Positions 1 to 64,000 of a DNA stretch of 64,000 bases are shown here, piece by piece; position 1 is the stretch's first letter; each line of letters opens with the position of its first letter. The position numbers and the translations under genes are program-made. The stretch lies in contig RECY01000026.1 in assembly GCA_007693785.1 (NCBI GenBank), forward strand, positions 124,001 through 188,000, read 5' to 3'. The notes under the pieces were generated by a model. That model was given only the letters and a program-made list of their open reading frames with translations. It searched no databases and was not told where the DNA came from. This stretch comes from Phycisphaerales bacterium (GTDB lineage: Bacteria > Planctomycetota > Phycisphaerae > Phycisphaerales > UBA1924).

Positions 1-75
1 CGCGTCGTCGCCCACATCACCGGGCGCGCGGTTGAGAAAGCGGACGTCACGTACGGGGCGATGGAAGAGAGCTGA
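1..75 (+). CDS. 3' end of an unidentified gene (cut by window edge)
   Basis: Frame 1 is open from the window edge to a TGA at 73-75 and encodes 24 residues ending in GAMEES. The next gene, ppk1, converges on it from the minus strand with a 45-base gap, which is a sensible place for a gene end. The piece is too short to identify a family, and in GC-rich DNA a 24-codon open frame can occur by chance, so this is only a probable gene tail. Confidence 0.35.
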   Translation, partial: RVVAHITGRAVEKADVTYGAMEES

Positions 76-120
76 AGCGCCTGCGTGGGCGGCACGCGGC
101 GCGTCACCCCTCCCGGGCGC

Positions 121-2325
121 TCAGCCCGCGTTCGCGTCGCGCATCATCGTGACGAACGTGCCGAGGTGCTCGGGCCCGTCGGCCTCGATATCGGGATCCG
201 TGCTGGTGGACTCGGGCTGCGGGTCCGGCGTGCGCCGGAGGTACCGCCCGTCGGGCTGCGCTTCCCACGCGTTGCGCCCGTCGCGCTCGTGGACGTCCAT
301 CAGGCGGAGCAGGCGGGCGCGCGCGTCGGTGTCGAGGATCGGCACGATCGCTTCGACGCGGTTGTTCAGGTTGCGGTACATCCAGTCGGCCGAGCCCATG
401 AACCACGCGCCCTCGACCGGGTCCTCCCGCCCCTGCGCGAAGTGGAAGATCCGCGAGTGCTCAAGGAACCGCCCGACGACCGAGATCACGCGGATGTGCT
501 CGCTCAGCCCCGGCACGCCCGGGCGCAGGCAGCAGAACCCGCGGACGACCAGCAGCACCTCGACCCCGGCCGCCGAGGCCTCGTAGAGCTTCTCGGCGAT
601 GCGCCGGTCCTCCATCGAGTTCACCTTCGCCCAGATCCGCGCGGGTCGGCCCGCCTTGGCGTGCTCGATCTCGGCGTCGATGAGCGCCTCGAACCGGCCG
701 CGCATGGAGTGCGGGGCGACGAGCAGGTGCTTGTAGGGCGGCTCGTGCGCGCGCCCGGTGAGCTCGTTGAACAGCGTGACGACGTCGTCGGTGATCGCGG
801 GGTTGGCGGTGAAGACGCCGAGGTCGGTGTAGAGCTGCGCGGTCGCGGGGTTGTAGTTGCCGGTGCCGAGGTGGGCGTAGGCGCGGATGCCCTCGTCCTC
901 GCGGCGCACGACGAGCGAGCACTTGCAGTGGGTCTTGAGCCCGACGACGCCGTAGGCGACGTGGACGCCGTGCTGCTCGAGCTGTCGCGCGAAGCGCACG
1001 TTGCGCTGTTCATCAAAACGCGCGCGCAGCTCCACGAGGCACGCGACGGCCTTGCCCTCCTCGGCCGCACGGATCAGGCTGGTCACGAACGGCGAGTCGC
1101 GGCTCGTGCGGTAGATCGTCTGCTTGATCGCCAGCACGTCCGGGTCGCGGGCGGCCGCGTGAATGAAGCGCTCCACGCTCAGGCGGAAGCTCTCGTAGGG
1201 GTGATGCACGAGCACGTCGCGCTCGCGGATCACGCGGAAGATGTCGGTCTCCTCCCCGCGCAGAGCGGGGGGCGTGACGGCCGCCCACACCGGCTCGCGC
1301 AGCTCCGGCAACGGCAAATCCGCCAGCGGGAACAGGTCGCCGTATTCGAGCGGGCCGGCGCGGCAGAAGACGTCCTCGTCGGTCAGGCCCAGCTCGTTCC
1401 GCACCAGCTCCAGCACGCCGCGGCTCGGCTCCGGGCCCATCTCCAAGCGCACGGCGCTCGCGAAGCGGCGCAGGTGCAGCTCCGCCTCCACGTGCTCGAG
1501 CACGTCGTCCACGTCTTCGTCCTCGACCTCCACCGCCGCCGACCGCGTCACGCGGAACGGCGAGACCTCCGAGATCGACATCCCCGGGAACAGGTCGTCC
1601 AGGTTGGACGTGATGATCTGCTCCAGCGGGACCAGCGTGATCGGCACCGACAGCTCGCCCCTGGGCTGACGCTCCCCCTCGCCCAGCAGCGGCACCAGAC
1701 GCGGGAACACGTCCGGGATCTTGATCCGCGCAAAGCGACGCTCGCCGCCCCCGGGCGAGGTCACCACCACGCCCAGGTTCTCGCTCAGGTTGCTGATGAA
1801 CGGGAACCGGTGCCCCGGGTCCACCGCGAGCGGCGTCAGCACCGGGAAGACCGTTGACGCGAACCACCCGTCCAAACGCGCACGCGACGCCTCGTCCAGC
1901 TCCCGGTACTCCGCGATCCGGACTCCGGCCTCTGCGAGCGCCGGGCGGACCTCCTCCTCCCAGCACCGCGCCTGCTCGCCCTGCATCTCCACGACCAACG
2001 CCCGGCAGGCGTCGAACGCCTCGCGCGGGGTCATGCCGTCGGGGCCGCGCATGTCCACGCCGGCCGCCATCCGGCGCTTCATGAGCCCGATCCGCTTCAT
2101 GAAGAACTCGTCGAGATTGTTCGCAAAGATCGCCAGGAACTTCACACGCTCCAGCAGCGGCGTCCGCGCATCGGTCGCCTGCGCCAGCACGCGGCGGTTG
2201 AACTCCAGCCACGACGTATCGCGGTTGAAGAACCGCCCGCCCCCGTCGGACGACTCCGATGACGCCACGCCGCCCGAGAGCGCCCCCGCCGCCTCCGCAC
2301 GCGCCCCAACGACCCCGTCGCTCAC
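121..2325 (-). CDS. ppk1: Polyphosphate kinase 1
   Basis: This enzyme reversibly polymerises the gamma-phosphate of ATP into inorganic polyphosphate. The 734-residue protein has the usual PPK1 length. It opens with the N-terminal domain signature (FFNRDTSWLEFNRRVL, about residues 32-47). The autophosphorylated His lies in GLKTHCK (His about 466) and is followed by the GTGNYNPATAQLYTDLG motif of the C-terminal phospholipase-D-like domains. I chose the GTG start at 2325 because it overlaps the stop of the upstream PTPS-like gene as GTGA; an upstream ATG would add about 38 residues that only shadow that gene. The two genes are therefore probably co-transcribed and translationally coupled. The family call is very secure. 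Confidence 0.95.
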   Translation of the reverse strand: MSDGVVGARAEAAGALSGGVASSESSDGGGRFFNRDTSWLEFNRRVLAQATDARTPLLERVKFLAIFANNLDEFFMKRIGLMKRRMAAGVDMRGPDGMTPREAFDACRALVVEMQGEQARCWEEEVRPALAEAGVRIAEYRELDEASRARLDGWFASTVFPVLTPLAVDPGHRFPFISNLSENLGVVVTSPGGGERRFARIKIPDVFPRLVPLLGEGERQPRGELSVPITLVPLEQIITSNLDDLFPGMSISEVSPFRVTRSAAVEVEDEDVDDVLEHVEAELHLRRFASAVRLEMGPEPSRGVLELVRNELGLTDEDVFCRAGPLEYGDLFPLADLPLPELREPVWAAVTPPALRGEETDIFRVIRERDVLVHHPYESFRLSVERFIHAAARDPDVLAIKQTIYRTSRDSPFVTSLIRAAEEGKAVACLVELRARFDEQRNVRFARQLEQHGVHVAYGVVGLKTHCKCSLVVRREDEGIRAYAHLGTGNYNPATAQLYTDLGVFTANPAITDDVVTLFNELTGRAHEPPYKHLLVAPHSMRGRFEALIDAEIEHAKAGRPARIWAKVNSMEDRRIAEKLYEASAAGVEVLLVVRGFCCLRPGVPGLSEHIRVISVVGRFLEHSRIFHFAQGREDPVEGAWFMGSADWMYRNLNNRVEAIVPILDTDARARLLRLMDVHERDGRNAWEAQPDGRYLRRTPDPQPESTSTDPDIEADGPEHLGTFVTMMRDANAG

Positions 2326-2789
2326 GAACCGCCCTCCGCCTCTGACGACGAACCCCCGCCCACGTCCGCACCCTTGCCGCGCCAGCCCGCCTCCGGATCG
2401 AACCACTTCGGCACCGCCGGGCGGTAGGTCGCGGCACACCCGGGCGCCTCGGTCACGCGCACCGACGCCACCCGCGCGTGCGGCGCCAGCGCCGCGTCCA
2501 GGCGACCGCCCAGCTCCGCCGCGATGTACTCCGCGACACGCTCGGCCGTCGGGTTCACCTGATCAAACGGCGCCGTCGCGTTCAGGTCCGCGTTCCTGAA
2601 CGGCTCCAAAAGATCGCGCAGCGTCGCCTCCACCGTGTGAAAGTCACACAGCAGCCCGTCCTCGTCGAGCGTCGGGCCCTCGATCTCGGCCGACACGTGC
2701 CAGTTGTGCCCGTGAACCGGCTCGCGAAGACCCGCGATCATGATCGCGTGAGCCGCCGCAAACTCGGCCTGAACCGTCAGTGTAAACAT
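2322..2789 (-). CDS. 6-pyruvoyl-tetrahydropterin synthase / QueD family protein lacking the usual catalytic residues
   Basis: The 155-residue protein belongs to the T-fold 6-pyruvoyltetrahydropterin synthase / 6-carboxytetrahydropterin synthase family. The three zinc-ligand histidines are present (His14 in FAAAH, His26 and His28 in HGHNWH), as is the C-terminal pterin-anchoring Glu (VRVTEAPG). The family's catalytic Cys just before HGH is missing: the sequence there is LREPVHGH, with Glu23 three residues before the His. The Asp-His of the usual LDHxxLN motif is also replaced (FRNADLN). It may make another pterin product, as reported for Cys-lacking PTPS variants, or be non-catalytic. ATG 2789 is preferred because it starts the conserved MFTLTVQAEF strand; upstream codons run into the repeat element at 2836. 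It shares a GTGA overlap with ppk1. Confidence 0.85.
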   Translation of the reverse strand: MFTLTVQAEFAAAHAIMIAGLREPVHGHNWHVSAEIEGPTLDEDGLLCDFHTVEATLRDLLEPFRNADLNATAPFDQVNPTAERVAEYIAAELGGRLDAALAPHARVASVRVTEAPGCAATYRPAVPKWFDPEAGWRGKGADVGGGSSSEAEGGS

Positions 2790-2835
2790 CACCGGAGTAT
2801 ACGGAACTCCGCGACACTCCACGCCCCATCCCCCT

Positions 2836-2981
2836 GTGCCACTGACCTTGTCTGCAAGGTCAGTGCTCCGACTCTTCTCCGTCTTCACCGCTCCTTCGTC
2901 GTGGACCCTGATCTTCGCGGGTCTGAAGAGACACAAAGGGCGGCCCGGAGCATGGACTTCTCAGGAAGAGGTCCGTGGCAC
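2836..2981. repeat. Dispersed paired-hairpin element, copy A (146 bp)
   Basis: Both ends carry GTGCCAC / GTGGCAC in inverted orientation, and each end folds into its own hairpin. The left hairpin pairs CACTGACCTTG (2840-2850) with CAAGGTCAGTG (2855-2865), a perfect 11-bp stem with a 4-nt loop. The right one pairs GGACTTCT with AGAGGTCC near 2955-2975, including one G-U. Copy B (52605-52751) has the same ends and nearly the same length, and a third hairpin lies at 62015-62048. No ORF is evident inside. It sits between the PTPS-like gene and the phosphohexomutase gene and could be a non-autonomous mobile element or a REP/BIME-like repeat. Confidence 0.8.
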
Positions 2982-3040
2982 ACCCGGATCTGGCTCTTTG
3001 GCCCTTTGCATTACTGGCGATTTCCCCCCGGACCCCCTCC

Positions 3041-3080
3041 GTCGGCTGCGCCGACACCTCCCCCGCCGGGGCGGGGGAGG
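3041..3080. other. Two adjacent strong hairpins upstream of the phosphohexomutase gene
   Basis: GTCGGC-TGC-GCCGAC (3041-3055) is followed directly by CCTCCCCCGC-CGGG-GCGGGGGAGG (3057-3080), a perfect 10-bp GC stem. Neither is followed by a T run, so a simple intrinsic terminator is unlikely. With copy A they fill the 355-base spacer 2790-3144, where I recognise no other feature. They could be part of the phosphohexomutase mRNA leader or a dispersed intergenic repeat. Confidence 0.6.
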
Positions 3081-3144
3081 GCCGGGGAGGCGGCCCCCGG
3101 CGGCCCTTGCCCGCTACGCTCCGGCTGAGAAGGGAGCCCACGCC

Positions 3145-4683
3145 ATGCCCGACACCCGGTCCGACGCGCCGCTCATGCTCGGGGTCAGCGGTCTCCGCGG
3201 GATTGTCGGGCGCAGCCTGACGCCCGAGAACGCCGCCCGCTACGCCGGGGCCTTCGGCAACTGGCTCCGCGAGCGCACCGGCGAGGTCGCCCCGCGTGTG
3301 GCCCTCGGTCGCGACGGGCGTGACGGGGGCGAGGCGATCGAGCTGGCCGCCATTGCCGGCCTGCTCGGCGCGGGGTGCGACGTCGTCCGTCTCGGGATCG
3401 CCCCCACGCCGACGGTCGGCCTCGCCGCCGACAGCCTCGACGCCGGCATGGTCATCACCGCCAGCCACAACCCCGGGGAATGGAACGGGCTCAAGTGCCT
3501 CGTCACCGACACGCTCGACCGCGGCGACGCCGTCCAGCCCTTCGCCAGGGCCCCCTTCCAGCACGAGGCCGACGAGATCATCCGCCTCTACCACGACGGC
3601 CCCACCTTCGAAACCGCTCCCGAGACGGGGCGTCTCACCGACGACGACGACGCCCCCGGGGCCCACGTCGCCCTGGTGATGGACCTGCTCGACGACCTGC
3701 TCCCCGCCGATCGCCAAGCGGCGTTCGCCGCGACCGGGGAGCTCGGCTATCTCGCGGTGGTCGATGCCGTGGACAGCTCGGGCTCGGTGATCAGCCTGCC
3801 CTTCCTGGCGACGCTGGGGCGTGTCGTCCCGCTCCACTGCCTGATGACCGGCGTCTTCCCGCACACGCCCGAGCCCACGCTGGAGAACCTCTCGGCCCCG
3901 GGCGGGCTCACCGAGGCCGTCCCCGGGCTCCGCGCCGACATCGGCTTCGCCCAAGACCCGGACGCCGACCGCCTCGCGATCATCGACGAGCGCGGGCGCT
4001 ACATCGGCGAGGAGTACACCCTCGCCCTGGCGGCGTGCAGCCTGCTTGAGAGCTACGGCAAGGACGCCGAGGGCGCCGTCCTCGTCGCCAATCTCTCCAC
4101 GAGCCGCATGATCGACGACGTCGCCGCCCGCTACGGGGCCCGGGTCGAGCGCACGCCCGTCGGCGAGGCGAACGTCGTCGAGCGGATGCGAACCCTCATC
4201 GAGGACGGGCAGCGCGTCGTCCTCGGCGGCGAGGGCAACGGGGGCGTCATCTGGCCCGACGTCTGCTTCGTCCGGGATTCGCTGGGCTCCATGGCGCTGG
4301 TGCTGGCGCTCATGGCGCGGACGGGCAAGCCCGTGAGCGGGCTGGTCGAGATGATCAACGAGATGGCCGGCGGCGGCGGGGGCAACCGCTCGGGCTACGC
4401 GATCGAGAAGCGGAAAGTGGAGATCCGCGCCAAGAGCGACGCGGAGCCCGCGGCCGACGCCATCCGAACATGGGGTGAGCGCGCCCCGGCACAGGCCGGC
4501 GTCCGGATCGACACGCAGGACGGCGTCCGCATCGACTGGGGCGACGCGCCGCACGGGGGCGGCACCGCCTGGCTCCACGTCCGCGCCAGCAACACCGAGC
4601 CCATCATGCGCCTGATCGCCGAGGCCCGCACGCCCGAGCAGGCCCGGGCCATCCTCGACGAGGCCGCCCGGGTCATCGTGTGA
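3145..4683 (+). CDS. Phosphohexomutase (phosphoglucosamine / phosphomannomutase family)
   Basis: This alpha-D-phosphohexomutase interconverts hexose 1- and 6-phosphates through a phosphoserine. All four family loops are visible in the 512-residue protein: the active-site Ser107 in TASHNPGEWNGLK, the Mg-binding DPDADR at about 271-276, the sugar-binding GEGNGG at about 364, and the phosphate-binding SNTEPIMR at about 482. The N-terminus (GVSGLRGIVG) resembles the GlmM/ManB branch, but whether the substrate is glucosamine, mannose or glucose phosphate cannot be decided by eye. ATG 3145 fits the conserved N-terminus; in-frame upstream codons cross the hairpins and the repeat element. It probably feeds cell-envelope sugar nucleotides. 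Confidence 0.92.
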   Translation: MPDTRSDAPLMLGVSGLRGIVGRSLTPENAARYAGAFGNWLRERTGEVAPRVALGRDGRDGGEAIELAAIAGLLGAGCDVVRLGIAPTPTVGLAADSLDAGMVITASHNPGEWNGLKCLVTDTLDRGDAVQPFARAPFQHEADEIIRLYHDGPTFETAPETGRLTDDDDAPGAHVALVMDLLDDLLPADRQAAFAATGELGYLAVVDAVDSSGSVISLPFLATLGRVVPLHCLMTGVFPHTPEPTLENLSAPGGLTEAVPGLRADIGFAQDPDADRLAIIDERGRYIGEEYTLALAACSLLESYGKDAEGAVLVANLSTSRMIDDVAARYGARVERTPVGEANVVERMRTLIEDGQRVVLGGEGNGGVIWPDVCFVRDSLGSMALVLALMARTGKPVSGLVEMINEMAGGGGGNRSGYAIEKRKVEIRAKSDAEPAADAIRTWGERAPAQAGVRIDTQDGVRIDWGDAPHGGGTAWLHVRASNTEPIMRLIAEARTPEQARAILDEAARVIV

Positions 4684-4742
4684 CACCCCTCCGCACCCCC
4701 GCACCCCGCACCCGCCACCAGGCCGACCCCTACACTCCGCCC

Positions 4743-5024
4743 ATGCCCGACGCGCAGCACACCCTCCAACCCGGCACCCGCCTCCGCATCACCCAGAGCG
4801 TCCCGCGACAGAGCGGCGCGATGACCACCGCGGTCGAGGGCCTCGTCCTCCGCGCGGGGCAACAAAAATCCGGCTCCTGGTTCGCCCACACGCGGGACCA
4901 CAAGGTCTGGATCGATCGTGTCGAGCTCCAGAAAGACGACGGCGAGCTCGTCCACTGCAACATCGACCAGCACACCCGCGTCGAGATCCTCGCCGCCCCC
5001 GAGCAGCCCAGCACGACCGCGTGA
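4743..5024 (+). CDS. Conserved-looking hypothetical protein, 93 aa
   Basis: This is a small soluble protein with no signal peptide or membrane segment. The sequence (PGTRLRITQSVPRQSGAMTTAVEGLVLRAGQQKSG and WIDRVELQKDDGEL, given in parts) has the alternating pattern of a small beta-barrel, and residues 38-80 are rich in charged strands. ATG 4743 lies 59 bases after the phosphohexomutase stop, so co-transcription is likely. I do not recognise a family and assign no function. Confidence 0.6.
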   Translation: MPDAQHTLQPGTRLRITQSVPRQSGAMTTAVEGLVLRAGQQKSGSWFAHTRDHKVWIDRVELQKDDGELVHCNIDQHTRVEILAAPEQPSTTA

Positions 5025-5124
5025 ACGCTCGGCCCTCGCCGCCCACCAGCGCGTGGCATGAACGTGCCGCCTGAAGCGCAGCGAGACGGGCCTCCGCCCG
5101 TCGCCGGGATCCGCCAGATCGAGC

Positions 5125-5319
5125 CTAGTCCCGATCCGCCGAATCCGGGCGACGGACGACCGTCGCGTCCGGGCGCGTCTTCTTCGCCTTGGCCCGCGGC
5201 TTGAACCGGCGCTGCTGCTCGCTCTCGGCCCACTTGTCCGCGACCCGCCACCACATCAACAGAAACGGGATCGTCAGAGCCACCACCACGATCAGCGCGC
5301 CCACGATCAGCGCGTTCAT
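5125..5319 (-). CDS. Small single-pass membrane protein, 64 aa
   Basis: A hydrophobic segment at residues 2-24 (MNALIVGALIVVVALTIPFL and following) is followed by a basic tail rich in Lys/Arg. The ATG at 5319 overlaps the stop of the upstream gene as ATGA (5316-5319), so the two small membrane proteins are probably translationally coupled. No family is recognised. The pair follows nuoG on the same strand, but neither resembles a complex I subunit. Confidence 0.6.
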   Translation of the reverse strand: MNALIVGALIVVVALTIPFLLMWWRVADKWAESEQQRRFKPRAKAKKTRPDATVVRRPDSADRD

Positions 5320-5642
5320 GTGCCGCCGCCCGCCTGCTCGCCCTCGCCCGCCTCGCGACGCTGCAGGCGGATCACCCGCGCCCGCCCCCGGCCCGCGTCG
5401 CCCTCGCCCGACCCGGGATCCAGCATCGGCTCGGGCGTGCGCACGCGCGGCCCGCGACGCTCCTTCGCCGACCGCGCCAGCACGAACGCGATCACCACCA
5501 GCACCACAGCCGTCATCACCACGCCCACGCCCAGCAGCCCGATGAGCACGTACGTGGACGAATCGATCGCGCCCGGGCGCGCGTCTGCGTCGCGCACGAT
5601 CGCCGGCGCGAGCCACCACACACTTGTCAGTCCAGCTGGCAT
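5316..5642 (-). CDS. Small membrane protein, 108 aa
   Basis: One clear transmembrane segment lies near residues 29-55 (STYVLIGLLGVGVVMTAVVL and following), after a short Asp/Ala-rich segment that probably faces the periplasm. A basic, Arg/Gly-rich tail of about 50 residues follows and is probably cytoplasmic. ATG 5642 lies 43 bases after the nuoG stop, and the stop overlaps the start of the 64-aa gene. Function unknown; it could sit in a nuoG-led transcript. Confidence 0.6.
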   Translation of the reverse strand: MPAGLTSVWWLAPAIVRDADARPGAIDSSTYVLIGLLGVGVVMTAVVLVVIAFVLARSAKERRGPRVRTPEPMLDPGSGEGDAGRGRARVIRLQRREAGEGEQAGGGT

Positions 5643-5685
5643 ATCGCTCCCCGAAGGGCGGCGCCAAGCCGATCGGGCCCCGGCG

Positions 5686-7449
5686 TTACAGGTCGATCAT
5701 CGCCATGTCCGCCTGCTGCTTGACCGGCGCCGGCGGCGTCGAAAGGTCGTCCACGAACACCGACAGCGCCGGGTGCGCCCCGGCCATCTCGCGACGGACG
5801 TCCGCCGCGTTGAACGGACGCGTCGGCACCATCCGACGCTCGATCGCCTCCGGCACCGTCCCGGGCTGCTCGTCGAGCACGTAGAGCTTCGCACCGCTCG
5901 GACGCTCCGGCGCCTCGCCCTCGCTCGCCGACAGCAGGTCCAGACCGATCTGGCCCTCGCTCTTCGCCTCGCCCGGCGTCGGCACCGCCGCCTCGAACGC
6001 CTGCAGCATCCCCCGCGCGTTCTCGAACGTGCCCGCCTTCTCCACCCAGGCCGCCCCCGGCAGCACCACGTCGGCCGCGCCCACCAGCGACGTGCCCAGC
6101 ACGTCCACCAGCACGCAGAACCGACCGTCCATCGCCGCCATCAGCTCGCCCGTCGCCCAGTCGCTCGGGTAGTTGCCGCTGAGCAGCAGCGCACCGGTCT
6201 CCGGCGTCTCCACCGCGTCGAGCCACGCCTCCCACGCCAGCGCCTCGCGCCCCAGCACGCCCTCGGCCACACGGCGCACGCCGCGAGCGTTCGGCGCCTT
6301 CTCCGCGTACATCCGGAACGCCTGCTCATCGTCCCAGTCGATCCCCACCGGGAACGCCTTGTCCTCGCCCTTGATCGGCACCGGCCCGATCCCCACCACG
6401 CAGTCGTCGTCCAGGCGACGCGCCGCCACAAGCAACGCGTACGCGTCCTCGCAGGTCAGCATCGGGCTCAGCAGCACCGCCAGGCGCTTCCCGCCCTCGG
6501 TCGCCCCCCGGACGCCGTCCACCGCGTCCTCGATCGCCCGGTTCCAGTCGCTCTCGACCAGCGCCCCGTACTGGCGACGCAGCGGGCGGGTCAGGCGGTC
6601 CGGGCCCGAGACCCACTTCCAGCTGTACCGCACCTCGTCGGTGATCCAGTGCTTGTTGAGCCCCATGTTCGACCGGGGCTTGAAGCGGTAGACCTTGCCC
6701 TGGTTGTGCTCGATCAGGATGTTGTCGCCGCTCGCGGTCAGCCCGTCGATCCCCGGCGTGCTCTTCAGGAACCAGACGCGCTGCGCGAACAGAAAGTCCT
6801 TATCCAGCAACGCGCCGACCGGGCACAGGTCGATCACGTTCGCCGAGAGCTCGTTCTCGAGCGGGACACCCGGGAAGACGTCGATCTCGCTCTTGTTCCC
6901 CCGCCCGACGATGTCGATCTCGCCCGTCCCCGCCACCTCGCGGGTGAAGCGGACGCAGCGGGTGCACATGATGCAGCGGTCGGCGTAGAGGTAGACGTGC
7001 GGGCCGAGGTCCTTCTTCGCCTGCTTGAGCTTGGTCTCCTCGAAGCGGCTCGACCCGCGCCCGAACTTGTAGCTGTAATCCTGCAGGTGGCACTCGCCGG
7101 CCTGGTCGCAGACCGGGCAATCCAGCGGGTGGTTGATCAGCAGGTACTCCATCACCGCCTTCTGGTTCGCGACCGACTTCGGGCTGTCGGCGTGAACAAC
7201 CATGCCGTCGGCGGCCGGGGTCGCGCAGGTGGGCACGAGCTTGCCGCCCATCATGGGTTCGAGCTTATTCTCATTCCGCGGGTTGGGGGCCCAGCACTCG
7301 GCGAGACAGATGCGGCACTGCGCCGGCACGCTCAACCCATCGTGATAGCAGTAATACGGGATCTCCACCCCGTGCCGGACAGCGACCTGAAGGATCGTCT
7401 CGCCCGGGGTGAACTCGCAATCGACGCCGTTGATCTGGACGGATGGCAT
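5686..7449 (-). CDS. nuoG: NADH-quinone oxidoreductase subunit G (complex I iron-sulfur subunit)
   Basis: This is the peripheral-arm subunit that carries electrons from the NADH side of complex I. The 587-residue protein shows the N-terminal [2Fe-2S] cysteines (Cys34, Cys45, Cys48, Cys75), the His107-x3-Cys111-x2-Cys114-x5-Cys120 [4Fe-4S] site, and the CxxCxxC set at 160/163/166 with Cys210 in LCPVGAL. The C-terminal molybdopterin-oxidoreductase-like domain follows (about 225-560) and is shorter than in E. coli NuoG. ATG 7449 begins the ferredoxin fold (MPSVQINGVD). No other nuo gene is in this window, so the gene is either detached from the nuo operon or the rest lies elsewhere. Confidence 0.93.
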   Translation of the reverse strand: MPSVQINGVDCEFTPGETILQVAVRHGVEIPYYCYHDGLSVPAQCRICLAECWAPNPRNENKLEPMMGGKLVPTCATPAADGMVVHADSPKSVANQKAVMEYLLINHPLDCPVCDQAGECHLQDYSYKFGRGSSRFEETKLKQAKKDLGPHVYLYADRCIMCTRCVRFTREVAGTGEIDIVGRGNKSEIDVFPGVPLENELSANVIDLCPVGALLDKDFLFAQRVWFLKSTPGIDGLTASGDNILIEHNQGKVYRFKPRSNMGLNKHWITDEVRYSWKWVSGPDRLTRPLRRQYGALVESDWNRAIEDAVDGVRGATEGGKRLAVLLSPMLTCEDAYALLVAARRLDDDCVVGIGPVPIKGEDKAFPVGIDWDDEQAFRMYAEKAPNARGVRRVAEGVLGREALAWEAWLDAVETPETGALLLSGNYPSDWATGELMAAMDGRFCVLVDVLGTSLVGAADVVLPGAAWVEKAGTFENARGMLQAFEAAVPTPGEAKSEGQIGLDLLSASEGEAPERPSGAKLYVLDEQPGTVPEAIERRMVPTRPFNAADVRREMAGAHPALSVFVDDLSTPPAPVKQQADMAMIDL

Positions 7450-7551
7450 GGCGGGGCATGGTAGCGGCCCGCCGCGACGCCGGACCAAGACCAGCCACCC
7501 CCACCCGTCCGCAACAGTGCACTCGCCTCTACGATGCCCACGTCTCTCGCC

Positions 7552-7636
7552 GCGGGCGTGGCGGAATTGGTAGACGCGCGGGGTTTAGGTCCCCGTGGCC
7601 GTTAAGGCCGTGGAGGTTCGAGTCCTCTCGCCCGCA
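7552..7636 (+). tRNA. tRNA-Leu (anticodon TAG)
   Basis: The acceptor stem GCGGGCG (7552-7558) pairs with CGCCCGC (7629-7635), and A73 is 7636. The anticodon loop TTTAGGT, closed by CGGGG/CCCCG, gives anticodon TAG, which reads CUA and other CUN codons. A long variable arm (TGGCCGTTAAGGCCG region) marks a class II leucine tRNA, and the T-arm has GGTTCGAGTCC. CCA is not encoded (A73 is followed by TTCC), so it must be added after transcription. Confidence 0.97.
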
Positions 7637-7660
7637 TTCCCAACAACAACAAACCACCAC

Positions 7661-7703
7661 CCGCCGCTGACAAGCCCATCCCCGGGCTCGGGCGGCGGTT
7701 TTT
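7661..7703 (+). terminator. Intrinsic terminator after tRNA-Leu
   Basis: CCGCCGC (7661-7667) pairs with GCGGCGG (7692-7698) and encloses an inner stem AGCCC/GGGCT. TTTTT follows at 7699-7703. It lies 25 bases downstream of the tRNA. Confidence 0.8.
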
Positions 7704-7832
7704 GATTATCGCCCTCAACCCGTGACCCCGACCGACCGATCCCAGACCCCGGATCGGCTTACCGGGCGTGGGCTTCTCGGGCGTGTACCCGAGCCCCCGC
7801 CGCCTCAAGGCCGCGGAAGGGGACGACCACCG

Positions 7833-9911
7833 ATGCGCCTCGCACGCCCACCGCTCTCGCTCGCACTCATCGCCGGATTTGCGCTCGCCCCCGCGCTCCA
7901 GCACGCCCACGCCGGGGGCTCTCGCCCGCTGCCCGCGGACGCCACCACCCCGGACCAGGCGGCTTCGATCGACCGCTCACCGGGCGTCGCGCTCTACGCC
8001 GAAACCGTCCACCAGCCCGGGGCCGATTGGGTCCGCCTCCGGTTCGACCCCTCGACCCACCTGCCCGAGGGCTACGCCCTCATCCTCATCAGCGAGGCCG
8101 ACGGCGCCACCCAGCTCATCGACGCCGACGAGCTCGCCAGGTGGCGCTACACCTCCGCCTACTTCAACGGCCCCGGCGTCCGCCTCGAGCTCCTCCCCCC
8201 GCTCGAGCCCGCGGCACCCTCCCTCCATCACGAGGCCCGGGTCGTCATCGCCAACGTCGAGTCGCCCGAGGCCCACCCTGGAGATATCCAGTTCAGCATC
8301 TGCGGCCCCACCGACGACCGCGACCCCACCAGCGACCCACGCATCGGGCGGTTCCTCCCGGCCGGGTGTACCGCCTTCCTCATCGAGCCCAACGGCCTCC
8401 TCTCGGCGGCCCACTGCGTCCGCGACGACGCCGTCGTCCAGTTCAACGTCCCGCCCTCCGGGCCCGGGGGCGAGCTCCGACACCCCGACCCCGCCGATCA
8501 GTACCCCGTCGATCCGGACTCCGTCCAGTCGCCCCAGCCCTTCGCCCCGGGCAACGACTGGGCCTATTTCGGGCTGTTCCCCAACGCCACCACCGGGCTC
8601 GGCGTCCGCGAAGCGCAAGGCCCCGGGTTCACCCTCGCCCCGCAGCCCGTCGCCGCCGACCACCGCACCGTCCGCGTCCCGGGCTACGGGCTCGCGACCG
8701 GGCAGCTCCCCCCGGAACTCAGCCGCACGCTCACCGTCGGGCAAGGGCCGCTCGTCGAGGTCGACGCCACGCGGCTCGTCTACCAGGCCGACACCACCGG
8801 CGGCTCCAGCGGCTCACCCGTCATCGACACCGCGACCGGCGACGTCCTCGCGATCCACGGCTCGGCCGGGTGCGACGCCCACTCCGGCGCCCACAACCCC
8901 ACCGGCAACACAGGCACCGCCGTCTGGACACCCACGCTCCGAGCCGCCATCGCCGACCCGCGAGGCGTCAACCGCGACCGCGATTGCGACGGCGACGGAA
9001 TGAACGACTTCGACCAGATCGCCGCCGGCCTCGGCACCGACTGCAACGGAAACGGCATCCTCGATGCCTGCGAAAACCTTGCTCACCTCGACTGCAACGG
9101 CGACGGCTTCCCCGACGCCTGCGACGGGCGCGACTGCGACGACGACGGCATCAACGACGCCTGCGCCATCGCCTGGGGCCTCGTCGAAGACTGCAACAAC
9201 AACGGCATCCCCGACTCATGCGACCTCCTGCCCACGCCCATCCACCGAGCCACCGACACCGCCGGGCCCATCGACGCCTTCAACCCCGTCAACTTCACCA
9301 TCACCGATATCGAGCGAACCGAAACCGACGTCACCCTCACCGTCTTCGCAGCCGCCGACGTCAACAGCCCGAGCGAGACGCTCGCCGTTTTCATCAACGG
9401 CACGCCGATGGCGACCCTCTTCCACACCAGCGTGGATTGCGACCCCAACATGGCGACCGACGCCTTCACCATCCCCGCCCACACCTTCAACACCCTCATT
9501 GGCATCCAGCGCACGCTCGCGATCGCGATCGTCGCCAGCCCAGCGGTCGATGACTGGCGCTGCGGCAACCAGAGCCGCGCACGCGTCGAGCTCAGCTACT
9601 TCGCCGCGCCGTTCTCGGTCGACACCACCGGCGACGGGCGGCCGGACGAGTGCCCGCCCCTGCCCTGCGGCCCGGCCGACATCGCCAGCAGCAGCGGCTC
9701 GCCGGTCCCCGACGGACGCGTCAACGTCGCCGACCTGAACCACTACATCAATATCTGGCTCGAAAGCCAGGCCGAGAGCAACGCCGCCGAAGCCGTCTAT
9801 GCCGATCTCACCGGCCCGCGCTTCGACGGGCAGCCCGACGGACGCGTCAACATCGCCGACCTGGTCTACTACCTCGACCTCTGGCTCCACAGCCTCCACG
9901 ACTGCAACTGA
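7833..9911 (+). CDS. Secreted trypsin-like serine protease with Ca-type repeats and a GC-type dockerin
   Basis: A 692-residue modular exported protein. A signal peptide spans about 1-27, ending near AHAGG. A chymotrypsin/V8-like protease region follows, with His194 in LSAAHC, Asp242 in GNDWAYF and Ser326 in GGSSGSP, a complete triad by motif. Next come four DxNxNGxPDxC-type calcium-binding repeats (about 388-470), a beta-rich domain (about 480-590), and a C-terminal duplicated dockerin (about 615-690) bracketed by cysteines (LPCGPADIA ... HDCN). The family knowledge is that such dockerins occur in exported Phycisphaerales proteins; the partner is unknown. ATG 7833 is chosen because it begins the signal peptide and has GGAAGGGGA just upstream; an earlier in-frame start would add a Pro/Arg-rich non-signal leader. 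Confidence 0.85.
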   Translation: MRLARPPLSLALIAGFALAPALQHAHAGGSRPLPADATTPDQAASIDRSPGVALYAETVHQPGADWVRLRFDPSTHLPEGYALILISEADGATQLIDADELARWRYTSAYFNGPGVRLELLPPLEPAAPSLHHEARVVIANVESPEAHPGDIQFSICGPTDDRDPTSDPRIGRFLPAGCTAFLIEPNGLLSAAHCVRDDAVVQFNVPPSGPGGELRHPDPADQYPVDPDSVQSPQPFAPGNDWAYFGLFPNATTGLGVREAQGPGFTLAPQPVAADHRTVRVPGYGLATGQLPPELSRTLTVGQGPLVEVDATRLVYQADTTGGSSGSPVIDTATGDVLAIHGSAGCDAHSGAHNPTGNTGTAVWTPTLRAAIADPRGVNRDRDCDGDGMNDFDQIAAGLGTDCNGNGILDACENLAHLDCNGDGFPDACDGRDCDDDGINDACAIAWGLVEDCNNNGIPDSCDLLPTPIHRATDTAGPIDAFNPVNFTITDIERTETDVTLTVFAAADVNSPSETLAVFINGTPMATLFHTSVDCDPNMATDAFTIPAHTFNTLIGIQRTLAIAIVASPAVDDWRCGNQSRARVELSYFAAPFSVDTTGDGRPDECPPLPCGPADIASSSGSPVPDGRVNVADLNHYINIWLESQAESNAAEAVYADLTGPRFDGQPDGRVNIADLVYYLDLWLHSLHDCN

Positions 9912-9948
9912 ACCAGCGCCGGCCGCGGACGCCCGGCCCGACCGGCGA

Positions 9949-10842
9949 TCAGATCACCAGCGTCTCCGCGCGACGCATAATCTCGTCGTCGCCCTCGCGC
10001 ACGTACACGCGGCTGCCCGCGAACGCCGCCAGCAGCGAGTACCCCGTCCCCTTCATGTACCCCTCGACCGTCTGCCCGTTCGCCGACTCGTGCTGCCCGT
10101 CGATCATCATCACACGCGGCTTGTACTTGTCGCGGTCGAAGCCCGCCAACGCGTCGATCTCGCCGCCCACAAGGTCCATCACCAGCAGGTCGATCGGCCC
10201 GTCCACCTCGCCCAGCACCGTGTTCAACGACTTCAGCGGCACCTTCACCTCGCGCACCGGCCCGCCCGCCTCCGCAAGTCGGTCCGACACCCGCTTGCTC
10301 GTCGTGAGATAGCTGTAGAGCGGCATCTTCTCCGGGACGTGCATCGTCCCCTCGCCGTCCTTGCCCGCACGCGTCAACGCCGCGTGCTCCACACGCGCAT
10401 TCGGGCGGTTGGCCTTCGCAGCCTCGGCCGCCTCCGGGCGGGCCTCCACCAGCACGCCGTCCCAGCCCACCGCGTCGAAGACGTAGCTCACGCTCCCGAG
10501 ACGACCGTCGCCCGCGCCCGCCTCCACGTAAAACCCGTCCAGCTTCCCGCCGAACAGGTCCCACAGCAGCACGTCCTCGCCCATCGGGCTCCGGAAAATC
10601 AGCGGCATGCGCGCCTTACGCTTCGCCTCGGCCAGCAGCTGCTTCGCCTCGTTGCCCCACACCCGGCGACGGAGATTCGTCATCCCCATCATCAGCTCGT
10701 GCACACGCGTGTTCATCTGCGTGAGCACCTGCCCGAGGTCCACCTGCTGCTGGCCCTGGCCCGGACGCTGCCCGGGCGCGCCCTGCGTGAACGAACCCTG
10801 CATAAAACCGCCGCCCTGAGGACCGCCCGGCACCTGGCTCAT
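9949..10842 (-). CDS. FkbM-family methyltransferase-like protein
   Basis: The 297-residue protein has a Gly/Gln/Pro-rich disordered N-terminus (about 1-35) and a helical segment with VHELMMGMTNLRRRVWG. A Rossmann-like methyltransferase core follows: FYVEAGAGDG (about 105-114, the AdoMet-binding glycine loop), GVLVEARPE (strand 2 acid), then PIDLLVMDLVGGEIDALAGF, the FkbM hallmark in which the family normally has DVEGxE. Here the Asp-Val-Glu reads MDLVGGE. FkbM enzymes O-methylate sugars or polyketides; the substrate is unknown here. ATG 10842 is the first Met after the run-in from the divergent side. It is convergent with the dockerin protease. Confidence 0.75.
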   Translation of the reverse strand: MSQVPGGPQGGGFMQGSFTQGAPGQRPGQGQQQVDLGQVLTQMNTRVHELMMGMTNLRRRVWGNEAKQLLAEAKRKARMPLIFRSPMGEDVLLWDLFGGKLDGFYVEAGAGDGRLGSVSYVFDAVGWDGVLVEARPEAAEAAKANRPNARVEHAALTRAGKDGEGTMHVPEKMPLYSYLTTSKRVSDRLAEAGGPVREVKVPLKSLNTVLGEVDGPIDLLVMDLVGGEIDALAGFDRDKYKPRVMMIDGQHESANGQTVEGYMKGTGYSLLAAFAGSRVYVREGDDEIMRRAETLVI

Positions 10843-10926
10843 CGCTCCGCTCCGATCTGCAACAGGGGCGGACGCGCCGCCCGGCCGTGACACGTGTGTG
10901 GATCTCTCCCGGGCGACCCGGCCCGC

Positions 10927-13900
10927 TCAGGCCGGCTGATACCCGCGCTGGCGACGGTAGCCGCCCCGCCGCCCCCCGTCCTCCGGCTCGACTGCCACGC
11001 CCCCCACCACCTTTACCCCGTCCTCCCCCAGAAGCTCCCGGGCCGACCGCACCAGCGCCGGGTCCAATCGAACCCGCCCCGGCGCGCCCGGGCGCACGTC
11101 GTACCACGCCCCCTCGGTCTCGATCGCCAGCTTGAACGGCACCACGCTCGCCTCCGCCGACGCGCCACCCGCCGAACCGGTCTCGTACCGACCCACCAGC
11201 TCCCGCAGCGACGCCAACGCCCCCTCGCTCCGCCCGTTCAGCACCGGCTCCCGCACCACGAACCGGAGCATCCCCTTCTGAAGCGGCGGCGTCCCGTCCA
11301 TCGGCACGAGCTGATCCACCAGCACCTGCGCATCGCCGCGCGACAGGTCCGCACGACCGAGCACGAAGAACGGCTCTTCGCTCTCCAAGACGCCCCGGTA
11401 CCGGTCGTACACGTCCGGGAAGAGCACCACGTCGGCCGTCCCGCCGAGGTCCTCGACCGTCACGATCCCCATCTTCCGCCCCGCGTTCCGCCCGTTGCGG
11501 CTCACGGGCGTGCGCACGCTCTGGGCCAGCACGCCGAGCACCACGCGCTTGTCCTGCGCGCACGACGACAGCCCCGGCACGTCACACGTCGCAAAACAAT
11601 CGATCCACCAACGCCAGGCCTCGAGCGGGTGGCTCGAGACGTAGAAGCCGAGCGTCTCCTTCTCCTGCTTCAGCGTCTCCGCCTCGCCCCACGCCTCGAC
11701 ACTCGCCAAGGGCGGGTCGGCGGCTTCAGGAATCTCGGGCGATTCCTCGCCGCCAAAGCCGAAGAGCTGGTTCTGCCCCGCGGCCTTGTCCTTCGCGATG
11801 GTCTGCCCCGCGCTCACCGCCGACTCGATCGAGCCCACCATCGCCGCACGCGCATCACGCCCGTGCAACGCGTCGAAACACCCGCTCTTCACCAGCGCCT
11901 CGATCGTCGACTTGTTCACCAAGCTCGACGGCACCCGCTCACAAAAATCAAACAACGACGCGAACGGCTTCGCCCCCTTCACACGCGCCAACTGGTGCCC
12001 GGTGCCCGGCTCCTGATGCCTGCCCCCGTCCCTCTCCCCAATAATCGCCTCGATCGCCTTCGCCCCCGCGCCCTTGATCGCCCGCATCCCGAAGCGGATG
12101 TGCCCGTGGCGCGCGTCCTTCGGTTCGTCCGGCTCGTGGACGACCGTGAAGTCCGCGTCCGACAGGTTCACGTCCGGCGGGCGGACCTCCACGCCCATGC
12201 GCACGGTCTTGCCCGTCGCCGGGTCAATAAACCGCGTCCGGCGGCAGTCATCCAGATACGGGATCCAGTCCGCGACCTTCTGCGCCTGGCTCTCGTAGGT
12301 CAAGAACGCGGCCATGTACTGCGCGGGGAAGTACGTCTTCAGGTACGCCGTCTGATACGCGACGATCGCGTACCCGGTCGAGTGGCTCTTGTTGAAGCCG
12401 TAGCCGGCGAACTTGAGGATCAGCTCGAACAGCTCTTCGCCGTCCTTCTTCGCGAGACCCTGCGTGTGCGCACCCTCGACGAATTTGGGGCGGGCCGCGT
12501 CGATCTTGTCTTTGTTCTTCTTGCTGATCGCCTTGATGAGCGTGTACGCGGCTCGGAGCGGGATGCCGCCGAGCTCGTGGACGATCTGCATGACCTGTTC
12601 CTGGTAGACCATGACGCCGTACGTCTCGGCCGTGAACTTGTCGACGATCGCGTGCACCCGCGGCACGGCCTCGGTCCCGTGCTTGCGCCGGTTGTAGTCC
12701 GGGATCAGGTCCATCGGCCCCGGGCGGAAGAGCGCGTTGGCCGCGATGAGATCTTCGAGGCGGTCCGGCTTCATCTCGACGAGCAACCGGCGCATGCCGC
12801 CAGATTCGAACTGGAACACGCCCGTCGTGTCGCCGCGTTGGAACAGCTCAAAGACGCGCGGGTCGTTGTACGCGAGGCGCTCAAGATCCAGCGGGTGCCC
12901 GAGTTCGCCCGGCGCGCCCGCGTCGGCCTCGCGGTCGCGATCCCGCCCGACGGCCTCGTAGATTTTCGCCTCGCTCAGCGTCCCGCGGATGAGCTTCTTG
13001 GCGCGCTCGATCACGCTCAGCGTGCGCAGCCCGAGGAAGTCCATCTTCAGCAGGCCCATCTTCTCGCACGTCGGGCCGTCCCACTGCGTGACGACCTCGT
13101 GGTCGGCCGCGCCGGACTGCTTGTACAGCGGCACGACGCGCTGCAGCGGCGTGTTGCTGATGACCACGCCCGCCGCGTGGACGCCCGCGTGCCGGGCCTG
13201 CCCCTCGATGACGCGGGCCGTGTCGACCACGCGGCGCATCGTCGCGTCGCCGTCGTAGAGCGCCTTGAACTCCGGCTCGGTCGCGAGCGCCTCGTCGAGC
13301 GTCATCCCGAGCGTCTCGGGAATCGCCTTCGCGAGCTTGTCGGTCTCCGGAAGCGGCAAGCCGTGGACGCGGGCGACATCGCGCACCGCGGCCCGCGCCT
13401 TCAGCGTCCCGAACGTGATGATCTGCGCCACGTGCCCGTACTTGCGGCGGACGTAGTCGATCACCGCCCCGCGCCCGTCCTGGCAGAGGTCGATATCGAT
13501 ATCCGGGTACTCGGCCCGGTCGGGGTCCGTGAACCGCTCGAAGAGCAGGCCGTAGTGCACCGGGCACGCGTTCGACAACCCGAGCACGTAGCCGACCATG
13601 GTGCCCACGCCCGAGCCACGCGCGTTGGCCGGGATGCCCTGCTGGCGACCCCAGTTGACGAAGTCCCACACGATGAGGAAGTAGGCGCTGATGAGCTTGT
13701 CGCTGAGGATCTTCAGCTCGCGGTTGAGCCGCGCCCAGTTGCGCCAGCCCGCGGAGCGTGCGCTCTCGCCGCCGCCCGCGCCCTCGATCGTTTCGTGGCG
13801 TTCCTCCATGATCCGTGGCCCGTACCGCCAGACCATCCCCGCTTCCGCGAGCAGGCGCAGCGACGCGTCGCACTCATCGCGCAGCGAGAGGAGCTCCCGC

Positions 13901-15027
13901 TCGCGGGCCGCCTCGTCGAGCTCGCCCGCCTCGCTCGGGCGGAAGGGGTGCAGCTCGAACTTGGCGCAGTACGCGGTGTACCAGGCCGTCAGGTCGCCGC
14001 CGAAGTTCGGGTCATCATGCCGCGGCAGCTCCGCCGTCGGCGGGCTCACGACGCGCACCAGCGGCGCGTGGCTTGCGCCGATCGGCAGCGTCACGTCGCA
14101 CCGCGCCGCGATCTTCCGCGTGTTCTCGAGTGACTCGGTCCCCGCGCCGTCGAACTCCGCGTCGTACGCCTCGAACAGCTTGGCCATCTGCTCGGGGCTC
14201 TTGACGTACAGCTCCGGCGTGTACTTCAGGCGCTGCGGGTCGTCCTTGGTCTTGCCCATCGCGATACAGATGAGCGTGTCGTGCGCATCGTGATCCTCGG
14301 CCCGGAGAAAGTGCGCGTCGTTATCACACACCAGCGGCAGCTCGAGCTCCCGCGCCAGACGGATCAGGTGCGGGTTGATCGCGATCTGCTCCGCGACGTG
14401 GTGCTGCAGCTCGATGTAGAACCGCGGCTCGCCCTTCTCGTTCGGCTTGAACGTCCGCGCGTGCCACCGCGCGACCTCCACCGCCGCCTTCCAGTGCGCC
14501 GGGTCCTTGGTCTGCTCGTACTTCACCAGGTGGAACGCGAGTTCCGACCCCAGGTGTCCGTTGATCGCGATCAGCCCCTCGGCACGCTCTTCAAGGATCG
14601 CCCGGTCCATCCGCGGCTTGAAGTAGAAGCCCGTCAGGTACGCCTCGCTGCACAACTCCAGCAGGTTGTCCCAGCCCGTGTTGTTCTCGGCCAGCAGCAC
14701 GAGGTGGTGCCCGCCGTCGGCGACGCCGGTGTAGGTCTTGTCCGTGCGCTCACCCGGCGCGACGTACGCCTCGACGCCCATGATCGGCTTCACGCCCTGC
14801 TTGCGCGCCTGCTCGTAAAAATTGACCGCGGCGTGCAGATTGCCGTGGTCCGTGACCGCGACCGCCCCCATCCCGAGCTCTTTCACCCGCGCGACCAGGC
14901 GATCGAGCCGGTTCCCGCCGTCGAGCAGCGAGTACTCCGAGTGCAGGTGGAGGTGGACAAACCGCCCGAGCCCACCCGAGTCCCCCACTCCATCGGGGCC
15001 CACCACCGCATCTTGTGGTTTCGCCAT
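10927..15027 (-). CDS. dnaE: DNA polymerase III alpha subunit
   Basis: The replicative polymerase. The 1366-residue protein begins with the PHP domain (FVHLHLHSEYSLLDGG, His25/27/29). It has the C-family catalytic PDIDID motif at about residues 508-513, followed by helix-hairpin-helix, OB-fold (VVTVEDLGGTADVVLFPDVY) and C-terminal regions. It is longer than E. coli DnaE (1160) because of extra segments through the PHP and fingers regions and in the C-terminal third. ATG 15027 gives a short leader before the PHP domain; the longer frame to 15168 adds 47 residues that look non-coding. The 85-base gap to the FkbM-like gene allows co-transcription. Confidence 0.96.
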   Translation of the reverse strand: MAKPQDAVVGPDGVGDSGGLGRFVHLHLHSEYSLLDGGNRLDRLVARVKELGMGAVAVTDHGNLHAAVNFYEQARKQGVKPIMGVEAYVAPGERTDKTYTGVADGGHHLVLLAENNTGWDNLLELCSEAYLTGFYFKPRMDRAILEERAEGLIAINGHLGSELAFHLVKYEQTKDPAHWKAAVEVARWHARTFKPNEKGEPRFYIELQHHVAEQIAINPHLIRLARELELPLVCDNDAHFLRAEDHDAHDTLICIAMGKTKDDPQRLKYTPELYVKSPEQMAKLFEAYDAEFDGAGTESLENTRKIAARCDVTLPIGASHAPLVRVVSPPTAELPRHDDPNFGGDLTAWYTAYCAKFELHPFRPSEAGELDEAARERELLSLRDECDASLRLLAEAGMVWRYGPRIMEERHETIEGAGGGESARSAGWRNWARLNRELKILSDKLISAYFLIVWDFVNWGRQQGIPANARGSGVGTMVGYVLGLSNACPVHYGLLFERFTDPDRAEYPDIDIDLCQDGRGAVIDYVRRKYGHVAQIITFGTLKARAAVRDVARVHGLPLPETDKLAKAIPETLGMTLDEALATEPEFKALYDGDATMRRVVDTARVIEGQARHAGVHAAGVVISNTPLQRVVPLYKQSGAADHEVVTQWDGPTCEKMGLLKMDFLGLRTLSVIERAKKLIRGTLSEAKIYEAVGRDRDREADAGAPGELGHPLDLERLAYNDPRVFELFQRGDTTGVFQFESGGMRRLLVEMKPDRLEDLIAANALFRPGPMDLIPDYNRRKHGTEAVPRVHAIVDKFTAETYGVMVYQEQVMQIVHELGGIPLRAAYTLIKAISKKNKDKIDAARPKFVEGAHTQGLAKKDGEELFELILKFAGYGFNKSHSTGYAIVAYQTAYLKTYFPAQYMAAFLTYESQAQKVADWIPYLDDCRRTRFIDPATGKTVRMGVEVRPPDVNLSDADFTVVHEPDEPKDARHGHIRFGMRAIKGAGAKAIEAIIGERDGGRHQEPGTGHQLARVKGAKPFASLFDFCERVPSSLVNKSTIEALVKSGCFDALHGRDARAAMVGSIESAVSAGQTIAKDKAAGQNQLFGFGGEESPEIPEAADPPLASVEAWGEAETLKQEKETLGFYVSSHPLEAWRWWIDCFATCDVPGLSSCAQDKRVVLGVLAQSVRTPVSRNGRNAGRKMGIVTVEDLGGTADVVLFPDVYDRYRGVLESEEPFFVLGRADLSRGDAQVLVDQLVPMDGTPPLQKGMLRFVVREPVLNGRSEGALASLRELVGRYETGSAGGASAEASVVPFKLAIETEGAWYDVRPGAPGRVRLDPALVRSARELLGEDGVKVVGGVAVEPEDGGRRGGYRRQRGYQPA

Positions 15028-15469
15028 CCGCCGCCACCAATCAAGTGGGAAAACCGCCGCAGCACCCCGAGGAGCGCCCCGCTCCGTCGCCGGCCTGCAG
15101 TCTATCCGCCCGCCCCACGCGCTCTCACACCTGACAGGTCTTCCCCAATCCATACCTGGCACCGCCAACCCCGCAGAGCCTCCCGCTTCGACATCATGCT
15201 CACAAGCGTTTTCCCTGCTCCCCCAGACAACCCAAATTCAACCCGATCACGAGTCATAACCATATTCTTTTCAGTAATTTGCGGCTCAAGCTCGACCCAG
15301 GCGTCGGCGTGTGCTACTTCTAGTACTTGCCGACGACCCACCTTTTGTGGTGGGCGCTGGGCGACCGAATTCGCGGGGCTTGTTCGCGTCCCGTCGGCCT
15401 GAGCCGGAGCCGTCCGTGCCGGGCTTCTTGTTTCCGGATTGAGAAGAAGAGGAAGAGAGGGGTTTTTTC
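15028..15469 (+). promoter_or_regulatory. Intergenic leader with tandem hairpins before the first PEP-CTERM-like gene
   Basis: This 442-base spacer separates divergent dnaE and the exported-protein gene and is more AT-rich than the coding DNA. A long imperfect stem at 15302-15335 pairs CGTCGGC with GCCGACG and, inside it, GTGCTA with TAGTAC around a CTTC loop. Directly after it, CCCACC-TTTTGT-GGTGGG forms a second hairpin (15337-15354). No T run follows, so these look more like leader RNA structure than a terminator. An A/G-rich ribosome-binding region (GAAGAAGAGGAAGAGAGGGG) lies just before the ATG. I recognise no known riboswitch class. Confidence 0.5.
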
Positions 15470-16213
15470 ATGAACCGTTTGACCGTGACCATGCTTGCCG
15501 TCGCCGCCGCGTCCGGCGTCGCCGCCGCCGACACCATCGATCTCGCCTACCTGGGCACGGGCCAGGGGCGTAACGTCCGCGTCACCCTCGATGGCAACAG
15601 CCAGAACGTCCACGCCGGGCAGCTCCGCCACGGCGCGACCAACGGCGTCGGCAACGGCGTCGAACTCGCCGGGCAGGCCCTCGTCACCTACTGCGCCGAC
15701 ATCAACCAGCTCGTCAGCTCCAGCAGCACCACCTACGAGCTCGTCAGTGTCAGCCTCCTGCCCAGCCCGAGCAGCGAGACCACCCCCACCGGCATGGGCA
15801 GCATCCGCGCCGCCGCCATCCAGAGCGTCTACGCCTACGCCAACGACGTCCTCGGCGGGCAGCACAGCGACCTCGGCACCAGCGACGCCTTCGCCACCGC
15901 CTTCCAGCTCGTCATCTGGGAGCTCGTCTACGACTACGACGGCACCGCCGGCAGCATCGACCTCACCAGCGGCGCCTTCCACGCCAGCCGCACCAACGGC
16001 TCCAGCCTCTGGGGTGACGTCCTCACCCACGCCAACGACCTCTTCCTCAACGGCGTCGGCTACAACCTCAACGCCATGAGCGTCGTCGGCCTCCGCAGCG
16101 GCACCCGCCAGGACCAGCTCGTCGAGATGAACGTCCCCATCATCCCCACCCCCACCGCCGCCGCCCTCGGGCTCGTCGGCCTCGGCGGCCTCGCCGCCCG
16201 TCGCCGCCGCTAA
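15470..16213 (+). CDS. Exported PEP-CTERM-like protein with thioester-domain-like motifs (paralogue 1)
   Basis: A 247-residue protein with signal peptide (about 1-20, ending VAAA-DT). Its C-terminal sorting tail has the planctomycete PEP-CTERM style: PTPTAAALGLVGLGGLAARRRR in two parts (228-239 and 240-247), i.e. a Pro motif, a hydrophobic helix and an Arg cluster, the kind processed by exosortase-like enzymes. The mature part has one Cys (Cys75, TYCADI) and a Gln146-L-V-I-W motif followed by ELVYDYDG. In thioester-forming adhesin domains a Cys and the Gln of a QxxIW motif cross-link; the layout here is similar, but this is inference. It is a tandem paralogue of the gene at 16636. Confidence 0.8.
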   Translation: MNRLTVTMLAVAAASGVAAADTIDLAYLGTGQGRNVRVTLDGNSQNVHAGQLRHGATNGVGNGVELAGQALVTYCADINQLVSSSSTTYELVSVSLLPSPSSETTPTGMGSIRAAAIQSVYAYANDVLGGQHSDLGTSDAFATAFQLVIWELVYDYDGTAGSIDLTSGAFHASRTNGSSLWGDVLTHANDLFLNGVGYNLNAMSVVGLRSGTRQDQLVEMNVPIIPTPTAAALGLVGLGGLAARRRR

Positions 16214-16238
16214 ACCCACACCCAAAGCACCACCACCC

Positions 16239-16272
16239 GCGAAGCCCGCAGCACACACGCTGCGGGCTTCGC
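16239..16272 (+). terminator. Perfect 14-bp inverted repeat after PEP-CTERM-like gene 1
   Basis: GCGAAGCCCGCAGC (16239-16252) and GCTGCGGGCTTCGC (16259-16272) pair perfectly around ACACAC. The trailing sequence (CACTTCTTC) is only moderately pyrimidine-rich, so it is terminator-like rather than a textbook terminator. It lies 25 bases beyond the stop codon. Confidence 0.65.
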
Positions 16273-16635
16273 CACTTCTTCAGCCCCCATGCACGACGTC
16301 GCTTCCACAATCACAAACTGCCTATTTTTCCAAACTGTCTGTAGCAACACGGATACGGTGGTCTTTCTGGAGCATCTACACACGCTTCCAGCCCCGACGT
16401 CCGGGAACGTCCGCTCTAAATAGGGGGGAGATGGAAAATCCGCATGAGAACGCCAGATTCTCGTAGACCCGGACAGTATCGCCGGTTATAGATATAGAGA
16501 GTGGATCCTCGGCAGTACGCCGTTGATCCGTGAGGGAGTCGAAATCCAGGCCGCTCAACCCGCGGCCGCGTGCAGTCAACCGGTTTGGGAGAACCGGGCC
16601 ACTGCTCGAAGCAATAGTCAGAGAGGGAAATACCC
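16273..16635. other. Spacer before PEP-CTERM-like gene 2
   Basis: 363 bases between the inverted repeat and the second paralogue. It is AT-richer than its surroundings (for example TCTAAATAG and TTATAGATATAGAGAG near 16415-16500) and probably holds a separate promoter. Small hairpins GGCCGC/GCGGCC near 16550 and CCGGTT/AACCGG near 16580-16600 could structure the leader. AGAGAGGGAAA before ATG 16636 is the likely ribosome-binding site. No riboswitch consensus was recognised. Confidence 0.4.
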
Positions 16636-17370
16636 ATGAATCGTTTGATCGCAGCAGTCGCCCTGTCGGCGTGCGCGGGCCTTGCCGCCGCGGACACCAT
16701 TGATCTCAGCTACCAAGGCACCCAGCGCGGCGGGAACTTCAACGTCACCGTCGATGGCAACACCAGCGGCACCTTCGCCGGGCAGATCCGCCAGAACCTT
16801 AGCAACGGCACCGGCATCGGCACCCAGTTCAACGGCCTCTCGGCCATCACCTACTGCGCCGACCTCGAGCAGCAGGTCTTCACCAACTCCGCCCCCATCA
16901 CCTACAACATCGTCGACCTCGCCACCATCCCCGAGCCGAGCTCCGTCGTCCCCGGTGGCATGGGACCCACCCGCGCCGCCGCCATTGAGAGCATCTACAG
17001 CTACTCCCGGAACGTGCTCGGCTTCGACCTCTCCAGCGCCTCACTCGCGAACAGCTTCGCCGGCGCCTTCCAGCTCGTCATCTGGGAAATCGTCTACGAC
17101 TACGACGGCACCCTCGCCAGCCTCGACATCACCAGTGGCGACTTCAGCGCCACTCAGACCAACGGCAACCCCCTCACCGCCGCCGTCCAAGGATGGGTCG
17201 ATGACCTCATCAACAACGGCGTCACCTACAACGTCAACGCCAACAACCTCCTCGGCCTCTACAGCGACACGTACCAGGATCAGATCATCACGATCGTGAT
17301 CCCGACCCCGACCGCCGCCGCCTTGGGTCTCCTCGGCCTCGCCGGCGTCGCCACCCGTCGCCGTCGCTAA
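16636..17370 (+). CDS. Exported PEP-CTERM-like protein with thioester-domain-like motifs (paralogue 2)
   Basis: A 244-residue paralogue of the upstream protein, colinear over its whole length. Signal peptide about 1-19 (GLAAA-DT). Cys74 lies in TYCADLEQQ, Gln146 in AFQLVIWEIVYDYDG, and the sorting tail is IPTPTAAALGLLGLAG...RRRR. The Cys and Gln positions match paralogue 1 almost exactly (75/146 against 74/146), although the sequence around them has diverged, which suggests both residues are constrained. Cys13 of the signal peptide should be removed. It has its own spacer and a strong terminator, so it is probably transcribed separately. Localisation is expected to be at the cell surface or outer membrane; binding partner unknown. 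Confidence 0.8.
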   Translation: MNRLIAAVALSACAGLAAADTIDLSYQGTQRGGNFNVTVDGNTSGTFAGQIRQNLSNGTGIGTQFNGLSAITYCADLEQQVFTNSAPITYNIVDLATIPEPSSVVPGGMGPTRAAAIESIYSYSRNVLGFDLSSASLANSFAGAFQLVIWEIVYDYDGTLASLDITSGDFSATQTNGNPLTAAVQGWVDDLINNGVTYNVNANNLLGLYSDTYQDQIITIVIPTPTAAALGLLGLAGVATRRRR

Positions 17371-17398
17371 TCCGACACGCGATCAGCCTTGATTCCAA

Positions 17399-17429
17399 AA
17401 AAACCCCCGGGCCTCGCCCGGGGGTTTTT
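17399..17429 (+). terminator. Strong intrinsic terminator
   Basis: AAAAA-CCCCCGGGC (17404-17412), loop CTC, GCCCGGGGG (17416-17424), then TTTTT (17425-17429). The stem is perfect and has A and T runs on the two sides, so it can serve both this gene and the converging minus-strand gene ending at 17494. Confidence 0.92.
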
Positions 17430-17493
17430 CATTGACACACGTTTCAGCCGTTCCAGCGTAACTCGGACCCGGCCCGGGGGCCCGCGCGAAAGC

Positions 17494-18393
17494 CTAGTTG
17501 TCCGCCTGCGACCGCTGCGCCACGCTCAGGACGGCCGCGTGCTGATCCAGCGGCAGCTCCCGCAGCACGCGCCGGACCGCCTCCAGACGCGCCTCCGAGT
17601 CGCCCGCGGCCCCCGCCGCCTTCGCCGCCTCCACAGCGCCCGTCGGCGGGTTCTCCACCTCCGCCAGCATCTCCTCGCCCAAGCCGCCAGCGAGCCGCAG
17701 CAGGTGCCGGTACGCGAACATCGTCTCTTCAAGCTGCTGCTTGAGCGCCACGCGGAGGATCGCCTCGGCCGGCATCTCTTCGCCGGCCGCCAGCGAGTCC
17801 GCGCGGGCCTGCTCGAGCTGACGCGTGCGGTAGACCTGCGCGATGTAATCGTTCATCGCCGCCTGCTGCGGGCTCAACGCGCCGGCCTCGATCATGTAAG
17901 CGCCGTACGGCGAGGGTGTGGTCAGCGGCTGGATGAGCGTCCGGATCATCTCGATCCGGTCCCGGTCCAGGATCGACAGCTCGTCCATGATCCCGTTATC
18001 GACCTCGAACGCCGCGTCGCTGTGCGCGATCGCGATCAGCTCCATCTCGCGTTGCCGAGCCGCGGCCGCCGCCTCCGCCCGGCGACGGCTCGCCGCGTCC
18101 AGCAACGGGTTGTTGTCGAACGCCGCCACGTCCGACACCTTGGTCAGTGGGATCAATCGCCCGTCCGCGTCATACCGTTCCAGCGGCTCGTGTTCGATCT
18201 CGCGCGGGTTGATCCCGCCCTGCTGCCCGGGCATCCGCGACCCCGGCGCCACACGCGGCGCCTCGGCCGGACGCTCGTACACCGGACGCGGCGCGGGCGG
18301 GCCCGGCGGCGGCGGCGCCACCTGCCCCAGAGCCGCACCACCCAACGACATCGCCAAACCGCACACCATCACACGACGCATCGCACACGACAT
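17494..18393 (-). CDS. Exported protein of unknown function, 299 aa
   Basis: A signal peptide lies at about 1-27 (MSCAMRRVMVCGLAMSLGGA, then ALGQ), followed by a Pro-rich stretch (APPPPGPPAPRP). The mature part is mostly helical and charged, with an ASRRRAEAAAAARQREMELIA helix (given in part) and many Glu/Gln/Arg-rich segments, suggesting coiled-coil or structural character. ATG 18393 is chosen because GGAGG stands six bases before it; an earlier start would overlap divergent pyrE. No family is recognised. It is divergent from pyrE with 145 bases between starts. Confidence 0.65.
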   Translation of the reverse strand: MSCAMRRVMVCGLAMSLGGAALGQVAPPPPGPPAPRPVYERPAEAPRVAPGSRMPGQQGGINPREIEHEPLERYDADGRLIPLTKVSDVAAFDNNPLLDAASRRRAEAAAAARQREMELIAIAHSDAAFEVDNGIMDELSILDRDRIEMIRTLIQPLTTPSPYGAYMIEAGALSPQQAAMNDYIAQVYRTRQLEQARADSLAAGEEMPAEAILRVALKQQLEETMFAYRHLLRLAGGLGEEMLAEVENPPTGAVEAAKAAGAAGDSEARLEAVRRVLRELPLDQHAAVLSVAQRSQADN

Positions 18394-18538
18394 CGCCAGC
18401 CTCCAGTCCGCGCCCGGATGACCACACCCGGGCGAACCTTGTCTCTCTCGATCTCCGACTCCGAACCGATCCGGATCAGCCCAAGCCGCCTCGCTCGCGA
18501 GCCGAGCGAACCGGCGTTTCGCAACGTACCGTACCGCG

Positions 18539-19180
18539 ATGGCACACGACAGGCTTCCACCCGAACCCAAGAATCCCGATGCCGGGCGCACGCCCGCCCC
18601 GCTCGGGCCCGAGCGCCTCGGCGTCGCCGACGCCCCCCTCTCCACCGACGAGCTCGCCGATCGCATCGCCGAGATCGCCCTGCTCCGGGGTGAGTTCACC
18701 CTGCGTTCGGGGCGGACCAGCCGCTATTATCTCGATAAATACCGCTTCACCACCCGTCCGGAACTGCTCGCCCCCCTCGGGCGGGCCTTCGCCGAGCGCA
18801 TCCGAGCCCTGGGCGGCGACACGAGCCCGCCCGACCGCCTCGCGGGGGCCGAGCTCGGGGGCATCCCCCTGGTGACCGCCGCCGCCCTCGCCACCGGGCT
18901 TCCCGCGGTCTTTGTCCGGAACCAGAAAAAAGACTACGGCACCGCCAAGCAGCTCGAAGGCGTCCTCGAACCCGGCGACCGCGTCGTCCTCCTCGAGGAT
19001 GTCGCGACCAGCGGCGGGCAGGCGATCGAGGCCTGCAAATCCCTCGAAGGCGAGGGAGCGATCATTGTCGCCGTCATCTGCACCGTGGATCGGCAGGAAG
19101 GCGCGCGGGAAGCCGTCGAGGCCGCCGGATATCGGTTTGAAAGCCTCTTGACAAAATCCGATCTCGGCATCGACGAGTAA
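18539..19180 (+). CDS. pyrE: Orotate phosphoribosyltransferase
   Basis: Makes orotidine 5'-phosphate from orotate and PRPP in de novo pyrimidine synthesis. The 213-residue protein has the type I PRTase fold: FTLRSGRTSRYYLDKYRF near the N-terminus, the flexible-loop lysines in RNQKKDYGT, and the PRPP-binding motif VVLLEDVATSGGQA at about 149-162. An N-terminal extension of roughly 30 Pro-rich residues precedes the conserved part, so a start downstream of 18539 is possible. pyrB is 8 kb away on the other strand, so the pyrimidine genes are dispersed. Confidence 0.93.
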   Translation: MAHDRLPPEPKNPDAGRTPAPLGPERLGVADAPLSTDELADRIAEIALLRGEFTLRSGRTSRYYLDKYRFTTRPELLAPLGRAFAERIRALGGDTSPPDRLAGAELGGIPLVTAAALATGLPAVFVRNQKKDYGTAKQLEGVLEPGDRVVLLEDVATSGGQAIEACKSLEGEGAIIVAVICTVDRQEGAREAVEAAGYRFESLLTKSDLGIDE

Positions 19181-19247
19181 TCAAAACCGCCGCACCGGGC
19201 GTCAGCCCGCGCGGTTTGATCCATCGCGGGCATCCATCATCGGCGCG

Positions 19248-19291
19248 AAAAAAGAGCCGCCGACGCTCGTCCCTCTCCGAGCGCCGGCGGC
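19248..19291 (-). terminator. Terminator-like hairpin in the pyrE / zinc-ribbon convergent spacer
   Basis: GCCGCCG-A-CGCTCG (19256-19269) pairs with CGAGCG-C-CGGCGGC (19278-19291) with a single mismatch. On the minus strand it is followed by CTCTTTTTT (19253-19248), so it should stop transcripts of the minus-strand gene at 19559. It could also help stop pyrE. The rest of the 378-base spacer (19181-19558) shows no gene that I can support. Confidence 0.75.
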
Positions 19292-19558
19292 CGAATTTGC
19301 GCAACGTGTTGCCGCACAAAGCCGGCCGCCCCCGCACACGTCTCGCACGGGCACGCCCAGCATCGGCACCGGCCCGCCGAGTCGTCGCCGGTTCGCGACG
19401 CCGACTCGACAAGACCATCATGCATTGTGGAACAGGGACTCGATCGGGTCAAGCAAAAACCATCGCGGAAAATGGAGAAAATAGAGAATTTACCCCGCCC
19501 GCGACAAAGGTCTACCCGCATGTTGGGGTTTCTCAAGACCGGAGCTTCAGGGTTTGCC

Positions 19559-19825
19559 CTAGAAAATGCGGAGCAGGCCGAAGAACGCGATCAGGATCAG
19601 CGCCACGATCAGCCACGTCCAGATCGACGTCTGGCGCGCCTTGCCGCTCATCAGCATGTGCCCGCAGCGTGCGCACGCCTCGGCCTGGTCGTACACCGAC
19701 GAGCCGCAGTTCGGGCACGTCACGTACTCATCGCCGAAGCGTTCCAGGTCCGCCGCCGACGGGCCTTCGGGGTCGAGCCCCTCGTCGAGCGAGGGCCCGT
19801 CGTCATACATCTCGTCTCGCGGCAT
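19559..19825 (-). CDS. Small zinc-ribbon membrane protein, 88 aa
   Basis: An acidic N-terminus is followed by a zinc ribbon, CPNCGSSVYDQAEACARCGHML (in parts: CPNC and CARC, about residues 36-55), and one C-terminal transmembrane helix (SIWTWLIVALILIAFFGLLR). This is a tail-anchored layout with the ribbon in the cytoplasm. ATG 19825 starts the acidic segment. No specific function is assigned. A similar ribbon is found in the protein at 60111. Confidence 0.7.
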   Translation of the reverse strand: MPRDEMYDDGPSLDEGLDPEGPSAADLERFGDEYVTCPNCGSSVYDQAEACARCGHMLMSGKARQTSIWTWLIVALILIAFFGLLRIF

Positions 19826-19985
19826 ACCCAAGCCTAGCAACTTTCCCGGATCCGCCCAGCCACAGACGCCCTGCCGGACCGGGCCGCGGCGCCGCGAAGT
19901 TTTCGATTCATTGACACTCAGTCTCAATAAATCCTACAGTCCCGCCCTGTCCCTGCGCTCCGCCTTCGATCTTGGGAGACCGACC

Positions 19986-21143
19986 ATGCCCGTCCCGCCA
20001 GCCGCCCGACTCACGCGCCCCGCGCTGCTCGCGTTCCTGCTCGCCGGGGGCGTCGCCGCCCCGAGCGCGGCCCAGACCTTCGACTTCGACCGCCCGCAGC
20101 ACGACCGCTGGCACTATCCCTTCAACGGCACCCCCGGCTCCCGCCTCACCGCGAGCACCTTCCTCTACGTCGGTCCCCCCGGCTTCAACAACCGCGACGG
20201 CGCGTTCATCATCGTCTGGAACACCGCGGCCCTGATCCCCCCGGGGCAGGACCCTGAGGACTACAACCTCGCCGAGCTGCGCGTCACGCTGACCAACGAG
20301 GCCGGGGCCGAGTGGGAGATCGACCTGACCACCGACGAGTGGTTCACCCAAGTCCCCGGCGTCGGCGGCGACGACACCGACCCCGGGCAGCCCATCGAGC
20401 TCTTCGGCGTCGGCTTCGGGCCCACCTACACCGAGCCCGTCCCCGGCACCGCCAACCCCTGGAACGAGTTCAGCCCCTACATCGGCTCCGACTCCCTCGC
20501 CGACATCCCCCGAGACCCCTACCCCTTCGTCTACCAGGACGAGACCGGCGACCGCCTCCGCGTTGAAGACCACGTCGCCGGGCTCTGGAACGACCAACTC
20601 GAAGAACCCGTCACCAGCTTCACGCCCATCGCCTGGGCGATCGGCAACCCCCAGAACTACACCCCCGGCAACCAACCCGTCCCCTTCGACGTCGTGTTCG
20701 ATGTCGACCTGACGCTCTCCGACGGGCTCGTGCGCGCGTACTTCCAAGATCAGCTCAGCAAGGGCTATCTCGCCGTCATCGTCACCAGCTTCCAGCCCTC
20801 GGTCATGTTCGGCCCCAGCAACAGCTTCGGCTCCTTCTACACCAAAGAAGGCGCCGACTTCGCCGCCGACCCCAGCGTCCGCGCCCCGCGCCTCGCCGTC
20901 ACCCTCGCCGACGCCACCCCCGACTGCCCCGCGGACATCACCGGGCCCGCGCTCGACGGCGTCCCCGACGGAGCCGTCACCATCGCGGATCTCAACTTCT
21001 ACCTCACCCTCTGGCTCGACAACGACCCGCAGGCCGACATCACCGGGCCCGCGCTCGACGGCGTCCCCGACGGAGCCGTCACCATCGCGGACCTCAACTT
21101 CTACATCGACCTCTGGATCAACACGCAGGGCGCGTGCCCTTAA
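19986..21143 (+). CDS. Exported GC-type dockerin protein, 385 aa
   Basis: Signal peptide about 1-29 (LLAFLLAGGVAAPSAAQ). A beta-rich domain of about 280 residues follows (starting FDFDRPQHDRWHYPF), which I do not recognise. The C-terminus is a dockerin made of two near-identical repeats (DITGPALDGVPDGAVTIADL twice) bracketed by Cys in PDCPAD and GACP. Each repeat carries an EF-hand-like Asp loop. The two repeat units are almost identical at DNA level (see repeat 20934-21104). ATG 19986 begins the signal peptide; frames further upstream overlap the divergent zinc-ribbon gene. A strong terminator follows. Confidence 0.78.
   Translation: MPVPPAARLTRPALLAFLLAGGVAAPSAAQTFDFDRPQHDRWHYPFNGTPGSRLTASTFLYVGPPGFNNRDGAFIIVWNTAALIPPGQDPEDYNLAELRVTLTNEAGAEWEIDLTTDEWFTQVPGVGGDDTDPGQPIELFGVGFGPTYTEPVPGTANPWNEFSPYIGSDSLADIPRDPYPFVYQDETGDRLRVEDHVAGLWNDQLEEPVTSFTPIAWAIGNPQNYTPGNQPVPFDVVFDVDLTLSDGLVRAYFQDQLSKGYLAVIVTSFQPSVMFGPSNSFGSFYTKEGADFAADPSVRAPRLAVTLADATPDCPADITGPALDGVPDGAVTIADLNFYLTLWLDNDPQADITGPALDGVPDGAVTIADLNFYIDLWINTQGACP
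20934..21104 (+). repeat. Direct repeat of 69 nt encoding the two dockerin halves
   Basis: Units 20934-21002 and 21036-21104 differ at one base (GAT against GAC, both Asp). The spacing is 102 bases, so the protein repeat period is 34 residues. Dockerin halves in the neighbouring genes are far less alike, so this copy was probably duplicated or homogenised recently. Confidence 0.92.
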
Positions 21144-21182
21144 CCGGCGCAACCCCCGCCCGCGCAGAAATCCTTCCGCATC

Positions 21183-21211
21183 ACCCCGCCGCCTCGCGAC
21201 GGGGTTTTTTT
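21183..21211 (+). terminator. Intrinsic terminator after the dockerin gene
   Basis: ACCCCG (21183-21188) pairs with CGGGGT (21200-21205), followed by a run of seven T (21205-21211). It is 40 bases past the stop. Confidence 0.8.
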
Positions 21212-21320
21212 ATGCGCCCGCGTTGCGCCCGCCCCCGGGTGCCGACTCCTGAATCGCCCGGCTCACCGGAGCCCGGTGCATCACGACACACCCCGCCCAT
21301 CCGGACACGGAGTCATCATC

Positions 21321-22346
21321 ATGCCCGCTCGCACCCCGCTCGCGCTCTGCACGCTCGCCCTCCTCGCAGGCGCACCCCTCGCCGCCCACGCGCAACTGCT
21401 CCGCGCGAGCTCCGAGACCGTCGCGTTCATCTTCGACCCCGACGGGAACATCGAGAACAGCAACGACCAGTTTTTTGAGGCCGACGACCTGCCCTATTTC
21501 GTCGTCGGCTCCCGGCACGGAGGCTCCGTCACCCGCGGCGGCGGGCAGACCTCCGGATCCGCGGCCATCGGCATGGGCTACATCCGCACCAATTCCCGAA
21601 CCAGTGGCTTCATCCTCAACTTCGGATCGCTCTCCTCGTGGACCAGCGCCTCGTTCGAAGACTCGATCCTCTTCGAAGACCCCACCATCCCCAACGGCAC
21701 GCCCGGGGCCGCCACGCTCGCGATCACCTTCACCCACGCCCAGGGCTTCGGCGGGCCCGGGCTCCTCGACGGCACCTCCGCCACGCTCCAAACCTCTGCG
21801 AGCATGGTCGTCCGCATCAACGGAAATATTGTTGTTCAAGAGAGCATCCAGGGCGGTTTCGTCGGTTTCGACACCTTCATCAACGGCGAGATCCCGGAGC
21901 AGATCCTCGTCCCCGTCAACTTCGTCTACGGCACGCCCTTCACGCTCCGCGTCCAAGCTTCGACGGATAGCCGCATGGACTCCGACGGCGGGGGCGTGCA
22001 GGGCTACGCCTTCAACACCTTCCCCACCAGCGTCCGCACGCAGGGTTTCCAGGATCTCCCCCCGACCACCACCGTCACGGGCACGATCGATTGGACCCAG
22101 CCCGCGCCGGTCGTCCCGGATCTAGAGTGCCGCGCCGATCTCACCGGGGCCGCCCTCGACGGCGAGCCCGACGGCGTTGTCAGCACCGCCGACCTCAACT
22201 ATTACATCACCCTCTGGCTCGCGGACGACCCGGCCGCCGACCTCGCCGGCCCCGACGGGCAAGGCGTCCCCGACGGGCTCGTCACCATCACCGATCTCAA
22301 CTTCTACGTGAACCGCTGGCTCGGGGCGCTGGGCGAGTGCCTGTAG
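21321..22346 (+). CDS. Exported GC-type dockerin protein, paralogue 1 (341 aa)
   Basis: Signal peptide about 1-25 (LALLAGAPLAAHAQ). A beta-sandwich-like domain of about 230 residues has the recognisable segments SFEADDLPYFVVG-type (here FFEADDLPYFVVG), HGGSVTRGGG, SAAIGMGYIRTNS and FEDPTIPNGTPG. A dockerin follows at about 272-341, bracketed by LECRADL and GECL. The next gene encodes a protein of exactly the same length and domain order, so this is a tandem duplication. The 57-base gap suggests both are on one transcript. The domain family and binding partner are unknown. Confidence 0.78.
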   Translation: MPARTPLALCTLALLAGAPLAAHAQLLRASSETVAFIFDPDGNIENSNDQFFEADDLPYFVVGSRHGGSVTRGGGQTSGSAAIGMGYIRTNSRTSGFILNFGSLSSWTSASFEDSILFEDPTIPNGTPGAATLAITFTHAQGFGGPGLLDGTSATLQTSASMVVRINGNIVVQESIQGGFVGFDTFINGEIPEQILVPVNFVYGTPFTLRVQASTDSRMDSDGGGVQGYAFNTFPTSVRTQGFQDLPPTTTVTGTIDWTQPAPVVPDLECRADLTGAALDGEPDGVVSTADLNYYITLWLADDPAADLAGPDGQGVPDGLVTITDLNFYVNRWLGALGECL

Positions 22347-22403
22347 CCCGTTCTGCGACACCGCAACGGAACCGATCCCGCCACAGGCATTGGAGAACCA
22401 CAC

Positions 22404-23429
22404 ATGCGCACATACGCCACGCTCACCATTGCCGCGATCGTGCTGTCGGCCGGCGCGCCCGCCGACGCCCAACTGCTCCGCGCGCAATCCACCACCAGCG
22501 CGTTCGTCCAGGACCCGGACGGCAACATCAGCAACAGCACGTCGCAATCGTTCGAGGCCGACGACCTCCCGTACTTCGTGGTCGGCACGCGCCACGGCGG
22601 CTCGGTCACACGCGGCGGCGGGCGGACCTCCGGATCCGCGGCCGTCGGCATGGGCTACATCCGAACCAACTCCAGTGCCAGCGGCTTCATGTACACCTTC
22701 GGGGATCTCGGCTCGCGGACCAACGCCTCGTTCCAAGACCAGCTCCTCTTCGAAGACCCGAACATTCCGAACGGCACGCCCGGGTTCATCACGCTCCCCA
22801 TCCGCGTCGTCCACGCGCAAGGCTCCGGCGGGTCGGGCGTGATCGACGGCGGCTGCTTCGGCAGCATCGGCTCCGGCGCCTCGATCGAGATCGTCGTCGG
22901 TAGCGTTGGCTTCCTCAGCGAGTTTCAAAGCACACGCCGAGACTGCGACAACAACTACATCGCCACGGGCGAGATCCCAAGTGAGATCCTCGTCCCGATC
23001 AATTTCATCTACGGCACGCCTGTCGAGCTGCTCGTCGTCGTCACCACAGAAGCCGGCATGAGCAGCGACGGCGCGCTCGTGCAAGGCTTCGCCTACTCCA
23101 CCTTCCCGTCGAGCATCCGCGCGATGGGGCTTCAGGATCTGCCCGACACCACCACCGTCAGCGGCACGATCGACTGGACGCTGCCCGCGCCCGTCGTCCC
23201 CGATATCGAGTGCAGCGCCGACCTCAGCGGGCCGGAACTCGACGGCGAGCCCGACGGCGTCGTCGATACGGCCGATCTGAACTATTTCATCACACTCTGG
23301 CTCGCGAGCGACCCAGCCGCCGACCTCGCCAGCGCCGACGGGCAAGGCGTCCCCGACGGGCTCGTCACCATCACCGATCTCAACTTCTACGTGAACCGCT
23401 GGCTCGACGCCCAAGGGGGCTGCCTGTAG
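22404..23429 (+). CDS. Exported GC-type dockerin protein, paralogue 2 (341 aa)
   Basis: The tandem partner of the gene at 21321. Signal peptide about 1-22 (IVLSAGAPADAQ), then the same beta-rich domain (LLRAQSTTSAFVQDPDGN, FEADDLPYFVVGTRHGGS, FEDPNIPNGTPG). It contains two extra cysteines (GGCFGS and RRDCDN) that paralogue 1 lacks, which could form a disulfide. The dockerin is bracketed by IECSADL and GGCL. The dockerin second half (VPDGLVTITDLNFYVNRWL) is identical in the two paralogues, whereas the N-terminal domain has diverged. It converges with the methyltransferase gene, 18 bases away. Confidence 0.78.
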   Translation: MRTYATLTIAAIVLSAGAPADAQLLRAQSTTSAFVQDPDGNISNSTSQSFEADDLPYFVVGTRHGGSVTRGGGRTSGSAAVGMGYIRTNSSASGFMYTFGDLGSRTNASFQDQLLFEDPNIPNGTPGFITLPIRVVHAQGSGGSGVIDGGCFGSIGSGASIEIVVGSVGFLSEFQSTRRDCDNNYIATGEIPSEILVPINFIYGTPVELLVVVTTEAGMSSDGALVQGFAYSTFPSSIRAMGLQDLPDTTTVSGTIDWTLPAPVVPDIECSADLSGPELDGEPDGVVDTADLNYFITLWLASDPAADLASADGQGVPDGLVTITDLNFYVNRWLDAQGGCL

Positions 23430-23447
23430 CGAGCCCAGGATCCCCGC

Positions 23448-24785
23448 CTACACCCGCATCCGGCGGGTGATCAGCGCCTCGACCGGCGAGCCGGCGCCAA
23501 AGAGGCGTTGCACGAAGACCGTGAGCTCCGCCCCGCCGCCCCGCGCACCGCGCGGGCGCAGGGCGGCGCGTTCCCGGTCCGCGTCGATGACGCCGCCGCG
23601 CGTTTTGACCTCGACCAGCACCGGGCCCGCGTCGCCCGCGATCGTGCGCACCAGCCCCGCGACGCGGTCGCGCGCCCACACACACCGATCGACCAGCTCG
23701 TACCCACGGGCCCACCCTTCGTCTTCCCGGGCGTCGCCGCCCACGATCAGCCCTGCGCCGGGATGCCCGACGATGCCCCCGCTCTTGGACGCGAGCACCC
23801 CCAGCAGCCCCGCGCGCTCGACCGAAGGGTCCACCGCCCAGACCACCGCCCCCGGCACCAGGGCCGCCGACGCACCCTCGGCGTCGGTCGTCTCCACCGC
23901 CGCGGCCTCGCGCTGGTCCAAGCTTGCCGCCATGGAGCGAGCCTCGCGCCCCCCATCGCGGCGCAGGACGGTCGCCCGGGTCACCCCGTGCCCGTCGGGC
24001 GCGAGCCGCCCGGTCCAGAGCACCGCCTGCGTGAGCCGCCCGTCCTCGCTGAGCACCTCGAGCTCCCCGCCGGGCAGCTCGTGCGCGTCCACGCTCGGCG
24101 CGAGCTTGATCCCCGCCCCGAGCGCCGCCCTCGCGACGCGCTCCACAAACCCCACCCCGGGCGTCAGCTCCCCAAGCCCGCGCCGTCGCCGACCGCCGCC
24201 CTCCCGACGCGACGGATCCAGGTGGACCAGCGCCCCCGCCAGCTCGCGGCTCACCCCTTCGCCCGTCGCGTCCCCCGCCCCCTCGCCGCAACGGCACTGC
24301 GCGCCCGGGCTGTTCTCCGACGCCATCCACCCCCGCAAAGAGTCCACCTCGACCCCCACCACCGGCACACGCCCGCCGAGCGTCGTCGCCAACTCCCGAA
24401 GATCGCCCCCGATCCCGCAGCACAGGTCCAGCACAAGCTCGGCATCGTCCCCCATGGCTCGCGCGAACCGCGCCGCCTTCCACCGCGCCGCGACCGTGCC
24501 GGACGCCATCTGCGCGCCGGGCGAATCCGCGACCGCCCGCTCGCTGTCGTGCCACTTGCCCGCGAGGCGTCGCCGCCCCTCGGCGATCGTCAGCGCCACC
24601 CGGGCCAGCTCCCCGCCCGCCGCCTCACCCCCGCTGCCCCCGAGCACCCGGGCGGCGGCGGCCCGGACCCGGGCGACCCCGCTCGCCGAAGCCGCCCCTT
24701 CGACGCCCGCCGCCGAGGCGAGAAGCTCCGGCGAGCCCATCGCCGTGCGCCACAGCTCGATGCGTCGGGCGTCCGCGTTCTCCAC
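23448..24785 (-). CDS. Class I SAM methyltransferase with THUMP-like C-terminal domain
   Basis: In this 445-residue protein an N-terminal helical region is followed by a Rossmann methyltransferase core. The glycine loop is LVLDLCCGIGGDL (about 117-129), the acidic residue is in GVEVD, and motif IV is LVHLDPSRRE, the DPxRR variant typical of this family. The C-terminal part (about 270-445) matches the THUMP-like domain found behind such cores (for example GHPGAGLIVGG, RGYELVDR, VEVKTRGG, VFVQRLFG). The substrate is unknown, and a role in RNA modification is only inferred. The start is GTG at 24785; an ATG at 24740 is an alternative. Confidence 0.78.
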   Translation of the reverse strand: MENADARRIELWRTAMGSPELLASAAGVEGAASASGVARVRAAAARVLGGSGGEAAGGELARVALTIAEGRRRLAGKWHDSERAVADSPGAQMASGTVAARWKAARFARAMGDDAELVLDLCCGIGGDLRELATTLGGRVPVVGVEVDSLRGWMASENSPGAQCRCGEGAGDATGEGVSRELAGALVHLDPSRREGGGRRRRGLGELTPGVGFVERVARAALGAGIKLAPSVDAHELPGGELEVLSEDGRLTQAVLWTGRLAPDGHGVTRATVLRRDGGREARSMAASLDQREAAAVETTDAEGASAALVPGAVVWAVDPSVERAGLLGVLASKSGGIVGHPGAGLIVGGDAREDEGWARGYELVDRCVWARDRVAGLVRTIAGDAGPVLVEVKTRGGVIDADRERAALRPRGARGGGAELTVFVQRLFGAGSPVEALITRRMRV

Positions 24786-24920
24786 ACCGTCGCTCCTCTC
24801 CCCCGCTTACGCCGATGCCGACGCCCCCGGGCGCTGGTATACCAGAGGCGTCCGCACCCACGCCGACGCGCCGGAGCGAGCGGCGAGCACACGCGGGCGA
24901 TCAAAGGAGGGCCGCCAACC

Positions 24921-25469
24921 ATGGCGAAGAAAGTCAGCAAGAAGAAGGCCGTGAAAAAGAAGACCGCAAAAAAGACCCAGAAGAAGAGCGCCAAGCCCGC
25001 GTCCAAGGGCGTCCAAAAGAAAGCCGCAACCAAGAAGGCGGGCAGCAAGAAGGCCCGCGCCAAGAAAACGAAGAAGACCGAGATGGTCCCCGTCTCTTCC
25101 GGCAAGGGCCTCACGCCGGGCGAGCTGGCGAAGCTGGTGATGGCCCACGTGCAGAGCGGCGCGCCCAGCGACAAGCCGCTGTGGAAGAGCCACTGGTCGA
25201 ACAAGGCCGTCAGCATCGAGGGGAGCGGGCACGCCTGGCACGGGCTCAAGGCGATCGCCAAGAAGAGCGAGGAGTGGCTCTCGCAGCACACGATCCACAG
25301 CGCCAGCGCCAGCGGGCCCTTCGCCGGCTCGACCGGCTTCGCGATCCTCTACGACATGGACGTCGAGGTCAAGGCGACCGGCGATCGCATCAAGATGCAG
25401 GAAGTCGGCGTCTACCACGTCAAGAACGGGAAGGTCGTGCAGGAAGAGTTTATGTACGCCGGGATGTGA
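24921..25469 (+). CDS. SnoaL/NTF2-like protein with a histone-H1-like lysine-rich tail
   Basis: The first 52 residues hold 24 lysines with Ala, Ser and Thr between them (MAKKVSKKKAVKKKTAKK and following), the composition of histone-H1-like bacterial tails that bind DNA. A cone-shaped SnoaL/NTF2-like domain follows at about 60-182, with SHWSNKAVSIEGSG, an HGLKAI helix and a final IKMQEVGVYHVKNGKVVQEEF hairpin (given in part). AAAGGAGG stands ten bases before ATG 24921, an excellent ribosome-binding site, and supports this start over the longer open frame. The tail probably anchors the domain to nucleic acid or polyphosphate; the ligand is unknown. Confidence 0.8.
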   Translation: MAKKVSKKKAVKKKTAKKTQKKSAKPASKGVQKKAATKKAGSKKARAKKTKKTEMVPVSSGKGLTPGELAKLVMAHVQSGAPSDKPLWKSHWSNKAVSIEGSGHAWHGLKAIAKKSEEWLSQHTIHSASASGPFAGSTGFAILYDMDVEVKATGDRIKMQEVGVYHVKNGKVVQEEFMYAGM

Positions 25470-25501
25470 GCCGACGTCCCCTCAAGAACATGACCCATCA
25501 C

Positions 25502-25543
25502 CAACGCCGTGCGCACGGGCCGATCGCTCATGCCGCGGCGTTG
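25502..25543 (+). terminator. Probable terminator between converging genes
   Basis: CAACGCCG (25502-25509) pairs with CGGCGTTG (25536-25543), followed by TTGTTTC. The loop is long (26 nt), so confidence is modest. It lies 33 bases after the SnoaL-like gene and before the converging gmk end. Confidence 0.45.
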
Positions 25544-25557
25544 TTGTTTCACAAGCC

Positions 25558-26163
25558 TCAGCGCCCGCGCCGCTCGCGCACGGCGCTCACGGCTTCTTCG
25601 ATCGCCCTATCCAGCTCGCGGTTGACGATGAAGACGTCATAGACGCCGCTGGCCTTCGCCTCGTGCATCTCGTGCTGCGCCTCGGCGAACCGCTTCTGGA
25701 TCTGCGCCTCGCTCTCGCGCTTGCGGTCCCGCAGGCGCTGCAGCAGCGTCTCCTCGCTCGGCGGCAGGATGAACACGCCGAACGCACGCGGCATCTTCGA
25801 CTTCACCTGCTTCGCGCCCTCGACGTCAATCTCCAGGATCACCAGGCGACCGCGTTTGAGCTGCTCGTCGACCCACTCCCGCGGCGTCGCGTACTTCTTC
25901 CCGAAGACGTCCGCCGATTCCAGGAACTCGCCCTCGCGCGACATCCGCTCGAACGTCTCGTCATCGACGAAGTGATAGTCCACGCCCTCGACGTCCGCGT
26001 CGGTCTTCGGGCGCGTCGTGCAGCTCACGCTGAACACGCTCCCGGCGATCGAACGCTCGACGCCGCGGGTGATCGTCGTCTTCCCGACCCCGCTCGGCCC
26101 GCTGATGATCAGCAGCAACCCGTCGTCGGTGTCGGTCGGCAGCCTCTCGTGCGCATCGCTCAA
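25558..26163 (-). CDS. gmk: Guanylate kinase
   Basis: Phosphorylates GMP to GDP with ATP. The P-loop is IISGPSGVGKTTI. The GMP-binding segment SCTTRPKTDADVEGVDYHFV and the EFLESADVFGKKYATPREWV region are typical, as is LEIDVEGAKQVK in the core. The length from the chosen TTG at 26163 is 201 residues, close to the family norm, and GGGGGA stands about five bases before that codon. An ATG at 26250 would add 29 residues and overlap the pyrB end by 14 bases; I consider it less likely. It is the last gene of the lipoprotein-pyrB-gmk cluster. Confidence 0.92.
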   Translation of the reverse strand: MSDAHERLPTDTDDGLLLIISGPSGVGKTTITRGVERSIAGSVFSVSCTTRPKTDADVEGVDYHFVDDETFERMSREGEFLESADVFGKKYATPREWVDEQLKRGRLVILEIDVEGAKQVKSKMPRAFGVFILPPSEETLLQRLRDRKRESEAQIQKRFAEAQHEMHEAKASGVYDVFIVNRELDRAIEEAVSAVRERRGR

Positions 26164-26236
26164 AACGTTCCCCCGTGATCCGACCAGACCCAGCCCGATC
26201 CAACTCCATCCGACCCGTGCGCCTTCACCCCGCGCC

Positions 26237-27304
26237 TCAACCGTGCGCACGCTCGCTCGCGCCCACGCACGCCTCGAGCACCGCCATCCGCACCGCGACG
26301 CCCGCCGCCGCCTGGCGCATCACCAGGCTCCGCGCCCCGTCGGCGACCTCGCTATCGATCTCGAAGCCGCGGTTCATCGGGCCCGGGTGCATCACGACCG
26401 CGCGCTCGCGCAGGCGCGACGCGCGGGCCGCGGTCAGACCGTAGCCGAGCCGGTACTCCCGCGCGCTCGCGATCGCCGGCGACTTGTGGCGCTCGAACTG
26501 CATCCGCAGCATCATCACCGCGTCCGCCTCGCCCAGCACCGCGTCGAAGTCGTGCGCCACGCGCACGCGCCCCGGGCTGCCCTCGTGCGCGAGGTGCGTC
26601 AGCGAGCCCGGCGCCAGCGCCGGCGGGCCGACCAGCACCACGTCCGCACCCAGCGCCGTCATCGCGGCCGCGTTGCTCCGCGCCACGCGGCTCGAGACCA
26701 CGTCCCCCACGATCGCCACCGTCAGCCCGGCGAGGTCGTACGCCCCACGCCGATCGATCGCAGCCGTGAGCGTGAAGATGTCCAGCAGCGCCTGCGTCGG
26801 GTGCTCGTGGCTCCCGTCCCCGGCGTTGATCACGGGGCGGTCGATCGCGCGCGCCAGCATCGCCGGCGAGCCGCTCGTGCCGGCGCGCACGACAAAGGCC
26901 GACGCGCCCATCGCCTCGATGTTCTTGGCCGTGTCGATCAGCGTCTCGCCCTTGCTCAAGCTGCTGCCCGCGAGGGTGAGATCGACCACCTGCGCCCCGA
27001 GCCGACGGGCCGCGAGCGCGAAGCTCACGCGCGTGCGTGTCGAGTCCTCGAAGAACAGGTTCACGACGGTGCGCCCGCGGAGCACCTCGCACGCCGCGTG
27101 CTGGGCGTGCCGGTCGTCCTCGCCCCGCGGCGCGTCCATGGTCGCGATCGGCTCGTACCGCTCGGCGCGGGTCAGGATCGACCGCAGCTCGTCCGCCGAC
27201 AACCCCGCGCACCCGAGCAGGTGGGGCCGCGACCAACCCGCGACGCCGGGCCCCGACGACGCGTCCGCGAAGCCCGAGCCAGTCGCCTCCCGAGCCCCCC
27301 CCAC
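26237..27304 (-). CDS. pyrB: Aspartate carbamoyltransferase catalytic subunit
   Basis: Forms carbamoyl-aspartate in pyrimidine synthesis. The carbamoyl-phosphate loop FFEDSTRTRVSF, the SSLSKGET (SLxKGE) loop, HPTQALLD and HPGPMNRG are all intact, so it should be active. At 355 residues it is about 40 longer than E. coli PyrB, mostly through an N-terminal Gly/Ala-rich leader. The GTG start at 27304 lies two bases after the stop of the upstream lipoprotein gene, which argues for co-transcription. No pyrI regulatory subunit is nearby. Confidence 0.94.
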   Translation of the reverse strand: MGGAREATGSGFADASSGPGVAGWSRPHLLGCAGLSADELRSILTRAERYEPIATMDAPRGEDDRHAQHAACEVLRGRTVVNLFFEDSTRTRVSFALAARRLGAQVVDLTLAGSSLSKGETLIDTAKNIEAMGASAFVVRAGTSGSPAMLARAIDRPVINAGDGSHEHPTQALLDIFTLTAAIDRRGAYDLAGLTVAIVGDVVSSRVARSNAAAMTALGADVVLVGPPALAPGSLTHLAHEGSPGRVRVAHDFDAVLGEADAVMMLRMQFERHKSPAIASAREYRLGYGLTAARASRLRERAVVMHPGPMNRGFEIDSEVADGARSLVMRQAAAGVAVRMAVLEACVGASERAHG

Positions 27305-27306
27305 GA

Positions 27307-28125
<819 letters not shown>

Positions 28126-28261
28126 CCACGACCTCCTACGCGGCGAAACCAGGCCGCAAACCACTCTACGCCGACGACACGGGCCCCGCCCGTATCATCC
28201 GGCAACGCCTGCCACTGCGCCGTTCAGGTCTATCGGCCCACCGGACGCCACCGGAGCAACC

Positions 28262-28930
28262 ATGCCCCACGACAGCACGCCCCAACGCCGAACGTTCGTG
28301 GTCGGCATCAGCGGCGCCAGCGGGGCGGTCTACGCCACACGCCTCCTCGAGCAACTCCTCCGAACCGGCGCCGAGGTCCACCTGGTCGTCAGCGAGTACG
28401 GCAAACGCCTGCTCTTCGACGAGCTCAACGTCCGCAAGCTCGACCTCGACGAGCTCCTCCCCGCCCTCGCCGCGGAGCCCCGGGCAGACGATGTGGACCA
28501 ACGCCTCGTCCGACACCCCAACAAGGACGTCGGCGCGGTCATCGCCAGCGGGTCGTTCCTTCACGACGGCATGGTCGTGGTCCCCTGCTCGAGCACCAGC
28601 CTGGGCGCGATCGCGACCGGCGCCGGGAGCAACCTGCTCACCCGGGCCGCCATGGTCACACTCAAGGAACGACGCCCCCTCATCATCTGCCACCGCGAGA
28701 GCCCGCTGAACCTCATCGACATCGAGAACATGCGGACGCTGACCCTCGCCGGCGCCACCATCGCCCCCACCAACCCCGGCTTCTACCTGCACCCCCGCAC
28801 CGTCGATGATCTCGTTGATTTCATGGTGGGCAAGATCCTCGACCTGCTCCGCGTCGAGCACGATCTCCAAACCCGCTGGGCCGATCATCACCAATCAAAA
28901 TACGATCAAATCTCGCCTGATCCCAATTAA
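28262..28930 (+). CDS. ubiX: UbiX-type flavin prenyltransferase
   Basis: Makes prenylated FMN, the cofactor of UbiD decarboxylases. The 222-residue protein shows VVGISGASGAVYATRLLEQL at the N-terminus (the FMN-binding GxSGAxGxxYA loop), then GSFLHDGMVVVPCSSTSLGAIATG (in parts) and RRPLIICHRESPLNLIDIENM, all canonical. It has a C-terminal helix extension ending in a Gln/Asp-rich tail. ATG 28262 is the natural start. No ubiD is in the window. It is divergent from the lipoprotein-pyrB-gmk operon with 136 bases between starts. Confidence 0.93.
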   Translation: MPHDSTPQRRTFVVGISGASGAVYATRLLEQLLRTGAEVHLVVSEYGKRLLFDELNVRKLDLDELLPALAAEPRADDVDQRLVRHPNKDVGAVIASGSFLHDGMVVVPCSSTSLGAIATGAGSNLLTRAAMVTLKERRPLIICHRESPLNLIDIENMRTLTLAGATIAPTNPGFYLHPRTVDDLVDFMVGKILDLLRVEHDLQTRWADHHQSKYDQISPDPN

Positions 28931-29013
28931 ATTCCTATCGAAATTTGATGAGGAACGAGTTTGCTGGCTCCGGCAACGCGTGGCGTTTGGTGTTCCGCGT
29001 CGTCTATGTTGCA

Positions 29014-29814
29014 TTACTCTGCCGCTTCAGGCACGGTGAGCACAAACGTGCTCCCACGCCCGAGCTCGGACGTCACCCGGATCGTCCCGCCCGCCGCCGT
29101 CACGAACCGGTGACAGAGCGCGAGCCCGAGCCCCGTCCCGCTCCGCGGCAACGGGCACACGGCCGCCCCGTCCGCGTGGGTCACGTACGCGTCAAACAGC
29201 GTCGCCAGCCGCGAGGCTGGGATCCCGCACCCGGTGTCCCCGAGTTCGAGCTGGACGGTGTTCCCCGTGGAACGGGAAAGACGGAACGTGAGCCGACCGA
29301 CCCCCCCCATCGCTCGAACCGCGTTGAGGACCAGGTTCTGAAGCACCTGCTGCATGACAGCCGGCATCACCGACACCCGCAATGGCTCTGTGGGTGCTTC
29401 GATTTGGATCTGGACGCCTTCCAGCTGCAGGGTGCTCACGATTGAACGGAAGGCCGCCAGCGGGTCACACGTCCGCTCGCCCTCTCCTGCCGGGCGGTAC
29501 CGCGGGTCGGCCGAGAGCGCCAGGATCGCTCCCGCGATCTCGGCCGCACGGGCTGATCCGGAAGCCGCTCGCTCGAGCGCCTTGATCGCGAAAGGCGTGT
29601 CTTCCGGTCGCTGCAACGCGGCCGCCGCGTAGCCCTGCACCGGCGTCAGAATGTTGTTGAACTCGTGAGCGATCAGCCCAAGCAGCGTGCCGAGGCTGGC
29701 GAGTTGTGCCGATCGGTCCAACTCTTCGCGCAGTTCAGCCAGCTCGGCCTCCAGCCGATCGAGCTCGGCGAGTAGCTTCTCGCCCGTTCGTGCTGTCGCC
29801 GTGCCCTTCGCCAA
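29014..29814 (-). CDS. Sensor histidine kinase without a sensory domain
   Basis: In this 266-residue protein an N-terminal Glu/Leu-rich coiled coil (about 5-38) leads directly into the H-box LGLIAHEFNNILTPVQGY (His50), of the NtrB/DctB-like HEFNN type. The N-box (VLQNLVLNAVRAMGG), the G1 box (DTGCGIP) and the G2 box (GTGLGLAL) follow. There is no transmembrane or PAS domain, so input must come through the coiled coil or a partner. I chose the TTG at 29814 because GGAGG stands five bases before it; the open frame to 30066 overlaps the Nudix gene and looks non-coding. No response regulator is adjacent. Confidence 0.85.
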   Translation of the reverse strand: MAKGTATARTGEKLLAELDRLEAELAELREELDRSAQLASLGTLLGLIAHEFNNILTPVQGYAAAALQRPEDTPFAIKALERAASGSARAAEIAGAILALSADPRYRPAGEGERTCDPLAAFRSIVSTLQLEGVQIQIEAPTEPLRVSVMPAVMQQVLQNLVLNAVRAMGGVGRLTFRLSRSTGNTVQLELGDTGCGIPASRLATLFDAYVTHADGAAVCPLPRSGTGLGLALCHRFVTAAGGTIRVTSELGRGSTFVLTVPEAAE

Positions 29815-29950
29815 TCGAGCCTCCGTGCAAGCCGTATCGACTCGCCGCGGGGGGTGGTGGGGGCGAAGGCGCGATCCTGGAGAAGCCGCGGACCGATCCG
29901 AACGAGGGGGGAAGCGTGTGAACGTGTGCGGGTTGCGTGGCCTGGGGCGA

Positions 29951-30385
29951 TCATTCCCGCGAGGAGACAAAGTGGGGGGGTGCGTCGCCGCGCAGCACGT
30001 CCTGCACGATCCGACCAATGACCGCCGGACGAAAGCCCGCGGCGGAAAGATCTTCCACCCAGTCAAATGCGATCGATCGCTCCAGGCTGGGGACCTCCTC
30101 TCCCCAGCTGCCCCCCACCGATTCCACGTGAAACAGCACGTTCACCTCGTGGTGGCGGTCTTTGCCTTGCCCGAAGAAGACTTCGACAGTGCTGATCGGC
30201 GGGCCGACCCGGACCTTGAGGCCGGTTTCTTCCATCATTTCACGGGCCAGGGCGTCCGCGCCCGTCTCGCCGAACTCGATGTGCCCGCCGGGGAGGTAGC
30301 GGTAGCCATCGCGGACGTTCCGGCAGAGAAGCACTCGCCCGTCGGCGATTGCGAGCCCGCGAGCGATGTACTCGATCTTTGGCAT
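29951..30385 (-). CDS. Nudix hydrolase
   Basis: The 144-residue protein contains the full Nudix box Gx5Ex7REUxEExGU (GGHIEFGETGADALAREMMEE and TGL, about 33-55), so it should cleave a nucleoside diphosphate linked to another group. The substrate cannot be told from sequence. ATG 30385 starts the beta-sheet (MPKIEYIARGL). It is divergent from parB with 45 bases between the two starts, which must contain both promoters or a shared one. Confidence 0.9.
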   Translation of the reverse strand: MPKIEYIARGLAIADGRVLLCRNVRDGYRYLPGGHIEFGETGADALAREMMEETGLKVRVGPPISTVEVFFGQGKDRHHEVNVLFHVESVGGSWGEEVPSLERSIAFDWVEDLSAAGFRPAVIGRIVQDVLRGDAPPHFVSSRE

Positions 30386-30430
30386 CCGGTTGTTGTACCA
30401 TGTCGGCCAACCGCTCGTGAAAGGAGCCGC

Positions 30431-31381
30431 ATGCCCGACGCGAAACGCCCCCGACGACTCGGGCGAGGGCTGAACAGCCTGATCGCCCCGTCCCAGCCCG
30501 TGCCGATCGATCTTGCGCCGGACCATGTCCCGGAAAACCCTCAAAATGAAGGGGGTGTATCCCTCGGCTTGGTGCGGCTCATTGATACGGAGGTGATCCG
30601 TCCCAGCCCATTCCAGCCGCGGCGCGAGTTCAATGACGAGTCGTTATCGGGCCTGGCCGAGTCGATTCGCCGGAGCGGGCTGATGCAGCCCATCGTCGTA
30701 CGCCCTGCTCCCGAAGGGGGTTACGAGCTGATCGCGGGGGAGCGACGTTGGCGAGCCGCGCAGCGGGCGGGGTTGACCAGGGTCCCGGCGTCGGTGCAGG
30801 ATCTCGGGGACGCGGAGGCCGCGGAGTGGGCGGTGGTGGAGAACGTGCAGCGTGAGGACCTGAACCCGATCGAGCGGGGGTGGGCGTTCCGAGCGTTGGC
30901 GGAGCGTTTCGAGATGTCGCACGCCGAGATCGGCGAGCGCGTGGGGCTGGACCGCTCGAGCGTCGCGAACCTGATCCGTCTGACGGACCTGGAAGAGCCG
31001 ATCCAGCGTCTGGTCGCCGCGGGCGGGCTGGGCATGGGGCACGCGCGAGCGGTGCTCGGGCTGTCGCCGGGTGAGGGGCGTGTGCGCCTGGCCCGTCGTG
31101 CGGCCGAGGAGCAGTGGACGGCCCGCAAGCTGGAAGCCGCGGTGCGCAGCGCGAAGCGCCACGCGGACCTGGCCGAGCGTCCCGAAGCCGGCCCGCCGAC
31201 GCCCGCGCAGCGGGCAGCGGCGCTGGGCGAGCTCGAAAAACAACTCGGCGAGCATCTGGGCACCAAGGTCGCGATCTCGACCGACGGCTCCGGTACGCGC
31301 GGACGCATCATCGTGCGCTTCTACAACTTAGACCACTTCGACGGGCTCATGTCGCGCTTCGGCTTTGAGATCCGCTCCTAA
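30431..31381 (+). CDS. parB: Chromosome partitioning protein ParB
   Basis: A CTP-dependent DNA clamp that loads at parS sites. The 316-residue protein has the N-terminal basic RRLGRGLNSLI segment that contacts ParA, the ParB/Srx CTPase core with GERRWRAA (103-110) and ENVQREDLNPIE (137-148), the helix-turn-helix near 165-185 (MSHAEIGERVGLDRSSVANL), and a C-terminal dimerisation region. ATG 30431 has AAGGAG at five bases. parA is not adjacent and is not in the window, which departs from the usual parAB pair. dnaA lies about 27 kb away. Confidence 0.94.
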   Translation: MPDAKRPRRLGRGLNSLIAPSQPVPIDLAPDHVPENPQNEGGVSLGLVRLIDTEVIRPSPFQPRREFNDESLSGLAESIRRSGLMQPIVVRPAPEGGYELIAGERRWRAAQRAGLTRVPASVQDLGDAEAAEWAVVENVQREDLNPIERGWAFRALAERFEMSHAEIGERVGLDRSSVANLIRLTDLEEPIQRLVAAGGLGMGHARAVLGLSPGEGRVRLARRAAEEQWTARKLEAAVRSAKRHADLAERPEAGPPTPAQRAAALGELEKQLGEHLGTKVAISTDGSGTRGRIIVRFYNLDHFDGLMSRFGFEIRS

Positions 31382-31690
31382 CGTGCGCGGCGCGCACGAC
31401 CCGCGACCGTGCCTGTGTTCGGACTTCGTGCGGATCGTGAATCGCTCCGCGTCCCGCTTTGGCTGTGATGTTTGTGTCTTTATCGGATTTTGGGCGAAAT
31501 CTCGTGTTCTTGCGGCGTGATCTATTTCATAAGAATCGCGTGACAATGTGCCGATGCTGTCCTAGCTTTTTGTATGACGGCCGCACCCGGTTGGTTCGGG
31601 CAAGGCGGTCGGGAGCGTGTGTTCGCGGCTCTGTGCCCGAGCAACTCTTACAACCCGGGACCCTGCGGGTCTCTCGGAGACAACAGCATC
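31382..31690. other. Spacer after parB
   Basis: 309 bases. A small hairpin GTGCGC-GGC-GCGCAC lies just after the parB stop (31383-31397) without a T run. The middle (31450-31560) is AT-rich and probably contains the promoter of the gene at 31691, for example TTGCGG near 31512 with TAAGAAT further on, but the spacing is poor and I do not call it. No parS-like palindrome was identified by eye. Confidence 0.4.
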
Positions 31691-32146
31691 ATGGCGAAAA
31701 AGACGACTCGGAAGAAGCGAAGCAAGACCGGGGCCCGCCGCACCCCGGTGACCCCCAGCGCCGGGCTGGCGGGGATCGACACCGCGGAGCTCGCGGCCGA
31801 GCTCCGCCGACGCGAAGCCTCGCTGGGCAAGATCGAGCGCAAGCGTGAGAAGCTGCTCGCCCAGCTCGAGGAGGTCGAGGCGGAGCTTGCTGAAGCGGGC
31901 GCGCTGCTCGGCGCGGCCGGCGGGGTCCCGTCGGGGCGCAAGCGCCACCGCAACGACAGCAGCTTGGAAGATGCGCTGGTCGATCTGCTCAACAACACGG
32001 TCATGAGCGTGACCGACGCGACCGAAGCCGTGCAGCGCGCCGGCTACCGCACCACCAGCCCGAACTTCCGAACCATCGTGAACCAGACGCTCATCAAGAG
32101 CAACAAGTTCAAGAAGGTTGCTCGCGGGCAGTACACCGCGAAGTAA
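31691..32146 (+). CDS. Basic-tailed coiled-coil protein with a winged-helix (HARE-HTH-like) C-terminus
   Basis: A 151-residue protein in three parts. The N-terminus is Lys/Arg-rich (MAKKTTRKKRSKTGARR). A coiled coil at about 30-75 has LGKIERKREKLLAQLEEVEA. The C-terminal domain at about 92-151 (LEDALVDLLNNTVMSVTDA, GYRTTSPNFRTIVNQTL, FKKVARGQYTAK) matches the pattern of HARE-HTH winged-helix domains, in which a GYxTxSxNFxxxVxxxL segment and a final RGxY strand are typical. A DNA-binding, chromatin-like or regulatory role is likely but inferred. ATG 31691 is the first Met of the basic tail. A terminator follows. Confidence 0.72.
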   Translation: MAKKTTRKKRSKTGARRTPVTPSAGLAGIDTAELAAELRRREASLGKIERKREKLLAQLEEVEAELAEAGALLGAAGGVPSGRKRHRNDSSLEDALVDLLNNTVMSVTDATEAVQRAGYRTTSPNFRTIVNQTLIKSNKFKKVARGQYTAK

Positions 32147-32178
32147 GCCGCGATTCGAGAACAACACGAACGCTTCCC

Positions 32179-32204
32179 AGGACCGCCCTCTCGGCGGTCC
32201 TTTT
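32179..32204 (+). terminator. Intrinsic terminator
   Basis: AGGACCGCC (32179-32187), loop CTCTC, GGCGGTCCT (32193-32201), then TTT. It lies 32 bases after the winged-helix gene and between converging genes. Confidence 0.88.
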
Positions 32205-32243
32205 CGTTCCACGTCCGACGGCGCGTCCCGGAAGGCCGCGAAC

Positions 32244-32537
32244 TCAGTTCGGTGTGTCCTGTCGATCCGCCGGGCGAAGCACGCGGACGTTGCGTCGCCC
32301 GCTGAGCGGTTCGCGCCGCCCTCCGGCCGGGGTCAGCGCTCGCTGGATGCGCAGCACCCCGGCGCCCACCAACCCGACAAGGGCGAGCACGAGCACCAGC
32401 GGGATCGCGACGATCAGGAGCAGAACGCCGAGGATCAGGCCCATCGCGAGCCCGAACAGCGTGCGCGGGGCCGCCCTGTGCTGCGAGAAACGCGCGACCA
32501 CGCGGCGCGCGGAGGTTTGGAAGGGGCTGTCTGACAC
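32244..32537 (-). CDS. Small membrane protein, about 97 aa
   Basis: The hydrophobic stretch LFGLAMGLILGVLLLIVAIP and LVLVLALVGLVGAGVL forms one long or two short membrane helices, followed by a basic tail (RRNVRVLRPAD). The start is uncertain: GTG 32537 gives a compact protein, and ATG 32639 would add 34 residues. Both lie downstream of the terminator at 32668. No family is recognised. Confidence 0.5.
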   Translation of the reverse strand: MSDSPFQTSARRVVARFSQHRAAPRTLFGLAMGLILGVLLLIVAIPLVLVLALVGLVGAGVLRIQRALTPAGGRREPLSGRRNVRVLRPADRQDTPN

Positions 32538-32667
32538 AAGAAATGATAGGGAAACGCCAACGGCGCGTTTCAACTCGAACGCGACCGCTCGAACCCAACC
32601 GGTCCAAAGCGACCGGCTCGCCCCTGACTCGTGCGGCATCGCCCGCCGAAGCTCGCGAGCACGCGAA

Positions 32668-32693
32668 GAAAACAGCCCGCGGTCGGCGGGCTG
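32668..32693 (-). terminator. Intrinsic terminator of the lipoprotein gene
   Basis: CAGCCCGC (32673-32680) pairs with GCGGGCTG (32686-32693). Read on the minus strand the hairpin is followed by TTTTCTTC, as expected downstream of the gene at 32780-33085. Confidence 0.75.
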
Positions 32694-32779
32694 GTGCATA
32701 CCTCGGGATGGCGTACAAGGACACGCGCGACATGAACGGCCCGGAGAAGCCGGGCGCCAAACGCGGGACGAGCCTGGCC

Positions 32780-33085
32780 TTAGCGCGGGATCGGGGCCCG
32801 GGTAAGGCGGCTCTGGCGGTCGATCATCAGCACGCGGTGGACGTCCTCGCGGAGCATCCGGGTGTTCTCGCTCCGGATGATCGCCCAGGTGTTGCGGACG
32901 TCGGCGGGGCGGTCAGTGAGGGTGTAGAGCTCGGGGTTGAGGTTGTAGCGGAGGCTGCGGGCCTCACGCTCGCCCGCGGGGGACTTGCACCCGAGCAAGG
33001 TCACGCCGGAGGCGGCGAGCAACGCGACGAGGGCGAGACGCCCCGTGAGGCCCACACGGGCGCAACGGTCGGTGGTGTTCGGCAT
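32780..33085 (-). CDS. Small predicted lipoprotein, 101 aa
   Basis: A lipoprotein signal with VALLAASGVTLLGC, the lipobox being TLLGC (Cys about 33), follows a basic n-region. The mature part is short and charged (NLNPELYTLTDRPADVRNTW, then NTRMLREDVHRVLMIDRQSR) with no recognised family. ATG 33085 has AAGGAG seven bases upstream. A terminator follows at 32668-32693, so it is probably monocistronic. Confidence 0.72.
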   Translation of the reverse strand: MPNTTDRCARVGLTGRLALVALLAASGVTLLGCKSPAGEREARSLRYNLNPELYTLTDRPADVRNTWAIIRSENTRMLREDVHRVLMIDRQSRLTRAPIPR

Positions 33086-33426
33086 CACGGGCTCCTTCAA
33101 GACGTGCGGCGGGCTTCGCAAGGCGACGCCGTGGGCTTCGGGTCGGTCGGCCGCGAGGACGGATCGGGGCCCTGCGGTGGGGTCCGCCCGCCAGACCGGC
33201 TGTCGGTTGGCGGCGGAACACCGGTTTGTATCGGATCCAACCGGCGGCGTCAATCCACGGGGACGGGTCGAATCGGATTGCCGGAGTTCTTCGCCTCCAA
33301 ACCGGGCCCGGTTGCCCCTTGCCGGGGGTGCAGGAAAAAGTTTCAGCGAGATCTCACCACCCGGGGCTCATACGCGGGCGGATCCGGCCGATGGCGCTGT
33401 GCAGACGATCGAGCCGGGGAGGTGCG
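33086..33426. other. Spacer between divergent small lipoprotein and YjfB-like genes
   Basis: 341 bases with no ORF that I can support and no recognised promoter. GAAAAAGTTTCAG near 33330-33345 is locally AT-rich. The last 15 bases carry a good ribosome-binding site (GGGGAGG) for the gene at 33427. I looked for a flagellar sigma-28 promoter (TAAA and GCCGATAA): GCCGATGG occurs at about 33387, but no TAAA is correctly spaced. Confidence 0.35.
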
Positions 33427-33630
33427 ATGGACGCGGTGCAACAAGGACAGGTCGGGGCAGCGATCCAGATCGCCGTGGCCAGGAAATCCCTTGATCAGGC
33501 GGAACGTCAGGGCGACGCGATGGTTGGGCTGCTGGAAGACGCGGCTCGCTTCGCCGCCGAAACCCGCGGCAGCGTCAGCCCGTCGCCGGCAAGCACCGAA
33601 ACGGGGCGGATGCTGGACATGGTGGCGTAA
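33427..33630 (+). CDS. YjfB-like putative motility protein, 67 aa
   Basis: A short all-helical protein. MDAVQQGQVGAAIQIAVARK, then SLDQAERQGDAMVGLLEDAA, resembles the YjfB putative motility family, which are small proteins of similar length with a QGQVxxxxSVxVLKKAxDxAExQG pattern. GGGGAGG stands five bases before ATG 33427. The assignment is by pattern only; no flagellar gene is in the window. A strong hairpin follows at 33672. Confidence 0.6.
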   Translation: MDAVQQGQVGAAIQIAVARKSLDQAERQGDAMVGLLEDAARFAAETRGSVSPSPASTETGRMLDMVA

Positions 33631-33671
33631 CTCGCGAGCGTGAACGGTCATTCAGGGACGTTTTTCGACGT

Positions 33672-33697
33672 GCCGCGGGCGATGATCGCCCCGCGGC
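33672..33697. terminator. Stable hairpin between the YjfB-like gene and clpB
   Basis: GCCGCGGGCGA (33672-33682) pairs with TCGCC-CGCGGC (33686-33697) apart from one bulged C, around TGA. There is no T run, so an intrinsic terminator is only possible. Confidence 0.35.
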
Positions 33698-33839
33698 CCG
33701 CTGTCGATTCGGCAGTCCGGAACCAGGAACGGCAAGGCGAGGCCCATCTCCGGGCCCACGAGCGGGGGAGGTGGGGCGAGACGTCTCTTTCTCATTGGCG
33801 CGCCCTTTGCCTGTTCTCTCGGCGTAAGGAGACACGCCG

Positions 33840-36575
<2,736 letters not shown>

Positions 36576-36579
36576 TCGG

Positions 36580-37506
36580 TTATTTCGCGTCGAGCGAGCG
36601 AATCACTCTTGCGAGGTCGTGGTTCAGCGCGTGCCCCGCGGCCCGCGCCTCGGCGTGGGCCGCGAGGGGGCGGCCGATCAGGGCGAGGTCGCCGATGAAG
36701 TCGAGCAGCTTGTGGCGCGCGGGCTCATCGTCGAGGCGCCACTGGTTGTCGATCGGCCCGTCGGCGCCGATGACGAGCATATTGGCGGGGGTGAACCGCT
36801 CGAACAGGCCGAGCGCCCGCAGCGGCTCGACTTCCTGACGCAGGCTGAAGGTGCGGGCGGGGGCGATGCCGGCGAGGAAGGCGTCGCGGTCGCCGAGCGT
36901 CCATCGGGCGGCGGCCGGTCGGATCGGGTGCGGCTCCGGGAGGCCGATCGCCTGGAACGTGTCCGTGTAATCCAGCGCGTAGGCGTACGTCGGCGTTTCC
37001 CCCTCGGCGAGCGGGCGCGCGGAGGCGGCCATCGGCGGGGGGTCGGCATCCGGGTCCGGGTCGAGCGGGACGCGCACCACGGCGCTCGGGCGCACCGGCG
37101 AGGCGGGGGGCGTGGGGTCGTTCATCAGCCCGGCCTGGAGGATGGCGTCGGTGAAGGGCTTCGCCGAGCCGTCCATGATGGGGACTTCGATCTTGGGCCC
37201 GTCGGTCCGGACGCGGGCGAGGGCGTCGCGGACGCCCAAGCCGACCAGGGCCGCCAGGGCGTGCTCGACGGTGTAGACGGTGCGCCCGGTGCGCGGGTCG
37301 GCGAGGGCGGTGTGGCGCGCGGGGACGCGGGCGAACGCGTCGTGGACGGGTTCGCGGCTGAGGTGCTCGATGCGGGCGGGAAAGGGCGGGTCGTCGTCGA
37401 TCGCGAACTGGAGGCCGGAGCCGGGGGGCGCGGGCTCGAAGGTGACCTCGGCGTCGTGTCCGGTGAAGAGCCCTATGCCGCGGAGCGTGGCGGTGGTCTG
37501 GAGCAT
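36580..37506 (-). CDS. lpxC: UDP-3-O-acyl-N-acetylglucosamine deacetylase
   Basis: Catalyses the committed zinc-dependent step of lipid A synthesis. The 308-residue protein has GIGLFTGHDAEVTFEPAP at the start, zinc ligand His82 in TVEHALAAL, PIMDGSAKPF, and His265 with Asp269 in HKLLDFIGDLAL, with His292 near the end as the expected general acid/base. A short acidic-Pro insertion (DPDPDADPPP, near 150) is unusual. ATG 37506 matches the family start. It is the last gene of the bamA-ompH-lpxD-lpxC cluster, 32 bases after lpxD. Confidence 0.93.
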   Translation of the reverse strand: MLQTTATLRGIGLFTGHDAEVTFEPAPPGSGLQFAIDDDPPFPARIEHLSREPVHDAFARVPARHTALADPRTGRTVYTVEHALAALVGLGVRDALARVRTDGPKIEVPIMDGSAKPFTDAILQAGLMNDPTPPASPVRPSAVVRVPLDPDPDADPPPMAASARPLAEGETPTYAYALDYTDTFQAIGLPEPHPIRPAAARWTLGDRDAFLAGIAPARTFSLRQEVEPLRALGLFERFTPANMLVIGADGPIDNQWRLDDEPARHKLLDFIGDLALIGRPLAAHAEARAAGHALNHDLARVIRSLDAK

Positions 37507-37538
37507 GTGCGGAGAGTATCGGCGGACACGGGGGCGGG

Positions 37539-38645
37539 TCAGAGCCCGAGTTTCTTCGCGATCTTGCGGACGGTGCGCTGGGTTTCGGAGAGGTTGCGGA
37601 GGGCGGCGAGATTGGCGGCGGCGAGGGGGGTTTTGCCGGCGGGCGCGCCGACCCAGGTTTCGCCGGGGCCGGTGTTGTTCATGAGCCCGGAGCCGCCGGC
37701 GAGCTTGGAGGCGTCGGCGAGAGTGAGGTTGTCGGCGATGCGGGAGCCGCCGCCGACCTGGACGCCGTCGCCCATGGTGACGCTCCCGCCGATCGCGACG
37801 TGCCCGCAGATGACGCAGACGCGCCCGATGCGGCAGTTGTGCCCGATCTGGACGAGGTTGTCGATCTTGGTGCCCGCGCCGACGGTGGTGTCGCCGAGCT
37901 TGCCCCGGTCGATGCAGGTGCCGGCGCCGATCTCGACGTGGGGCCCGATCTCGACCGCGCCGAGGTGGGGGATCTTGAGCAGGGCCCGCCCGTCGGGGCT
38001 GGGTCGGTAGCCGAAGCCGTCGGTGCCGAGGACGACGTTGCTGTGCAGGATGGCCCGTTCGCCGACGCGGCAGCGGTCGAGCACGACGACGCCGGGGTGG
38101 CATCGCACGTGCGGGCCGATGACCGCGTCGGGCCCGAGCGTGACGCGCGCGACGAGGACGGCCCCGGGGCCGACTCTGGCGCGGGGGCCGATGACGCAGA
38201 GCGGGCCGATGGAGGCGGTCGGGTCGATATGGGCCGAGGGGTCGATGTGGGCCGAGGGGTCGGCGCCGGGCTCGACGGGCTCGGGCTCGGGGGCGAAGAG
38301 CTCGAGGACGCGGATGAGGGCGAGGTCGGCGTCGGGCACGCGGAGGACCGCGCGGGGGTCGTGCTCGTCGTGCTCGAGCTCGATGCTCTCGCTCACGATG
38401 ACGGCCGAGGCGGCCGAGGCGGGCCAGAGCTTGGCGCGTTTTTCGTCGCGGATGAAGGTGAGGCTGCCGCGGCGGGCCTGCTCGATGGGCTCAACGCGTT
38501 CGACCACGGTGTCCGCGGGGCCGAGGAGGGCGGCGTCCAGGCGGGCCGCGAGATCGGCGACGGTGAGCCGCCCTTCCGGGGCGGCGTCACCCCGGGTCGC
38601 GGGGTCGTTGGGCTCGGCCTGGTGTCGTGCGTCGGCGGTGGTCAA
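37539..38645 (-). CDS. lpxD: UDP-3-O-(3-hydroxyacyl)glucosamine N-acyltransferase
   Basis: Adds the second acyl chain in lipid A synthesis. The 368-residue protein has the N-terminal uridine-binding domain ([15 protein letters not shown] and neighbours) and a left-handed beta-helix of hexapeptide repeats from about 125 to 300 ([20 protein letters not shown] and on). The expected catalytic His in IGHNCRIG is present, followed by the C-terminal helices. The start is TTG at 38645, without a clear ribosome-binding site, so the first codons are uncertain. In the cluster it lies between ompH and lpxC. Confidence 0.93.
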
Positions 38646-38739
38646 CGGCAGGAATCCGGTGCGGGGGAGCGAAGGTCGGCGGGCGATCGATCCGGTGCGC
38701 GATCAGGGCTCGCCCAGCGGGTTCGGAGGAACGCCCGGA

Positions 38740-39408
38740 TCAGCGCCCGGCGCCGGCTTCAAAGGCGGCGTTCATCTCCGCGATGATGCGGTCCGTGACG
38801 TCCAGCGCGCTGTCGCGGTAGAGGACCGATCGCGTGCGGATGACCTGCTGCATGGTGCTGCGCGGGGCGTCGCGCGGGAGGCCCAGGCGGCTGTCATCGA
38901 AGAGCACCAGGTCGAAGCCTTCACGCTGGGCAAAGCTCTCGATACGCCCGAGGATCTTCTCGTAGAACTCGCGGAGAACCTGACCCTGCTCGAAATCGAC
39001 CAGCTCCTGCGTGGCGCGGGTGCGGGCCTCGATGGAGGCGTTGAGCTCGAACATCTCGACGAGCATGTTGCGACGCTGCTCCTCGGTCATGTTTTCTTCT
39101 TGCAGACGCGTGTCCATCGTCTGGAGACGGCGCTGCTGCTCAGCGATGCCCGCATCGCGCTGGCGCAGCATCTCGGCGTACTGCTGCTGGCGGAGCTGCA
39201 CTTCTTCGAGCGAGTTCATGACGCGCTGCACGTCGGCGATCGCGATCCGCGCCGGCTGGGCGGCCTGGGCAAGATTCGCGTTCGCCGATGCGCCGGCGTG
39301 CCAGGCGAGGGTCGCCGCGGCGATCGCCAGGGCGGCCGAGGCGAGAACCACGCCGGGGCTCGTGCGGCCAGGACGGCCCGGGCGTCGTCGTGCGGTCTGC
39401 GTCAACAT
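38740..39408 (-). CDS. OmpH/Skp family periplasmic chaperone
   Basis: A 222-residue exported protein. A signal peptide or N-terminal anchor at about 18-45 (SPGVVLASAALAIAAATLAW) is followed by IAIADVQRVMNSLEEV, the typical Skp first strand. A long helical hairpin (about 65-150, Gln/Glu/Arg rich) then returns to a strand GFDLVLFDDSRLGL. Skp holds unfolded outer-membrane proteins on the way to BamA, and its place directly after bamA agrees. It is 135 bases from bamA, with two hairpins in the gap. Confidence 0.85.
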   Translation of the reverse strand: MLTQTARRRPGRPGRTSPGVVLASAALAIAAATLAWHAGASANANLAQAAQPARIAIADVQRVMNSLEEVQLRQQQYAEMLRQRDAGIAEQQRRLQTMDTRLQEENMTEEQRRNMLVEMFELNASIEARTRATQELVDFEQGQVLREFYEKILGRIESFAQREGFDLVLFDDSRLGLPRDAPRSTMQQVIRTRSVLYRDSALDVTDRIIAEMNAAFEAGAGR

Positions 39409-39462
39409 GCGTTGGTCCCTCCGTGTTCAGGTCTCGGACATGGCATCATACCGGTGCGCCGC

Positions 39463-39534
39463 GGGGCCGGCTTCATCCGGCCCCGTCACGCCCGCTGCCT
39501 GGCGACCTTCCCGATTGCGGGGGTGAACCCCCGC
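39463..39534. other. Two hairpins in the bamA-ompH gap
   Basis: GGGGCCGG-CTTCAT-CCGGCCCC (39463-39484) and GCGGGGGT-GA-ACCCCCGC (39517-39534) are both perfect 8-bp stems inside the 135-base gap of a same-strand cluster. No T run follows on the minus strand. They may set different amounts of bamA and ompH mRNA by stopping RNase or polymerase. Confidence 0.55.
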
Positions 39535-39543
39535 CCGGCGTGT

Positions 39544-42060
39544 TCAGAACGGCAGGTCAAGGCTGAAGCTGAACATGCGCCGCTGGTCGCCCTCCTGCTT
39601 GACAATGGGGAAACCAAAGTCGAACGCGAGCGGCACAGGGCTGAGCTGGGGAATGTAGAACCGGGCCCCGACGCCCACCGAGACGCGGTAGTCGTCGAAC
39701 CCGACCTCGCTGGTGACGGTGCCGGAGTCCACGAAACCGACGATGGAGAAGAACTCGCCGAGCAGCGGCTGCTGGATCTCGCCCCCGAGGAAGAACAGCC
39801 ACGAGCCGCCGACCGGCTCGTCGGTCTGGCGTCCGTCGCGCGTGACGCCCTTGGGGCTGACGGTGCGGAAGTCGAACCCGCGGAAGGTGCGCCCGCCGAG
39901 GTAATACCGCTCGTACACGGGCGCTCGGCTGTCGCCCTGAGGGATGTAGGACGCGTTGGTCCGCACGTTCATGATCGTGTTCCGACCGCGGAAGTCCTCG
40001 TAGAGCGTGAGATAGAACACGCTCTCGGCCTCGAGCTTGGTGAAGTCAAAGTCCCCGCCGAAGACGCCGATCTGCTCGGCCGCGAGGCGCACGCGCGTGC
40101 CCCGCGTCGGGCGGTAGTTTGAGTCGAGCGTGTTCCGCGTCAGGCTCAGGCCGAGGCTGGTGAGGAATCGCCGGTCCTCGGCATCGAAGAACTCGGCCGG
40201 CGAGTCCTCGCTGATGTTGAAGAGCTGGACGGACTCGCCCCGCACCGCGAGGCTGCCGACCCACCGCGTGCCGAAGCGTCGCCCGAAGCCGAGGCTCCCG
40301 CCGAAGCGTTCCTCGTCGTACTCACGGAAGCGCCGCTTGCGGTATTGGGCGAGCCAGGTCGCGGAGTAGTCGGTGTCGAAGAGGTAGGGCTCGGTGAGGC
40401 TGATGCGGTAGGTCTCGACCTGCGTGCCGGGCGCGATGGTGAGGTCGAAGGTCTGCCCCGCGCCGCGGAAGGCGCGCCCGGTGAAGAACTCGCCGGGCGA
40501 GTCGGGAAAGTCGGTGATGTCGAAGTTGCGTTGGAGGAGCTGCACGTTGCCGACCACGCCGGCGTCGGAGCTGAACGTGCCGCCGATGTTGAAGCGCCCG
40601 GTGTTGGTTTCCTTGACCTCGACGAGCGCGTCGCGCCGGATGGTGTCGGGCGGGTCGAGCGGGTTGGGGTTGGGCTGGACGGTCACGCGCGGCGGGCTCT
40701 CGCCCATGTCGAAGAGGTTGAGCTCGCGGAGCCGACGCCGATATTCCTCGACGCCGTCGAGGTCGAGCGGGCGCTCGGGGCGGATGGGGCTGACGCGCCG
40801 GATGACGCGGTCCTTGGTGAGCTCGTTGCCCTGGATGATGATCTCGCCGGTGATGAACCGGCGCCCCTGCGTGACGCGGAGGAGGATGTCCACCTCGGGT
40901 CGGTCGGGGTCGCGAAACTCGACGCGTTCGACGCGGACCTGGGTGTAGCCGAGCTTGCCGAGCGCGGTGCGGAGGCTGTTGACGCTGGTGCGGACGTCGC
41001 GGAGCCCGTAGGCGTCGCCGCGCTGGATGGGCAGCAGCCCGCGGACCTGCTCGGGCGTGAAAACACCGACGGGGCGTGCGTCGGGGTCGTGGGCGTCGGG
41101 CGGTTCGCCGACGCCGGGCATGTCGGCGTCGGTGTACTCGAGGCGGACGTCGCGGAGGGTGTAGAGCGGGCCCTCGTCGATGACGAAGGTGACGATCGCC
41201 TCGCGCCCGTTGGGGCTCTCGCGGACGATCCGCCCGACGCGCGCGTCGAGGTAGCCCCGGTCCTGGTAGAACTCGCGGATGCTGGCGACGTCCTCGATCA
41301 GCCGGTCCTCGTCGATCCGACCGCGGTCGAGCAGCCAGGCCTCGCGGCTCGAGATCGCGGTGCGGAGCTGTCGCGCGCGGAACGACTCGGCCCCCTCGAA
41401 GCGGATGTCCGTGATCCGCAGGCGCACGCCCTCCTGCACGCGGAAGATCACCACGCCCGTCTCTTCCAGCTCCTGCTGATCGATATCGACCTCGACGCGG
41501 TAGTAGTTGCGTTCGCGATAGACCGACTCGATGCTGCGCGCGCTGCGATTCAGCGCGATCTCGTCCACCGGGGTGCCGACCAGCACGTCCACGACCTGGC
41601 GCAGGCGCCCGGTGCCGATGCGCTTGTTCCCCACGATGTCCACCGCGAGCACGATGGGCTGCTCGATCAGCACGAACTCCAGCACCACGCCGCCGTCGGC
41701 CAGAAGCTGCACGCTCGACTCCACACGCCGGTACCGCCCGGTCCGGTTGAGCTGGCGGAGGTCGCCCGAGGCGATCTCGGCGTTGAACGGCTCGCCCTCG
41801 CGGCTGCGGATCTGGTTCCGCGCAAAACGCGTCGATTCGGCGCTCAGCTCACCGGTGTCCCCGGCCCGAACGGCGGCCGCCGTCGGCACCCGGCGCAGAC
41901 GCAGCTCCCGGATCGGACGCCCGTCGTACACGCCCAACGCCTCGTCCACCGCCTGACGCACCGGCGGCGCGCCCGGCTGACCCAGCGCCGGCGCACCAAG
42001 ACCGCACACCGCCCCCGAGACGGCCAGCACCACCAACGGGTTGAAGAGCACGCGGCGCAC
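39544..42060 (-). CDS. bamA: Outer membrane protein assembly factor BamA
   Basis: The core of the beta-barrel insertion machine. The 838-residue protein has a signal peptide of about 27 residues (VLFNPLVVLAVSGAVCGLG), five POTRA-type repeats at about 30-410, and a C-terminal 16-strand barrel domain with the YYLGGRTFRGFDFRTV (RGF lid) motif; it ends in an aromatic residue (SLDLPF). GTG 42060 is chosen because it directly begins the signal peptide. The open frame runs to 42441, and an ATG at 42168 is a weaker alternative. It heads the envelope cluster. It shows that the organism has a true outer membrane. Confidence 0.93.
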   Translation of the reverse strand: MRRVLFNPLVVLAVSGAVCGLGAPALGQPGAPPVRQAVDEALGVYDGRPIRELRLRRVPTAAAVRAGDTGELSAESTRFARNQIRSREGEPFNAEIASGDLRQLNRTGRYRRVESSVQLLADGGVVLEFVLIEQPIVLAVDIVGNKRIGTGRLRQVVDVLVGTPVDEIALNRSARSIESVYRERNYYRVEVDIDQQELEETGVVIFRVQEGVRLRITDIRFEGAESFRARQLRTAISSREAWLLDRGRIDEDRLIEDVASIREFYQDRGYLDARVGRIVRESPNGREAIVTFVIDEGPLYTLRDVRLEYTDADMPGVGEPPDAHDPDARPVGVFTPEQVRGLLPIQRGDAYGLRDVRTSVNSLRTALGKLGYTQVRVERVEFRDPDRPEVDILLRVTQGRRFITGEIIIQGNELTKDRVIRRVSPIRPERPLDLDGVEEYRRRLRELNLFDMGESPPRVTVQPNPNPLDPPDTIRRDALVEVKETNTGRFNIGGTFSSDAGVVGNVQLLQRNFDITDFPDSPGEFFTGRAFRGAGQTFDLTIAPGTQVETYRISLTEPYLFDTDYSATWLAQYRKRRFREYDEERFGGSLGFGRRFGTRWVGSLAVRGESVQLFNISEDSPAEFFDAEDRRFLTSLGLSLTRNTLDSNYRPTRGTRVRLAAEQIGVFGGDFDFTKLEAESVFYLTLYEDFRGRNTIMNVRTNASYIPQGDSRAPVYERYYLGGRTFRGFDFRTVSPKGVTRDGRQTDEPVGGSWLFFLGGEIQQPLLGEFFSIVGFVDSGTVTSEVGFDDYRVSVGVGARFYIPQLSPVPLAFDFGFPIVKQEGDQRRMFSFSLDLPF

Positions 42061-42383
42061 GGAAGGGCGGACGATACCGCACCCGACCCACCCGCGACCA
42101 GCAGAACCGACGATGAGCCGCACGCCCCGACCGACCACACACGCCCGAGACACCCCGTTCGAGTGCATCCGGCCGGGTGGAGACCCTGTGGAGAAGTCGG
42201 GTCGGGTTGATCGCGTCCGGGGCGGTGGGTAGGGTGCTGCTCGTGCCGTCGTGGGGCTTTTCGGGCGTCCCGCCCGGATCGCCAACCTCTTTCGGGGGGA
42301 CGCGTGCGGGGTGGAAGCGGATGGGTTTGTTCTGTGGCCTCCGCGGGCCGATCGAGGCCGCGGGGTGTGTTGCGGGAGCGTCG
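42061..42383. other. Spacer between divergent bamA and the membrane-protein gene
   Basis: 323 bases (from bamA GTG to ATG 42384). An open frame crosses it in both directions but shows no family features. It should contain the bamA promoter on the minus strand and the promoter of the next gene. No hairpin or known motif was seen beyond GGGAG just before 42384. Confidence 0.35.
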
Positions 42384-42959
42384 ATGCGTGTGTTGAGCCA
42401 GAGCTGGGTCGGCGGGGGCGTCCGTGGGCTTCGTTGGGCATCGGTCGGCGTGGCGGCTGGGGGGTCGATCCTGGCGGCCGGCGGGCTGCTGTGGGTTTTG
42501 GTCCGCCCCGAAGTGCTGGGCGAGGTCCAGACCGGCGCCCTCGTCACGGTGGTGGCGCTGCTCGCGCTCCCGGTCGTCTCCCTGGCGGCTCTCGCGGCCG
42601 ACCGGCGGATCTGCCGAGAGCAACGCCTGGCGGCCCGGATCGAAAAAGAACTCCGCGAGCAGGCCTTTCGCGAGCAGGCCTTTCACGAACAGGCCTCCTT
42701 CGAGTCTGACCTGCACGACCTGGACCTGCACGAGCGGGCCCTCGCCCATCCGCGGTGCGCCCAGCGGGCGTTGACCGAGCGGGTCGGCGCCCTCGCCGAG
42801 CACGCCGCGGGCCGAGCCGCCCCCGTCGCGACGCTCGTGGGCGAAGCGCCCGCGCCGTCCGAAGCGCGGGAGGGCGGGCTGGCGGGCGTGTCCCATGAGC
42901 CGAAGCCGCGTGATCGCCTGCACCGTCGCCGACGCCGCCCGGACGCCCTCACCCGCTAA
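42384..42959 (+). CDS. Two-helix membrane protein with short tandem repeats, 191 aa
   Basis: Two transmembrane helices (about 17-42 WASVGVAAGGSILAAGGLLW and about 52-72 LVTVVALLALPVVSLAALAA) are followed by a charged cytoplasmic part. The charged part has the tandem EQAF repeat (REQAF, REQAF, HEQAS) encoded by 15-nt direct repeats. The protein is high in Ala and Glu after the membrane part, and the last 25 residues are Arg-rich. GGGAG stands five bases before ATG 42384. Function unknown. Confidence 0.55.
   Translation: MRVLSQSWVGGGVRGLRWASVGVAAGGSILAAGGLLWVLVRPEVLGEVQTGALVTVVALLALPVVSLAALAADRRICREQRLAARIEKELREQAFREQAFHEQASFESDLHDLDLHERALAHPRCAQRALTERVGALAEHAAGRAAPVATLVGEAPAPSEAREGGLAGVSHEPKPRDRLHRRRRRPDALTR
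42654..42698 (+). repeat. Tandem 15-nt repeat in the two-helix membrane-protein gene
   Basis: CGCGAGCAGGCCTTT occurs twice exactly (42654-42668 and 42669-42683) and a third, diverged copy CACGAACAGGCCTCC follows (42684-42698). The frame is kept; each unit encodes five residues. Confidence 0.9.
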
Positions 42960-43074
42960 ACCAACCCGAGGACCAGCCCTCGCGGGCGGAGGCGTCGATT
43001 CGGCGGCCCGTCTCAGCGGGTGCGGTACACTTTTCGCAGCCTCCGTGATCGGGGGGTTGTGAGGAGTTGTGGCG

Positions 43075-43890
43075 ATGATGATCGGTGCGTGTCGGGCGTG
43101 GGCGGGTGTGCTGCTGGCGGTTGCGGCGGCCTTGTGGTCGGGTGTCGGCTCGGCGTTCGGGGCCGACATCGTGCAGGAAGAAATCCGCTACGAGCACGAC
43201 GGGCTCGAGCTCACGGGCGTGGTCTTTTACGATCGGAGCCGCACCGGGCGGCTGCCGGGCGTGCTGGTAGTCCACGAGTGGTGGGGGCTGAACCGCTTCG
43301 CGAAGGAGCGGGCCGAGGCGCTCGCCGAGCTGGGCTACCTCGCGTTCGCGTGCGACATGTACGGGATCGACGAGCCGGTCACGACGCCGGACGAGGCGCA
43401 GGCGCTCGCGATGCCGCTGTATCAGGATCCGGAGCTGTTCCGCGGTCGGGCGGCGGCGGGCCTGGAGGCCCTGCGTCGCCACCCCAGGGCGGACATGACC
43501 AAGACGGCCGCGATCGGCTACTGCTTCGGCGGGGCCGCGGTGCTGGAGCTGGCGCGGAGCGGGACCGACCTGGCGGCGGTCGTGAGCTTCCACGGGAGCC
43601 TGAGCACGACCATGCCGGCCGAGCCCGGACAGGTGCGGGCGCGCGTGCTCGTCTGCAACGGGGCGGCCGACCCGCTCGTTCCGATGCGCGACCGCCAGTC
43701 GTTCATCGAAGAGATGGAAAGCGCGAACGCGGACTACCAGTTCGTCGAGTTCGGGCGGGCCGTCCACAGCTTCACCAACCGCGACGCCGGCGAGGTGGGC
43801 ATCCCGGGCGTCGCCTACCACGAGCGCTCCGACCGGCGGTCGTGGGCCCTGATGCGCCACTGGCTCGAAGACGCGTTCGACGGGCGATGA
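43075..43890 (+). CDS. Exported dienelactone-hydrolase family protein
   Basis: An alpha/beta hydrolase of 271 residues with an N-terminal signal peptide (about 1-29, WAGVLLAVAAALWSGVGSAF). The catalytic triad of the DLH family is visible: the Cys nucleophile in GYCFGG, Asp in NGAADPLVP and His in RAVHSFTN. VVHEWWGLN, the oxyanion-side motif of DLH, is also present. Real substrates of such proteins vary (lactones, esters). The start is ATG 43075, with GAGGAG eight bases ahead; a GTG two codons earlier is possible. The next gene overlaps its stop as ATGA. Confidence 0.87.
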   Translation: MMIGACRAWAGVLLAVAAALWSGVGSAFGADIVQEEIRYEHDGLELTGVVFYDRSRTGRLPGVLVVHEWWGLNRFAKERAEALAELGYLAFACDMYGIDEPVTTPDEAQALAMPLYQDPELFRGRAAAGLEALRRHPRADMTKTAAIGYCFGGAAVLELARSGTDLAAVVSFHGSLSTTMPAEPGQVRARVLVCNGAADPLVPMRDRQSFIEEMESANADYQFVEFGRAVHSFTNRDAGEVGIPGVAYHERSDRRSWALMRHWLEDAFDGR

Positions 43891-44231
43891 CCGGTCGCCT
43901 GCCCAACCCGTTCGACAAAGCCGCCCGTCGCGGAAGCGGCGCGCGCCGCTTCCGCGGCGTCTTCCTCGGGCTCCGCCTGCTCCTGCTCGGCGGGACGCTG
44001 CTCGTCGGCTCGGTCGCGATCGCGGGCGTGCGCTTCTACATCGACTTCGCCGAGAGCTGGGCCGGCTCCATCGACGGGCCGGGCGAGCCCCCGCCCGACA
44101 CCGCCCCCCGCGCCTGGCTCCTCGAGCACGTGATCGCCAGCGGCGACCCGATCATGCTGCTCTTCTGGGCGGGCGTGACGGTCGCGGCGACGGGGTTGCT
44201 GCTGGCGATCGCGACGCACCGGCGCGCCTGA
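43887..44231 (+). CDS. Two-helix membrane protein, 114 aa
   Basis: A basic N-terminus is followed by a first helix (FLGLRLLLLGGTLLVGSVAI, about 26-47), a periplasmic segment with YIDFAESWAGSID, and a second helix (IMLLFWAGVTVAATGLLLAI, about 87-108). ATG 43887 overlaps the stop of the hydrolase gene, so the two are probably translationally coupled and their products may work together at the membrane. No family recognised. Confidence 0.65.
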   Translation: MTGRLPNPFDKAARRGSGARRFRGVFLGLRLLLLGGTLLVGSVAIAGVRFYIDFAESWAGSIDGPGEPPPDTAPRAWLLEHVIASGDPIMLLFWAGVTVAATGLLLAIATHRRA

Positions 44232-44246
44232 TCGCTCGGCGGACGC

Positions 44247-45977
44247 TCAGACGAAGTAGGCCTGCGCGACATAGTCGCACAGCATGCGCTGAGCCGTGAA
44301 GTGCGCGCCGTTGAGGGCGATCGCGTGGCGCATGACGCGTGCGTAGGCGGCGCGGTCGCCGTAGTACTTGGGCAGGATCTTGTACTCGAGCTTGCCGAGC
44401 AGGTCCTGGGCTTCCTTGACGCGCTGGTCGTGGCTCGGCTGCTCGCTCGCGTCGGCGTTCTTCGCGTCGTCCTTGCCGATGCTCCACCCGGTCACGCCCT
44501 CGCTGCACCCCTCGATCCACCACCCGTCGAGCGTGCTCAGCATCGGGACGCCGTTCAGCGCCGCCTTCATCCCGCTCGTGCCCGACGCCTCCAGCGGGGG
44601 CTGCGGCGTGTTCAGCCACAGGTCCGCGCCCGAGACCATCAGGCGGCAGAGCTCGATGTCGTAGTCGGGCACGTAGAGCGCCGGGATCTCGGGCGCGATC
44701 TCCGCGAGCGTGCGGACGATGTGGCGGATGACGTCCTTACCGATGCCGTCGTGCGGGTGCGCCTTGCCGCCGAAGACGAGCTGGAACGCCCCGACCTCGC
44801 GCGCGATGCGCCGCAGGCGGTGGACGTCATCCAGGATCAGGTCGGCCCGCTTGTAGGCCGTCGCGCGCCGGGCGAAGGCGATCGTGAACGCGTCTTCGCG
44901 CAGCCCCGCGTTGTGGGCGCTGTTGGCGTACCGGATCAACTCCTGCTTGTTGCGCTCGTGGGCCTGGAGGAGGAAGCGGGGGGGGATATCGACCGCACGG
45001 CGCAGCTCGGCGTTGTCGCTCCGCCACCCGGGGAGGAACGTGTCGAACAGCTCGCCCGTCGCGGGGGCGACCCACGTCCCGGCGTGGACGCCGTTGGTGA
45101 TCCCGCGGATCGAGGGGTCGTCGAACATCCGCTTGCTGACCTCGGCGTGTCGCTTGGCGACGCCGTTGACGAAGCGGCTGAGCCCGAAGCCCAGTCGCGT
45201 CATGTTGAGCTGCTCGTTCATCGCGGGGACGAGCCCGGCGCCCGCCGCCGCGTCGTAGGCCGCCAGCGTGTCGGCGTCGAGCACGTGCCTCGCGAGGCCG
45301 GCCTCGAAGACGTCGTGCCCCGCGGCGACCGGGGTGTGCGTCGTGAACACGCACCGGCGCTTTGCGCCCCGGGCCACGTCGGGGTTGGTGATCTCCATCT
45401 CCAGCCCGCGGGCCCGCTCGCGCATCAGCTCCAGCACCAGCAGGGCGGCGTGCCCCTCGTTCATGTGGTGCGTGCCGAGCTGCGTGTGCCCGAGCGCGTG
45501 CAGCATCCGAAGCCCCGCGATCCCCAGCACGCCCTCCTGCATCAGGCGATACCGCCGGTCCCCGGCGTACAGCGCGTGGGTCAGCGTCCGGTCGCCCTCG
45601 TCGTTCTCGGGCAGGTCGGTGTCGAGCAAAATGACCGGCACGGTGTGCCCGTCGTGCCCGGTGACGTTGTACTGCCAGGCCGCGACGCGGATCGTCCGCC
45701 CTTCGAGCACCAGCTCCACCCGGGGCTCCAGCGGCGTGCAGTGGTCCTCCACCGCCCAGTCCACCGGGAACTCGTGCTGCGAGCCGTCGGCGTCGAGCGC
45801 CTGACGGAAATACCCCTTGCGATACAGCAGGCTGACCGCGACCAGCGGCAGCCCCAGGTCCGCCGCCGCGCGGACGTGATCCCCCGCCAGAAGCCCCAGA
45901 CCCCCGGAGTACGTCGGGACGTCGCGCTCGAGCCCGATCTCCATCGTGAAATACGCGACACGGGTGCGCTCGGACAC
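44247..45977 (-). CDS. glgP: Alpha-glucan phosphorylase (GT35)
   Basis: Releases glucose 1-phosphate from glycogen or maltodextrin. The 576-residue protein is of the short alpha-glucan-family phosphorylase type (TIGR02094-like), lacking the longer N-terminal part of E. coli GlgP. Motifs: MEIGLERDVPTYSGGLGLLAGD near the start, THHMNEGHAA, RRCVFTTHTPVAAGHD, RFVNGVAKRHAEVS, NGVHAGTW, and the PLP-binding lysine in GTSGMKAALNG. GTG 45977 has GGGGAGG about seven bases ahead. It ends 15 bases from the converging membrane-protein gene. Confidence 0.93.
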   Translation of the reverse strand: MSERTRVAYFTMEIGLERDVPTYSGGLGLLAGDHVRAAADLGLPLVAVSLLYRKGYFRQALDADGSQHEFPVDWAVEDHCTPLEPRVELVLEGRTIRVAAWQYNVTGHDGHTVPVILLDTDLPENDEGDRTLTHALYAGDRRYRLMQEGVLGIAGLRMLHALGHTQLGTHHMNEGHAALLVLELMRERARGLEMEITNPDVARGAKRRCVFTTHTPVAAGHDVFEAGLARHVLDADTLAAYDAAAGAGLVPAMNEQLNMTRLGFGLSRFVNGVAKRHAEVSKRMFDDPSIRGITNGVHAGTWVAPATGELFDTFLPGWRSDNAELRRAVDIPPRFLLQAHERNKQELIRYANSAHNAGLREDAFTIAFARRATAYKRADLILDDVHRLRRIAREVGAFQLVFGGKAHPHDGIGKDVIRHIVRTLAEIAPEIPALYVPDYDIELCRLMVSGADLWLNTPQPPLEASGTSGMKAALNGVPMLSTLDGWWIEGCSEGVTGWSIGKDDAKNADASEQPSHDQRVKEAQDLLGKLEYKILPKYYGDRAAYARVMRHAIALNGAHFTAQRMLCDYVAQAYFV

Positions 45978-46204
45978 GGATCGGCCTCCCCGGCTCAAAC
46001 TCGGACACGCGGGCGACAACGCGGACGCCCACCAACGGGGCGGAGTGTACGTCATCCCCCACAACCCCCGCGAACCCCCCGCATGAACACCCGCACGAAA
46101 CCTCGCAAGAACCCCTCGCCACCCACCGCCCCAAGCGGGAAGCCCGGGGTGCAAACCGCCCGCTCGGGCGAACCCCGGCGCGCACGGGGCGGTAGAGTCG
46201 GGAC

Positions 46205-48394
46205 ATGGGCTGTTCGATCGCATCGTTCCGCACGGCGCGTCCGCGTCGGTGCGGGTGGGGACTCGCGCTCGGGGTCCCGCACGGGTTCCTGCTCAGGGTC
46301 GCGCCGGGGTGGGCTTGGCTCGGCGTGCTCGCGGTCGCGGCCTGCGGGGTGCTGGCGCCCGCGCACGCGCAAACGTCCACCGGGCAGCCCCCGAGCGACG
46401 CTGAGCGCACCAACCCGGGGCACGCCCCGGGCGAGCCCGGGCGTGTGGCGCTGGAAGACCTGCCCCCGATCGTGCAGGTGGCGGCCCGCTCGGAGAATCT
46501 GCGTTCGCGCGTCCGCGTGGTGCCAACGGTGGTGCTGGTGCCGGACGCGTCGACCTACGTCTTCGCGGTCGGGAGCTGGCGCTTCCCGCACGCGTTCCCG
46601 GTCCTGATCGACGACGGCTCGCCCGGCGCTCGCGCCGACATCGCCCGGTTTGTGCGCGCGTTTCAGCCCGAGCGCCTGGTGCGGTGGACCGGCGAGACCC
46701 CGCCCCTCCCGGACGAGCCCGAGGCGCTCGCGTCGTTCATCGACAGCGCCGTCGCGACCGTCTGGGGGCTCGAAGGCGACGAAGCGACCAGCAAGCACCT
46801 GCTCGCTCGCTGGCGCGAGCTGAACTTCGCGCCCGCGGGCGTCGTGGTCGCGAACGCGGAGGACGAGGCGTGGGCCGCCGCTCTCCCGCTCGCGGCGCTG
46901 CGAGGGCAGGCGATCTTTTGGCACCCGATGCGTCGGGATTTCGGCGGCGCGTTCGACGATCGGAGCGCGTGGCAGGTGGACGACCTGCTCCGGCGCTTCC
47001 TCGACGCGCGCACGCTCGCGTGGGAGGGCATCGGCACGGGCGTGGACACGATCACCCTGTGCGCGAACACCCCGCCGAGGGTCCGCCTCGCGGACCGCAG
47101 CTTCGTCGCGATGACCGACCTGCTCGGGCGCACGCCGCCGGAAGGGCACGCCTTCGGCGAGGCGCGGGACGCCCGCGCGCCGAGCGAGCGGTGGGCGTAC
47201 GCGTCGCAGATCCACGGGTCGGCCTCGCAGGCGGCCTACCGCGCGATGTGCGGGCTGTTCCTCGTTCCCGAGCGCGCCTGGGTCTACGACGGCTACCCGG
47301 ACGAAGCGCCCTGGAACGAGTTCAGCGGCGCCCGCGCCGCCGAGACGCTCCGCGGAGCCGGGCTGCGCACCGACCTGGACCGCCGCCCGGACACCGGCGC
47401 GCGCGCGTGGGGCGCCCGCGCCTCGGGCGGGCTGGAAGCGCAGCTCGTGCTCGTCAACAGCCACGGGATGCCCGACGCGTTCGACCTGGGCACCGGCACC
47501 GCCCGCGCGGGCGACGTGCCGACGCTGCGGACACCAGCCGCCGTGCATTTTGTGCACAGCTGGTCGATGGGTCGCCCCGGTGATCGCGAGACGATCGGGC
47601 CGCGCTGGCTCGAGAACGGCGCGTTCGCGTACGTGGGGAGCGTGCAGGAGCCGTACCTGACCGCGTTCGTGCCGACGCCGCTGGTGGCGCGCCGCCTCGC
47701 GGCGCGGGTGCCGTGGGCGATCGCGGTGCGCCTGGATCAGGGCCCGGTGTGGCGCGTCGCGACGATCGGCGACGCCCTGTGGTGCGTGGGCCCGCCCGCC
47801 GAGCGCGAGGCGATCGAGCTGCGGATGCCGGGGCTGGTGGACGTGGAGGACGAGCTGCGGGAGCAGCTGGGCTCGCGGGACCTCGCCGGCGCGTGCGCGA
47901 CGCTGGTCCTGCTCGGGCGCGAGGGCGACGCCGTGCGTTTGTACGAGCGGACCGTGCGTCAGGACGAGATCCCCTACGACGCGGGCGAGCTGGCGTCGAT
48001 CGTCATCGACGCGGTCTTCCGGACCGGGGACCCCTCGCTGTTCGTCGAGGCCTTCCGCGCCCTGCCCGCCGACGCGGCGCAGGCCCCCTCGCGGCGCGAC
48101 ATGCTCTGGGAGCGCGTCGGCGACACGCTGGCGAACGCGGACGAGGCGACGATCAATCTTATGGTCGCCAACGTGCGCGACACGCGACTCGTGCCCGACG
48201 CGCAGGCGGTGGTCGGGCGGCTCCGGTCCCTCTACGGCCCGCCGGCCTCGGTCGGCTTCCTGCGATCCCTGCTCGACCGCACCAACGACGGGCGCACCCG
48301 CGAACGCCTCGAAGCGATGCTCGAACGCGAAGAGCTTCACGCCTCCGCGACGCAACGCACACCCCAGCGCACGCCCTCCCCGCGCCGCCGGTAG
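46205..48394 (+). CDS. Exported C25/caspase-fold-like protein without the catalytic Cys
   Basis: A 729-residue protein with a signal peptide at about 30-56 (LGVLAVAACGVLAPAHAQ). In the middle, QLVLVNSHGMPD (His420) is followed 32 residues later by HFVHSWSMG and then ENGAFAYVGSVQEPYLTAF. This His / short gap / nucleophile / GAxAYVGS order is the pattern of C25 (gingipain) and other caspase-fold peptidases, where His and Cys are about 33 residues apart. Here Ser452 or Ser454 stands where Cys would be expected, so it may be inactive or use Ser. The C-terminal third is a helical repeat domain. Family placement is inference. Confidence 0.6.
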   Translation: MGCSIASFRTARPRRCGWGLALGVPHGFLLRVAPGWAWLGVLAVAACGVLAPAHAQTSTGQPPSDAERTNPGHAPGEPGRVALEDLPPIVQVAARSENLRSRVRVVPTVVLVPDASTYVFAVGSWRFPHAFPVLIDDGSPGARADIARFVRAFQPERLVRWTGETPPLPDEPEALASFIDSAVATVWGLEGDEATSKHLLARWRELNFAPAGVVVANAEDEAWAAALPLAALRGQAIFWHPMRRDFGGAFDDRSAWQVDDLLRRFLDARTLAWEGIGTGVDTITLCANTPPRVRLADRSFVAMTDLLGRTPPEGHAFGEARDARAPSERWAYASQIHGSASQAAYRAMCGLFLVPERAWVYDGYPDEAPWNEFSGARAAETLRGAGLRTDLDRRPDTGARAWGARASGGLEAQLVLVNSHGMPDAFDLGTGTARAGDVPTLRTPAAVHFVHSWSMGRPGDRETIGPRWLENGAFAYVGSVQEPYLTAFVPTPLVARRLAARVPWAIAVRLDQGPVWRVATIGDALWCVGPPAEREAIELRMPGLVDVEDELREQLGSRDLAGACATLVLLGREGDAVRLYERTVRQDEIPYDAGELASIVIDAVFRTGDPSLFVEAFRALPADAAQAPSRRDMLWERVGDTLANADEATINLMVANVRDTRLVPDAQAVVGRLRSLYGPPASVGFLRSLLDRTNDGRTRERLEAMLEREELHASATQRTPQRTPSPRRR

Positions 48395-48444
48395 CCGCGA
48401 AGACGACCGCGACCGGGCCCACGCCACGCCACGACCGCGCGTGC

Positions 48445-51093
48445 TCAGCGGGCGCGATCGCGGAAGGCGCCCGCCCGGAGAGAGCCGTCGGTGCGCCATT
48501 CGACGCTCGTCGCGCCGTCGCGCGCGGTCGCGAGCCATCGCCCGACACGCTCTCGCGCGTGGGCCCACCTGGGGTCGTCGAGGCGTCCCGGGCCGGTGCT
48601 CTGCACGACGATCTCGGGCTCGAGGTTCGCGATGAACGCGTGCGCCGCGCCGTGCGCGCTCCCGTGGTGCGGCAGCTCGACCACGCGTGCCGAGAGGTCC
48701 GGGTGGGCGCGCCGGAGGGCGTCCATCGCGTCCCGCTCGATGTCGCCGGTGAGCAGCAGGTGCTCGCGCCCGCTGAGCGCCCCGAGGCGGTCCGTGCGCA
48801 CGCTCGCGACGAGCGAGTGCTCGTTGTCGCGCTCGTGCCGGAACCCGGGCGGCGGGTGCAGGAAGTGCAGGCGCAGGTCCCCGACGGTGACGACGTCGCC
48901 CGCCGCCACGACGTGCACGCGAACGCCGAGCACCCGGAGGTGGGCGAGCAGGTCGCCCGTCGCCCCGCGTGGGTCGCGCTCGGCGGCGCGGAGGAACGCC
49001 TCGCCGACGAACAGGTCGCGCAGGCCGACGCGCGGCGCGAGGTCGGCGAGCGCGGCGAAGTGATCCAGGTCGGGGTGCGTGACGACCGCCGCCCGGACAC
49101 GGCGCACGCCCATGGCGCGGAGCGCGTCCGGCGCGGTGCGCCACCCCAGCCCGCCGGAGAGCGAGCCGCAGTCCCAGAGCACCGCGCCCCGCGGGGCGCG
49201 GATCAGGTGGCACGCGCCGTCGCCGACCGCGAGCGTGTCGAGGCGCATCGCGACCCCCGGCGACGGGCGGTGCGCGAACGCCGCCCCGTGCGCGAGCGCG
49301 AGCGCCCAGACCGCCACCAGCGCGAGCCCGAGCCGCGGCGTCAGGCGCACGCGCGGCGAGGCGAGGCAGATCGCGATCCCCACCACCCCCGCCAGCGCCA
49401 CGATCATGCCCGGGAGCTGCGGGACGGGCGACGGCGCGTGCAGGCTCGCGCCGGGCAGCGCGTCGAACGCGTGGGCCGTGCGCACCGCGGCGATCCCGAT
49501 CGCTTCCAGCAACGCCCCCGCGAGCGCGCCCACACTCGGCGCCACGATCCCGACCAGCAGCGCGCCATAGCCCACCCACAACGCGAGCACGATGATCGGC
49601 GTCGCGACCACCGTCGCCACCACCGCGACCGGGCTGAACTGCCCCGTGTGCGCGATCACCAGCGGCACCGCGAGCGCCCAGCAGAGCAGGCTCGTGCTGA
49701 CCAGCGCCCGGAACGGGCGCGCGAGCATGTCCGACGCGTCGGGGTGCGCCGGGCGTGCGGCCGCCAGCGGGCGCGCGGGGAACAGGCGCGCGTGCCACCG
49801 CGGGCCGATCCAGAGCAGCGCCCCGGTCAGCCCGAAGCTGAGCTGGAACCCGAGCGTGAACAGCTCCAGCGGACGCCAGAGCACGACCGCCAGGGCGACC
49901 CACGCGAGCACCGCGACGCGGTCGTGACGCCTCCCGAGCGCCTCGGCCAAGAGCAGCGCGATGACCATCACCCCCGCGCGGACCACCGGCGCGTGCGCCG
50001 GCACCAGCGTGAGGTACGCCCCGATGAGCAGCGCCGCCGTCAGCGGCTCCACCGGCCCGCGGTCGCCCGCGAGGCGCAGCAACGCCAGCAGCACGCCCGT
50101 CATGACCACCACGTGGAACCCGCTGATCGCCATCAGGTGGCTGAGCCCGACGCGTCGGAACGCGCCCTCGGCCTCCCGCAGCGCGGGCGAGCGCTGCCCG
50201 AGCGTGATCGCCGCCACCAGCGCACGCCCCTGCGTCCGCGCGTCCGCGTCCGGGCGCAGGGCGCGCTCGTCGCTGTGCAGCGCGCGCTCGAAGGCGAGCG
50301 CCCGGGCCGCACGGTCGCGGAGCCCCGAGCGGTACGCGCTCCACGCGCTGAGCGCGCGCACGCGGAGGCCCGCGCGCTCGCCGGGCGGGATCACCACGAC
50401 CAGCCCGGGCGGGGCGAGCAGCGTCCCTCCCTCTCCCGCCTGATTCGCCCAGAGGCGTCGGTCGCGCTCGCCGGGGTTCATCGGCGTCGGCACCGGCGCG
50501 AGCACCCCCGTCACGCGGACGCGAGCCCCGGCGCGGAGGTCTTCCGAAGCCTTCCCCGAGAGCAGCACGCGCACGCGAGCGCGCACCGGCCGGAGCGCGT
50601 GCTCGCCCGTCGCCCCGGCGCGGGCGCCGGTCAGGCTCAGGTCGAAGGCGGACCCGGCGCCCGGGCGGTGGGGGATCGTGATACGGTCGCGGGGCGGGGG
50701 GAGCGGGGCCGGGGGCGTCAGCGCGACGCCTTCGAGCGTCACGATCGCGCGGTCCGCCGCGGCCGCGATGAGCGGGGCCGCCTCCACCCGCGGCTCCAGC
50801 ACCCGGGCCGAGTACCACCCCCCGCCGAGCAGCACGATCCAAACCAGCACCGCCGCACGAAAGCCCCGCCCCCGAAGACAGATCGCGCCCACCCCCGCCG
50901 CGCTCGCGAGCGCGAACCAGGCGACGCTGGGCGCGGCGCTGAGGCGCATCGCCGCCCGTCCCGCGTCGTCCGCGGGAAACGCGTGCGAGAGCGTGTCGGC
51001 GAGCACGCACCCGCACGCGAGCGCGACGAGCGGCGCGAGCGCCCGCCAGCGGGCACGCGAACGCCGATCCGGGGTGTCGATCAGGTGACGCAC
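48445..51093 (-). CDS. comEC: ComEC/Rec2-type DNA uptake channel
   Basis: An inner-membrane DNA translocation protein, 882 residues. An N-terminal membrane and OB-like region is followed by the Competence domain (from about 305: FRRVGLSHLMAISGFHVVVM, the ComEC hallmark HLxAISGxHV) with many helices to about 640. The C-terminal metallo-beta-lactamase domain has VTHPDLDHFAAL and ELPHHGSAHG (about 690-860). GTG 51093 is the first in-frame start, without a clear ribosome-binding site. No comEA/EB is adjacent, as is common outside Firmicutes. Confidence 0.93.
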   Translation of the reverse strand: MRHLIDTPDRRSRARWRALAPLVALACGCVLADTLSHAFPADDAGRAAMRLSAAPSVAWFALASAAGVGAICLRGRGFRAAVLVWIVLLGGGWYSARVLEPRVEAAPLIAAAADRAIVTLEGVALTPPAPLPPPRDRITIPHRPGAGSAFDLSLTGARAGATGEHALRPVRARVRVLLSGKASEDLRAGARVRVTGVLAPVPTPMNPGERDRRLWANQAGEGGTLLAPPGLVVVIPPGERAGLRVRALSAWSAYRSGLRDRAARALAFERALHSDERALRPDADARTQGRALVAAITLGQRSPALREAEGAFRRVGLSHLMAISGFHVVVMTGVLLALLRLAGDRGPVEPLTAALLIGAYLTLVPAHAPVVRAGVMVIALLLAEALGRRHDRVAVLAWVALAVVLWRPLELFTLGFQLSFGLTGALLWIGPRWHARLFPARPLAAARPAHPDASDMLARPFRALVSTSLLCWALAVPLVIAHTGQFSPVAVVATVVATPIIVLALWVGYGALLVGIVAPSVGALAGALLEAIGIAAVRTAHAFDALPGASLHAPSPVPQLPGMIVALAGVVGIAICLASPRVRLTPRLGLALVAVWALALAHGAAFAHRPSPGVAMRLDTLAVGDGACHLIRAPRGAVLWDCGSLSGGLGWRTAPDALRAMGVRRVRAAVVTHPDLDHFAALADLAPRVGLRDLFVGEAFLRAAERDPRGATGDLLAHLRVLGVRVHVVAAGDVVTVGDLRLHFLHPPPGFRHERDNEHSLVASVRTDRLGALSGREHLLLTGDIERDAMDALRRAHPDLSARVVELPHHGSAHGAAHAFIANLEPEIVVQSTGPGRLDDPRWAHARERVGRWLATARDGATSVEWRTDGSLRAGAFRDRAR

Positions 51094-51143
51094 CGGAGCA
51101 GCTTGGTGTGTTCGGGGTCAGTTTGCAAGGGGTGCACGCGCAG

Positions 51144-51180
51144 AAAAACGGCCGCGGGCCCGGATGGGGCGCCGCGGCCG
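51144..51180 (-). terminator. Intrinsic terminator of the PDZ gene
   Basis: CGGCCGCGG (51149-51157) and CCGCGGCCG (51172-51180) pair perfectly around a 14-base loop. On the minus strand a run of five T (complement of 51144-51148) follows. Confidence 0.85.
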
Positions 51181-51259
51181 CGTCGCGGAGCGGAGGAAAT
51201 CGCTGAATGTCCGGCGGCTGGAGTCGGAAGCTCCGGGCGGTTGCGACCGGTCCGGGTGT

Positions 51260-52483
51260 TTAGCGGTCGAGACGCTCGAGGATGCGTTCCATGCGATCGA
51301 GCGTGGATTCGAGGCGACGCTCGAGGTGTTCAACGCGCTCCAGGCGCGCTTCCATGGCGCGGAGGCGTGCTTCCAGTTCGTCGGTGCGCTGCGCCTCGGG
51401 GGGCGCGGGCGGACGGGCGGGGCGGAAGATCAGCGCGTTCTCGAGGCGATCGGCGGGGAGCTCCAAAAACTGTTGCACGTCGCGGAAGAGGTCCTCCGGA
51501 TCGATGACGCGGGCCTGGAGGAGGCGATCGAGCTGGGCCGCCCGGTCACGCGCTCCTTCCGCGGCCTGCTGCGCGAGCTCTTCCAGTCGCCCGGCTGCCA
51601 TGCGACGCGTGCTTTCTGCGATCTGCTCCTCGATTTGACGACGGATTCGCTCCTGCATCTCCGGCGTCGCCGGCGGAGCGATACCACCCGGCTTGAGCGC
51701 CCGGAGCCGTGCCGTCGCCTCGATCGGTCGCCCTTGGCGGAGGATCCGAAGCTTGATCTCGTCGCCCGGTTGCCGTTCGCGCAGCATCGTCCGCAGCCCG
51801 CTGACGCCGCCGGGGGACTTGCCGTCGACCATCAGGATGACGTCGCCCGCCACGAGCCCCGCGTCCTCGGCGGCCGTCCCGCGCTCCACCGACGCAACGT
51901 ACACCGCCGAAGCCGCACCCTCGGGCAGGTTCTCCAGCATCTCCGGCGTCGGCTCGCTCGTGCGGATGCCCAGCACCACCGTCGAGGGCGCGACGTCCGC
52001 GCCACCGCGCCCGCCCGCGCCGGGCGGGTTGATGACCCACCCCGTGCGCACGCGGGCCTGTTCCGCCTCGCCCCGCTCCACCGCCAGGCCGAACCGCGTC
52101 AGCTCGCGCCCCTCCGCGTCGCGCAGGATCACGTCGTTGCCCCGACGCTCCACCCGCTCGGCGGGGAGGCGCGCATCGTTCACGAACGCCTTCAGTTCCC
52201 CGTCGATCAGCTCGACGCGGTAGATCACCCCGTCGGCGTTGCGCTGGGTCATCACCAGCACGTTCCGCTCGGTCCGCCCCGAACCCGGCGCCGGCACCGC
52301 AGGGGGCGCCGGGGGCGCGCCAACCGCGTCAGACCGCTCGACGAGCGCCCGGTGCTCACCGGCCCGCGCCGCGCCCTCGTCCGCGAGCGCCGGCGTCGCC
52401 AGCCCCGCCGACAGCCCAGCCGCGAGCACGAGCCCCGCCAATCCCCACGCCCGGGTGTGTGTCGTTGTCCGCATGCCTGCCAT
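51260..52483 (-). CDS. Exported PDZ-domain protein with C-terminal coiled coil
   Basis: A 407-residue protein with signal peptide (about 1-36, GLAGLVLAAGLSAGLATPALA). Next comes a beta-rich region (NVLVMTQRNADGVIYRVELI and following), and then a PDZ domain (about 165-245) with ENLPEGAASAVYVASVERGTA, AGDVILMVDGKSPGGVSGL and LRTMLRERQPGDEIKLRILR. The end is a long coiled coil (TPEMQERIRRQIEEQIAEST, later ELEARLRAMEARLERVEHLE). There is no protease domain, so it is a PDZ adaptor rather than DegP/HtrA. GGAGG stands nine bases before ATG 52483. Confidence 0.82.
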   Translation of the reverse strand: MAGMRTTTHTRAWGLAGLVLAAGLSAGLATPALADEGAARAGEHRALVERSDAVGAPPAPPAVPAPGSGRTERNVLVMTQRNADGVIYRVELIDGELKAFVNDARLPAERVERRGNDVILRDAEGRELTRFGLAVERGEAEQARVRTGWVINPPGAGGRGGADVAPSTVVLGIRTSEPTPEMLENLPEGAASAVYVASVERGTAAEDAGLVAGDVILMVDGKSPGGVSGLRTMLRERQPGDEIKLRILRQGRPIEATARLRALKPGGIAPPATPEMQERIRRQIEEQIAESTRRMAAGRLEELAQQAAEGARDRAAQLDRLLQARVIDPEDLFRDVQQFLELPADRLENALIFRPARPPAPPEAQRTDELEARLRAMEARLERVEHLERRLESTLDRMERILERLDR

Positions 52484-52604
52484 GATCCGTGTCCTCCGTC
52501 TGTTGAGTCTGTCCACCCGATGGGCCGAGCCGCGACACCTCGGCGTGCCTGTTCATCCGTCGCCCCACCGGATGCGCCAACCGATCGAACCCGTCACGCG
52601 CCCT

Positions 52605-52751
52605 GTGCCACTGATCTTGTCCGCAAGGTCGGTGCTCCCCGGCCCCACTTCCCATCCTCCCCCGCTCCCCACGCCCCAAACTCAGCAACAAATCAGCAAA
52701 GAAGAGCAGGAAGATCAGGAGCACGGACCTCTCAGAAGAGGTCAGTGGCAC
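52605..52751. repeat. Dispersed paired-hairpin element, copy B (147 bp)
   Basis: The left hairpin is at 52605-52638: CACTGATCTTG pairs with CAAGGTCGGTG, two of the eleven pairs being G-U on the plus strand. The right hairpin is at 52718-52751, with stem GACCTCT/AGAGGTC. Ends, orientation and length match copy A at 2836, and even the flanks agree (CCCT before, ACCCG after), while the interior does not. No ORF inside. The spacer otherwise separates the PDZ gene and the anti-sigma-factor-like gene. Confidence 0.8.
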
Positions 52752-52764
52752 ACCCGATCCCCAC

Positions 52765-53397
52765 TCACATCGCGCCGTCGTCCATCGCGCGCCCCAGCCC
52801 CTCGACCGACCGCAGCTCCGGCACCACCGCTCGCTCCAGGATCTGGCGGTAATACAGCACCTCGAACCCCGCCCCGTCCGGGTTCGGACGAGCCTCCAGA
52901 AGCACCTTCGTCGGCATCTCGGCGATCACGCGTCCCTCGGCACGCCCCGCGTCCAAATAAAGATCCAGCGCCTGGTCCGGGGTCTGCGGGCGTCGGATCA
53001 GGGCCGCCTCCTGGCTCGGCGTCAGCCCCTGAACGACCGGGGCGTTCGACGGGCCCAAAGGCCCCCCCGCGCCGAGCGTCCAGGCGAGCAGCACCCCGCC
53101 CGCCGCCAGCCAGCCGCCCCACCCGACCGCCGCACGCAAACGCACGCTGAGCCGCTCGCTGTACACCTCCCCGACCGGCGCCTCCACGCGATCCGCGACC
53201 GCGAGCACGCCCCCGAACGCGGTCGAAAGCTCGGCCTGGTCCTGCTGCGCCTCGGCAAGATCCCCCCAGACCGAGGCGTCACGCGCCGCCAGCGCCTTGA
53301 ACGCCGTCCAGTCCTCAGGCGTCGCCTCGCCGTCGATGATCCGCGTGATCAGGACGTCCCGGTCCACACCCGGGTCGTTATGGCGGCTCACGCTCAT
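52765..53397 (-). CDS. Putative anti-sigma factor
   Basis: A 210-residue protein with an acidic N-terminus (HNDPGVDRDVLITRIIDGEA, like zinc-less anti-sigma N-domains), a single transmembrane helix near 92-110 (GWGGWLAAGGVLLAWTLGAG), and a periplasmic tail of about 100 residues with APVVQGLTPSQEAALIRRPQ. The ATG (53397) overlaps the stop of the sigma factor gene as ATGA, the standard layout for an ECF sigma and its membrane-bound anti-sigma. The zinc-binding HxxxCxxC motif is not seen. The 14-base gap to the repeat element places that element directly downstream. Confidence 0.75.
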   Translation of the reverse strand: MSVSRHNDPGVDRDVLITRIIDGEATPEDWTAFKALAARDASVWGDLAEAQQDQAELSTAFGGVLAVADRVEAPVGEVYSERLSVRLRAAVGWGGWLAAGGVLLAWTLGAGGPLGPSNAPVVQGLTPSQEAALIRRPQTPDQALDLYLDAGRAEGRVIAEMPTKVLLEARPNPDGAGFEVLYYRQILERAVVPELRSVEGLGRAMDDGAM

Positions 53398-54131
53398 CGC
53401 GTCGCTCCTTCTGCGCCCCGACGGGGCGTCTCGGCGTGCTCGGTCTCGGTCGCTGTTTCGGGCTCGGTCCGTGCATCGGTCATGGCGTCCGTCGCCCGGG
53501 GGCGGGCCGCGAGCTCGCGGAGCATCCGACGCCCGCGCGCGATCCGCGTCTCGATCGTCGATTCCGGCAGGCCCGTCACCGCCCCGATCTGCTTGTAGCT
53601 CATCCCCCGGACGCACCGGAGCAGCAGCGGCTCGCGGTAGCCCTCGGGCAACTCCATTGCCAGACGCAGCAAACGGTCGCCCTCGCCCTCCAGCAGCGAC
53701 GACACCCGCTCGCCCGCGTTCTCCTCATCCCCCGCGGGCGTCAGGCGGAGCTGCGCCCGGTGCCGATGGGCCTCGGGGTCGAGGCGCTTGCGCCGCGTCC
53801 GCTCCCGCCCCGCGGCCCGGGCGGTGTTGGCCGCGATCTGACGCAGCCAGCCCCGGAACGCCCCCGGATCCCGCACCGTGTGGACGTGGCGCACGAACGC
53901 GACGGCCACGTCCTGCAACAGGTCCTCCAGGTCCGCCTCGCGGGGCATGTGCGCCAGACAGATCGCCGCCACCCAACGCCGGCACGCCACCCAGAGCGCC
54001 TGGGTCGCTTCGGCCTCGCCGCCGATCGCGCGCCGGATCAGGCGTTCGTCCTCGGCGCGCGACCACGCACCGCCCTCGTCTTCGGGTGGGCCCGCGTGCT
54101 CGGGGTTGGCGTCCGCCGTCCAGGTGTCCAT
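53394..54131 (-). CDS. ECF-type RNA polymerase sigma factor
   Basis: A 245-residue protein. Region 2 lies at about 28-110 (ADLEDLLQDVAVAFVRHVHT and GWLRQIAANTARAAGRERTR). Region 4 at about 160-215 has LPEGYREPLLLRCVRGMSYK, then QIGAVTGLPESTIETRIARG, the HTH contacting the -35 element. The C-terminal tail (about 220-245) is Thr/Glu rich. It is coupled to the anti-sigma factor-like gene by a four-base overlap and divergent from tatC (187 bases). The inducing signal is unknown. Confidence 0.88.
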   Translation of the reverse strand: MDTWTADANPEHAGPPEDEGGAWSRAEDERLIRRAIGGEAEATQALWVACRRWVAAICLAHMPREADLEDLLQDVAVAFVRHVHTVRDPGAFRGWLRQIAANTARAAGRERTRRKRLDPEAHRHRAQLRLTPAGDEENAGERVSSLLEGEGDRLLRLAMELPEGYREPLLLRCVRGMSYKQIGAVTGLPESTIETRIARGRRMLRELAARPRATDAMTDARTEPETATETEHAETPRRGAEGATR

Positions 54132-54318
54132 CCCGGCTCCGCTCCGGTGATCATCGCGCCGCGAGACGCTGGATGCGCCGGGCGGGATCGCCCGTCAGGA
54201 AATCCCGGCGCGGCTCAGGGCTCTCCCTATCGTTCGCCCGGCGCGGGGGCCCGTTGCACCCGCCCCTCCTGACCAACCCACCCGCACCGCCTGCGCCCGG
54301 ATCAAGCCCGCCCTCCCG

Positions 54319-55482
54319 ATGCCGCTGGACCAGCCCGAGCCCGAAGTGACCTCGATGATGCCTCTGGGGGACCACCTGGAGGAGCTGCGCCGGCGCATCA
54401 TCCTCGCCGCCCTCGGGCTCGTGCCGATCGTGATCCTGGCGCTGGTCTTCGGCAGCCACCTCCTGGGCGTGCTCATCCGCCCGGTCACCCGCGCCCTCCG
54501 CGACGCCGGGCTCAACCCCGAGCTCCAGGCGACCAGCCCGATCGAGACCTTCGCGAGCTACGTCCACATCGCGCTGGTCGCGGCCGTCCTTGTGGGGAGC
54601 CCCTGGGTGCTCTACCAGGCCTGGCGCTTCGTCGCCCCCGGGCTCTACGCGTCCGAGCGACGCTTCGTCTACATCCTCGTCCCGCTCAGTACCGTGCTGA
54701 CCGTCATCGGCGTCAGCTTTCTCTATGGCGTCATCCTCCCGGTCGTCCTCAGCTTCTTCATCGGCTTCGGTGCGGGTGTCGGCGACCGCGACCCCGGGCG
54801 GGCGGCGTGGCCCGAGAGCGTCCTCGTCGAGGGCGTGCCCGCCCCGGCGACCATCCCCATCCTCGCGGGCGACCCGCCCAACCCCGAGCCCGGGCAGGAA
54901 TGGATCAACACCCGCCTGATGCAACGGCGCGTCTGCATCGCGATGCAGGGCGACGGGCCGCTGATCGTGGGCAGCCCGCTGACCAAGGCCGCGGGCATCG
55001 CGCAGCAGTACCGCGTGCGGGAATACGTCGGGCTGTTTTTGAACCTCGCGCTGGCGTTCGCGATCGGGTTTCAGACGCCGGTGGTGGTGCTGCTCCTGGG
55101 CTGGACGGGGCTGGTGACCAAGGCGATGCTGGTGCGGTACCGCCGGTACATCGCGCTGGGCGTGGTGGTGCTGAGCGCGCTGCTGACGCCGGCGGACCCG
55201 ATCAGCATGTTGCTGCTGGCGGTGCCGCTGTACCTGTTGTTCGAGTTCGGGATGGTGCTGATGGTGCTGCTCCCGGCCGAGCGGATCGCGCGGGGGGTGG
55301 TGCGCCCGTCGGTCGCACCGGACGAGCGGGCCGCGGGGCGTGAGAGCCCGTTCGCCGGCTTCGGGCTGGGCGAGGAGGAGGACGGGCCCGCGGCTCCGGG
55401 CACGAGCTTCGAGGGGCGCGACACGCCGCCGGATGAGTTCGGGGACGACGACGACGCCCGCGACCCGGGGCCGCGCCCGTGA
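54319..55482 (+). CDS. tatC: Twin-arginine translocase TatC with a long periplasmic insertion
   Basis: The Tat receptor subunit, six transmembrane helices. GDHLEELRRRIILA (17-30) is the conserved N-terminal signal-peptide-binding motif. At 387 residues it is far longer than E. coli TatC (258). An extra segment of about 55-60 residues falls in the loop after the third helix (the 152-232 region, GAGVGDRDPGRAAWPESVLV and following), and an acidic tail of about 65 residues follows the last helix. The Glu of the FExP motif is Gln252 here (FQTP). ATG 54319 is the first good start. TGA overlaps the tadA GTG. Confidence 0.9.
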   Translation: MPLDQPEPEVTSMMPLGDHLEELRRRIILAALGLVPIVILALVFGSHLLGVLIRPVTRALRDAGLNPELQATSPIETFASYVHIALVAAVLVGSPWVLYQAWRFVAPGLYASERRFVYILVPLSTVLTVIGVSFLYGVILPVVLSFFIGFGAGVGDRDPGRAAWPESVLVEGVPAPATIPILAGDPPNPEPGQEWINTRLMQRRVCIAMQGDGPLIVGSPLTKAAGIAQQYRVREYVGLFLNLALAFAIGFQTPVVVLLLGWTGLVTKAMLVRYRRYIALGVVVLSALLTPADPISMLLLAVPLYLLFEFGMVLMVLLPAERIARGVVRPSVAPDERAAGRESPFAGFGLGEEEDGPAAPGTSFEGRDTPPDEFGDDDDARDPGPRP

Positions 55483-56048
55483 GCGGGGCGGGTTTCGGGG
55501 TGCTGCACGCGCGTCTGCGTCGTGAGCGCGCGGGTCGGGCGCCGACCGAGTCGCCGACGCCCCTGGATGAGCGGATGATGGCGCGGGCGCTGCATCTGGC
55601 CGCGGAGGCCGGGGCCGCGGGCGAGGTGCCTGTGGGGGCGGTCGTCTACGAGCTGTCGAGCGGGGCGGTGCTGAGCGAGGCGTCGAACACGCGCGAGCAC
55701 GCGCGCGACCCGGCGGGGCACGCGGAGTTTCTGGCGGTCGTCGAGGCGTGCCGGACGCTCGGGGACTGGCGTCTGAACGCGTGCGGGGTGGCGGTGACGC
55801 TGGAGCCGTGCCCGATGTGCGCGGGGCTGATGGTGAACGCGCGGGTGGGGCGCGTGGTGTACGGGGCGGCGGATCCGAAAGGCGGGGCGTGCCGCTCGCT
55901 CTACACGATCACGACCGACCCGCGCCTCAACCACCGCGTGGCGCTGGTGCCGGGGGTGATGGCGCTCGAATCGGCGGCCCTGCTCCGATCGTTCTTCCGC
56001 GCCCGGCGCGGGCGGGGGAGAGGGCCCGGGGGCGACGCCGGTGCCTGA
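55479..56048 (+). CDS. tadA: tRNA-specific adenosine deaminase
   Basis: Deaminates A34 to inosine in tRNA-Arg(ACG). The 189-residue protein has the zinc site HAEF (HxE) and EPCPMCAG (PCxxC) and the expected RLNACGVAVTLEPCP and YGAADPKGGA segments. An N-terminal extension of about 30 residues precedes the core (from LDERMMARALHLAAEAGAAG). The GTG start at 55479 overlaps the tatC stop as GTGA. The 3' end overlaps mutM by eight bases, so tatC-tadA-mutM is one coupled operon. Confidence 0.92.
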   Translation: MSGAGFGVLHARLRRERAGRAPTESPTPLDERMMARALHLAAEAGAAGEVPVGAVVYELSSGAVLSEASNTREHARDPAGHAEFLAVVEACRTLGDWRLNACGVAVTLEPCPMCAGLMVNARVGRVVYGAADPKGGACRSLYTITTDPRLNHRVALVPGVMALESAALLRSFFRARRGRGRGPGGDAGA

Positions 56049-56943
56049 GCTGCCCGAGGTCGAGCGGGTGCGGGCGACCCTGGAGCCGGGGCTGGTCGGG
56101 CGGACGGTCGCCTCGGTCGCCGTGCATCGGCGGGACGTGGTGGTGGCGCCGGGGGACCCGCCCGGCGGGTTCAGCCGCCAGCGGTCCGCCCAGCCACCCC
56201 GCCCGGTGCGCCTCGACCGGTCGTTGCTGCTCCGCGGCGAGCGGATCACGGGCGTCCTGCGCCGGGGCAAGCAGCTCGCGATCGTCTCCGAGACACGGGC
56301 GGTCGTCGTGCACCTCGGGATGACCGGGCAGCTCCGCCTGCTCGCCCCGGGCGTCCGCCTGACGCCCGCGGGGCACGTCCACGTGCGCTGGACGCTCGCC
56401 GACGCCTCCGCGCTGCTCTTCCGCGACCCGCGTCGGTTCGGGGGCGTCTGGGCTCTGACGGGGCGGGCCGAGCTTGCGGCCCGGTGGGGCGAGCTGGGGC
56501 CCGACGCGATCGGGATCACCCCGGACGAGCTGGCGTCGGCCTTCGCGGGCGTCCGGGCGAGCCTGAAGGTGGCGTTGCTCGATCAGCGCCGTTTGGCGGG
56601 GCTGGGGAACATCTACGCCGACGAGGCGGCCTTCGACGCCCGCCTGCACCCCGCACGCCTCGCGGGCTCGCTCTCCGGGGCGGAGGTCGCCCGTCTGGCC
56701 TCCTCGATCCGGGGCACGCTGACGCGGGCCCTGGCGGCCGGGGGCTCGACCCTGCGGGACTACGCCGACGCCGAGGGTCGGTCGGGGCGGGCTCAACTGG
56801 AGCACCGGGTGTACGGGCGAGCGGGGCAGGCGTGCCGCCGGTGCCGTGGGGTGCTGGCGTCGGGCGTTCTGGCGCAGCGAACGACCGTCTGGTGCCCGCG
56901 GTGTCAGCCGCAAACGGGTGAAGTCACCCGGAGTGGTCGGTGA
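56041..56943 (+). CDS. mutM: Formamidopyrimidine-DNA glycosylase
   Basis: Removes oxidised purines (8-oxoguanine, Fapy) from DNA. The 300-residue protein begins with the processed PELPEVE (Pro1 nucleophile, Glu2). It has the Lys of RRGKQLAI, the H2TH region near SLKVALLDQRRLAGLGNIYA, and the C-terminal zinc finger (CRRC and CPRC, about 263-287). The start is GTG 56041, which preserves PELPEVE. An N-terminal insertion (PGDPPGGFSRQRSAQPPRPV, about 38-57) is longer than usual. Confidence 0.93.
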   Translation: MPELPEVERVRATLEPGLVGRTVASVAVHRRDVVVAPGDPPGGFSRQRSAQPPRPVRLDRSLLLRGERITGVLRRGKQLAIVSETRAVVVHLGMTGQLRLLAPGVRLTPAGHVHVRWTLADASALLFRDPRRFGGVWALTGRAELAARWGELGPDAIGITPDELASAFAGVRASLKVALLDQRRLAGLGNIYADEAAFDARLHPARLAGSLSGAEVARLASSIRGTLTRALAAGGSTLRDYADAEGRSGRAQLEHRVYGRAGQACRRCRGVLASGVLAQRTTVWCPRCQPQTGEVTRSGR

Positions 56944-57465
56944 AATCCACAGAACCCCGCCTTGCGTCCCGTTGGACCCCTGGGGGCGTGTGTCAAGCTC
57001 GTCCACGCGTTTTCCACACCCCTGAGGAAAACACACGACGTTGGGTGGAATGGCGCCCGGATGCCCGGACGGGGCGACTCTCTGTCTCTCTATGAATAGA
57101 GAGAAAGACTCGTCGTCATCGTGGTAGGCGCTGTCGGGTTGTGGACAAGCCCGGTGAGTGGTTACAAGTTCTGCATCGGCCGTTGTTTACGTGGCACCTC
57201 ATGACCGACAGGCTGTCGGCTGGCGCTCGGCGGCGCTCGGGCGGGTGCGGCGTGTCGTGCGCGCGCTCGGGGCGGGTTGGGCCGCGGTGGGGGTGGGCGC
57301 GTCGGCAAGCACTCGGAGACGGCGCGTTATCCACATTCCGTACACAGACGGGAGACAACCCGGCGCGGGCTCATCAAGCCCGAGCGACGCGTGCGTGTAC
57401 GCAGAAACCGAGGGGAAACGCGTGGTGGCTTGCATCGGGGTCCCGATTCGGGTGTCGGCAACGGC
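56944..57465. other. Candidate chromosomal replication origin
   Basis: The 522-base spacer between mutM and the 3' end of dnaA. It contains a perfect DnaA box TTATCCACA (57327-57335), a near box on the complement strand TTGTCCACA (57140-57148), TTTTCCACA (57010-57018), and a weaker AAATCCACA (56943-56951). A 9-bp palindrome TCTCTCTAT-GA-ATAGAGAGA lies at 57085-57104 in the AT-richest part. No gene is apparent. The origin next to dnaA is the common arrangement, but strand melting and box function are not shown. Confidence 0.55.
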
Positions 57466-58803
57466 TCAGGCGGGTTTGGGCGCGGTGCGGAGCTGCTGCT
57501 CCAGGCTGCGGAGCAGGGCGTCGAGTTCCGGATCGAGCAGTCGTTTGGATTTGACGGTCTTGATCGCGTGCATGACGGTGGTGTGGTCGCGCCCGCCGAA
57601 GAACCCGCCGATCTCTTCGAGCGAGTAGAGCGTCTGCTCCCGGGCGAGGTACATGCAGACCTGCCTCGGCAGGGCGACCGAGCGGTGGCGCCGTCGCCCT
57701 TGCAGGTCGGTGGTCTTGACTTGGTAGTAGTCGGTGACGGCCTCGATGATCTGCGGGATGCTCGGGCCCGAGGCGACCCGGACCTCGACCCTCTCGCCGA
57801 GCGCCTTACGAGCGAGCGCCAGGTCGATCGGCACGCCCTCGATCATCGCGACGACCTGGACCTTGGTGATCGCGCCCTCGAGCTCGCGGATGTTGGTGTC
57901 GATCAGGGCGGCGATGTGGGCCGCGACGTCGTCCGGCAGCTCCAGCCCGCGGAGCTTGGCCTTCTTCTTCAGGATCGCGACGCGCGTCTCGAAGCAGGGG
58001 GGCTCGACTTCTGCGACCAGGCCCCACTGGCAGCGGCTCACCAGGCGCTGCTCGAGCTGGGGGATCTCCTCCGGGCGCTCGTCGCTGCTCAGCACGAGCT
58101 GCTTGTCGGCCTGGTACAGGGCGTTGAAGGTGTGGAAGAACTCCTCCTGCGAACGCTCGCGGCTCGCAAGAAAGTGGATGTCGTCGATCACCAGCACGTC
58201 CACGTCGCGGAAGCGGTGGCGGAAGTCGGCCATCTGCCCGCGCTGCACCGCCTCCATGAACTGGTTCAGGAAATCGTCGCAGCTCGTGTAATAGACGACC
58301 GCGTCCGGGCGCTCGGCCGCGATCTGCAGGCAGATCGCCTGGAGCAGGTGCGTCTTGCCCAGGCCCACCCCGCCGTGGATGAACAGGGGGTTGTACGCCT
58401 TGCCCGGGTTGCCGGCGACCGCGACGCTGGCGGCGTGCGCGAGCCGGTTGCCGGGCCCGCTGACGAAGTTCTCGAACCCGTTGTCGGGGTGCAGGTCGAG
58501 CCCGACGGCGCGCCGGGCGGCCGGGACGACCGAGCCGCGGATCGGCTCCGGTTCATCGTGGGGCCCGAGGAAGCGGACCGAGAGGAAATACTTCGAGACC
58601 GCGCGGGCGGCGTCGTCGAAGGCTTCCTGCCCCTGGCGCATGAGATAGTTGCGCTGGACGTCGGTCGCGGTGCGCAGGTGCAGCACGCCGGCGTTGATGC
58701 CGAGCGGCTCGATCTCGTCGAACCACTGTCGGCAGATCGACGGGTGCTCGCCCCGCAGGTGCGCACGCATCCCTGCCCAGATCTCCAGATCCGGGTTCGC
58801 CAT
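57466..58803 (-). CDS. dnaA: Chromosomal replication initiator DnaA
   Basis: An AAA+ protein of 445 residues that opens the origin. Domain I (1-80) is followed by a short linker. The ATPase has Walker A GGVGLGKT (144-151) and Walker B VLVIDDIHFL (about 205-214). A C-terminal DnaA-box-binding domain (about 350-445) carries the DnaA signature around GGRDHTTVMHAI. ATG 58803 is the natural start. The spacer before the start (58804-59079) has a 7-bp hairpin around 58918-58935 but no DnaA box that I can see; the boxes are downstream of the gene. Confidence 0.96.
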   Translation of the reverse strand: MANPDLEIWAGMRAHLRGEHPSICRQWFDEIEPLGINAGVLHLRTATDVQRNYLMRQGQEAFDDAARAVSKYFLSVRFLGPHDEPEPIRGSVVPAARRAVGLDLHPDNGFENFVSGPGNRLAHAASVAVAGNPGKAYNPLFIHGGVGLGKTHLLQAICLQIAAERPDAVVYYTSCDDFLNQFMEAVQRGQMADFRHRFRDVDVLVIDDIHFLASRERSQEEFFHTFNALYQADKQLVLSSDERPEEIPQLEQRLVSRCQWGLVAEVEPPCFETRVAILKKKAKLRGLELPDDVAAHIAALIDTNIRELEGAITKVQVVAMIEGVPIDLALARKALGERVEVRVASGPSIPQIIEAVTDYYQVKTTDLQGRRRHRSVALPRQVCMYLAREQTLYSLEEIGGFFGGRDHTTVMHAIKTVKSKRLLDPELDALLRSLEQQLRTAPKPA

Positions 58804-59079
58804 CGGCGACGCCTCTTTTCGATGCTCTCTAGGAAGGCGGCCGCGATGCTCTTTCGGCGCGACCGACTCCGTGAATGCTCAGCCCGTTTCCGCCCAATTC
58901 CTCGAACAATCCGCACGCCCCGCGGGATCGCGGGGCGACCGCACAACGTAATCGCGCCGCGGGTCCGAGTCAACAGTCTTGCCCCGACGCCTTGCCCGTA
59001 CCACGCCCGCCCCCACGCCGGCGCGAGCACGCGGAAGGGCTGGAAATACAGCACTTGCGCCCTCTGCACGCCCGGCGAG

Positions 59080-59994
59080 TCAGGCGCCGGAGTTCTCGGC
59101 TTCCGCCAGCTGCTGCTCGTACCGCTCCCGGTTCACCCGGTGATCCATCAGGAAATGGATCCGCCCGACGTGCTCTTTCGCGACGACCTCGTGCAGGCGC
59201 TTGCGCGCATAGCCCAGGTGCGTACGGCGCGAGACGTGCCCGAGGATCATCGCCTCGCACGTGCAGACGCGGATCCACTCGGCGATGTCGTTGACGTGCA
59301 GGTGCTTGCCGATTTTGGCGCGGGCGTTGTGCTCGGGTTCGAAGAAGGTGCACTCGGTGATCAGGATCTGGGCGGTGCGGACGTCCTCGCGGAGCAGGTG
59401 CGGGCCGGGGGCGGTGTCGCCGGTGTTGGTGATCAGGGGGATCTGGAGGGTCCGGGTGATCTCGACGCCGCGTTGTTTGAGTTCTTTGAGTTTTTCCTGG
59501 GGGAAGTCGGTGAATTCCTCTTTGAGCTTGCTGCGCCGTTCAACGAGGGCGTAGCCCATGCTGGGGCAGGTGTGGTCGGTGTGGAAGCCGCGGAGGAAGA
59601 GGTTGTTCTTGACCTCGACTTCCTGCTCGGGCTCGAGAGCGATGATCTCGAAGGGGGTTTGCTGCTGTTCGAGGGCGTGGAAGCCCTCGAGCATGGCGCG
59701 CATCGCGGGCTCGATGCGTTTGTCGCAGATGATGGTGCCGGTGCCCATGCCCTGGAAGCGTCGCTGGCTGACCCAATAGCCGAGCCCGCCGACGTGGTCC
59801 ATGTGCCCGTGGGTGACGGCGACGTACTTGCTCGCGAGCATGGCGCGCGGGCAGAGACCCATGTCGAAGGTGACGTCGATCTCGGGGACTTGGACGCTGG
59901 TGGCTTCGCCGGCGACGCTGAGGCCCTGCACCCGGTAGGGTGGCAGATAGAGGAAACCGAGCGAGCCCTCACGGGCCGGGGGCTTGGGGAGCAT
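59080..59994 (-). CDS. RNase Z-like metallo-beta-lactamase-fold hydrolase
   Basis: The 304-residue protein has the metal motif THGHMDHVGGL (His62, His64, Asp66, His67) and further ligands in FHTDHTCPSMGYA, INTGDTAPGP-like NTGDTAPGPH, and a late LGHVSRRTH segment. The layout resembles tRNase Z or related MBL nucleases, but the flexible arm (exosite) of RNase Z is not evident, so the substrate is open. GGAGG stands five to six bases before ATG 59994; the long upstream open frame is non-coding in style. Confidence 0.82.
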   Translation of the reverse strand: MLPKPPAREGSLGFLYLPPYRVQGLSVAGEATSVQVPEIDVTFDMGLCPRAMLASKYVAVTHGHMDHVGGLGYWVSQRRFQGMGTGTIICDKRIEPAMRAMLEGFHALEQQQTPFEIIALEPEQEVEVKNNLFLRGFHTDHTCPSMGYALVERRSKLKEEFTDFPQEKLKELKQRGVEITRTLQIPLITNTGDTAPGPHLLREDVRTAQILITECTFFEPEHNARAKIGKHLHVNDIAEWIRVCTCEAMILGHVSRRTHLGYARKRLHEVVAKEHVGRIHFLMDHRVNRERYEQQLAEAENSGA

Positions 59995-60110
59995 GTCGAA
60001 CCTCCAGAACCCCGGGCTCTCGCCCGGGTCGGCGTGATGAAGCGGAAGAATAGCCCGCGGCGGCACGGTTCGAGCGGGGGGCGAGCGGGGTTCGGTAAAC
60101 TGCGCTCGAG

Positions 60111-60698
60111 ATGGGCGTGCTCCCGGTGCATATCCGACAACGGGCGTTCGAGGGCAAGCGCCCGATGCCGCTGCGCTGGCGCACGGAGATCGGGGCGATC
60201 CGGTATGCGCTGATCGCCTGCGGGGTGCTGTTCGCGGCCCTGTGCTTTCTGATCCCGTTCCTCCTCGTGCCCTTCGGCGTCTCTTGGAACCCGTTGATGG
60301 GCGATTCCGCGTCCGTGCTCTTCGGCACCTGGGGAATCGTGAATATCGCGGCTCACTTCGCCGAGAAGCGGTCTCTCGCCCAGTTCGAGGCACGCCTCGA
60401 CCGGGGCGATCGCCCCTGCCCCGCCTGCGGCTTCGACGTCGCCGGCGTCGCGGAAGACGCCCACGGGCTCTACCACTGCCCGGAGTGCGGCGTCGAGGTG
60501 CTTCCACCCGAGGAGCTCACGCGGTACTGGCGGGCGACGCTCTGGTTCGACCGCTCGCAGCACCTGGGGTACAGAGCCGCCAAGGCATACCAGGCGCAGG
60601 CAAAGGGCGCGTATCAGCTGAGCAACCAGTCCAAGCCCGAGTCCGCGGGAGCGGGCCCCAGAGCGGCCGGTGCGACCGCGGCCGACGCGGGTCGGTAG
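60111..60698 (+). CDS. Membrane protein with a zinc ribbon, 195 aa
   Basis: One or two membrane helices near 30-58 (YALIACGVLFAALCFLIPFL) and about 65-85 are followed by a zinc ribbon, CPACGFDVAGVAEDAHGLYH and CPECG (about 103-128), and a Gln/Ala-rich tail. ATG 60111 is used; ATG 60165 (MPLRW) is an alternative. It is on the same strand as the MoxR gene 52 bases downstream. Function unknown. Confidence 0.65.
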   Translation: MGVLPVHIRQRAFEGKRPMPLRWRTEIGAIRYALIACGVLFAALCFLIPFLLVPFGVSWNPLMGDSASVLFGTWGIVNIAAHFAEKRSLAQFEARLDRGDRPCPACGFDVAGVAEDAHGLYHCPECGVEVLPPEELTRYWRATLWFDRSQHLGYRAAKAYQAQAKGAYQLSNQSKPESAGAGPRAAGATAADAGR

Positions 60699-60750
60699 GA
60701 TCCATACAGGGCTCGGCCTGCGCGCCGGGCCCGGCATGGAGGCTGCACCG

Positions 60751-61824
60751 ATGACAAGCGAGCACGACCCGGCGTCCACCACTCCCGAGCAGGCGATCGC
60801 CGAGGTGACCGGGGCGTATCAGAAGCTCAAGGGCGAGATCCACAAGGTGATCGTGGGTCAGGACGCGGTGGTGGACCAGATGCTGATGAGCATCTTCTGC
60901 CGGGGGCACGCGGTGGTGGTGGGGGTGCCGGGGCTGGCGAAGACGCTCTTGATCTCGACGATCGCGCGGACGCTGGACCTGGGGTTCAGCCGGATCCAGT
61001 TCACGCCGGACCTGATGCCGAGCGACATCACGGGGACGGAGGTGATCGAGGAGAACAAGTCGACGGGCCAGCGGGAGCTTCGGTTTGTGAAGGGCCCGGT
61101 CTTCTCGAACGTGATCCTGGCCGACGAGATCAACCGGACGCCGCCGAAGACGCAGGCGGCGCTCTTGGAGGCGATGCAGGAGCGTCACGTGACGGCCGGC
61201 GGCGCGCGCCACATGCTGCCAGAGCCGTTCTTCGTGCTCGCGACGCAGAACCCGATCGAGCAGGAGGGGACGTACCCCTTGCCGGAGGCGCAGCTCGACC
61301 GGTTCATGTTCCAGATCCTGATCGAGTACCCGCAGGCGGACGAGGAACTGGAGATCGTGCGCCGCTCCACCGGGGGCGGGACGGCCGAGGTCCACGCGGT
61401 GCTGCACACCGAGGACATCCGGCGTGTGCAGTCGCTGGTGCGTCAGACGCCGGTGGCGGACCACGTGATCCGCTACGCGCTGCGCCTGGTGCGGGCGACG
61501 CGGGTGAACGAGCCGATGGACGGCGGGGCCGACCGCCCGAAGATGGTGCAGGACTACGTCTCCTGGGGCGCGGGCCCGCGCGGGAGCGAGAACCTGATCC
61601 TCTCGGCCAAGGCCAAGGCGATTCTCAGCGGCTCGCACCACGTCACGCCCGAGCACATCCGCCAGGTCGCCAAGCCGGTGCTGCGTCACCGCCTGCTGAC
61701 GAACTTCAACGCCGAGGCCGACCAGGTGACGGTGGACCGGATCATCGAGGACCTGCTGGAGGCGGTGCCGGAGGAGGGCTCGGGGGCGGGGGAGCGGCGG
61801 CAGATGGATGAGGTGATGCGGTAG
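60751..61824 (+). CDS. MoxR-family AAA+ ATPase
   Basis: The 357-residue protein has Walker A GVPGLAKT (58-65), Walker B VILADEINRTPPKTQAALLE, the sensor ATQNPIEQEGTYPLPEAQLD and a C-terminal lid. MoxR proteins act as chaperones for the maturation of partner proteins, often with a von Willebrand A-domain protein and DUF58 protein, but neither is in the window. The start is ATG 60751, since GGAGG stands eight bases before it; the ATG at 60736 overlaps that site. It is followed at 62116 by an ABC permease. Confidence 0.9.
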   Translation: MTSEHDPASTTPEQAIAEVTGAYQKLKGEIHKVIVGQDAVVDQMLMSIFCRGHAVVVGVPGLAKTLLISTIARTLDLGFSRIQFTPDLMPSDITGTEVIEENKSTGQRELRFVKGPVFSNVILADEINRTPPKTQAALLEAMQERHVTAGGARHMLPEPFFVLATQNPIEQEGTYPLPEAQLDRFMFQILIEYPQADEELEIVRRSTGGGTAEVHAVLHTEDIRRVQSLVRQTPVADHVIRYALRLVRATRVNEPMDGGADRPKMVQDYVSWGAGPRGSENLILSAKAKAILSGSHHVTPEHIRQVAKPVLRHRLLTNFNAEADQVTVDRIIEDLLEAVPEEGSGAGERRQMDEVMR

Positions 61825-61917
61825 GGAAGGACGGCACTAGGGATTGGGCAATAGGCATTAGGGGGGGAGCTCGGAGTTCGGAGCCGCGGAGTGGGTCTTT
61901 GAAAGTGCGTGTAGCCG

Positions 61918-62048
61918 GTGCCATGGAAACGCGGAGGCGGGCTTCTGAGCCCGGCGGAGCTTTTCCATGCCGGGTGAGGACGGCGCAGGGAGGTTTTGAG
62001 GCGGAGGGAGTGGGGGAGCACTGACCTCTCGGAAGAGGTCAGTGGCAC
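61918..62048. repeat. Dispersed hairpin element, third occurrence
   Basis: The right end 62015-62048 has the family hairpin: CACTGACCTCT (62019-62029), loop CGGA, AGAGGTCAGTG (62034-62044), flanked by GGAG and GCAC as in copies A and B. The left end is uncertain: GTGCCATGG at 61918 begins a different 46-base imperfect hairpin. The spacer 61825-62115 has no gene I can support. Confidence is high for the right hairpin, low for the left boundary. Confidence 0.65.
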
Positions 62049-62115
62049 ATGGGCGGGATTCTGATCCGAGTTCCGAGTTCTTCGCTCCGAGTTCTCCCGC
62101 CCTTACACTCCCCCC

Positions 62116-63990
62116 ATGCCGATCTTTCTTCGATGGCTGCTCGCCCTCGGCCCCACGAACCCGATCGCGGTTCGTCTGGTGCAGAACGGCTCGCGCCGTC
62201 GCAAGCACCTGCTCGTCCGCAGCCTCTACCTCGCGGCCCTCATCATCGTCCTCCTCTGGGCCCTCCTGCTCAACACCCAGGGCGACGCGCTCGACTACCG
62301 CCAGCTCGCCCGCGCCGGCGCACAAAGCTTTACGTACGTCGCCTACCTCCAGGTCGGGCTGATCTGCGTCCTCGCGCCGGTCTTCATGGCCGGGGCCATC
62401 AGCCAAGAGGCCGACCCGCGCACGTGGGACATCCTGCTCACCACGCCGCTCTCCGGCCCGCAGATCGTCCTCGGCAATCTCTTCGGGCGGCTGTTCTTCA
62501 TCCTCGCGCTCCTGCTCGCCAGCCTGCCGCTGTTCGCGATCACGCAGTACTTCGGCGGCGTGCCGGGGCGCTCGATCATGGCGAGCTATCTCATCGCGGC
62601 CTGCGCGGCGCTCTTTGTCGGCACGGTCGCGATCGCCCTCTCGGTCAGCCGCCTCGCGGGCAAGCGGGCGGTGTTCACGTTTTATGTCGCGGTGGTGAGC
62701 TACCTGGCGCTCACGGCCGGGCTCGACGCGGTCTTCCGCAACGCCGGCATGGGGGCCGCCGGCGGCGCGGGGGTGACGTGGATGACCGCGATCAACCCGT
62801 TCCTGACGCTGCACGCCCTGCTGGAGCCGGCCGGCTACCCCCGCGCCCCGGAGGGCACGCCCGGGCTCGAGGGCTGGTTCCTCGCCCGCCCGGTGCGAAC
62901 CTATGCGCTCATCACGCTGCTCAGCAGCCTGCTGCTGATGCTCGCGAGCACGCTGACCGTGCGCACGGGGGGCCTGCAGCAGTTCACCTCCGCCAGCGGC
63001 GGCGCCCGGGCGCCGTGGTATCGGCGACTTTTCGGGCTCGGGGCCGCGGGGAGCGAGCACCGCGCCCCGCGGAGCGTGTGGAGCAACCCGGTCGCCTGGC
63101 GCGAGGCGGCCGCCCGTCAGGCGACGCTCCCGCGGATCCTTGCCCGCTGGTCGTTCATCGCGGCCGGGGCGTTGCTCGGGCTCGCGCTGGTCGTCGTCTA
63201 TCACCTGGGCGGGATGGACACGGGCACGTTCCGCCTGGCGCTCGCGGCGACGGTCCTGGGCGAGGTCGGCGTGATCGCGCTGGTCGCGGTGAACAACGCG
63301 GCGACCGCCGTGAGCCGCGAGCGGGAGGACGGCACGCTCGACCTCCTGCTCACGACGCCGATCACGCCGCAGGCCTACCTCGGCGGCAAGCTGCGCGGGC
63401 TCGTGACCTACCTGCTCCCGATGCTGGCGATCCCGCTGGGGACGCTGCTGCTGGCGGGGGCGTACGTGCTGGTCGCCGAGGCGATCGGGAAGGACGCGAC
63501 GACGCCGTTCGCGCTCCCGACGGTGGGCGGGCCGGGGCGCACGCTCGCGGTGCCGGTGATTCTGCCCGAGGCCGGGCTGCTGGCGGCGGCGAGCCTGATC
63601 CCCTTCATCGCGGCCTGCGTGATGGTCGGGCTGCAGACCTCGGTGCGGAGCAAGGGGACGATCGGCGCGGTGATGGCGACGGTGGGGGTGGTGGGGGTGC
63701 TGGCGGGGCTGGTCGGGCTGTGCGCCGTGCGGGCCGGGGCGGATATGAACACGCTCGGGCCGGTGCTGGCGGGGCTGAGCCCGGCCGGCGTGCTCTTCGC
63801 GGTGCTCGACCCGGCGGACGCGATGTTCAGCACGGTGAGCAACGCCGGCGAGCTGACCCCGGCCCGCGTGGGCCTGGCGATCGGCGTCGCCCTGGGCGCG
63901 GCCGCCCACCTGGCGATCGTCTACGCGATCAAGGCGAGCATGACGCGGAATTTTGACTTCACGGTGCGGAAGCTGGCGGGGACGAAATAG
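62116..63990 (+). CDS. Large ABC-2 type transporter permease
   Basis: A 624-residue integral membrane protein with about 12 hydrophobic segments. The N-terminal half has SLYLAALIIVLLWALLLNTQ and EADPRTWDILLTTPLSGPQI, and the C-terminal half has REREDGTLDLLLTTPITPQA. The two halves therefore share a RxDGTLDxLLTTP-like motif, the signature of GldF/ABC-2 permeases in which a linker is repeated in tandem. No ATPase is adjacent (the MoxR AAA+ is not an ABC ATPase). ATG 62116 begins the first helix region. The gene is complete, ending ten bases before the window edge. Confidence 0.85.
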   Translation: MPIFLRWLLALGPTNPIAVRLVQNGSRRRKHLLVRSLYLAALIIVLLWALLLNTQGDALDYRQLARAGAQSFTYVAYLQVGLICVLAPVFMAGAISQEADPRTWDILLTTPLSGPQIVLGNLFGRLFFILALLLASLPLFAITQYFGGVPGRSIMASYLIAACAALFVGTVAIALSVSRLAGKRAVFTFYVAVVSYLALTAGLDAVFRNAGMGAAGGAGVTWMTAINPFLTLHALLEPAGYPRAPEGTPGLEGWFLARPVRTYALITLLSSLLLMLASTLTVRTGGLQQFTSASGGARAPWYRRLFGLGAAGSEHRAPRSVWSNPVAWREAAARQATLPRILARWSFIAAGALLGLALVVVYHLGGMDTGTFRLALAATVLGEVGVIALVAVNNAATAVSREREDGTLDLLLTTPITPQAYLGGKLRGLVTYLLPMLAIPLGTLLLAGAYVLVAEAIGKDATTPFALPTVGGPGRTLAVPVILPEAGLLAAASLIPFIAACVMVGLQTSVRSKGTIGAVMATVGVVGVLAGLVGLCAVRAGADMNTLGPVLAGLSPAGVLFAVLDPADAMFSTVSNAGELTPARVGLAIGVALGAAAHLAIVYAIKASMTRNFDFTVRKLAGTK

Positions 63991-64000
63991 GAATCAGCAT

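Follow-up and report, generated by a model that had tools for sequence, protein, structure and literature searches.

GTGC-tagged hairpin doublets of a Phycisphaerales genome as REPIN-type elements, probably mobilised by a RAYT transposase

Two intergenic hairpin doublets, copies A and B, in a 64,000-nucleotide stretch of DNA from a Phycisphaerales bacterium (the window) are best read as REPIN-type elements, each comprising two inverted REP-like hairpins (approximately 34 nt) and a variable spacer, inserted between genes. Such a unit would have been copied as a whole via single-stranded DNA by a RAYT, a TnpA_REP-type tyrosine transposase (HUH, Y1), and a probability of about 85% is given to this reading, in which we infer the movement itself from the distribution and make-up of the copies. 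The observations behind it are the copy number, the inward pairing, the heterotypic ends, the intergenic sites, and the sharing of spacers across different flanks, together with the absence of an element at one orthologous gene pair, the linkage to a RAYT gene in UBA1926, and a correlation between hairpin tag and protein type. The RAYT would cut the hairpins of this family (family 1), with the GTGC at their 5' foot acting as the guide in place of the canonical GT[AG]G. The earlier note's reading of a non-autonomous mobile element or a bipartite REP/BIME unit is supported, the element being a REPIN-type doublet.

Copy A (2836..2981, plus strand, 146 bp; L094_2037) is built from a T-type arm, a 77-nt spacer, and an inverted C-type arm. 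Its left hairpin, with the T loop (2836..2869, plus strand), bears the GTGC tag, reads GTGC, CACTGACCTTG, TCTG, CAAGGTCAGTG, and CTCC in succession, and folds with a z of -6.0; the right hairpin, with the C loop (2947..2981, minus strand), has a damaged stem (z -0.9). Copy B (52605..52751, plus strand, 147 bp; L095_2006) likewise carries a T-type arm on the left (52605..52638, plus strand, z -3.0) and a C-type arm on the right (52718..52751, minus strand, z -3.9), both of them pattern matches, the latter reading on the other strand as GTGC, CACTGACCTCT, TCTG, AGAGGTCCGTG, and CTCC. Given these arm sequences, the two hairpins of each copy point towards one another, GTGC lying on the outer side and CTCC on the inner. 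A third hairpin (62015..62048, minus strand, z -5.3; L096) is a lone C-type arm of family 1 for which no partner was found. All three lie where the earlier note had placed them, and the GTGCCAC...GTGGCAC ends of A and B, preceded by CCCT and followed by ACCCG, are likewise as it described. When folded alone as DNA, the whole elements gave z values of -3.3 (copy A) and -2.7 (copy B).

Copy A separates two divergent genes, one for a 6-pyruvoyl tetrahydropterin synthase (queD) and one of the phosphoglucomutase family (glmM); copy B is intergenic and adjoins a gene for a PDZ-domain protein, and the third hairpin has a MoxR-like AAA gene on one side and a gene for an ABC-2 permease on the other. 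An Rfam scan of the window at the gathering threshold returned one tRNA and no match on the element. The window also holds one arm of a second REPIN family (GTGCCATGGAAACGCGGAGG...GGAGCTTTTCCATG; 61918..61969, plus strand, match C13:185918-185938) and repeats of another sort, namely two paralogous genes at 15470-17378 (repeat D6), the ends of which read like PEP-CTERM sorting signals, and three adjacent paralogous genes at 19986-23429 with repeated C-terminal segments of approximately 87 nt (D1-D3).

A search of the 3.06 Mb genome at up to three mismatches yielded 114 matches to the family-1 hairpin and none to the reversed pattern; the family is not confined to the three copies of the window, and it lies mostly in inward-facing pairs, not at random unpaired spacing. 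From 54 stretches (L067-L120) fetched around the family-1 matches listed, a looser hairpin search produced 119 candidates, of which 117 were kept after the chance matches L100_1143 and L113_1765 had been dropped, so that the genome holds at least 117 hairpins, a figure that leaves out a further hairpin on contig C23 and a doublet at the start of L230. The hairpin scan also placed family-1 hairpins at the ends of contigs C23, C6, and C43. The doublet of L230 (G000:C23:1-4000), situated at the contig end, has the stem CACGGACC...GGTCCGTG, changed on both sides and close to the stem found beside the RAYT of genome G028.

Two loop types account for nearly all arms among the matches listed, T (TTGTCYGCAA) in 65 and C (CTCTTCYGAGAG) in 51, with one hairpin unassigned, and the base T precedes the tag in 108 of the 117. 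Neighbouring hairpins no more than 300 bp apart form 48 pairs among these matches (45 inward, two outward, and one direct), against an expectation of 1.3 (maximum 6) for random placement and of 8.4 (maximum 19) when placement is restricted to 14% of the genome. A T arm is joined to a C arm in 41 of the 45 doublets listed, the best of 20,000 shuffles reaching 35. Doublets among the matches listed range from 68 to 303 bp, with 33 of the 45 measuring 126-150 bp, and 27 of the 117 hairpins listed have no inward partner. Better conservation of arms within doublets was considered as a further mark of REPINs and dropped, the mean mismatches being 0.75 for doublet arms and 0.67 for unpaired hairpins (p 0.94), in a comparison that leaves out seven length variants and is biased in that unpaired hairpins were limited to three mismatches and partners were sought more loosely.

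Among the matches listed, 26 of the 990 pairs of spacers attained a local alignment score of at least 30, a range in which shuffled spacers never appeared (none reached 20), and both flanks scored below 30 in 23 of these 26, nested repeats contributing much to four of them. The spacer of copy A scores 53 with that of L093 and 27 with that of L088, and for the spacer of copy B the best partners are L118 (score 39), L082 (38), and L097 (36); the interiors of A and B differ, as had been noticed from the window, because the two copies belong to different spacer subfamilies. A score of 30 was reached by five of the 990 left-flank pairs and by 48 of the 990 right-flank pairs among the matches listed, the latter because approximately ten copies adjoin one dispersed repeat (ATCCGGATCTGGCCCTTTGGCCC...), most of their spacers being different; this repeat may represent a preferred target or a later exchange. 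With the T arm set to the left, CCCT is the commonest left flank (12/45) and ATCC the commonest right flank (17/45) of the copies listed, and the common flanks of A and B are therefore largely a family feature. Two family-1 units (L073 and L104) enclose units of the second REPIN family, and L089, L098, and L107_5305 enclose hairpins of a third type (GTGCCACGGCTTGG...). Folding of the spacer alone was discarded as support for the REPIN reading, as spacers fold no better than flanks: z fell below -1 in 19% of spacers and 42% of flanks (42 values, one undefined), the flank control having palindromes in approximately ten copies.

A dispersed inverted repeat, CAAAGGGCCAGAGGGCCAGATCGG / CCGATCTGGCCCTCTGGCCCTTTG, is found at window 2986-3008 and at 18 places in G000; approximately ten family-1 copies adjoin it, several in the same phase. 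A palindromic block, CCCTCCGTCGGCTGCGCCGACACCTCCCCCGCC...GGGGGAGG (window 3034-3079), adjoins several other repeats of the genome and carries CGTC beside a hairpin, which recalls the CGTC-tagged superfamily by resemblance only.

A genome-wide search recovered a single RAYT match in the genome under study (C13:27155-27610; NF047646, 106.5 bits, cut-off 80), which lies between two doublets of the second REPIN family (family 2, GTGCCCCGG.../GTG[CG]CATGG..., with 107 matches in this genome). No RAYT flanked by family-1 hairpins was found in this genome by that search, and family 1 looks orphaned since the only RAYT found is flanked by family 2. The protein matches the structure 4er8 (E 1.2e-7), which we take to be the E. 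coli TnpA_REP protein, and residues H57, H59, Y132, and N136 are invariant among 12 aligned RAYTs. The base before the family-2 tag is G in most examples, yet T precedes one arm beside the RAYT, so that this base is not a clean separator of the two families.

The linkage missing at home is seen in UBA1926 (L246, titled Phycisphaerales), where a RAYT gene has family-1 hairpins (stem CACTGACC) on both sides: one flank bears an inverted pair, the other an inverted pair plus one more hairpin. The gene holds an N stretch, and the two portions that can be read reach 70 and 24 bits, under the cut-off of 80. The check suggested in the earlier note, to look for a RAYT gene using such ends, turned up a RAYT flanked by the family-1 hairpin in UBA1926, and in the genome itself one flanked by a different REPIN family. 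A scan of the GTDB r220 species genomes, a set that may omit records very near the present genome, found the exact hairpin form in 17 stretches, all titled Phycisphaera, Phycisphaerales, Phycisphaerae, or Planctomycetota. When the loop was allowed to vary, matches numbered 115 in NORP138, 18 in UBA1926, nine in UBA7812, and two to four in each of four other genomes, with 82 in the genome under study and none in G028. The doublets of NORP138 are shorter, their arms being separated by approximately 50 bp, and in many of them the two arms differ in loop type. Five of the seven other hairpin-bearing genomes have a RAYT match, and a family-1 hairpin flanks it only in UBA1926; NORP138, with its 115 hairpin copies, has three RAYT matches, none flanked by a family-1 hairpin. 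The RAYT of G028 is flanked by GTGCCACGGACCTTGC...AAGGTCCGTG, the stem of which is similar to family 1.

The RAYT that spread family 1 would be either one that the genome has lost, or that the assembly (95.5% complete) fails to include, or else the RAYT of family 2 acting in trans. The second option, which keeps the same REPIN element and dispenses with a lost cognate RAYT, is possible but rather doubtful. Both families carry GTGC tags and form doublets of two arm types, the family-2 RAYT is the sole one found in the genome, and family-2 units sit nested in two family-1 units; however, the two families have different stems, every tnpA_REP goes with a REP family of its own according to PMC6006769, and a family-1 hairpin adjoins a RAYT in UBA1926.

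RAYT matches are common in this planctomycete class: at E 0.001 they occur in 171 of the 198 genomes, and in 103 they exceed the cut-off. Locus L208 (G130:C1:2613300-2620800) has four RAYT matches within approximately 5 kb, three of them at intervals of 1,578 bp, and ten counts of GTGC hairpins, and looks as if a RAYT had been amplified in tandem together with its hairpins. A RAYT-like group of nine loci from the family and order (L054, L057, L059, L063, L064, L135, L138, L140, and L144; support 100/98) shows no repeated GTGC hairpins, and several of its members lie in unusually long open frames.

With regard to placement, no hairpin among the 117 listed extends more than 15 bp into a gene called by a home-made codon-usage caller, although approximately 81% of the stretches is coding, and the 115 listed hairpins with both neighbours lie between tandem (52), convergent (39), or divergent (24) genes. 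Relatives were searched for empty sites, as the earlier note had proposed, and copy A proved absent from the queD-glmM gap of three genomes of the same family. This gap measures 355 bp with copy A and 124, 137, and 264 bp in G006, G009, and G013, with gene starts set by eye from match positions; the copy A hairpin was not found in the same divergent gene pair of any of the three, the G009 gap having one 12-base half match with three mismatches and no hairpin. A queD-like motif stands upstream of glmM in five of the 29 loci of relatives, of which these three were compared and L284 and L291 were left out, the genomes of the latter two (G017 and G048) giving no hairpin match. The hairpin is nearly absent from 60 relatives, all of other genera, five of which have a single match each, at three mismatches.

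The position of the listed hairpins outside called genes, with 39 of the 115 between convergent genes, would also suit immobile hairpins formed on the spot to terminate transcription or stabilise mRNA, and such roles have been proposed for REPs (PMC3733652). This explanation is nonetheless unlikely given the 24 of 115 listed hairpins between divergent genes, copy A included, the inward heterotypic pairing, the spacers common to copies in different flanks, and the three relatives that lack copy A between the corresponding genes. Termination as the sole function is disfavoured by the hairpins between divergent genes, and a secondary host role is possible. Weaker still, to the point of being highly improbable, is a MITE belonging to a DDE-type insertion sequence, a reading in which GTGCCAC...GTGGCAC would be terminal inverted repeats and the cutting enzyme a DDE transposase, and which would account for the inverted ends, the length of approximately 146 bp, and the dispersal, but not for ends that are themselves hairpins, spacers that vary across the family, a RAYT gene flanked by the hairpin in UBA1926, or the want of any target-site duplication, direct repeats of each length from 3 to 9 bp being found at the borders of 0/45 copies among the matches listed.

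The REPIN reading is further informed by a census of the tags that accompany planctomycete RAYTs, in which the hairpins collected were those present two or more times per RAYT locus on an identical foot, the four bases before the stem being tallied with no preset tag. The 117-locus census tolerates a one-base shift of the foot and assigns protein types by short motifs allowing small variants; the loci examined are a part of the matches, picked by score, and the fractions refer to them. GGG-type RAYTs (about WQxGGG[YF]DR; 50 loci) have GTGC at 32 loci, GTGG at seven (two shared), GTAG at two, both beside GTGC, and none of the three tags at 13. EH-type RAYTs (about WQxRFYEH; 31 loci) have GTAG at 19, GTGC at none, and no such tag at 12. 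A third motif type (nine loci) gave GTGG twice, GTAG once, and no GTGC, RAYTs of other motifs (ten loci) gave GTGC and GTAG three times each, and the 17 loci without a protein by motif gave GTGC three times and GTGG and GTAG once each.

A RAYT tree drawn from 71 loci (64 proteins by motif, three wrong frames set aside, 61 used), with tag labels from the first census before the one-base foot shift, places 40 of the 61 in one group (support 96/94) with tags GTGC in 24, GTGG in five, and none in 11, GTGC and GTGG being intermixed within it in a tree whose bootstrap had not settled. Both GTAG RAYTs fall in a separate group of nine (support 92/85). In alignment, GGG-type proteins possess one residue more than 4er8 between WQ and the D/E-R/H pair, the RAYT of the present genome reading WQSGGGYDR against WQPR-FWEH in TnpA_REP. 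The TnpA_REP residues Q95, E100 or D100, and R104, which lie in this stretch, are described as contacting the guide or as conserved for it (PMC6006769, PMC8266576). The RAYTs beside GTGC hairpins form a group of their own, with one extra residue in the guide-contacting stretch, and it seems probable, with a fair share of doubt, that planctomycete RAYTs with the GGG[YF]DR loop constitute a TnpA_REP class apart, whose guide code has changed to GTGC (or, as a minor form, GTGG) together with a one-residue insertion, the present genome carrying at least two REPIN families of this sort.

A cut site was also sought. The IS608-like pairing model of PMC8266576, applied to GTGC, gives GC or GA, and this candidate was abandoned as it is CT that is over-represented 3' of GTGC hairpins, being present within +1..+5 at 53% of 43 loci, some of which overlap, against approximately 19% expected. 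The corresponding figures are 22% of 22 GTAG loci and 18% of 8 GTGG loci. The weight of the tag itself differs between TnpA_REP systems, according to the text of PMC8266576.

In comparison with known systems, family 1 agrees with REPINs as described by Bertels and Rainey in 2011 (PMC3116915) in its over-represented, inverted, and extragenic doublets with a variable spacer, and in the RAYT link, which for family 1 is seen in one other genome; in P. fluorescens, 93% of REP doublets are inverted (PMC3116915). It departs from that description in its GTGC tag, in having two arm types as a rule (41 of the 45 doublets listed), in doublets that were not found to be better conserved, in spacers for which no specific fold was seen, and in the lack of an adjacent RAYT in its own genome. 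Canonical REPs carry a GT[AG]G guide at the hairpin foot, and the foot of family 1 being GTGC, it is not filed among them. In E. coli the REPs that go with TnpA_REP, of types Y and Z, are likewise paired as different types in inverted orientation but are tagged GTAG (PMC6006769, PMC8266576). The palindromic repeats tagged GTAG or CGTC (PMC3733652), both superfamilies of which reportedly reach the Planctomycetes, resemble family 1 as short tagged stem-loops associated with RAYTs, although neither tag is borne by its hairpins. Class 3 TnpA_Y1 (PMC6006769), found mainly in Planctomycetes, also comprises Y1 transposases with multi-copy flanking structures, with the foot CnGA as opposed to GTGC.

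A search of open papers returned none on REP-associated tyrosine transposases or transposase-linked palindromes in Phycisphaera(les), and no relevant account of GTGC-tagged extragenic palindromes with a transposase. Among the main texts searched, supplements lying outside the search, GTGC as a word start is absent from PMC2817692, PMC3733652, PMC6006769, and PMC8266576, GTGC anywhere is absent from PMC6006769, and GTGCC is absent from PMC3733652; in PMC2817692 GTGC occurs inside REPs tagged TGTGG, GGTGG, or GGTAG. The remark in the earlier note that it knew of no described match is partly right: the kind, REPIN, is already known, and it is the GTGC tag in place of GT[AG]G that was not found in the texts searched.

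How TnpA_REP reads its tetranucleotide guide and chooses its cut site is unsettled in the account of PMC8266576. A natural group in which the guide and the guide-contacting stretch both differ would supply dozens of matched protein-DNA pairs for testing the code, and GTGC hairpins of the kind found in this genome would escape any search made for GT[AG]G tags alone.
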